Shown here: positions 1 through 36,844 of the stretch, piece by piece | Layout: every line of letters starts with the position of its first letter | Numbering within the stretch: position 1 is the stretch's first letter | Assembly (NCBI GenBank): GCA_002697255.1 | Contig: NZUH01000030.1 | Coordinates: 56,692-93,535 of the forward strand | Reading direction: 5' to 3' | Length of the DNA: 36,844 bases | Origin: Flavobacteriaceae bacterium | Lineage (GTDB): Bacteria; Bacteroidota; Bacteroidia; Flavobacteriales; Flavobacteriaceae | Notes under the pieces: generated by a model | Database searches by the model: none | The model's input: only the letters and a program-made list of their open reading frames with translations | What the model was told of the DNA's origin: nothing | Program-made: the position numbers and the translations under genes

Positions 1-705
1 CTTAAGATTAAGGAAAAATATCCGAAATTCTGGAAAGATGATTATGAAGATGGGGGTAAAAACCTATTTGAATATGAATTATTAGATAAAAACTTAGAAG
101 ATATATATTTTGAGAAGATAGATCACGAATATTTTAAAATAACCAATCTAAAAAATGGGTTAAAATTAGCAAATAGTCTCAAAGGAAAGATTAACAATAA
201 GCTTACAACTATAGTATATAATTTTGTTGATATGTTATCCCATTCAAAAACTGAAATGGAAATGATAAAAGAATTAGCGTCTAATGATAAGGCATACAGA
301 TCATTGACAAAGAGTTGGTTTGAAAATTCCCCTTTATTTGAAATTATTAAAAACGCACAAGATCTTGGGTTTAAATTAATCATAACAACAGATCACGGGA
401 CAATTAATGTTAAAAATCCTGCAAAAATAATTGGTGACAAAAATACTAGTCAAAACCTTAGGTATAAAACAGGTAAAAGTCTTACTTATAATCATAAAGA
501 AAACATATCTTACAATAATCCTGAAGAGGTGGGATTACCTAAAACCTCTATAAATTCTTCATATGTGTTTTCAAAAGAAGATTATTATTTAGTATACCCA
601 AATAATTATAATCATTACAGTAATTATTTTAGAAACACATATCAACATGGAGGCGTATCAATGGAGGAAATGATTATCCCTTTTATTGTTTTAAATCCCA
701 AATAA
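1..705 (+). CDS. porX: C-terminal part of PorX-like response regulator / PglZ-domain protein (5' truncated by window edge)
   Basis: Frame 1 is open from base 1 (LKIKEKYPKFWKDDYEDGGKNLFEYELL...) through the listed ORF to TAA at 703-705. It has PglZ/alkaline-phosphatase-fold features (LIITTDHGTINVKNP, GGVSMEEMIIPFIVL) and is followed by tsaE, an order I recall from flavobacteria. Confidence 0.75.
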   Translation, partial: LKIKEKYPKFWKDDYEDGGKNLFEYELLDKNLEDIYFEKIDHEYFKITNLKNGLKLANSLKGKINNKLTTIVYNFVDMLSHSKTEMEMIKELASNDKAYRSLTKSWFENSPLFEIIKNAQDLGFKLIITTDHGTINVKNPAKIIGDKNTSQNLRYKTGKSLTYNHKENISYNNPEEVGLPKTSINSSYVFSKEDYYLVYPNNYNHYSNYFRNTYQHGGVSMEEMIIPFIVLNPK

Positions 706-706
706 A

Positions 707-1126
707 ATGATAAAAAAATATAAGTATGGATTAGAAAATATTGATTTGGCATCAAAATTAATTGTTGATCATATAAAGAATTATAACATTTTTTTATTGG
801 AAGGAGATCTAGGCTCTGGAAAAACTACTTTAATTAAAAATATTTTAAGGAATATTGGAATTTTAGAAAATATTAATAGTCCTACGTTTTCAATTGTCAA
901 TAATTATATACAAGATGATTTAGAGGTCTATCATTTTGATTTATACAGAGTCAAAAATGTAGATGATCTATATACTTTTGGTTTTTATGAATACCTAGAA
1001 AGCAGGAAATTATGTTTTATCGAATGGCCACAAAGAATACTTAAAAATTTCGATTATAAACATCTTTATATTAAAATTAATACATTAGAAAATAATGAAA
1101 GAGAATTACATATTTCAAAAAATTAA
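707..1126 (+). CDS. tsaE: tRNA threonylcarbamoyladenosine biosynthesis protein TsaE (ATPase)
   Basis: Walker A LLEGDLGSGKTTLIKNIL; NSPTFSIVNNY; YHFDLYR; FIEWPQR. All are typical of TsaE. Confidence 0.93.
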   Translation: MIKKYKYGLENIDLASKLIVDHIKNYNIFLLEGDLGSGKTTLIKNILRNIGILENINSPTFSIVNNYIQDDLEVYHFDLYRVKNVDDLYTFGFYEYLESRKLCFIEWPQRILKNFDYKHLYIKINTLENNERELHISKN

Positions 1127-1129
1127 AAA

Positions 1130-1489
1130 ATGAATTTCATAAGTAGACTTAGTTATTTTTCTGGAGGATTCTTAATAGGTCTTGCATTTCTCATGTTTTT
1201 CCTAAGTGGAAAAAAAACTTCATGTAGCTATTTTCCAGAATCCAGAGTTAAAAAAGATATTTCAAGAAAAAATTTAGAATTTCAAAATTTATTAAAAAAG
1301 GAAGATTCATTAATATTAATAAAAGTATTGCAAAACGGAGTTATTAATTTTTCAAAAAGTAAAACAGATTTAATAAACTGTAAAGAATATTATTTTGAAC
1401 AAAACAATTCAGATAATATAATTTGGATGATAGTTAAAAACTGTAAAGATAATGCTGTTGTAATCAAATATAATATTTCTAAAAACTAA
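1130..1489 (+). CDS. Small membrane-anchored protein, DUF4258-like
   Basis: N-terminal TM segment (YFSGGFLIGLAFLMFFLSGKKTSCSYFPESRV) and position between tsaE and proline dehydrogenase. Family assignment is from memory. Confidence 0.6.
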   Translation: MNFISRLSYFSGGFLIGLAFLMFFLSGKKTSCSYFPESRVKKDISRKNLEFQNLLKKEDSLILIKVLQNGVINFSKSKTDLINCKEYYFEQNNSDNIIWMIVKNCKDNAVVIKYNISKN

Positions 1490-2646
1490 ACTTTTCTTCT
1501 TTTAATTTCAGAGGATATAAGTTGAAGTTCTCTATTTGTTTGCATCGAAACTGACGAGTTTTCATCTAGCCTTCTTATTAAATAAGGTATCACCTCTTTT
1601 ACTGGCCCAAAAGGAAGGTATTTAGCAACATTGAATCCATTTTTTGCTAATATAAAACTAATATTATCACTCATGCCATATAACTGGCTAAACCAAATTC
1701 TTTGGTCATTCTTTTTTAATTTTAATTTGTCGATTAAATCTACAGCCAACATGTTACTGTATTCATTATGTGATCCGATAAAAAGACTGAAATCATCAAT
1801 GTTTTGAAGGATGTACCGCATTGATTTATTAAATAATTGGTCTGTATCTTTTTTATTTTCACAAATTGGAGACTCATAATTATTTTTAATTGCTCTATCT
1901 CTTTCTTTCTCCATATAAGCACCTCTAACTAATTTAATTCCAATCTTAATATTTTTAGACTTAATTCTTTCATGAGTGCTAGTAAGAAAATCAAATCTAT
2001 CTTTCCTGTATGTTTGTAAGGTGTTAAACACAACTGATTTTTCTTTGTTATAAATAAACATCATTTTTAATACTAATTTATCTATTGCGGGTTGAATCCA
2101 GCTCTCTTCAGCATCAACCAAAACCATTATATTTTTTTTAGATGCTAAAGAGCATATCTTATCAAATCTATTTTCAATTCTGCTCCATTGATTAACTTCT
2201 TGTTTAGATAATAAATCCCCCCTACTTACTTTTAGATACAATGAAAACTTGCCAACAGCAGAAGGCTTAAATACTAAAAATTTGGACAGACTATATTCAC
2301 TGCACTTTAATAATATATCAAGACATTTTTTAAGTGAGTTTTCGAAATCGGTTTCAGTAACAGAACCTTCTACTGAATAATCTAAAATCGAGTAGACATT
2401 ATTTCGCTTTAGATTCTCTATTACAGAATGACACTCATTAATATTTATTCCTCCACAAAATTGTGCGTATATTGTTTTTTTAAACAATATATCAAGCGGG
2501 AAATTGATTTTTAAAAGCATTTTAAGGACTTTTCTACCCAAAACCGATAGATATCCAAAAGATAATAATTTAAATAAATAGTAGGCTTTATTTAAATCTG
2601 AATCTGTTTTGTAGTTAAATGCTATTTTTGTGTTTTTAAAGTCCAA
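1486..2646 (-). CDS. Proline dehydrogenase (monofunctional)
   Basis: KLVRGAYMEKERDRA, LMVLVDAEESWIQPAID, QLYGMSDNISFILA, YLPFGPVKEVIPYLIRRLDEN. These are PRODH barrel motifs. Confidence 0.92.
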   Translation of the reverse strand: MDFKNTKIAFNYKTDSDLNKAYYLFKLLSFGYLSVLGRKVLKMLLKINFPLDILFKKTIYAQFCGGININECHSVIENLKRNNVYSILDYSVEGSVTETDFENSLKKCLDILLKCSEYSLSKFLVFKPSAVGKFSLYLKVSRGDLLSKQEVNQWSRIENRFDKICSLASKKNIMVLVDAEESWIQPAIDKLVLKMMFIYNKEKSVVFNTLQTYRKDRFDFLTSTHERIKSKNIKIGIKLVRGAYMEKERDRAIKNNYESPICENKKDTDQLFNKSMRYILQNIDDFSLFIGSHNEYSNMLAVDLIDKLKLKKNDQRIWFSQLYGMSDNISFILAKNGFNVAKYLPFGPVKEVIPYLIRRLDENSSVSMQTNRELQLISSEIKRRKV

Positions 2647-2727
2647 TTATTTTTTTTTCAAATATAATTTACAAGAATTATAACTTTATTAAATTTATTG
2701 GATTATTTTAATCAAAATTAAAAAAGA

Positions 2728-3816
2728 TTGATGAAATCAATTATAAAACAAAAATATTCTATTTTTTTTGGCAGTTTAGGTTACGTTAAATTAAACGAAC
2801 TAATAAAAAGAAAAAAGTATAATAAAATATTGATATTATCTGATTTTAATACTGAAAAATATTGTTTATCACACTTCCAAAACCAACTGCTCACAACTCA
2901 CCCAATTGTAGAAAATGAAATTATAAATAATCTATTTTATTACTCTGTCACTCCTGGTGAAATTTCTAAAAACATAAGTGAATCAGTGAAGATTATCAAC
3001 TTTTTAATTTCAAACGGGTTTAAAAGAAATAGTCTTATTATTAATCTTGGAGGTGGATTAATCACCGATTTAGGAGGTTTTGTAGCTTCAATATTCATGA
3101 GAGGAATAGAATTTGTAAATATTTCAACTTCGTTATTGGGAATGATAGATGCATCAATTGGTGGTAAAACAGGAGTTGATTTAAATAATTTGAAAAACAT
3201 AATAGGCTCTTTTAAATTTGCAAAGTATATTTTAATTGATCCGTTATTTTTATCAACACTTTCGAAAAGACAAATGAATTCTGGATTTTCTGAAATGATT
3301 AAACACTCCTTATTAGATTCAAAAGATCATTGGAAAAAAATCAAACTGATAAGTCATCATTCTAATATTTCTGAAGAATTGATTTATGATTCTATAAATA
3401 CAAAGATTAACATAATTGAAAATGACCCAAAAGAATCTAATATTAGAAAGTTTTTAAATTTTGGGCATACACTTGGGCATGCAATAGAAACTTATTATTT
3501 AGAATCAAACAAAGAAATCCTTCATGGTGAAGCTATTTTAATAGGTTTGATATTAGAATCCTTTTTATCACATAAAATTTTAGATTTAGAACTTAAAGAT
3601 GTTTTGGAAATAAAAGATTTTATATTGAAATTTTCAAAAAAAATATCTTTTTCGAAACAAGATATTTCAAGAATTATAGAATTATTAAAATTTGATAAAA
3701 AAAATAAGGATGAGAATGCTAGATTTGTACTACTAAAAGAAATTGGAAAACCAAGTTTTGATAATTTGGTAGAAATAAAAGATATTATGGAAGCTTTTCA
3801 ATTTTATGATAATTAA
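2728..3816 (+). CDS. aroB: 3-dehydroquinate synthase
   Basis: NLGGGLITDLGGFVASIFMRGIEFVNISTSLLGMIDASIGGKTGVD, FGHTLGHAIET, LHGEAILIGL. Confidence 0.95.
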   Translation: MMKSIIKQKYSIFFGSLGYVKLNELIKRKKYNKILILSDFNTEKYCLSHFQNQLLTTHPIVENEIINNLFYYSVTPGEISKNISESVKIINFLISNGFKRNSLIINLGGGLITDLGGFVASIFMRGIEFVNISTSLLGMIDASIGGKTGVDLNNLKNIIGSFKFAKYILIDPLFLSTLSKRQMNSGFSEMIKHSLLDSKDHWKKIKLISHHSNISEELIYDSINTKINIIENDPKESNIRKFLNFGHTLGHAIETYYLESNKEILHGEAILIGLILESFLSHKILDLELKDVLEIKDFILKFSKKISFSKQDISRIIELLKFDKKNKDENARFVLLKEIGKPSFDNLVEIKDIMEAFQFYDN

Positions 3817-4299
3817 TTAGCTCATATTTTTAAATATAGAGTGCATTAATCTCTTTTTATCATTTACACTTTCCTCAAGAGAAATCATAGATTCCGTCCT
3901 ATATACCCCATCAATCTCATCTAGTTTAAAAATAATATTCTTTGCATTTGTAGTTCCTTTGGCTCTAATTTTACAAAATATATTGAATTTCCCTGTAGTT
4001 ATGTGAGCTACAGTAACATTTGGGATTTCATTTATCCTTTGTATTATAAACTTGATTTTTGATGTATCACTAATATATAACCCAACATATGCAATAAAAG
4101 TGTAACCTAATTTATCATAATCAAGAATTAAGGATGAACCTTTAATTAATCCAAAATCTTCCATTTTTTTTACTCTTACATGAACAGTTCCAGCAGATAT
4201 AAGTAATTTCTTAGCAATATCAGTAAAAGGGGTACGTGTGTTTAGGATAAGCATATCCAAAATCTTATGATCTATTTCATCTAATTTAAATTTTGACAT
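3817..4299 (-). CDS. Lrp/AsnC family transcriptional regulator
   Basis: LDEIDHKILDMLILNTRTPFTDIAKKLLISAGTVHVRVKKMEDFGLIKGSSLILDYDKLGY: winged HTH plus RAM domain. Confidence 0.9.
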   Translation of the reverse strand: MSKFKLDEIDHKILDMLILNTRTPFTDIAKKLLISAGTVHVRVKKMEDFGLIKGSSLILDYDKLGYTFIAYVGLYISDTSKIKFIIQRINEIPNVTVAHITTGKFNIFCKIRAKGTTNAKNIIFKLDEIDGVYRTESMISLEESVNDKKRLMHSIFKNMS

Positions 4300-4564
4300 A
4301 ATTATGATAATTTAATAAAAAGAATAACAAATATAATACCATATTTACGTAATTAATAAAATAATAGGTAAAAATTTAAATAATCTTTATGAATTATAAG
4401 TAATTAATATAAATTAAACAATAAAATTTATTTATATATGGTTATTTTTAATAAATTAAATATATTTTATCATAAAACGATGTAAATGAATATATTAAGA
4501 CATATTACTTAAAGTTAAACTTTTATTATATATTCTTCTTTTTAATTTTTTTCATAAACTATTT

Positions 4565-4582
4565 TGTTTACATTTGTAAACA
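4565..4582. promoter_or_regulatory. Perfect palindrome TGTTTACA-TT-TGTAAACA overlapping a TAnnTTTG -7 element (TACATTTG, 4569-4576) and the XRE start codon
   Basis: Direct reading: 8-bp perfect inverted repeat with a 2-bp spacer. Its last base is the A of ATG at 4582. Confidence 0.6.
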
Positions 4583-4872
4583 TGGATATAGTAACCAGAC
4601 TAGAAGAGTTTATAAAATCAAAAAAGATAAGTAAATCTGCTTTTGCAAATCATATTGGCGTGCAAAGATCAAGTATAGCTCACTTTTTTAGCGGTAGAAA
4701 TAAACCTAGTTTAGATTTTTACATAAAAATCAAGGAAAAATACCCTGAAGTTGACTTAAATTGGATAATTTCAGGAATAAAAATAAAAAAGAATAACAAA
4801 TTTTCTAAATCAAGTCAAGATATTGACTCAATTATTATACTTTTTAAAGATGGCAGCTATGAAAAACGCTAA
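4582..4872 (+). CDS. XRE-family helix-turn-helix DNA-binding protein
   Basis: MDIVTRLEEFIKSKKISKSAFANHIGVQRSSIAHFFSGRNKPSLDFYIKIKEKYPEVDLNWIISG. ATG at 4582 is preferred over the TTG at 4564. Confidence 0.88.
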   Translation: MDIVTRLEEFIKSKKISKSAFANHIGVQRSSIAHFFSGRNKPSLDFYIKIKEKYPEVDLNWIISGIKIKKNNKFSKSSQDIDSIIILFKDGSYEKR

Positions 4873-5242
4873 AAAACTACTCCTCCTTTTAATTCTATTA
4901 AACTTTTTTAACTGTGAAGAGCAAGAAAGAGATTGTAAAAAGTTTTATACTGGCAGCTTTTACTCTGAAACTGTTATTAACGGAAAAATACTAAGATCTA
5001 CTTTTCGTAGAGATAATACAAACATTCAGATTGAGGAATTTAATCAAGATATTGATTCAAGTCGTGTACGCTGGGTAAATGACTGTGAAATGGTTCTATC
5101 ATCTATTAGCCCAAAAAATATTAATGAGAAAAAAAATATTCTAATTAAAATACTCGAAACAACAGACTCTTCATACACTTATGAATATTCTTATGTTGGA
5201 GAAAGCGTGAAGCTTAAGTCAGAAGCTTTTAAAATAAAGTAG
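4850..5242 (+). CDS. Small putative lipoprotein, uncharacterised, sited next to topoisomerase IV
   Basis: M(AAM)KNAKKLLLLLILLNFFNCEEQERD: signal peptide II-like with Cys followed by acidic residues. Start at 4850 or 4859, overlapping the XRE gene. FYTGSFYSETVINGK...RWVNDCEMVLSSISPK resembles a family I recall beside flavobacterial parC. Confidence 0.75.
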   Translation: MAAMKNAKKLLLLLILLNFFNCEEQERDCKKFYTGSFYSETVINGKILRSTFRRDNTNIQIEEFNQDIDSSRVRWVNDCEMVLSSISPKNINEKKNILIKILETTDSSYTYEYSYVGESVKLKSEAFKIK

Positions 5243-7838
5243 CTTGATTTGAAGTTGAGTCCTCTAGCCCATCATCATTGTTATCTGTCAAATCCTCTAC
5301 GACAACCTCAATTTCGGTAGGCGAAACTTCAGTAGGCGGAATATAATCAATTGGGGCTAAGGGATTAACCTGTTTAACTTTATGAGAACTCAACCGATTT
5401 CCTTGAGCCCTTATTCCTTTAATTGAAATAAATTCATCAAAAACAATTTTTAAATTAGTCCTTTGCTCTTTATTCCTGATTTTATTAAAAACCACCTCAA
5501 TTACCGGTCTCCAATCTGTTGAAACTAATTCTAAAAAAGACCCCTTATTTTCTGAAATGAACATCTCTTCCTTATTTTCGTTTTCAACCAAAAATCTTTT
5601 TGCAAAATACTTTTCTTTTTTACCGTCAAAATAAACAACCGACAATGGCTTTTTTGGAACCCATTTTTCTAAAACAATCATATCATCACTAAAGTGAGTG
5701 GTTAATTCTGGAGCTATTGTCTTTAAAAATCCATTTTGAGAAACAACAAGTATTCTATCTTCACCCCTAAACTCACCAAGCAACTCACCTCTTGCATCAA
5801 CATTTAGTTTTTGAACTGTTTCATCAAACCAAATTTTTCTAGGTTTTAATGTAGAAACACCTTTTTCTTTTAACTCAACACCCTTAAGGTTGTATTTTGT
5901 TAATATATTACCTCTCGTTCCTCTTCCTTTTATTAAAATTTCTGAAAAATCAACATCCCATTTTAATTTTTTCAACTTGGCATTATGCCTTAAACAAACT
6001 GATACTTTTTCAGCTTCACCATTTGGATTTGCAGAGAAATACTTAATTACACTATCCTTTTTAGATGATGAAAGTTTATATACTTTATCTCTAGTTACAC
6101 CAGAAACGGCAAATCTTTTAATGTAACCATAACCTTTATCACCATCTTTATATATCATATTATAGATTGTTCTTATATCTTTCTTCTTAAATACAGCAGC
6201 ATGGATGATATTTTTACCCACAAAAGTTTTGGAATCAACTCTTGTCACAATCATATTACAATTTTCAGTAAAAACTATAATATCGTCAATATCACTACAA
6301 TCACATACATATTCGTCTCTTCTCAAAGACGTTCCTATAAAACCCTCTTGCCTATTTATGTAGAGTTTCATGTTTCTAATAACTACCTTTCTGACATCTA
6401 CATCATCAAAAATCTTTATTTCTGTTTTTCTTTGTTTATTTTCTGAATATTCTTTTTTTAATCTGTTAAAATATGAGATTGCAAATTCTACAAGATTTAA
6501 AAGATGTGTCTCAACCTCTTTAATTTGACTTTCTAGATTATCTATCTTTTCTATTGCTTTATCAATATCGAATCTAGAAATCCTCTTTATTTTTATTTCA
6601 GTCAATCTGGAAATATCCTCATCAGTTACTTCCCTTTTCAAATTTTTAACAAAAGGCTTTACACCTTCTCTAATTGCTCGTAAAACACCTTCCCATGTTT
6701 CTTCTTTCTCAATATCACGATATATTTTATTTTCAATAAAGATTCTTTCAAGTGAAAAATTATGCCACTGATCTTCTAATTCAGCTAAACGAATTTTTAA
6801 CTCTTCTTTTAATAATTTAACAGTATTGTCGGTGGATTTAGTTAAAATTTCCGAAACACCCAGGAAACATGGTCTATTCTCTTCGATAACACAAGAAAGA
6901 GGAGAAATCGACACTTCACAATTTGTGAACGCATACAATGCGTCGATTGTTTTATCAGGTGATATTCCCGAGGGCAAATATATTAGAACCTCTACCTTAG
7001 ATGATGTGTTGTCATCGATTTTTTTAATTTTTATCTTTCCTTTATCATTTGCTTTAATTATTGAATCTATTAAAGATGAAGTAGTTGTAGAGTATGGTAA
7101 TTCAGAAATTAATAAAGTTGACTTGTCAACTATACTAATTTTAGCTCTAACCCTGACTTTACCCCCTCGTTTTCCGTCGTTATAATTAGTGAAATCGGCA
7201 ATACCTCCAGAATTAAAGTCAGGTAGAAGAGTAAATTTTTTATTTTTTAGATACTTTATGGATGCATCGATTAATTCGATAAAATTATGAGATAAAATTT
7301 TAGTTGATAATCCAACAGCGATACCCTCAGCTCCTTGAGCAAGCAAAAGCGGAAATTTTACAGGTAAATTAATCGGTTCTTTTCTTCTTCCATCATATGA
7401 AGATTGCCAATTTGTTACTTTGGGGTTAAAAACTACATCAGATGCAAATTTTGATAATCTTGCCTCAATGTATCTAGAGGCTGCAGCCCTGTCACCTGTT
7501 AAAGTATTTCCCCAATTACCTTGCGTATCGATTAAAAGATCTTTTTGACCAATCTGTACCATAGCATCAGCTATACTGGCATCCCCATGGGGGTGGTATT
7601 GCATTGTATGACCAACAATATTAGCAACTTTATTATATCTTCCATCATCCAAATCCTTCATCGACTGCATGATTCTTCTTTGCACGGGCTTAAAACCATC
7701 TTCAACTGATGGAACGGCTCTTTCTAAAATTACATATGATGCGTAATCTAAAAACCAGTCCTTATACATGCCTGTAACCCTGGTGATAGATTCGGCCTGA
7801 TCATAATTTGTGTCAATATTTAAATCTTCATCATCCAT
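5229..7838 (-). CDS. parC: DNA topoisomerase IV subunit A
   Basis: RAVPSVEDGFKPVQRRIMQSMKDLDDGRYNKVANIVGHTMQYHPHGDASIADAMVQIGQ, RAAASRYIEARLSKFA (active Tyr). Immediately downstream of the GyrB/ParE-type gene. Confidence 0.92.
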   Translation of the reverse strand: MDDEDLNIDTNYDQAESITRVTGMYKDWFLDYASYVILERAVPSVEDGFKPVQRRIMQSMKDLDDGRYNKVANIVGHTMQYHPHGDASIADAMVQIGQKDLLIDTQGNWGNTLTGDRAAASRYIEARLSKFASDVVFNPKVTNWQSSYDGRRKEPINLPVKFPLLLAQGAEGIAVGLSTKILSHNFIELIDASIKYLKNKKFTLLPDFNSGGIADFTNYNDGKRGGKVRVRAKISIVDKSTLLISELPYSTTTSSLIDSIIKANDKGKIKIKKIDDNTSSKVEVLIYLPSGISPDKTIDALYAFTNCEVSISPLSCVIEENRPCFLGVSEILTKSTDNTVKLLKEELKIRLAELEDQWHNFSLERIFIENKIYRDIEKEETWEGVLRAIREGVKPFVKNLKREVTDEDISRLTEIKIKRISRFDIDKAIEKIDNLESQIKEVETHLLNLVEFAISYFNRLKKEYSENKQRKTEIKIFDDVDVRKVVIRNMKLYINRQEGFIGTSLRRDEYVCDCSDIDDIIVFTENCNMIVTRVDSKTFVGKNIIHAAVFKKKDIRTIYNMIYKDGDKGYGYIKRFAVSGVTRDKVYKLSSSKKDSVIKYFSANPNGEAEKVSVCLRHNAKLKKLKWDVDFSEILIKGRGTRGNILTKYNLKGVELKEKGVSTLKPRKIWFDETVQKLNVDARGELLGEFRGEDRILVVSQNGFLKTIAPELTTHFSDDMIVLEKWVPKKPLSVVYFDGKKEKYFAKRFLVENENKEEMFISENKGSFLELVSTDWRPVIEVVFNKIRNKEQRTNLKIVFDEFISIKGIRAQGNRLSSHKVKQVNPLAPIDYIPPTEVSPTEIEVVVEDLTDNNDDGLEDSTSNQATLF

Positions 7839-9689
7839 TTAATCAACAATATCTAATTCAACTTTAAGATTATCAATAATAAAAGATTGCCTATTAGGTG
7901 TATTTTTACCCATATAAAAACTCAAAAGCTCCTCAATACTTTTATCCTCATCTAACATTACCGGATCTAATCTAATATCATCACCAATAAAATGACCAAA
8001 TTCATCCGGGGAAATTTCACCTAAGCCCTTGAATCTCGTTATTTCAGGTTTTGGCTTTAACTTTTCAATGGCGCTTATCCTTTCGGGTTCAGAATAACAA
8101 TAAATTGTTTCTTTTTTATTTCTGACTCTAAACAAAGGTGTTTGAAGAATATACAAATGACCAGCCCTAATTAGTTCTGGAAAGAACTGAAGGAAGAAAG
8201 TTATTAAAAGAAGTCTAATATGCATTCCATCGACATCGGCATCGGTAGCAATGACTATATTATTATATCTGAGATCTTCAATTGAATCTTCAATGTTTAG
8301 TGCAGCCTGCAGTAAATTAAATTCTTCATTCTCATATACAATCTTTTTTGACATCCCGTAAGAATTTAAAGGCTTACCCCTTAAACTAAAAACAGCCTGA
8401 GTATTAACATCTCTTGATTTAGTTATACTTCCGGAAGCAGAATCACCCTCTGTGATAAATAAAGTAGTGTCAAGTCTTTTATCGTTTTTTAGGTCACCGA
8501 AATGAACCCGACAATCTCTGAGTTTTTTATTATGTAAACTAGCTTTTTTTGCTCTTTCTCTAGCTAATTTTCTGATACCAGATAATTCTTTTCTCTCTTT
8601 TTCAGCTTGAAGTATTTTTTTTTGTAAAGCTTCAGCCACATCACTATTTCTGTGTAAATAATTATCTAATTTATTTTTTAGAAAATCATTAATATAAACT
8701 CTGACCGATGGAAGATTACCACCCATATCTGTAGAACCTAACTTTGTTTTAGTTTGACTTTCAAATACCGGCTCCATGACTTTAATAGATACAGCAGAAA
8801 CAATTGACTTTCTTATATCTGATGCATCAAAATTCTTCCCGTAAAATTCTCTGATTGTTTTAACAAAAGCTTCCCTAAAAGAACTAAGATGAGTACCCCC
8901 CTGTGTAGTATTCTGACCATTAACAAAAGAATGATACTCTTCACTGTATTGAGTTTTACTGTGAGTAATCGCAACTTCAATATCCTCGCCCTTCAAATGA
9001 ATAATAGGATAAGTAATTGCTGAATCCTTAATACGTTCTTCCAAAAGATCTTTTAAACCGTTTTTACTATGAAATTTTTCATTATTAAATATTATTGTAA
9101 GACCTGGATTTAGGTATACATAATTCTTTAACATTCTAGCTATATATTCGTTTCTAAATTTGAAGTTTTTAAATATGGATAAATCAGGAATAAAGGTAAC
9201 CTTAGTACCCCTCCTCCTACTGCTATCTTCTGGAATTAACTGATTATCTAATTCACCTCTTTTAAATTCAGCATAAGCTGTTTTACCATCTCTGTTAGAC
9301 TCAACCCTAAAAAAATCAGACAAGGCATTTACAGCTTTTGTACCTACCCCATTCAAACCAACAGCCTTCTTAAAAGCTCTTGTATCATACTTACCACCTG
9401 TATTCATCTTAGAAACAACATCAATTAACTTACCTAATGGTATTCCTCTACCATAATCCCTAACAGTAACCTTTGATGATTGCACTGATACATCAATAGT
9501 TTTTCCAGCACCCATAACAAATTCGTCAATCGAATTGTCTAAAACTTCTTTTAATAATATATAAATACCATCATCAGGAGAAGAGCCATCACCTAATTTT
9601 CCTATATACATACCTGGACGCATACGTATATGCTCCTTCCAGTCTAAAGACCTGATATTATCTTCTGTATATTGATTTTGTACGGACAT
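7839..9689 (-). CDS. parE: DNA topoisomerase IV subunit B
   Basis: [69 protein letters not shown]. Confidence 0.93.
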
Positions 9690-9782
9690 ACTTATGGAAT
9701 GCTAATATAATGTATCAACAGAAAAAAAAATATGCTGTTTTAACAAAGTAATTAACAAAATATCAAAATAAGTAATCAGGAA

Positions 9783-10877
9783 TTAAACATTGAATAGAAA
9801 ATGAATAATGTCTCCATTTTTAACGATATATGTCTTACCCTCCATTCTCATTTTACCTGCTTCCTTAACTTTAGCCTCTGTCTTGAAGTTAACATAATCA
9901 TCAAACGAAATAACTTCAGCCTTAATAAAACCTTTTTCAAAATCAGTGTGGATTACTCCTGCTGCCTGCGGAGCTGTAGCCATTTTTGGAATTGTCCAGG
10001 CTCTAACCTCTTTAGATCCTGCGGTAAAATAAGTTTGTAGGTTCAGTAAGTTATAAGTAGCATTAATAAGTTTTGAAGATCCAGGTTCTTCCAAACCTAA
10101 ATCGTCTAAAAACATCCTTCTTTCTTCATAATCTTCAAGCTCATTTATTTCAGATTCAATACCAGCTGCCAATATTATCAACTCAGCACCTTCTTTTTCA
10201 ATTAAAGTTCTTACAGAGTCTACATGGTTATTAGTGGTTGAAATACTAGACTCGTCAACGTTACAAACATATAAAACTGGTTTTTCAGTTATTAGCTGTA
10301 GAGGTTTTAAATATTTATTTTTATCCTCAGGATCCAACTCTATTGATCTTATATTGTTAGATTGCTCTAACAGATTTTTTGCTTTTTCTAAAACATTTTT
10401 TTCAGCAATGGATTCTTTATCACCTGATTTTGCAGATCTTGATACTTTTTCAAGCCTGTTATTAACTGTCTCTAGATCCTTTAACTGTAATTCTATGTCA
10501 ATAATTTCCTTATCTCTAAGAGGATCAACAGATCCATCAACGTGGGTTATATTATCGTTATCAAAACAACGTAACACATGAATTATAGCGTCTGTTTCTC
10601 TAATATTAGCCAAAAACTTATTTCCTAGTCCCTCACCCTTACTTGCACCCTTAACCAAACCAGCAATATCAACTATTTCAACAGTTGCGGGAATAACTTT
10701 TTCAGGACTAACAAGCTCTTCTAATGTTTTTAATCTATTATCAGGAACATTGATTACACTATGGTTTGGCTCAATTGTACAAAATGGAAAATTAGCACTC
10801 TGTGCTTTCGTGTTAGATAAACAATTAAAAAGAGTTGATTTTCCAACATTAGGTAAGCCTACTATTCCTGCTTTCAT
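9783..10877 (-). CDS. ychF: Redox-regulated ATPase YchF (Obg-like)
   Basis: MKAGIVGLPNVGKSTLFNCLSNTKAQSANFPFCTIEPN, VDIAGLVKGASKGEGLGNKFLANIRE, RAWTIPKMATAPQAAGVIHTDFEKGFIKAEV. Confidence 0.97.
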   Translation of the reverse strand: MKAGIVGLPNVGKSTLFNCLSNTKAQSANFPFCTIEPNHSVINVPDNRLKTLEELVSPEKVIPATVEIVDIAGLVKGASKGEGLGNKFLANIRETDAIIHVLRCFDNDNITHVDGSVDPLRDKEIIDIELQLKDLETVNNRLEKVSRSAKSGDKESIAEKNVLEKAKNLLEQSNNIRSIELDPEDKNKYLKPLQLITEKPVLYVCNVDESSISTTNNHVDSVRTLIEKEGAELIILAAGIESEINELEDYEERRMFLDDLGLEEPGSSKLINATYNLLNLQTYFTAGSKEVRAWTIPKMATAPQAAGVIHTDFEKGFIKAEVISFDDYVNFKTEAKVKEAGKMRMEGKTYIVKNGDIIHFLFNV

Positions 10878-10878
10878 A

Positions 10879-11226
10879 TTAATTATGCATTAGTTTCTGC
10901 TTTTCTAAAAGCTGAGACGAAGATTCAATATTATTTAAATCAGGAATACAACAATCTACAGGGCATACAGCTGCACATTGTGGCTCTTCGTGAAATCCTT
11001 GGCATTCTGTACACTTGTCAGGAACTATATAATAAACTTCATCATTAACAGCTCTATGTGGCAATTCAGCATTAACAATTTTTCCGTCAAGTAAATTAAC
11101 ATTACCTGAAAGATTAGTGCCATCAGAATATTTCCAATTAACAGCAGCTTCATAAATGGCTGTATTTGGACACTCTGGCTCACAAGCTCCACAGTTTATA
11201 CATTCATCTGTAATAATTATTGCCAT
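10879..11226 (-). CDS. 4Fe-4S dicluster ferredoxin with an insertion between the cluster motifs
   Basis: [19 protein letters not shown] ... [22 protein letters not shown]. Confidence 0.93.
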
Positions 11227-11245
11227 TTGATTTAATTATATTACC

Positions 11246-11261
11246 TAAATTTGCATGCAAA
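11246..11261. promoter_or_regulatory. TAAATTTG (-7-like, 11246-11253) merging into perfect 12-bp palindrome TTTGCATGCAAA (11250-11261) between divergent ferredoxin and acyl-CoA reductase genes
   Basis: Direct reading. Matches the TAnnTTTG Bacteroidota -7 consensus. Confidence 0.45.
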
Positions 11262-12326
11262 ATTAAAGCCAAAAACATTAAAAACAAAAGCAAACACATA
11301 GAATTAAAAACAAGATTAGCTTATTTTAATAACGTAAGTGAACTAATAACCTCATATTTTGACGGAGATCAAAACAATTGGACAAAGGGGTTAATTAATG
11401 CTATTAAAGATGCTGAAAACTACAATCCTTGGTTTACAAAAATTAATATTGAAAATGCACTACGCTACTGGTCAATAAAATTAACAACTCGAAATCTAAA
11501 GAAGTGGGTTAAAAAATATAATTTTAACCATATGGATTCAACCGTTGCAATAATTATGGCTGGAAATTTTCCGTTAGCAGGATTTCATGATTTTATTTGT
11601 GGTATTATATCAGGAAATAAGATCATTGTTAAACCTTCTTCCGATGATAAAATACTTATTTGTTTTTTCATAGATTATTTAAAAAGCACTTTCCCTGAAC
11701 TAGATGAAATTATAGGCTTTTCAGATAAAAAGCTTTCTGGTTTTGACAAAGTCATAGCGACAGGCTCTAATAATACATTTAATTATTTTGAATACTATTT
11801 TAGAAATAAAAAATCAATACTTAGAAAAAACAGAAGTTCTGTAGCTGTTTTAGATGGTAATGAATCGGTAAAAGAATTAGAAAATTTGTCTAAAGATATT
11901 TTTCAATACTTTGGACTTGGATGCCGTAATGTTTCAAAAATATTTATTCCTATTGGTTATAATCTTGAGAAATTCAAGAAACACTTTGCTGAATTTAAAG
12001 ATATCATATATCATAACAAGTATTCGAATAATTATAATTATCATAAAACAATAAAAATCATGAATAATGAAATATTTATAGATGGCGAATACTTCATTCT
12101 TAAAGAATCTAGAGAGTTTTCACCCCCCATTTCTGTAATTAATTACCATTATTATAATAAAATATCTGAAGTAAAAAAAATAATTCAAGATAACTGTGAA
12201 AATATTCAATGTATTGTTAGCAACTGTGACATCAACAACAAAATTAAGTTTGGAGATGCTCAAAATCCCGACCTACATGATTATTCTGACAATATAGACA
12301 CACTGAATTTTCTGTTAACAAAATAG
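11262..12326 (+). CDS. Acyl-CoA reductase (LuxC-like aldehyde dehydrogenase superfamily); start codon uncertain
   Basis: VAIIMAGNFPLAGFHDFICGIISGNKIIVKPSSDD, RKNRSSVAVLDG, FQYFGLGCRNVSKIFIP (catalytic Cys context). No in-frame ATG lies near the expected N-terminus. The track starts it at TTG 11220. Confidence 0.85.
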   Translation: MKAKNIKNKSKHIELKTRLAYFNNVSELITSYFDGDQNNWTKGLINAIKDAENYNPWFTKINIENALRYWSIKLTTRNLKKWVKKYNFNHMDSTVAIIMAGNFPLAGFHDFICGIISGNKIIVKPSSDDKILICFFIDYLKSTFPELDEIIGFSDKKLSGFDKVIATGSNNTFNYFEYYFRNKKSILRKNRSSVAVLDGNESVKELENLSKDIFQYFGLGCRNVSKIFIPIGYNLEKFKKHFAEFKDIIYHNKYSNNYNYHKTIKIMNNEIFIDGEYFILKESREFSPPISVINYHYYNKISEVKKIIQDNCENIQCIVSNCDINNKIKFGDAQNPDLHDYSDNIDTLNFLLTK

Positions 12327-12398
12327 TTAAAAAGATTTACTGTTTTGATAATTATATAACTCAATAAATTATCGAAATTTGCATTTTCGATACAAAAT

Positions 12399-13460
12399 AT
12401 GAAAATACATAATTTTTGCGCAGGCCCATCTATTTTGCCTAAAGAGGTCTTTAATCAAGCGTCAGAGGCTGTAAAAAATTTAGATGGATCTGGTTTATCT
12501 CTTCTTGAAATATCACATAGAAGTCACGCATTCGTAAACATAATGGATGAGGCCCGTGATTTAGCTCTTGAACTACTGAATTTAAGCGGAAATAAATACA
12601 CATCTCTTTTCCTTCAAGGTGGAGCTAGTTCACAATTTTTAATGACAGCTTATAATTTTTTAAAAAATGAAGCTGCTTTTTTAAATACAGGAACATGGAG
12701 TAAGAAAGCAATAAAGGAAGCTGAACTTTTTGGAAAAGTTGATGTTTTAGGATCTTCAGAGAATAAAAATTTTAATCACATTCCGGATTTTTCTTTATCG
12801 AAAGCATATGATTACTTTCATTGCACATCTAATAATACAATATTTGGTACTCAGATGAATAATTTTCCAGAAACTGAAACCCCCATTTTTTGTGACATGA
12901 GTAGTGATATTTTTTCAAGACAATTAAACTTTTCAAAATTTGATTTAATTTATGCAGGAGCACAAAAAAATCTGGGTCCAGCAGGCGCAACACTCGTAGT
13001 TATTAAAAATGACCTACTTAACAACATCAAAAGCAATGTTCCATCGATGATGAATTACAAGATTCATGCTGATAAAAGCAGTATGTTCAATACACCCCCT
13101 GTGTTTGCAGTATACGTTTCAATGCTTAACATGAGATGGTTGAAAAGTATGGGGGGAATTTCTGAAATTGAAAAAAATAACAGAAAAAAAGCTAAAATTT
13201 TATATTCTGAAATTGATCTAAACCCATTATTTAAAGGACATTCAGAAATAAAAGATAGATCTATAATGAATGCCACTTTTAATTTAACAAATGATAACTT
13301 CAAGCAAACTTTTGAATCTATGCTAGCAAAAGCTAATATTAAAGCGTTAACTGGACATAGAAGCGTAGGTGGATACAGAGCATCAATGTATAACGCAATG
13401 AGCTTAGATAGTGTAAAAGTTCTTGTTGAAGTAATGAGTGAATTAGAATCAAAAATATAA
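12399..13460 (+). CDS. serC: Phosphoserine aminotransferase
   Basis: KIHNFCAGPSILPKEV, SLLEISHRSHAF, SLFLQGGASSQF, CDMSSDIFSR, YAGAQKNLGPAG, GHRSVGGYRASMYNAM. Confidence 0.97.
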   Translation: MKIHNFCAGPSILPKEVFNQASEAVKNLDGSGLSLLEISHRSHAFVNIMDEARDLALELLNLSGNKYTSLFLQGGASSQFLMTAYNFLKNEAAFLNTGTWSKKAIKEAELFGKVDVLGSSENKNFNHIPDFSLSKAYDYFHCTSNNTIFGTQMNNFPETETPIFCDMSSDIFSRQLNFSKFDLIYAGAQKNLGPAGATLVVIKNDLLNNIKSNVPSMMNYKIHADKSSMFNTPPVFAVYVSMLNMRWLKSMGGISEIEKNNRKKAKILYSEIDLNPLFKGHSEIKDRSIMNATFNLTNDNFKQTFESMLAKANIKALTGHRSVGGYRASMYNAMSLDSVKVLVEVMSELESKI

Positions 13461-13462
13461 TT

Positions 13463-14416
13463 ATGAATGTATTAGCAAATGACGGTATTTCTCAAGAAGG
13501 AGTTGAAAAATTAAAATCGGGAGGTTTTAATGTAAGTATGGATTCCATCCCTCAGGATGAAATAATTGAGCATATTAATAGCAATAATATTGAAGTATTA
13601 TTGGTTAGGAGTGCTACTAAAGTTAGAAAAGATTTAATTAATCAATGCCCATCAATAAAAATTATTGGAAGAGGTGGTGTAGGCATGGATAATATTGATG
13701 TTGAATATGCGAAAAGTAAAAATATACATGTTATAAATACTCCAGCTGCATCCTCCATCTCCGTAGCAGAATTAGTTTTTGCACATTTGTTTTCATGTGT
13801 AAGAAAACTCCATCAATCAAATAGGTTAATGCCACTTGAGGGAGGTACTAATTTTAAACAATTGAAAAAAAGTTATGCTGGAGGTATTGAATTAAAAGGT
13901 AAAACAATCGGAATAATTGGTTTTGGCAGAATCGGACAAGAAGTAGCCAAAATCGCACTAGGATTGGGTATGTCAATAAAATTTTACGATTTACACATTA
14001 AGTCTACTTCAATTAGTTTAAACTTTTTCGATAACAGTACCAAAGATTTTACCCTAAACGCATCATTGTTAGATGATTTATTTAAAGAATCAGACTTTAT
14101 CAGTCTTCATGTACCTGCACAAAAAGAATATGTTATTTCAGATAAGGAATTTTCAAAAATGAAAACTGGTGTTGGATTAATAAATGCAGCTAGAGGCGGT
14201 GTAGTAGATGAAAAGGCTCTACTTAAAAATATTTCTGAAAATAAGGTGTCATTTGCTGCACTTGACACATTTGAGAATGAACCAAACCCAAGTGTTAAAA
14301 TTTTAACGAATCAAAACATCTCTTTAACTCCACACATCGGGGCAGCAACCAAAGAAGCTCAAAAAAGAATCGGGATTGAACTTGCAGTTCAAATACTCAA
14401 AATATACAACTCTTAA
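13463..14416 (+). CDS. serA: D-3-phosphoglycerate dehydrogenase family 2-hydroxyacid dehydrogenase
   Basis: IGRGGVGMDNIDVEYAKSKNIHVINTPAASSISVAELVFAH, GKTIGIIGFGRIGQEVAKIA, INAARGGVVDEKALL, ALDTFENEPNP, LTPHIGAATKEAQ. Directly downstream of serC. Confidence 0.92.
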   Translation: MNVLANDGISQEGVEKLKSGGFNVSMDSIPQDEIIEHINSNNIEVLLVRSATKVRKDLINQCPSIKIIGRGGVGMDNIDVEYAKSKNIHVINTPAASSISVAELVFAHLFSCVRKLHQSNRLMPLEGGTNFKQLKKSYAGGIELKGKTIGIIGFGRIGQEVAKIALGLGMSIKFYDLHIKSTSISLNFFDNSTKDFTLNASLLDDLFKESDFISLHVPAQKEYVISDKEFSKMKTGVGLINAARGGVVDEKALLKNISENKVSFAALDTFENEPNPSVKILTNQNISLTPHIGAATKEAQKRIGIELAVQILKIYNS

Positions 14417-14417
14417 A

Positions 14418-14714
14418 ATGTTAGAAAAACTAAAACAAAGATGGGGCATAAACTCAACCTTTCAAATTCTTAAAATATTCATTGTTTTTGGAATTACTGG
14501 ATCAACTGCCGCATGGATATCAGATCCTTTATGTGATTTTTTAGGCATAAACTCTACGAATTTAAATATTATTATTTATTGGACATTTCGAGTCTTGTTA
14601 ATAACGATAGCTTATAAATTTATTTTGATATTCGTTGCTTTTTTATTTGGGGAATTTCATTTCTTCTGGAACTTTATCAAAAAGTTATTGATCAGATTAG
14701 GAATTAAGATTTAA
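14418..14714 (+). CDS. Small integral membrane protein, DUF6787-like
   Basis: MLEKLKQRWGINSTFQILKIFIVFGITGSTAAWISDPLCDFLGI... with hydrophobic segments. ATG at 14418 just after the serA stop. Family name from memory. Confidence 0.65.
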   Translation: MLEKLKQRWGINSTFQILKIFIVFGITGSTAAWISDPLCDFLGINSTNLNIIIYWTFRVLLITIAYKFILIFVAFLFGEFHFFWNFIKKLLIRLGIKI

Positions 14715-15253
14715 TCTTTTGATATTTTATTCGCAAAGGTCTTTTCAAATTTTCTAATCTTTGGCGTTATAACCAAATCACAATATGGCTGATTTTTATT
14801 TAACTCATAATAATTCTCATGATAATTTTCAGCTTTATAAAACACATCAAATTTAACTATTTGTGTAACTACTCGATCTGGATAAATCTCTTGTTTATTT
14901 AATTTATTAATATGATTTTGAATTATTTCTTTTTGCTTTTCATCAGAGTAAAAAACAATTGACCTGTAATGAGTTCCTAAATCATTACCTTGTCTATTTA
15001 GTGTAGTTGGGTCATGAGTTTTAAAAAAAACGTCTAAAAGGGATTGAAAATCAATTATCTGAGAATCATAGATTACCTTAACTGTTTCAGCATGATTTGT
15101 TAGGCCTGAACAAACATCTTTATAAGATGGGTTAATTAAATCGCCTCCACTATACCCAGGCAATACTTCTATAACTCCATTTAACCTTTTATATATTGCT
15201 TCAGTACACCAAAAACAGCCTCCAGAAAAATATGCATGTTTATTTTTATTCAT
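14711..15253 (-). CDS. msrA: Peptide-methionine (S)-S-oxide reductase
   Basis: AYFSGGCFWCTEAIYKRLNGVIEVLPGYSGG, HAETVKVIYD, DPTTLNRQGNDLGTHYRSIVFY, YHENYYELNKNQPYC. Confidence 0.96.
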   Translation of the reverse strand: MNKNKHAYFSGGCFWCTEAIYKRLNGVIEVLPGYSGGDLINPSYKDVCSGLTNHAETVKVIYDSQIIDFQSLLDVFFKTHDPTTLNRQGNDLGTHYRSIVFYSDEKQKEIIQNHINKLNKQEIYPDRVVTQIVKFDVFYKAENYHENYYELNKNQPYCDLVITPKIRKFEKTFANKISKD

Positions 15254-15265
15254 AAATTAATATAG

Positions 15266-15273
15266 TATTTTTG
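15266..15273 (+). promoter_or_regulatory. TAnnTTTG-type -7 element (TATTTTTG) 5 bp before the lolD ATG
   Basis: Direct reading. The divergent msrA/lolD spacer is only about 25 bp. Confidence 0.4.
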
Positions 15274-15278
15274 AAAAT

Positions 15279-15938
15279 ATGATTATCGCTGAAAATATAC
15301 ATAAATTCTATGAAAAGAATCATATTTTAAAAGGAATAAATCTAAAGATTGAACAAGGAGAAATTGTAAGTTTAGTTGGTGCCTCTGGAGCAGGGAAAAC
15401 AACATTACTTCAAATACTTGGAACTATTGATATTCCAGAAAAAAATCAGAAGTCAAAACTAATTTTAAAAAATAAAAAAATCAGCGAATTTAACAATGAC
15501 GAACTAGCTAGTTTTAGAAACCAAGAAATTGGTTTTGTATTTCAATTTCATCAACTTTTACCAGAATTTTCTGTAATCGAAAATATTTGTATTCCGGCAT
15601 TTATAAATAAAACACCTAGGGAAATTGCTGAATCAAGGGCTAATGAATTAATCAACTATCTTGGACTAAAAAACAGAGTTAATAATAAGCCAAGTGAACT
15701 CTCAGGAGGTGAAAAACAAAGAGTTGCAGTAGCTAGAGCCTTAATCAATAATCCTAGCATAATTTTAGCTGATGAACCTTCTGGTAATTTAGACAGTACG
15801 ACATCCAATAGTCTTCATGATTTATTTAGCGATTTAAGAAAAGATTTTAAATATACTTTTGTGATTGCTACTCATGATGTTTCACTAGCAAAAAAATCAG
15901 ATCGAATATTAAAAATTTCAGACGGAATAATTAATTGA
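15279..15938 (+). CDS. lolD: ABC transporter ATP-binding protein, LolD-type
   Basis: Walker A GASGAGKTTLLQILG, LSGGEKQRVAVARALINNPSIILADEPSGNLDS. Confidence 0.88.
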   Translation: MIIAENIHKFYEKNHILKGINLKIEQGEIVSLVGASGAGKTTLLQILGTIDIPEKNQKSKLILKNKKISEFNNDELASFRNQEIGFVFQFHQLLPEFSVIENICIPAFINKTPREIAESRANELINYLGLKNRVNNKPSELSGGEKQRVAVARALINNPSIILADEPSGNLDSTTSNSLHDLFSDLRKDFKYTFVIATHDVSLAKKSDRILKISDGIIN

Positions 15939-15945
15939 TTTAATA

Positions 15946-16701
15946 TTGGACCTCAAAGAATATTTAGACAGTAAAACTGAAGAATACAATAACAAAGGTT
16001 TTATTGAAAGAGATCCAATTCAAATCCCTCACGCGTTTAAATCAAAAGAAGACATAGAAATTTCTGGATTTCTTACAGCTACAATTGCTTGGGGAAATCG
16101 AAAATCCATAATCAACAACTCAAATAAAATGATGAAATTATTTGAAAAGGAGCCATATAATTTTATCATCAATCACACAGATAACGACTTAAAACATTTT
16201 ACAAAATTTGTTCATAGAACATTTAACGGATTCGATCTGATTCAATTTGTGAAAAGTTTAAAAAATATTTATAAAAATCACGGCGGATTAGAAAATATTT
16301 TTACGCAAAATATCAAGGATGCCGCAATGCATAATTCAATTCACCAACTAAAAAAAATTTTTTTTGAAATTGAACATCTACAACGTACTAAGAAGCACAT
16401 TTCTGACCCATATAAAGGATCAGCTGCGAAGAGAATAAATATGTTTTTAAGATGGATGGTTCGAAAAGATGACAAAGGTGTCGATTTTGGTATATGGGAA
16501 TCAATAAATCCAAAATTTCTTTCATGTCCTTTAGATATACACTCTGGAAATATTGCGAGAAAGTTAGGTATTCTAAATAGAAAGCAAAATGATCATAAAG
16601 CAGTTATTGAATTAGATAAATACCTAAGAAAATTAGATGTTCTTGACCCGGTAAAATATGATTTTGCACTGTTTGGTATTGGTGTAAATGAAAAATTATA
16701 A
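15946..16701 (+). CDS. TIGR02757 family protein (TTG start)
   Basis: DPIQIPHAFKSKEDIEISGFLTATIAWGNRKSIINN, LRWMVRKDDKGVDFGIWESINPKFLSCPLDIHSGNIARKLG. Confidence 0.85.
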   Translation: MDLKEYLDSKTEEYNNKGFIERDPIQIPHAFKSKEDIEISGFLTATIAWGNRKSIINNSNKMMKLFEKEPYNFIINHTDNDLKHFTKFVHRTFNGFDLIQFVKSLKNIYKNHGGLENIFTQNIKDAAMHNSIHQLKKIFFEIEHLQRTKKHISDPYKGSAAKRINMFLRWMVRKDDKGVDFGIWESINPKFLSCPLDIHSGNIARKLGILNRKQNDHKAVIELDKYLRKLDVLDPVKYDFALFGIGVNEKL

Positions 16702-16739
16702 TTTTAAATTTATATTTTTAGCATTAAATACCAAATACA

Positions 16740-18236
16740 ATGAAAAAATTAATTCTAATTACATGTTTGATTTCATTTTCAATTAAATCACAAAATATAA
16801 CGTTACCAATTGATACAATTGTTACTACTTATCATGAAACAAAAATAAAGGGACAAACAATAAAATATACAGCTGAAGCTGGAACACAACCTGTGTGGGA
16901 CAAAAACGGAAACCCAATTGCAAGTTTATTTTTTACTTATTACAAAAGAGTTTTTAATAAAGATTCAAAATTAAATCCTAATCATAGACCATTAATAATT
17001 TCCTTTAATGGAGGTCCAGGATCAGGTTCATTATGGATGCATATCGGATATACTGGTCCAAAAGTTTTAAATATTGACGAAGAAGGTTACCCAATACAAC
17101 CATATGGTGTAAAAGACAACCCTTATTCAATTATTGATACAGCTGATATTGTTTTTGTATGCCCTGTTAATACAGGTTATTCAAGAATGATTTCTGATAG
17201 TAAGGGTAAATACCCTGATAGAAAAATATTCTTCGGAATTAACGCTGATATAAAGTATTTAGCTGATTGGATTAATACATTTATTTCAAGAAAAAACAGA
17301 TGGGAATCTCCAAAATATATTATAGGGGAAAGTTATGGTGGCACAAGAGTGATGGGTTTATCATATGAATTACAAAATAAACATTGGATGTATCTGAATG
17401 GAGTTATAATGGTTTCCCCTGCAGACTATAAATTATTTGAAGAAGGTGACTCGGTAAATTCGTCTCTTCACCTTCCATATTATTCAGCAACTGCATGGTA
17501 TCATGGTGCACTAGACGAAGATTTACAGAAAAAAGATCTAAATCAAATTCTACCAGAAGTTGAAGATTTTACAATTAATAAATTAATTCCTGCAATTGCC
17601 AAAGGTGGTTTCATTTCAGAAACAGAAAGAGATGAAATAGCTGATAAATATTCGTATTATTCTGGTTTAAGTAAAATATTTATTTTAAACAACAATCTTA
17701 ATGTGCCAAATAATTTCTTTTGGAAAGAACTACTAAAAGAACGTGACGGATTAACAGTAGGAAGATTAGATTCAAGATATCGTGGGTTAGATAAGAAAAA
17801 TGCTGGATCATCTCCTGATACTAATATTGAACTAAATTCATGGAACCATTCGTTTACGCCTGCTATAAACTATTATTTAAGAAATGAATTAAATTTTATA
17901 ACTGATATTAAATATAATGTTTTTGGACCTGTTCATCCGTGGGATAGGGAAAATAATAATACTCGGGAGAATCTTCGAAAAGCAATGGCTCAAAACCCTT
18001 TTTTAAAGGTTTTTATTCAGTCTGGATATTACGATGGTGCTACAAATTATTTTCAAGCAAAATATACAATGTGGCAAGTTGATCCCAGTGGAAAAATGAA
18101 GGATAGATTTTATTTTGAAGGTTATCGAAGTGGTCACATGATGTATTTGCGAAAAGAAGATCTGAAAAAATCAAATGAAGATCTTCGTCATTTCATTAAA
18201 AATTCATCAACAAATGGTAAGCCTGCAAAATATTAA
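16740..18236 (+). CDS. Secreted S10-family serine carboxypeptidase-like peptidase
   Basis: N-terminal signal peptide; SFNGGPGSGSLWMHIGYTGP, YIIGESYGGTRV (nucleophile), SGYYDGATN, YRSGHMMY (His). Confidence 0.92.
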   Translation: MKKLILITCLISFSIKSQNITLPIDTIVTTYHETKIKGQTIKYTAEAGTQPVWDKNGNPIASLFFTYYKRVFNKDSKLNPNHRPLIISFNGGPGSGSLWMHIGYTGPKVLNIDEEGYPIQPYGVKDNPYSIIDTADIVFVCPVNTGYSRMISDSKGKYPDRKIFFGINADIKYLADWINTFISRKNRWESPKYIIGESYGGTRVMGLSYELQNKHWMYLNGVIMVSPADYKLFEEGDSVNSSLHLPYYSATAWYHGALDEDLQKKDLNQILPEVEDFTINKLIPAIAKGGFISETERDEIADKYSYYSGLSKIFILNNNLNVPNNFFWKELLKERDGLTVGRLDSRYRGLDKKNAGSSPDTNIELNSWNHSFTPAINYYLRNELNFITDIKYNVFGPVHPWDRENNNTRENLRKAMAQNPFLKVFIQSGYYDGATNYFQAKYTMWQVDPSGKMKDRFYFEGYRSGHMMYLRKEDLKKSNEDLRHFIKNSSTNGKPAKY

Positions 18237-18280
18237 AATTTTATAGTTTAATTTTTATTATTTTTGTTCAAATTTTATAA

Positions 18281-19537
18281 ATGAATTTACTAATCCGTTC
18301 AGCTACTGTAATTGATAAAAAAAGTGAATTTCATAACCAAACTCTAGATATTTTAATAAGGGGAGGGATTATTTCTGATATTGATAAAAACATCAAAAAC
18401 TCTAAAAATTACAAGGAATTAAAATTGAATAATTTATCCATTTCAAATGGATGGTTTGATTATAGTGTATGTACTGGAGAACCAGGATACGAAGAAAGAG
18501 ATAATTTACTAAATACATTAAATGTAGCTGCTAAATCAGGCTTTACATCATTAGGAATTCAACCTGACACAAACCCAATTATTGACAAATGTACTGAAGT
18601 CGAATATCTAAAATCATTAGCTTCAAAATCTAATATAGACATTCATCCCATCGGAGCCTTAACCAAGCAATCTACAGGTAATGAATTAGCAGAAATATTA
18701 GAAATGGGAGATTCAGGTGCAATTGCCTTTGGTGATTTTAAAAAGCCAATTGAAAATCCAAATCTACTAAAACTTGCACTTCTTTACTGTAAAAATCAAA
18801 ATTATCCCATTTTTTCATTTCCGTTTGAAAAAAAATTAAACATTGATGGAGTTATAAATGAGGGAATCACAAGTACTTTGCTTGGGCTAAAAGGAATTCC
18901 TGCAATTTCTGAAGAAATAAATATAAAAAGAGATCTAACAATATTAGAGTATACTGGAGGTCGTTTACATATACCAACAATATCAACAGCCAAATCAGTT
19001 GATATTATAAGAAAAGCCAAAAGCAAAAAATTAAATGTAACATGTAGCACTTCAATTAATAATCTATTTTTTAGCGATTTGAATGTTTTAAACTTTAATA
19101 CAAACTTTAAAGTCTTACCTCCTCTCAGGTCTGAAAATGATATTGATGCTTTGATTATTGGAGTTAAAGACGGTACTATTGATTTGGTGACATCCGATCA
19201 CAATCCGTTAAATATTGAACTGAAAAATTTAGAATTTGATAATGCTAATTTTGGTTCAATTGGCCTTGAAAGTTTCTTTGGTGCATTAAATAAATTATTT
19301 TCTACAAAAATGTCAATTGATATTTTAACTAGAGGTAAAAAAATATTTAATATTCACAACTCTATTATTAAAATAGGTGAACTTGCTAATTTTACATTAT
19401 TTAATCCATTAAAAGACTATATTTTCAAAAAGGAGCACATACATTCAATTTCTAAAAATTCAATTTTTATTGATATAAAACTAAAAGGATTTGTATATGG
19501 GACTATTTCTAACGGGAAATTAACAATCAATGAGTAA
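18281..19537 (+). CDS. Dihydroorotase-family amidohydrolase, predicted catalytically degenerate
   Basis: LNVAAKSGFTSLGIQPDTNPIID, GRLHIPTISTAKSV, DLVTSDHNPLNIE. The canonical DxHxHxREPG site reads DYSVCTGEPG. Confidence 0.88.
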   Translation: MNLLIRSATVIDKKSEFHNQTLDILIRGGIISDIDKNIKNSKNYKELKLNNLSISNGWFDYSVCTGEPGYEERDNLLNTLNVAAKSGFTSLGIQPDTNPIIDKCTEVEYLKSLASKSNIDIHPIGALTKQSTGNELAEILEMGDSGAIAFGDFKKPIENPNLLKLALLYCKNQNYPIFSFPFEKKLNIDGVINEGITSTLLGLKGIPAISEEINIKRDLTILEYTGGRLHIPTISTAKSVDIIRKAKSKKLNVTCSTSINNLFFSDLNVLNFNTNFKVLPPLRSENDIDALIIGVKDGTIDLVTSDHNPLNIELKNLEFDNANFGSIGLESFFGALNKLFSTKMSIDILTRGKKIFNIHNSIIKIGELANFTLFNPLKDYIFKKEHIHSISKNSIFIDIKLKGFVYGTISNGKLTINE

Positions 19538-20177
19538 TGAATTAGCTTATAACATAAATCATCCAAAAAAATTTAGCTCTAAATCTAAGATTATTATTAT
19601 GCTTCATGGTTACGGAAGTAATAAGGAAGATTTATTTTCATTTTCTGATTACATGAATCCAAATGATTTAATAATATCAATTCAAGGTCCTAATAAAATA
19701 GATTATGGATCTTATTGTTGGTGGACAATAAACTTTGATGAATCAATGAATTTATCAATGAATATTTCCGAAGCAAAGGAATCTATTGAATCATTACACA
19801 ACTTTATTTCAGTATATTTATCTGAAAGTTATAAATTTAACTTTGAAAATATCTTTCTCCTAGGATTTAGCCAAGGTGCCATGATAGCATATGCCCTATC
19901 GATTAATTACCCAAGGTTCTATAAAAAAGTTGTCGGATTAAGCGGAAAAATTCCTAAAGAAATATTACAATATAAAGAAAAAGAGTATTATTTAGATCAT
20001 AACTTTTTTTGCTCACACGGGATATATGATCAAGTTATAAAGATTAATGCTGGAAGAGAATCATCAAATTGGTTATTGAAAAAAGAAATTAAACATATAT
20101 TCCTAGAATTTGAGTCTCAACACAATGTATCTCCAGAGAATTTTGAAAAAATGAAATCATGGATTTATGATAACTAA
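19530..20177 (+). CDS. Alpha/beta hydrolase (carboxylesterase/phospholipase-like)
   Basis: IIMLHGYGSNKEDLFSFS, LLGFSQGAMIAYAL (nucleophile elbow), FCSHGIYDQVIKI, FESQHNVSPENF. Confidence 0.9.
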   Translation: MSNELAYNINHPKKFSSKSKIIIMLHGYGSNKEDLFSFSDYMNPNDLIISIQGPNKIDYGSYCWWTINFDESMNLSMNISEAKESIESLHNFISVYLSESYKFNFENIFLLGFSQGAMIAYALSINYPRFYKKVVGLSGKIPKEILQYKEKEYYLDHNFFCSHGIYDQVIKINAGRESSNWLLKKEIKHIFLEFESQHNVSPENFEKMKSWIYDN

Positions 20178-20935
20178 AATCCATCAACTACTAATCCGTC
20201 ATAAGCTAGACTAACATTTTTAGGTAGTTTACTTTGAACATCTTTATGAAAACCTAGTTTATGACTAATATGTGTTAAATAAGCCTTTTTAGGATTTAAT
20301 CTATCGATAATAGCTAATGCATCATTAAGACTTAAATGTGAATAATGCTCTTTTATTCTAAGTGCATTAATAACCAATACATCTAAACTCTTTAATTTAT
20401 GAAATTCTGTTTCAGGAATAGTCTTAACATCGGTAAAGTATGCAAGATTGTCTATTCTAAAACCAATTATTGGTAATTTTCCGTGAAAAGCATTTAAAAC
20501 TTTTATTTCTTTATTATGAAATTTAAAATCTTTATCGATCAAATTAACAGAAACCTTTGGTGTGCCTGGGATATTACCTTTAGACTTAAAAATATAATCA
20601 AATCTCTTTTTTAGTGCACTTATAACCCTTTTACAGGCATAAATGGGAATATCACCATGTTTAAAATAAAAAGGTCTAATGTCATCTAGTCCTGAAACAT
20701 GATCATTATGTTCGTGCGTAAAAAAAATAGCATCTAATTTATCACAATTTGCATTAATCATTTGCATTCTAAAATCCGGACCACAATCAATGGCTATTTT
20801 TTTATTATCCCACTCTATCAATGCGGAAGTTCTTAGTCTTTTATCTTTGGGGTCATTACTTAGGCATACAGGGTGATCACTTCCGATTACCGGAATACCC
20901 TGAGAAGTTCCTGTTCCTAAAAAAGTTATTTTCAT
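20174..20935 (-). CDS. MBL-fold metallo-hydrolase (PhnP/RNase Z-like)
   Basis: MKITFLGTGTSQGIPVIGSDHPVC, FFTHEHNDHVSGLDDIRPF, YLTHISHKLGFH. Confidence 0.92.
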   Translation of the reverse strand: MKITFLGTGTSQGIPVIGSDHPVCLSNDPKDKRLRTSALIEWDNKKIAIDCGPDFRMQMINANCDKLDAIFFTHEHNDHVSGLDDIRPFYFKHGDIPIYACKRVISALKKRFDYIFKSKGNIPGTPKVSVNLIDKDFKFHNKEIKVLNAFHGKLPIIGFRIDNLAYFTDVKTIPETEFHKLKSLDVLVINALRIKEHYSHLSLNDALAIIDRLNPKKAYLTHISHKLGFHKDVQSKLPKNVSLAYDGLVVDGF

Positions 20936-20990
20936 TTTATACTATTACCAAAAATACATTATTTTTTTTCATCTAATTAGAGTTATTTAA

Positions 20991-21005
20991 TACATTTGTA
21001 ATGTA
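20991..21005. promoter_or_regulatory. Inverted repeat TACATT-TGT-AATGTA containing TACATTTG (-7-like)
   Basis: Direct reading. It lies 11 bp upstream of the ATG at 21017. Confidence 0.4.
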
Positions 21006-21016
21006 AAAACAACCTC

Positions 21017-22447
21017 ATGAAAATGGTATCAGGTAGTGATAAATCGCTTTTAGAAGCAATTCCAACTATTAAACAAAAAGCCTTAAGAATTAACCTTAAC
21101 GAAAATATTTATGGGACCTTCGCAGAAATTGGAGCAGGTCAAGAAACTGTTCGACAATTTTTCAGAGTTGGTGGTGCTTCTGGCACAATTGCAAAAGCAA
21201 TGTCAGCGTATGACAAGAGCTTCAGTGATGATATATACGGAGTCGAAGACAACAAAAGATATGTGACAGAAAATCGATTAAGAAAAATGTTGAAACTTGA
21301 AACATCTCTAATCGAAAAAAGAATCAAAAGAAAAAACAATGAAAATAAAATGTTTTTCTGTTATGCTAATACTGTAGCAACAGTTGATTTTGCAAAAAAA
21401 TATAACGGACATGGATGGGTTGGGGTAAGGTTTCAAATTAATCCAAAAGAAGATTATAATGATATTATATTTCATGTAAGATTTAAAGAAAATTCTGCAA
21501 GTCTTCAACAAGAGACTTTAGGTGTTCTAGGAACAAACTTAATTTACAGTGCTTTTTACCATTATGAGACACCAAAAAAAATAATCAAATACCTGTATGA
21601 TCACCTGGATGATAATCAGGTTGAAATTGACACTGTAAATTTTTCAGGACCTATTTTTAAAAATGTTGATAATAGAATTTTAAGTTTAGAGTTAGTTAAG
21701 AATGGAATGACTGAAGCTGTAATGTTTGGCCCAGACGGTAATAATTTATTACCTGCAGGTGCTCTTTATAAAAAAAATATTCTTGCTTTGAGAGGTCGGT
21801 TTAGACCTGTAACTAAGGTTAACGAAGAAATGTATAAAAATTCTTTAGAAATGTTTTTAAAAGAGCGTCATGTTGATAAAAAAGATACAATTGTAATATT
21901 TGAAATCACTTTAGCTGATTTAACATCTGACGGTGAAATTGATGAAAAAGATTTTATGGACAGGGCTAAGCTCTTAGGATCTCTTGGAGAAACAGTTCTT
22001 ATTTCTAACTACAAGGAATACTATAGGTTAGTAGAGTATTTTTCTCTTTATACAAAAAAGAAAGTAGGATTGTGTATGGGAGTAAATAACTTGATCCAAA
22101 TTTTTGACCCTAAATATTACACACACTTGAGTGGTGGAATTCTTGAAGCCTTTGGTAAACTTTTTTTTAAAAGCCTAAAAGTATATTTATACCCTGTTTT
22201 ATCTGAAAATAATGAAATTATTAACAGTGACAACCTTAAGGTACATCCTAGGATGAAAGAGCTCTACAAATTTTTTAAATTTAACGGAAAAGTTGTCGAT
22301 GTTTTAAATTTCAAAAAACAATCACTTAGTATATATTCTCATGAAGTTTTAGAAAAAATAAGAAAAAATGAATTTGGATGGGAAAAACTATTACCGAAAG
22401 CAGTTGGATCAAAAATCAAAAAATTCAAACTTTTTGGTTATAAATAA
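21017..22447 (+). CDS. Conserved protein of unknown function (about 476 aa)
   Basis: Long clean ORF: NLNENIYGTFAEIGAGQETVRQFFRVGGASGTIAKAMSAYDKSFSDDIYG... I recall near-identical flavobacterial homologues carrying inconsistent product names. Confidence 0.85.
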   Translation: MKMVSGSDKSLLEAIPTIKQKALRINLNENIYGTFAEIGAGQETVRQFFRVGGASGTIAKAMSAYDKSFSDDIYGVEDNKRYVTENRLRKMLKLETSLIEKRIKRKNNENKMFFCYANTVATVDFAKKYNGHGWVGVRFQINPKEDYNDIIFHVRFKENSASLQQETLGVLGTNLIYSAFYHYETPKKIIKYLYDHLDDNQVEIDTVNFSGPIFKNVDNRILSLELVKNGMTEAVMFGPDGNNLLPAGALYKKNILALRGRFRPVTKVNEEMYKNSLEMFLKERHVDKKDTIVIFEITLADLTSDGEIDEKDFMDRAKLLGSLGETVLISNYKEYYRLVEYFSLYTKKKVGLCMGVNNLIQIFDPKYYTHLSGGILEAFGKLFFKSLKVYLYPVLSENNEIINSDNLKVHPRMKELYKFFKFNGKVVDVLNFKKQSLSIYSHEVLEKIRKNEFGWEKLLPKAVGSKIKKFKLFGYK

Positions 22448-22900
22448 TTATCCTATAATCTGAGAAGCGTGTTCCTTGGTTTTTACCTTTTCAATAATAT
22501 TTGATATTTTACCCTTTTCATCAATTACAAATGTTTTCCTTATAATACCCATATATTCTTTTCCCATAAATTTTTTCAAACCCCACACACCATAAGACAT
22601 AATAACATCTTTATTCTCATCACACAATAGACTGTATGGAAAATTAAACTTATCACTGAACTTTTTTTGTAATTTCTCGTTATCTGCGGAAACACCAAGA
22701 ATTTCATAACCTAATGATTTAAATTTTAAATAGTTATCACTTAGGTTACATGCTTCTGCTGTACATCCTGGTGTATTAGCTTTGGGGTAGAAAAAAATAA
22801 CTAGTTTTTTATTGAAAAAATCTGAAGATTTTATAATATTACCATTTTGATCTTTACAACTGAAATTAGGCGCAATGTCTCCTATTTTTAAAATATTCAT
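22448..22900 (-). CDS. bcp: Thioredoxin-dependent thiol peroxidase (BCP/peroxiredoxin)
   Basis: LVIFFYPKANTPGCTAEACNLSDNY, ILGVSADNEKLQKKFSDKFNFPYSLLCDE. Confidence 0.95.
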   Translation of the reverse strand: MNILKIGDIAPNFSCKDQNGNIIKSSDFFNKKLVIFFYPKANTPGCTAEACNLSDNYLKFKSLGYEILGVSADNEKLQKKFSDKFNFPYSLLCDENKDVIMSYGVWGLKKFMGKEYMGIIRKTFVIDEKGKISNIIEKVKTKEHASQIIG

Positions 22901-22935
22901 AATTCTTATATTTGAATTAATAAAATTAACATAAT

Positions 22936-23580
22936 TTGAATAAAAAAGATAAAGTAATTTTTATAATAAAAAAACTTGAGGATTTATTTCCAGAAGTTCC
23001 TGTTCCATTAGACCATAATGATCCATATACTTTATTAATTGCTGTTCTTTTATCAGCTCAGTGCACTGACAAAAGAGTAAACACTGTAACACCAAAATTA
23101 TTTAAAATTGCTGATAATCCATTTGATATGGTTAATTTAACAATTGAAGAAATTAAAGAGATAATAAGACCTTGCGGGCTATCTCCAATGAAAAGCAAAG
23201 GGATTTTTGGTTTAAGTAAAATTATCATTAAAAAACATGACGGAAAAGTACCCCAATCTTTTGATGAATTGGAAGAACTTCCAGCCGTTGGTCATAAAAC
23301 AGCTAGTGTCGTAATGTCACAGGCTTTTGGACACCCTGCATTTCCGGTAGACACACATATTCATCGCTTAATGTTCAGGTGGGGATTAAGTAATGGGTCC
23401 AATGTCAAGCAAACAGAGAAAGATGCGAAAAGACTATTTCCGAAAGACAAATGGAATAAACTTCATTTACAAATTATATATTATGCAAGAAATTATTCAC
23501 CAGCTAGAGCATGGGATATAAATCGTGACATAATCACAAAAAAAATAGGAAGAAAATCTATTTTAAAAAAATTAGTTTAG
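22936..23580 (+). CDS. nth: Endonuclease III-like DNA glycosylase/AP lyase lacking the C-terminal Fe-S cysteine cluster (TTG start)
   Basis: LLSAQCTDKRVNTVTP, ELPAVGHKTASVVMSQAFGHPAFPVDTHIHRL (HhH Lys and catalytic Asp). The C-terminus NYSPARAWDINRDIITKKIGRKSILKKLV has no Cys. Confidence 0.93.
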   Translation: MNKKDKVIFIIKKLEDLFPEVPVPLDHNDPYTLLIAVLLSAQCTDKRVNTVTPKLFKIADNPFDMVNLTIEEIKEIIRPCGLSPMKSKGIFGLSKIIIKKHDGKVPQSFDELEELPAVGHKTASVVMSQAFGHPAFPVDTHIHRLMFRWGLSNGSNVKQTEKDAKRLFPKDKWNKLHLQIIYYARNYSPARAWDINRDIITKKIGRKSILKKLV

Positions 23581-23709
23581 ATTAATCAATGTAGTTTTAT
23601 CATTAACCCTAACCGATTTAATTGACTTTGAGTAGTTTATTAAAAAATTAATAGTTTTTCTTTTTGGTTCAAGAGAGATTATTTCTTGAAAAAAGTAGTT
23701 TTTTTCCAT
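23572..23709 (-). CDS. Small hypothetical protein (45 aa) downstream of the sigma factor; not in the ORF track
   Basis: Manual translation of the reverse strand from CAT 23707-23709 to TTA 23572-23574: MEKNYFFQEIISLEPKRKTINFLINYSKSIKSVRVNDKTTLINLN*. Confidence 0.6.
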   Translation of the reverse strand: MEKNYFFQEIISLEPKRKTINFLINYSKSIKSVRVNDKTTLINLN

Positions 23710-23758
23710 TCATAAATATTTCTATTTTGATAACGAAAAAAAAAAATAAAATATTATA

Positions 23759-24343
23759 TTAATTTGTTAAACTAATATTTTTATTTTTAATTATATTTCT
23801 AAGGTTTATTAAAGCATATCTCATTCTTCCAAGTGAAGTGTTTATACTTACACCTGTTTTTTCTGAAATTTCTTTAAAACTTAAATCATTGTAGTACCTA
23901 TAAACTAGAACTTCTTTTTGATCATTAGGCAAGAAATTAATTAATTTTTTTACCTCACTATGAATCTGATTTTTTATCATCTGATTTTCGATATCAATGT
24001 CAGAGTTTTTTAAAACAGAGAAAATATCAAAATCATGTGAATTTTCAAATTTTGGAATTCTCTTGTTTTTTCTAAAATGATCAATAACTAAATTGTGAGC
24101 AATTCTGGTTACCCAAGAAATAAATTTACCTTCTTCATTGTAATTACCCAATTTTAATGTTTTTATAACCTTTATAAAAGTATCTTGAAATATGTCTTCT
24201 GATAAATCTCTATCGTAAACTTTGGAATAAATAAAACTATAAATTCTTTGTTTATGACGTTTAAACAGAACTTCTAATGATTTTTCATCACCGGAAATAT
24301 ATTTAGAAACTAAAACTGAATCAGCAATAACAGATTTTTTCAT
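23759..24343 (-). CDS. ECF-type RNA polymerase sigma factor
   Basis: FKRHKQRIYSFIYSKVYDRDLSEDIFQDTFIKVIKTL (region 2), FLPNDQKEVLVYRYYNDLSFKEISEKTGVSINTSLGRMRYALINLR (region 4). Confidence 0.93.
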   Translation of the reverse strand: MKKSVIADSVLVSKYISGDEKSLEVLFKRHKQRIYSFIYSKVYDRDLSEDIFQDTFIKVIKTLKLGNYNEEGKFISWVTRIAHNLVIDHFRKNKRIPKFENSHDFDIFSVLKNSDIDIENQMIKNQIHSEVKKLINFLPNDQKEVLVYRYYNDLSFKEISEKTGVSINTSLGRMRYALINLRNIIKNKNISLTN

Positions 24344-24515
24344 AACATTACATTTAGATTAAACTAAGTCTAATAAGTTTTTAAGTAATGTTATCCTATA
24401 GGCGATTATATTAATTTAATCAAATATACATTTAAATTTATTATTATTCAAAACTTTATCATTTCAGAAAATTATATAGCATAATTTTTAGCATTATATT
24501 TGCTATAAGTTAAAA

Positions 24516-27281
24516 ATGAAGATTTTATCAGGAAAAAATAAATCAATCGAAATAAAAGGGGCAAAAATGCATAACCTTAAAAATATTGATTTATCAATTC
24601 CAAAGAAAAAAATTATAGTAATCACAGGGGTTTCAGGAAGCGGAAAATCATCATTAGCATTTGACACAATTTATGCTGAAGGACAAAGGAAATATGTTGA
24701 AAGCCTATCCAGTTATGCAAGACAATTCCTTGAAAGAATAGAAAAACCAAAAGTGGATAAAATATGTGGGCTTTCACCTGCAATAGCTTTAGAACAAAAA
24801 ATCTCCTCTTCTAACCCAAGGTCTACAGTTGGAACTAAAACTGAAATTTATGATTACCTAAAACTATTTTTTTCTAGATATGGTGAAATATATTCACCTA
24901 TTTCTGGAAAAATAGTTAAAAAAAATACTGTTTCTGAAATTATTGATGATTTAAAAAAACAAAAAAAAGGTGATAAAGTTTTAATCTTATCAAAATTAGA
25001 AAAAATTAATAAAGAAAATTTTGACAAAAAAATAAAATCTCTTAAAAATCAAAATTATAATAGAATTTTATCAAATGATAAAGTTTTGAAAATTAATAAT
25101 ATTGTAGATTCTGAAATTAATAATTATGATGAATTGTTCCTTGTAATAGATAGGATAATATGCAATAATTCTGAAGAATATCTTAACAGAATAGCCGACT
25201 CTATTGAAAATACTATCTATGAATCTAAAGGGAAATGTATAATAAAAAACATTTCTACAAATAAAACCTTTAAATATAATACAAGACTTGAAATGGATGG
25301 TATTTTGTTTGAAAATCCTGATACAAACTTTTTTAGCTTTAACAATCCACATGGAGCGTGCGAAAAATGTAAAGGATACGGAGATATTGTTGGAATTGAT
25401 GAAAAACTTGTCGTTCCTAACACATCTCTTTCTGTATATGATGGGGCTATATTTCCATGGAGGGGAAAAAAACTAAGTAAATACAAAAATTTATTTATCA
25501 AAAATTCTTTAGAAAATGGCTTTCCTATTCATAAAGCATATAACAGTTTAAATAAAGATCAAAAAAAACTTTTATGGAATGGAAGTGAAAAAGTTTTTGG
25601 GATAAATAATTTTTTTGAAAAACTTGAAGCTAAAATGTATAAAATACAAAACAGGGTATTACTTTCAAGATATAGAGGTAAAACAAAATGTGACAGCTGT
25701 GAAGGAAATAGACTTAAAAAAGAGGCAGGATATATAAAAATCAATAATAAAAACATATTTGATTTAATAAACATGCAATTAATTGATTTAGATCTATTTA
25801 TGAGAGAAATTAATCTTAAAAATTGTAGAATCTTAAATGAAATAATTGATAGAATTGGTTGTTTAAATGACCTAGGATTAGGATATTTGACACTTAACAG
25901 AAAGTCTTCAACTCTTTCCGGGGGCGAATCACAACGTATTAACTTAGCAACATGTATAGGAAGCAATCTAACTGGATCTCTTTATGTTTTGGATGAACCA
26001 AGTATTGGGTTACATTCTCACGACACAAAAAAATTAATAAAAATTTTAAAAAAATTAAAAAATCTCGGAAATACCGTTATTGTTGTAGAACATGATGATG
26101 AAATTATAAGATCAGCAGATTATATTTTTGATATTGGACCTAACGCTGGATCCCTTGGTGGTTATTTAGTTGGTCAAGGAGAGTTTAATGAATTTATAAA
26201 ATCTAATACGTTAACGGCTAAATATTTAAAAAATGAATTGAATATATCTTTACCTAATAAAGAAAGATTATCAAAAAATTATATAAATATTTATGGTATA
26301 AGAGAAAATAATCTTAAAAATATTAATGTTAGCTTTCCATTAAATAAATTTGTTACAATAACTGGAGTTTCTGGTTCTGGAAAAAGCACCCTGATAAATA
26401 AAATACTATATCCTGCAATTTTAAATAATCTAAAAGATTTTTCAAAAAAACCTGGCGAATTTGATAAAATATCAGGAAATATAGAAAAAATAGAATTTGT
26501 CGAATATATTAGTCAAAAAGCTATCGGGAAATCATCAAGATCAAACCCTGTTACATATATTAAAGCATACGATGAAATCAGAAAACTATTTGCATCAATA
26601 AGGGAAAGTAAATTAAGGTACTATAAGCCAAAACATTTTTCATTTAATGTTGAAGGAGGCAGATGCACGCATTGTAAAGGTGATGGTACAATATCAATAG
26701 AAATGCAATTCATGCCAGATGTCACACTGCAGTGTGAAAATTGTAATGGCAAAAGATTCAAAAAAGAAATTCTAGAAATTAAATTTTTTAATAAAAATAT
26801 TTCAGAAATTCTGAATTTAACGGTTGATAATGCAGTAGTTTTTTTTAAAGAAAACAATGAAACAAAAATAAGCAAGAAATTAGAAGTATTACAAAATGTT
26901 GGTTTGGGATATATAAAATTAGGACAAAGCTCATCTACACTTTCTGGTGGAGAAGCTCAAAGAATTAAATTAGCTTATTTTTTAAGTATAAAAAATAAAG
27001 CTAAAAATGGTTTATTTTTATTTGACGAACCAACAACTGGGTTACACTATGATGATATAAACAAACTAGTAACTTCAATAAATGAAATTATTGATGTTGG
27101 TAATTCTGTTATTATTATCGAACACAATTTAGAGTTAATTAAATGTTCTGATCATATAATTGACCTTGGACCATATGCTGGAGAAAATGGAGGAGAACTA
27201 ATTTTCAGTGGTAATCTTAAAGATTTAATTAAACAAAATAGTTTAACAGGTCAAAGTGTGAAAAGTAGTTTTATAAAATAG
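24516..27281 (+). CDS. uvrA: Excinuclease ABC subunit A
   Basis: VTGVSGSGKSSLAFDTIYAEGQRKYVESLSSYARQFLE, CEKCKGYGDI, STLSGGESQRINLA, VTGVSGSGKSTLINKIL-like second Walker A, RCTHCKGDGTISIEMQFMPDVTLQCENCNGKRF. Confidence 0.96.
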   Translation: MKILSGKNKSIEIKGAKMHNLKNIDLSIPKKKIIVITGVSGSGKSSLAFDTIYAEGQRKYVESLSSYARQFLERIEKPKVDKICGLSPAIALEQKISSSNPRSTVGTKTEIYDYLKLFFSRYGEIYSPISGKIVKKNTVSEIIDDLKKQKKGDKVLILSKLEKINKENFDKKIKSLKNQNYNRILSNDKVLKINNIVDSEINNYDELFLVIDRIICNNSEEYLNRIADSIENTIYESKGKCIIKNISTNKTFKYNTRLEMDGILFENPDTNFFSFNNPHGACEKCKGYGDIVGIDEKLVVPNTSLSVYDGAIFPWRGKKLSKYKNLFIKNSLENGFPIHKAYNSLNKDQKKLLWNGSEKVFGINNFFEKLEAKMYKIQNRVLLSRYRGKTKCDSCEGNRLKKEAGYIKINNKNIFDLINMQLIDLDLFMREINLKNCRILNEIIDRIGCLNDLGLGYLTLNRKSSTLSGGESQRINLATCIGSNLTGSLYVLDEPSIGLHSHDTKKLIKILKKLKNLGNTVIVVEHDDEIIRSADYIFDIGPNAGSLGGYLVGQGEFNEFIKSNTLTAKYLKNELNISLPNKERLSKNYINIYGIRENNLKNINVSFPLNKFVTITGVSGSGKSTLINKILYPAILNNLKDFSKKPGEFDKISGNIEKIEFVEYISQKAIGKSSRSNPVTYIKAYDEIRKLFASIRESKLRYYKPKHFSFNVEGGRCTHCKGDGTISIEMQFMPDVTLQCENCNGKRFKKEILEIKFFNKNISEILNLTVDNAVVFFKENNETKISKKLEVLQNVGLGYIKLGQSSSTLSGGEAQRIKLAYFLSIKNKAKNGLFLFDEPTTGLHYDDINKLVTSINEIIDVGNSVIIIEHNLELIKCSDHIIDLGPYAGENGGELIFSGNLKDLIKQNSLTGQSVKSSFIK

Positions 27282-27283
27282 TT

Positions 27284-27299
27284 TGGCACGCAGTTTGTA
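27284..27299 (+). promoter_or_regulatory. Sigma-54-like -24/-12 promoter element TGGCACG-N4-TTGTA
   Basis: Direct reading: TGGCACGCAGTTTGTA, with GG-to-G spacing as in the TGGCACGN4TTGCW consensus. One mismatch (GT instead of GC at -12). Confidence 0.45.
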
Positions 27300-27341
27300 T
27301 AATGTATATTGGTTAGTTTAATTTATTGAATAGTTAGTTTG

Positions 27342-27380
27342 AGCCCCGTATCTTTCCTTAATTTACGGGGCTTTTTATTT
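27342..27380 (+). terminator. Intrinsic terminator: AGCCCCGTA / TACGGGGCT stem, 13-nt loop, T-rich tail CTTTTTATTTTATT
   Basis: Direct reading: 9-bp perfect GC-rich stem (27342-27350 with 27364-27372) followed by a U-tract on the + strand only. Confidence 0.85.
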
Positions 27381-27387
27381 TATTACA

Positions 27388-28662
27388 TCACAAACTATTA
27401 ATAATTTTTACCATATCTTTTGTTAATTCTTTTCTACTGTATTTTTCTAGATTTATTGGTGAGATTATATTAGATCCCATTTTAAATTTATTATAAGATT
27501 CTAAAATATAATTATATACTAGATCTAATTCTTTATAATTATAAAAATCACCTGTATTAGTTTTGTTTAAAATAGAAGATACTTCAGAATTATTTGGTCC
27601 TATGGCCAATATTGGTCTATTAGAATTTAAATAATCATAAAACTTGCCTGGAACAGCATATGATGATTCTATATCATTTACCTCAATCATCAATAATAAT
27701 TGACTCCTACATACATAATCAATAGTCTTTTCATAATCAACATAACCATAATAATTAATACATTTTGCAAAAATTTTTGACTTAAGATTATTTTTAAATT
27801 CTTGATCAACATTTCCAACAAAATTTAACTTTAAATCATTTATAAAACCACTTATATTTATACATAATTTTTCTATAGCCAACCATAGAATTTTAGGATT
27901 CCTATCTGGATATATAGAGCCAACATGAGAAATCGAAAATTGTTTGTCCAATTTAATGTCTTTACGAAAATAATCGTAACCGTTGGTAACTTTAAAATTA
28001 TTTTTAGAAATAGTATCAAAATAGATTTTTAGTTTTTTTGAAGTTGTAATTATCGCATCGGCATTATTTAAAACACCATCTCTATATTTTTTATGAATTT
28101 TCTTAGTATACTTTAGAAGATGAAATCTTTGTAAATAATTTAATTTTAACCATGGATCACGAAAATCTGCTATCCATTTTATATTTAATTTATTTTTTAG
28201 ATCTAGTCCAATTAAATGGATACTATGAGGTGGACCAGTAGTGATTATAGTTTCTATACTATTTTTAATTATGTATTTTTTGAGAAAATTAACAGAGGTT
28301 TTTCTCCAAAATATTTTCATGTCAGGAATAAATAAATTGCCTCTCAAAAAAAATAACATCTTTTGAAAAAAAGATTGATTAATTTTATTTTTCACATTAC
28401 CTTTTCTAATGTTATTTAAATATTTATTATTTCCAAAAATTGAGGATAACTCAAAAATAGGATGTCTTATAATATTTAAATCTTTGATTATATGATTATT
28501 AAGTGAATAATCATACACTGGATAATTTGGTTTATCGGGAACAAAAAAAGTCGGCTCAATACCATTTTCTGGAAAATACTTAGCAAATTTCATCCACCTC
28601 TGCACTCCAGGACCTCCAGCCGGAGGCCAATAGTATGAAATAATTAAAACTTTTTTTCTCAA
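27388..28662 (-). CDS. Glycosyltransferase (GT4-like)
   Basis: VLIISYYWPPAGGPGVQRWMKFAKYFPENGIEPTFFVPD, WIADFRDPW, FSISHVGSIYPDRNPKILWLAIEKL. Confidence 0.88.
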   Translation of the reverse strand: MRKKVLIISYYWPPAGGPGVQRWMKFAKYFPENGIEPTFFVPDKPNYPVYDYSLNNHIIKDLNIIRHPIFELSSIFGNNKYLNNIRKGNVKNKINQSFFQKMLFFLRGNLFIPDMKIFWRKTSVNFLKKYIIKNSIETIITTGPPHSIHLIGLDLKNKLNIKWIADFRDPWLKLNYLQRFHLLKYTKKIHKKYRDGVLNNADAIITTSKKLKIYFDTISKNNFKVTNGYDYFRKDIKLDKQFSISHVGSIYPDRNPKILWLAIEKLCINISGFINDLKLNFVGNVDQEFKNNLKSKIFAKCINYYGYVDYEKTIDYVCRSQLLLMIEVNDIESSYAVPGKFYDYLNSNRPILAIGPNNSEVSSILNKTNTGDFYNYKELDLVYNYILESYNKFKMGSNIISPINLEKYSRKELTKDMVKIINSL

Positions 28663-31043
28663 TCTTTTCTTTTTGCTAAAAAACCAATGAATAATATTAA
28701 AATAAATGAAATAGAACTGAATAAGCTAATCTTACTACTTAATTCTACGACTTCTGGCTCAAATTTAAATTCTATATTATATTTACCATTAGGGACTTCT
28801 AAACCTCTTAAAATATAGTTAAATCTAAAATGTGAAACCTTTTCACCATTAATATATGAATTCCATCCATGCGGATAATATATTTCAGAAAATATAATTA
28901 AACCCAACTCATCAGATTCAACTTCGTACTTAAGGTAATTTGATTTTTTTTCGATTAAATCTACTCTGTAATCAGTATTTTTATATTTTTTGGATTCAAA
29001 AACTTGAGAAACTGAAATATTTTTGAAATTTAAAGAATCAAGACTTAAAATCTCATCATTGTCATTTGTAACATTAATATTTTCTTTTACAAACCACGCA
29101 CTTCCAGTAATATCATCATTAACATAAACATTTTTCTTATTTTGATCGTTATCTAGGATGTATTTGGTATTTAACATATTTAAGAAATTCATATGATTTT
29201 TATTTACATAAAATTCCATAACATCATTATATCTTCCTAATTTGGCAGCATGATAGCCATTAATAGAGTTTAAATAAAAATTTGGCCGTGTTGAAGATTC
29301 TGTTAAATCAAGAACTCTAAAATCAGAATTGTCAGACATAATATTTTTGTAGTTTTCATCCAGGCTATAAGGATTTTCAACAAAATATGAATCCGTAAAA
29401 TTTCTGTCATTTACATAGTTCTTGTTAAATCTTACTAGATCAAAAACAGTTAACGTAATAATAAAAATTAAGGTTATATTAAATTTTATTTTATTTTTTA
29501 AATACAATAAAATAACAGTAAAAATGATTAGAACATAAAATAATGTTCTGACCAATTGATCTAAAAATATATTTTTTCTGTCTTCTATTAAAACATCTTT
29601 AACAACTTGATTTAATCTTAAATCTGACTGACCGCTAAAGCTTAAATAAGAAGATGAAAAATACAGAGTTATCAAAATTGATAAAAAAACAAAAAGAGTT
29701 GCATAAAGAGCTTTAGTTTTTTCTGAATTATTAATTTTCTTATTTATCAAACTTGTCAAACCAAAAACTGCTAAAACAGGAATACATAACTCAAGAATTA
29801 CCTGAATTGACGAAACCGCCCTAAACTTATTATATAAGGGGAAATAGGAAATAAATAGATTTGTTAAGCTATCAAAATTTTTACCAAATGAAAGTAGTAA
29901 GGAAGCTATTATTGCAGCTAATAGCCATCCTTTGTGCTTTCCTCTATATAAGAATATAGAAAAAATAAATAAAAAGAAAACAACTACTCCCAGATAAGCT
30001 GGAGCTTCAACAAAAGGTTGATCCCCCCAATATATTGGGCTGTTTTTTACAAAATTTTTAGCTTCTATTGTATTATAACCATTTGATTTAAGAAAATTAA
30101 AAAAATTAGAATTCATCCCTAAATTTTCTGAGGATCCGCCTCCCATAATTTTTGGAATAAATAAATTTAAGCTTTCAAAAATTCCATAACTCCATTGAGT
30201 AATATATTCTTGTTGTAAACCATTATTCATTAATTTATCACTACCATCAGGATTAATAGAAAGTGAAGAATAGCTTCCTCTTGTTGATTCTTTAGAATAC
30301 TCAATTGTTGTCATCAAATTAGAAGCATTTAGTAGCAAAGCGAACAACAATGAAAAAATAAGCGTAAAAGCAGTTTTTAATAGATGATCAATATCTTTAC
30401 TTCTTATTCTGTCGTATATAAACCATATAGCCAAAGAAAAAACAATAAAACCTAAATAATAGGTCATTTGAAAATGATTAGCTGTAAACTGAAGAGCAAG
30501 AGCTATGGTAGTTAATAAAAATCCAAAAAAATATTTTCTCCTTGTTACGTATATAATTGAAGCTAAAACAAATGGCATGTAGGAAATAGCATGGGCTTTA
30601 GCATTATGACCAGCACCAATTATTATTATCAAATATGTAGATAATCCAAATGACAAAGCTCCAAACAATGCAAGGCGATAATCAACTTTTAGACTAATCA
30701 TAAAAAAATAAAAGCCTAAGAAATATAAAAAAAGATAATCTGCTGGTCTTGGTAAAAACCTTAAAAACAAATCTAGTTCTTTGATGTAATTATGTGGGTA
30801 TTTAGCGCCTAACTGATAAGTAGGCATGCCAGAAAATGCATTATTTACCCAATATGTTTCTGCATTATTTTGTTTTCTAAAGTCTTTAAGTTCTTTAGAC
30901 ATCCCAGTATATTGAATTATATCATTTTGAAGAATTTTTTTACCTTCAATAATAGGTGAGAAAAATAATACTGAAGTAACAATAAAAATAATTGTCACAA
31001 AAAAATGCTTTAAAAAATTATATTTTAATAAATTTTTAATCAT
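28659..31043 (-). CDS. YfhO-family multi-pass membrane protein
   Basis: Many hydrophobic segments; NNAFSGMPTYQLGAKYPHNYIKELD; C-terminal IIFSEIYYPHGWNSYINGEKV ... GLEVPNGKYNIEFKFEP. Confidence 0.88.
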   Translation of the reverse strand: MIKNLLKYNFLKHFFVTIIFIVTSVLFFSPIIEGKKILQNDIIQYTGMSKELKDFRKQNNAETYWVNNAFSGMPTYQLGAKYPHNYIKELDLFLRFLPRPADYLFLYFLGFYFFMISLKVDYRLALFGALSFGLSTYLIIIIGAGHNAKAHAISYMPFVLASIIYVTRRKYFFGFLLTTIALALQFTANHFQMTYYLGFIVFSLAIWFIYDRIRSKDIDHLLKTAFTLIFSLLFALLLNASNLMTTIEYSKESTRGSYSSLSINPDGSDKLMNNGLQQEYITQWSYGIFESLNLFIPKIMGGGSSENLGMNSNFFNFLKSNGYNTIEAKNFVKNSPIYWGDQPFVEAPAYLGVVVFFLFIFSIFLYRGKHKGWLLAAIIASLLLSFGKNFDSLTNLFISYFPLYNKFRAVSSIQVILELCIPVLAVFGLTSLINKKINNSEKTKALYATLFVFLSILITLYFSSSYLSFSGQSDLRLNQVVKDVLIEDRKNIFLDQLVRTLFYVLIIFTVILLYLKNKIKFNITLIFIITLTVFDLVRFNKNYVNDRNFTDSYFVENPYSLDENYKNIMSDNSDFRVLDLTESSTRPNFYLNSINGYHAAKLGRYNDVMEFYVNKNHMNFLNMLNTKYILDNDQNKKNVYVNDDITGSAWFVKENINVTNDNDEILSLDSLNFKNISVSQVFESKKYKNTDYRVDLIEKKSNYLKYEVESDELGLIIFSEIYYPHGWNSYINGEKVSHFRFNYILRGLEVPNGKYNIEFKFEPEVVELSSKISLFSSISFILILFIGFLAKRKD

Positions 31044-31051
31044 AATCGATA

Positions 31052-31282
31052 TCAGTCAATTTCTTCATAATCTACATAATCACCTAAATTATTTTTATCA
31101 TTAGATTTATTTTTTGGCATCTTATCTATTGAAACTTCTCCTTCCTTATATCTTTTACTTCTTTTTTTATCGTAAGGACCTGCTTGATGTTTTTTAATCT
31201 TGTTTAACAGAAACATATAAAATATTCTAGACAAAAATCTAAAAACAAAATAAAAAACAATTAAAAATAAAAAAAACTTCAT
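31052..31282 (-). CDS. Small membrane protein, DUF4834-like
   Basis: Hydrophobic N-terminus then charged KRSKRYKEGEVSIDKMPKN, directly upstream of yfhO-like gene. Family from memory. Confidence 0.6.
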   Translation of the reverse strand: MKFFLFLIVFYFVFRFLSRIFYMFLLNKIKKHQAGPYDKKRSKRYKEGEVSIDKMPKNKSNDKNNLGDYVDYEEID

Positions 31283-31381
31283 TTTTTAAATATTTTTGAC
31301 AAAGTTACGATTCTAATAATTCAAAAAAAGTTAATATCTTATTAAATTATAAGATTTATATTTGTTATGATACTTAGATAG

Positions 31382-32254
31382 GTGAATAGATTTTTTTTAA
31401 TTTTAATTGTATTTTTTATTTCAAAGATTGACTTTGTTTATTCACAATATACCGAGATAATTAATTCTAATAGACCAGGAAACTCGTCTGGTGCATATTC
31501 TGTTGGTAAAAACATATTACAATTTGAAAATGGATTTTATATTGCAAATGAAAAGCATAAACTACTAAACTATAAGATTAACGGATTTGGAACAGATTTT
31601 AAAATAAGATATGGACTATTATATGAAAAATTAGAGTTGCTAATTGATGGAATATATCAGTCTGATAAATTTACTGATTTAAGATACACTCCATCTAACA
31701 CTTTTAGTAGAAAAAATTTAAAAAAATTTCAAATAGGGGCAAAATACTTAATTTATGACCCTAAAAAGGGTACAGAAGATAAAACTAACTTATACAGTTA
31801 TTGGGCAAATAAAAAGTTTAATTTCAAAAATATAATTCCAGCTATATCAGCTTATATTGGATTAAATATTGATTCTAAAAACAACCCTTACACAAGTTCA
31901 CAAATCAAAGGAGTTAGTCCCTCCTTAGCTATTTTTACTCAAAGCAATATTACAAATAGATCTGTAATTATTACAAACTTAATATTTGAACGAATTGGTA
32001 CTTACCAAAATGATTTTGAATATTTGATTTCTATTACAAATGCATTTAATAAAAATTTTATAGGATTTATCGAAATTCATGGGGTTAAAAGTGATTTTTA
32101 CGCTGATAACAAGTTAGGTTTTGGGTTAGCCCATCTTTTTAGTGATAATCTACAAGTTGATGTGGGAACTATGTTAAATTTTAAAGAAACACCTAAAATC
32201 GGCTATATTAATTTAGGCTTAAGCTATAGAGTTAATTTATATTCAGAAAAATGA
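31382..32254 (+). CDS. Outer-membrane beta-barrel protein (phenol-degradation MetA/transporter-like); GTG start
   Basis: Signal peptide (FFLILIVFFISKIDFVYSQ), alternating beta-strand pattern, NSNRPGNSSGAYSVGKNILQFENGF, terminal aromatic-rich strand. Confidence 0.7.
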   Translation: MNRFFLILIVFFISKIDFVYSQYTEIINSNRPGNSSGAYSVGKNILQFENGFYIANEKHKLLNYKINGFGTDFKIRYGLLYEKLELLIDGIYQSDKFTDLRYTPSNTFSRKNLKKFQIGAKYLIYDPKKGTEDKTNLYSYWANKKFNFKNIIPAISAYIGLNIDSKNNPYTSSQIKGVSPSLAIFTQSNITNRSVIITNLIFERIGTYQNDFEYLISITNAFNKNFIGFIEIHGVKSDFYADNKLGFGLAHLFSDNLQVDVGTMLNFKETPKIGYINLGLSYRVNLYSEK

Positions 32255-33372
32255 TTTTTTTAAAAAAAGTAACAGAAAAAAAAGATTTAAAATATTTTGT
32301 AATGTTTCCCTTTAAACTTTACAAGGGTTCAAAATATTGGGTTCCACCAATTATAAATCAAGAAATGAATAACTTCAATGAAGATTTGAATCCAAATTTA
32401 AAGGATTCTAGTGTAGAACTATTTTTGGCATTAGAAGAGAAAAAAGTTGTAGGTAGAATAGCAGTGATTATAAATTGGTTTGAGGTAAAAAAACAAAAGA
32501 CTAATAAAATAAGATTTGGCTGGTTTGATTTTATCGATAATTACGATGTTAGTAAAAAGCTTTTGGAAAAAGTAACGGAAATCGGCAAAGCTAACAAACT
32601 TGAATATATGGAGGGGCCAATGGGTTTTAGTAATTTAGATAAAGTTGGAGTTCTAACCAGTGGATTTGATGTTATTGGGACAATGATTACAACTTATAAT
32701 TATGATTATTATAAAAATCATTATGAAAAGCATGGATTAAAAGTTGAGAAAACATTTCATGAAAAAACATTTATGTTTAAAGATATTGATCTGGATTACT
32801 ATGAAAAAATGAGTAGAATTGTTAAGAAACGAAATAACCTTAAAGAGGTGAATTTTTATTCTACAAGTAAGGTAATGGATAGAGCAAATGAAATGTTTGA
32901 TTTATTTAATCAATCTTATTCTAAATTATCTTCTTTTGTGAAAATTTCTGAAAAACAAAAAGAACATATGAAGAAAAAATTTCTAAGTTTTATTAATCCA
33001 GAATACATAAAATTTGTAGAAAATAGCGAAAATAAGATTATTGCCTTTGCAATTATTATGCCCTCCTTTGCAAAAGCATTACAGAGAATGAATGGTAAAT
33101 TATTCCCTTTTGGATTCTTGAACCTATTATATGCTAAAAAATTCAATAAAGATGTTACACTTTACTTAATAGGAATACACTCAGATTATCAAAAAATAGG
33201 AGTAACTGCAATCATTTTTAACTCTTTTATTCAGACGCTAAAAAATAAAGGAATACAGGTTTGTAGAAGAACTCCTGAACTTACTGATAATATTTCAATA
33301 GATAAATTATGGAAAAAGTTAAATCCAAAACTTATAAAAAAGAGAAGTACTTATAAATTAGAATTACATTAG
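32251..33372 (+). CDS. GNAT-superfamily acyltransferase-like protein (about 373 aa)
   Basis: VGRIAVIINW, YMEGPMGFSNLDKVGVLTSGFD, KLFPFGFLNLLYAKK, YLIGIHSDYQKIGVTAIIFNSF. Fold call is from pattern, not from a search. Confidence 0.65.
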   Translation: MIFLKKVTEKKDLKYFVMFPFKLYKGSKYWVPPIINQEMNNFNEDLNPNLKDSSVELFLALEEKKVVGRIAVIINWFEVKKQKTNKIRFGWFDFIDNYDVSKKLLEKVTEIGKANKLEYMEGPMGFSNLDKVGVLTSGFDVIGTMITTYNYDYYKNHYEKHGLKVEKTFHEKTFMFKDIDLDYYEKMSRIVKKRNNLKEVNFYSTSKVMDRANEMFDLFNQSYSKLSSFVKISEKQKEHMKKKFLSFINPEYIKFVENSENKIIAFAIIMPSFAKALQRMNGKLFPFGFLNLLYAKKFNKDVTLYLIGIHSDYQKIGVTAIIFNSFIQTLKNKGIQVCRRTPELTDNISIDKLWKKLNPKLIKKRSTYKLELH

Positions 33373-34608
33373 TTTTTCCGAAATCTTTTTATAAACACCT
33401 GATGTCAATCGATCTCTAATTGATGAAAATGCATCTAATGTTTCTTCGATATCTTTAAAATTGTGTGAAGCAGTTGGGATTAGTCTCAATAAAATTAGTC
33501 CTTTTGGAATAACAGGATAAATAACAATTGAGCAGAAAATTTTATAATTTTCTCTCAAATCTTTAACTAATGCAAAAGCCTCTGGAACAGATCCTTTTAA
33601 ATAAACAGGAGTTACGCAACTTTGAGTAGAACCAATATCAAATCCTCTATCTTTTAATCCTGATTGAAGTTTATTTACATTATCCCAAAGCTTTTGTTTT
33701 ATCACAGGTCTGGATTTTAATATATCCAAACGTTTTAATATTCCTTCAACTAACTGCATTTGAAGAGATTTTGCAAAAACCTGTGATCTCATATTATATT
33801 TCAAAAAATCTATAATTTCTTTATCTGAAGCAATAAAAGCTCCTGTACTTGCCATTGATTTTGCAAATGTTGCAAAATACACATCAATTTCATCTTGAAT
33901 ACCTTGCTCCTCCCCTGCACCTCCACCAGTTTTACCTAATGTTCCAAAACCATGAGCATCATCAACTAATAATCTGAAATTAAATTTTTTCTTTAGTTCA
34001 ACAATTTCTTTTAGCCTACCCTGTTCTCCACGCATTCCAAACACACCTTCAGAAATAACTAAAATACCACCATTAGTTTCATTAGCTATTTTTGTTGCTC
34101 TTCCAAGATTTTTTTCAAGACTTTCCATGTCGTTATGTTGATATGTGAATCTTTTCCCTAAGTGAAGTCTAACTCCGTCTACAATACATGCGTGAGAATC
34201 AATATCATATACTATAACATCATTTTTGCTTACAAGTGAATCAATTGTAGATAATATTCCTTGATAGCCAAAATTTAAAACATAAGCAGCTTCTTTATTT
34301 ACAAAATCTGCTAATTCATTTTGAAGTTTTTCATGTAAATCAGTATGACCAGACATTAATCTTGCACCCATTGGATAGGCAGAACCATATTTAGCGGCAG
34401 CTTCTGCATCAATTTCTCTAACCTCAGGGTGATTAGCTAAACCGAGATAATCATTAACACTCCAAGTTATAACCTCTTTTCCGTTAAATTTCATTCTACT
34501 TGAAATATCACCCTCAAGCTTGGGGAAGGCAAAATAACCCTCTGCAATATCTGCCCATTTTCCCAACGGGCCCTTATTATTTCGCATTCTATCAAATAAA
34601 TCTCTCAT
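33364..34608 (-). CDS. Alpha-oxoamine synthase-family PLP enzyme (serine palmitoyltransferase / cysteate acyltransferase / KBL-like)
   Basis: WSVNDYLGLANHPEV, GSAYPMGARLMSGHTDLHEKLQNELADF, DIDSHACIVDGVRL, LVDDAHGFGTLGKTGGGAGEEQG, YFATFAKSMASTGAFIA (PLP Lys). Confidence 0.9.
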   Translation of the reverse strand: MRDLFDRMRNNKGPLGKWADIAEGYFAFPKLEGDISSRMKFNGKEVITWSVNDYLGLANHPEVREIDAEAAAKYGSAYPMGARLMSGHTDLHEKLQNELADFVNKEAAYVLNFGYQGILSTIDSLVSKNDVIVYDIDSHACIVDGVRLHLGKRFTYQHNDMESLEKNLGRATKIANETNGGILVISEGVFGMRGEQGRLKEIVELKKKFNFRLLVDDAHGFGTLGKTGGGAGEEQGIQDEIDVYFATFAKSMASTGAFIASDKEIIDFLKYNMRSQVFAKSLQMQLVEGILKRLDILKSRPVIKQKLWDNVNKLQSGLKDRGFDIGSTQSCVTPVYLKGSVPEAFALVKDLRENYKIFCSIVIYPVIPKGLILLRLIPTASHNFKDIEETLDAFSSIRDRLTSGVYKKISEKLM

Positions 34609-34630
34609 AATTTTATAATTAATAATATTT

Positions 34631-35635
34631 TTAATTTAAATCCAAAAAGCCTTGATCTTTCATCCAATTATCATCAAATATTTTACTTAGATATCTAGAT
34701 CCGTGATCAGGAAAAATAACAACTATCATATCGGACTCTTTAAATTCACATAATTTATTAAGCTCTTTTACTGCTTGAAATGCTGCACCGCTAGTATATC
34801 CTACAAAAATACCTTCTTTTTTAACAATTTCTCTAGCTGTATGTGCACTTTCTTTATCCGTTACTTTAATAAATTTATCTATTATTTGAAAATCAGTTAC
34901 TGCAGGTATTAAGTTTTTTCCTAAACCTTCAATTCTGTAAGGAAAAATCTCCTTTTCATCAATTTTACCGGTTTCATGATATTTCTTTAAAATGGAACCA
35001 TATGCATCTACTCCAATAATTTTAATATTTGAATTCATTTCTTTTAAGAATTTTGCAGTACCTGAAATTGTACCTCCTGTTCCACTACAAACGACTAGAT
35101 GAGAAATTTTTCCGTCAGTTTGTTCCCATATCTCAGGACCAGTTGTCAAATAATGTGCTTCTGCATTTAACTCATTAAAATATTGATTAATATATATAGA
35201 TCCAGGGATATCTTTATGGAATTTTTTTGCAACTTCGTAATATGATCTTGGATCATCTGCTGCAACATTAGATGGACATACATGGACCTCTGCCCCCATG
35301 GCTTTTAACATATCAATTTTATCCTTTGATGATTTCGATGTAACGGCTAAAATACATTTATATCCTTTCATTAGTGAAACCATCGCAAGGCTAAATCCGG
35401 TATTTCCAGATGTTGTTTCAATGATTGTATCACCTTTTTTTAATATTCCTTTATTTTCAGCGGAAACGATTATATGAAGGGCAATTCTGTCTTTTGAAGA
35501 TTGCCCAGGGTTAGAAGATTCAAGCTTTGCTAGATATGTTCCAGGAAAGCTTTTACTTAATTTATTTATTTTTACCATAGGTGTATTGCCTACAAGCTCC
35601 AATAAATTATTAAAAACATTATTTTTTCGGTTCAT
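34631..35635 (-). CDS. Cysteine synthase / cystathionine beta-synthase-like PLP enzyme (possible cysteate synthase)
   Basis: [29 protein letters not shown] (PLP Lys), [56 protein letters not shown]. Confidence 0.88.
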
Positions 35636-35702
35636 TTTTAGAGAAAAAAGCTTTCAATAAAATAAAAAACAAAAATACGAGATTTTTTTATCTATTTAAA
35701 GA

Positions 35703-36731
35703 TTAAACCATACAATTATCAACAATCTCAAGAAGATTCTTATGATTATTTTCAATATAGTTTAAATGTGTGACTAACCTTATTTTTTTTGGCCCCATAG
35801 AGTGCCAATCAAAAAATACTTTTTGTTTTGTGAAATATTCTATCAATTTCTTTTTTTTAGATGAATTAACCAAGTCAATAATAATAATGTTGGTTTCAAC
35901 GTCATTTATGTTATCAACAAATTCTTTATTTGAAAAATGATTAGCTAATTCTTTAGCTCTTCTATGATCTTCTTTTAATCTCTCTATATTATTTTCAATA
36001 GCATATAATCCTGCTGCAGCCAAATACCCAACTTGTCTCATGGCACCACCCAGGATTTTCCTTATCCTTAACGCATTATTTAAAAACTCTTCTGATCCAA
36101 CTAAAACTGATCCAATTGGACATCCCAAACCTTTACTTAAACAAACAGACATCGTGTCAAAAAACTTTCCGTATAATTTTGGATCATCATTTTTTACTAT
36201 CAATGAGTTCCAAATCCTTGCCCCATCCATATGTAGACCTAAATTATTTTTATTACAAACTTTATTAATTTTATCAAAATCATTAACATTCCAACATGAG
36301 CCCCCACCCTTATTTGTTGTGTTTTCAAGACTCACTAATTTTGATAAAGGTGCATGATAAAATTCTTTAGGGTTAATTGCATCTAATAACTGTTCTGAAG
36401 AAAAAATACCTTTTTCACCTTTTAATAATTTAAAAGAAACTCCGCTGTTAAACGACGCGCCACCACCTTCGTAATTATAAACATGTGAATAGTCGTGAGT
36501 AATCACCTGATCTCCTGGATTTGTGTGAAGTTTAATGGCGGTTTGATTAGCCATAGTTCCTGATGGAAAAAACATTGCTTTATCCATTCCAAAATAATCT
36601 GCAACTAAATTTTCCAACTGTTTAACAGTTGGATCTTCACCATAAACATCATCTCCAACCTTTGCCTTAAGCATAGCATCAAGCATTTTATTACATGGCT
36701 TGGTTATAGTATCACTCCTTAAATCAATCAT
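35703..36731 (-). CDS. ltaE: Low-specificity L-threonine aldolase
   Basis: MIDLRSDTITKPCNKMLDAMLKAKVGDDVYGEDPTVKQLE, FFPSGTMANQTAIKLHT, LHMDGARIWNS, VCLSKGLGCPIGSVLVGS. Confidence 0.95.
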   Translation of the reverse strand: MIDLRSDTITKPCNKMLDAMLKAKVGDDVYGEDPTVKQLENLVADYFGMDKAMFFPSGTMANQTAIKLHTNPGDQVITHDYSHVYNYEGGGASFNSGVSFKLLKGEKGIFSSEQLLDAINPKEFYHAPLSKLVSLENTTNKGGGSCWNVNDFDKINKVCNKNNLGLHMDGARIWNSLIVKNDDPKLYGKFFDTMSVCLSKGLGCPIGSVLVGSEEFLNNALRIRKILGGAMRQVGYLAAAGLYAIENNIERLKEDHRRAKELANHFSNKEFVDNINDVETNIIIIDLVNSSKKKKLIEYFTKQKVFFDWHSMGPKKIRLVTHLNYIENNHKNLLEIVDNCMV

Positions 36732-36844
36732 CTTATCGGTATATAATTACAATTTTCTGTTCCTATTGGAGAACCATCGGGGATTTTTAAAGAATCTTTT
36801 ATTTCATATTCTTCTGGGTCCTCATAGAAATCTGTAATCATTCT
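36728..36844 (-). CDS. 3' end of an unidentified gene (N-terminus beyond window)
   Basis: Reverse-strand translation RMITDFYEDPEEYEIKDSLKIPDGSPIGTENCNYIPIR* is open to the window edge. Its TGA overlaps the ltaE ATG (ATGA). Confidence 0.6.
   Translation of the reverse strand, partial: RMITDFYEDPEEYEIKDSLKIPDGSPIGTENCNYIPIR

Follow-up and report, generated by a model that had tools for sequence, protein, structure and literature searches.

In the small genome of a marine flavobacterium, the short gap between the DNA-repair gene uvrA and its convergent neighbour raises the question of whether it simply ends the uvrA transcript or holds a small RNA gene of its own. In the window, by which we mean the whole 36.8 kb stretch of DNA that was analysed, uvrA lies at 24516–27281 on the + strand (921 aa; Pfam UvrA_inter and UvrA_DNA-bind) and is the upstream neighbour of the candidate RNA gene, which begins in the immediate 3′ flank of the uvrA stop codon (TAG, 27279–27281). 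The convergent neighbour (27388–28662, − strand) lies outside the RNA gene and is without a Pfam match; the first-pass annotation took it to be a glycosyltransferase gene. We consider it very probable that the uvrA flank carries its own promoter for a sigma-54-dependent stress small RNA, and that this RNA probably acts by base-pairing.

Promoter, predicted RNA gene and terminator

There is a sigma-54-type promoter at 27283–27297 with the layout TTGGCACG-N3-TTTG. The −24 element TTGGCACG (27283–27290, + strand) belongs to the best-scoring class in the genome, and the −12 element (27294–27298, + strand) is TTTG followed by T in place of the consensus C. TTGGCA and TTTG are each unchanged across all 13 aligned loci. 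The first-pass annotation had read TGGCACG-CAGT-TTG-TA from 27284, just after the uvrA stop, with GG...G correctly spaced and a single mismatch in the −12 element (C to T), and this reading holds. The promoter is the single site in the window with no more than one mismatch to TGGCACGN4TTGCA. When sigma-54 sites were scored genome-wide by a weight-matrix scan of 1.51 Mb, it reached 20.7, the joint best score in the genome, and TTTGGCACGNNNTTTG occurs only twice in the sequence scanned. The −12 C is replaced by T or A in most copies (the copy at L112 keeps C), and this may make for a weak promoter.

A variable spacer (27299–27309, + strand; 45% mean identity within the genus) separates the promoter from the predicted transcription start at 27310–27311 (+ strand), which would be 12–13 nt past the −12 position. 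The distance from the −12 G to the conserved core is 13 nt, and once 14 nt; its length is fixed and its sequence is not. Judged from the −12 element, a sigma-54 start would fall no more than 1 nt from the point where conservation sets in. A start near 27310 had been proposed earlier, and the opening of the conserved block there at a fixed spacing is consistent with it.

The predicted small RNA gene (27311–27376, + strand, about 65 nt) was recognized in 21 genomes in all by the covariance models R1 and R2 together with core matches. Its first 27 nt, GGTTAGTTTAATTTATTGAATAGTTAG (27311–27337, + strand), form a core that does not vary among the 11 genus genomes that have it and is the candidate pairing region. 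The core holds two copies of GUUAG, with GUUAGU invariant at both sites, and a weak 6 bp hairpin is predicted within it (27316–27321 with 27326–27331). Two core substitutions in g172 genomes leave this weak 5′ stem paired, which gives the hairpin mild support. A putative gene of about 65 nt with conserved promoter, core and terminator agrees well with the RpoN-controlled transcript of roughly 60–70 nt that had been suggested. The accompanying remark that the gap contains no ORF beyond a few codons stands in so far as none is longer than 20 codons, but one TTG-initiated frame reaches 20 aa; it crosses the terminator and is the only ORF of this length or more to overlap the gap.

The intrinsic terminator is a GC-rich hairpin of 10 bp (27341–27373, + strand), in which 27341–27350 pairs with 27364–27373 around a loop containing UCUUUCCU; the U-tract TTTTTATTTT (27372–27381, + strand) lies at the stem end. 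A GC-rich hairpin with a U-tract had been described here, correctly except that the stem was given as 9 bp. It had also been the only strong terminator noticed in the window, and we found no second strong hairpin-plus-U-tract there. The loop, at more than 8 nt, was too long for the hairpin to be picked up by a simple terminator scan. Stem sequence and length vary between genera, yet pairing holds in every copy: across 17 sequences from three genera, 100% of cells are paired, two-sided changes occur at five pairs, and neither any of 500 shuffles nor any slid register reaches the covariation score. In folding energy the copies lie 2.3 to 5.4 sd below shuffles. This pattern argues for a terminator maintained by selection, which uvrA transcripts may share. 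A UCUUUCCU-like stretch is kept in the loop of most copies, with the variants UCUAUCCU (L002), UCUUCCUU (L010) and UCUUUGUG (some g172 copies).

The gap downstream of uvrA had been described as the only real one between convergent genes in the window. This is not so, as the ORFs 22936–23580 (+ strand) and 23759–24343 (− strand) are separated by 178 bp. No strong terminator was detected in this second gap (23581–23758). The ORF at 23759–24343 is an ECF sigma factor gene (Sigma70_r2 and r4) that is divergent from uvrA and 172 bp from it. There is also a second uvrA paralogue in the genome (G000:C31:6159–8954), with 46% identity to the uvrA of the window.

Conservation and distribution

The same arrangement is repeated 3′ of the uvrA orthologues of the genus: TTTGGCAC[G/A]-N3-TTTG, 13–14 variable bases, GGTTAGTTTAATTTATTGAATAGTTAG and a hairpin. 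An alignment of these flanks, which had been suggested as a check, thus finds the −24/−12 motif and the hairpin co-conserved behind uvrA in relatives. The mean identity among 11 genomes (55 pairs) is 100% for the core but 44.5% for the 13-nt spacer, 41% for the four-fold sites of uvrA and 79% for the UvrA protein. Spacer and four-fold sites are near saturation while the core is unchanged. This points to strong constraint on the promoter boxes and the core, and on the spacer in its length only.

The 27-nt core is present as one copy with zero mismatches in 11 of the 21 genus genomes. These are exactly the genomes in which this uvrA copy was found; uvrA and the RNA are jointly absent from the other ten. 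The latter are 56–80% complete, and the probability of ten or more being missing is about 0.05. Because uvrA and the RNA are missing together and the genomes are incomplete, the absences are probably assembly gaps. The named records of the genus are uncultured single-cell or metagenome assemblies.

Outside the genus, a covariance model of the RNA gave three convincing matches in 400 family genomes, each with a TTGGCA...TTTG promoter and a AGTTAGTTTAATTTATT core and all behind uvrA (66–69% aa identity). A model that includes the promoter places the RNA in 5 of 5 g172 genomes and 5 of 6 g156 genomes, although four of the five g156 carriers were counted from the model match alone. In an order-level draw of 398 genomes the home genome was the only match, and with R1 and R2 there was no convincing homologue beyond three small-genome genera among the 400 family and 398 order genomes. 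The total is 21 genomes in three genera of Flavobacteriaceae, all carriers being 1.1–1.6 Mb in size, and a uvrA orthologue is directly upstream of the RNA in every genome for which flanking DNA was read. Conservation in 21 genomes excludes a chance match.

The model matches L223–L233, in other Flavobacteriaceae, are weaker and without a TTGGCA box and were judged to be chance. At L224, L225, L226 and L227 there are GGTTAGTT/GGTTGGTT-rich stretches just before terminators, with no sigma-54 box; these may be chance or other small RNAs. A search of Rfam 15 with the RNA gave no family above its gathering threshold. The best weak match was to the trpB motif, which scored 22.2 bits where the cut-off is 59, and the resemblance is terminator-like only. 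On the sequence evidence, the predicted sigma-54-type small RNA gene is real and is uncatalogued in Rfam 15.

The same data bear on other explanations of the locus. The hairpin could be a plain uvrA terminator, the conserved segment a uvrA 3′ UTR element and the promoter match chance, as the first-pass annotation had offered by way of alternative. The position of the hairpin would suit the termination of uvrA transcripts, and in all genomes in which the flank was read the segment is behind uvrA. However, TTGGCA-N6-TTTG is invariant in 13 loci while the spacer between promoter and core has diverged, a combination that contradicts a chance promoter, and a 3′ UTR element has no need for a sigma-54 promoter at a fixed spacing to the onset of conservation. 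As the segment is also absent behind other Flavobacteriaceae uvrA genes, we regard this explanation as very unlikely. It is highly improbable that the RNA is made from a housekeeping sigma-A promoter, TTGGCA-16-TATATT (27283–27310): the match is 10 of 12 to a consensus of the E. coli type, but the TATATT half lies inside the variable spacer and is missing in relatives, 121 such matches were found against 113 expected, and there is no conserved Bacteroidetes TANNTTTG −7 element at the site. Finally, invariance of the core at the DNA level would suit a conserved DNA site, for integration or protein binding, that is not transcribed. This we find scarcely credible, since there is a single copy per genome and since the two sides of the terminator stem have both changed and still pair, which points to RNA.

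Probable sigma-54 regulon and candidate targets

RpoN, the presence of which had been named as a prerequisite, is encoded in the genome and was found in 19 of the 21 incomplete genus genomes. There are two sigma-54 activators in the genome, with the loops GAFTGA and GSFTGA; one has a receiver domain and the other adjoins an lptE-like gene. The two top sites in the genome (20.7 each) are the RNA promoter and the site of a fasciclin-domain lipoprotein gene, and good sites also precede htpG, grpE, dnaK, groES and lon. Among 1335 gene upstream regions, htpG, grpE and dnaK are among the next best, and the probability that the top 10 would include three chaperone genes is about 3.5e-5. The ranking in a second genome also places fasciclin, grpE and groES close to the top, and the weaker site of lon is kept there. 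The sigma-54 regulon of Flavobacterium psychrophilum, as determined by 5′-end mapping, includes GroES/EL, Lon, DnaK, DnaJ, HtpG, ClpB and the sRNA Rfp36 (PMC9723704). The chaperone and protease sites match this regulon, so that, to judge by motif scores, the RNA most likely belongs to a sigma-54 protein-quality-control (heat-shock) regulon.

Two further genes deserve mention. The fasciclin-domain lipoprotein gene (G000:C3:9474–10495, within L179) shares the strongest sigma-54 promoter, and its G006 orthologue has one too. A proteorhodopsin-like gene (G000:C8:15892–16675, − strand, within L184), followed by a Blh-like gene, has a TGGCAT-N4-TTTG sigma-54-like box and a AAATTAAAC leader that are conserved in 12 genus genomes; stress control of proteorhodopsin is possible.

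We propose that RNA polymerase with sigma-54, triggered by one of the two activators, would start at about 27310/27311 and produce an RNA of about 65 nt that ends at the hairpin and U-tract. The AU-rich 5′ part, GGUUAGUUUAAUUUAUUGAAUAGUUAGU, would then pair in trans with mRNA leaders, and this pairing would lower translation during stress. We infer the transcription and the pairing mode; the targets are speculative.

In a scan of the 28-nt core against 688 orthologous leader pairs, the only outlier was trhO (yceA). Its duplex is the best by far (−21.1 and −24.1 kcal/mol, with 0 of 150 shuffles as good) but is not co-conserved, and we rejected it as a target. The trhO start ATGCAACTGTACAATAAATTAAG is present in RNA-less genomes and is altered in several carriers despite the fixed core. 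Because the site does not track the RNA, the match has probably arisen by coincidence at a gene start that is conserved independently of the RNA. At the nucleotide level, the first 23 nt of trhO (ATGCAACTGTACAATAAATTAAG; G000:C13:45010 and orthologues) are conserved across many Flavobacteriaceae, with CTG and TAC codons that look rare in AT-rich genomes, and this conserved start may be a regulatory element.

Conserved exact complementarity to leaders (−40 to +10) was found in 27 pairs for 8-mers against a shuffled-core mean of 9.9 (reached by 31 of 1000 shuffles), and in 10 against 2.7 for 9-mers (reached by 36 of 1000). This is an empirical p of about 0.03, a borderline signal in AT-rich leaders. 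It comes from UUAGUUUAAUUU in the core facing AAATTAAAC in the leaders. The latter is the commonest of 218 9-mers of the same composition in leaders (16 occurrences against 4.8 in shuffled leaders), and among the genes with a conserved copy in the leader are two TonB-receptor-like genes and those for proteorhodopsin, a cytochrome oxidase subunit and LptE; these genes were named by reading their sequences and not by a profile search. Leader pairing via UUAGUUUAAUUU is suggestive at best. The loop UCUUUCC was rejected as a seed, complementary leaders not being in excess (7-mers, 1 against 1 in the control; 6-mers, 15 against 24). A crude pattern search found no Hfq- or RRM-like proteins.

It is doubtful, but conceivable, that UUAGUUUAAUUU pairs with the AAAUUAAAC leaders of abundant membrane proteins (TonB receptors, proteorhodopsin, cytochrome oxidase and LptE), which would make the RNA a sigma-54 counterpart of the sigma-E-dependent MicA and RybB, with no Hfq-like protein seen. 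It is likewise rather unlikely that the RNA does not pair with mRNA at all but binds a protein, in the manner of a decoy, through the two GUUAG copies that flank the weak hairpin. The invariance of GUUAGU at both sites, the persistence of the 5′ hairpin in g172 and the weak support for pairing targets are in keeping with this, but there are just two motif copies and the crude pattern search found no RNA-binding partner. A small RNA that pairs with mRNA leaders is the reading that we prefer.

Relation to known regulatory RNAs

In enteric bacteria the sigma-E-dependent MicA, RybB and MicL likewise link small RNAs to a stress sigma factor that controls chaperones and proteases, and MicL also originates at the 3′ end of a gene. 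The damping of abundant envelope proteins is a possible common logic. However, the sigma factor is a different one, there is no sequence relation, and the targets of the uvrA-flank RNA are candidates only. CrcZ of Pseudomonas has repeated CA-rich Hfq/Crc sites, of which there are none in the uvrA-flank RNA. The two are alike as small RNAs under an RpoN-type activator, CrcZ being CbrB/RpoN dependent (PMC6296734). GlmY of E. coli is also an sRNA with a sigma-54 promoter, which is activated by QseF and has a link to the cell envelope (PMC6075780), but it gave no sequence match in the Rfam scan, is a RapZ decoy, is longer and has other neighbouring genes. Among flavobacterial RNAs, Rfp36 of F. psychrophilum is likewise a putative regulatory RNA with a sigma-54 / SM4 promoter, and its start has been mapped (PMC9723704); the likeness is drawn from its published description. 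Rfp18 of the same species is also conserved between species and strongly structured, but by its description it has at least three stem-loops and regulates proteases (PMC9723704).

Post-transcriptional control is nearly unexplored in Bacteroidota, above all in the streamlined ocean flavobacteria, which are known largely through single-cell and metagenome assemblies. A strictly conserved small RNA that appears to be tied to a sigma-54 stress regulon is something definite to seek in marine metatranscriptomes. It would also support the idea that, in flavobacteria, sigma-54 fills the heat-shock or envelope-stress role of the enteric sigma-32 and sigma-E.
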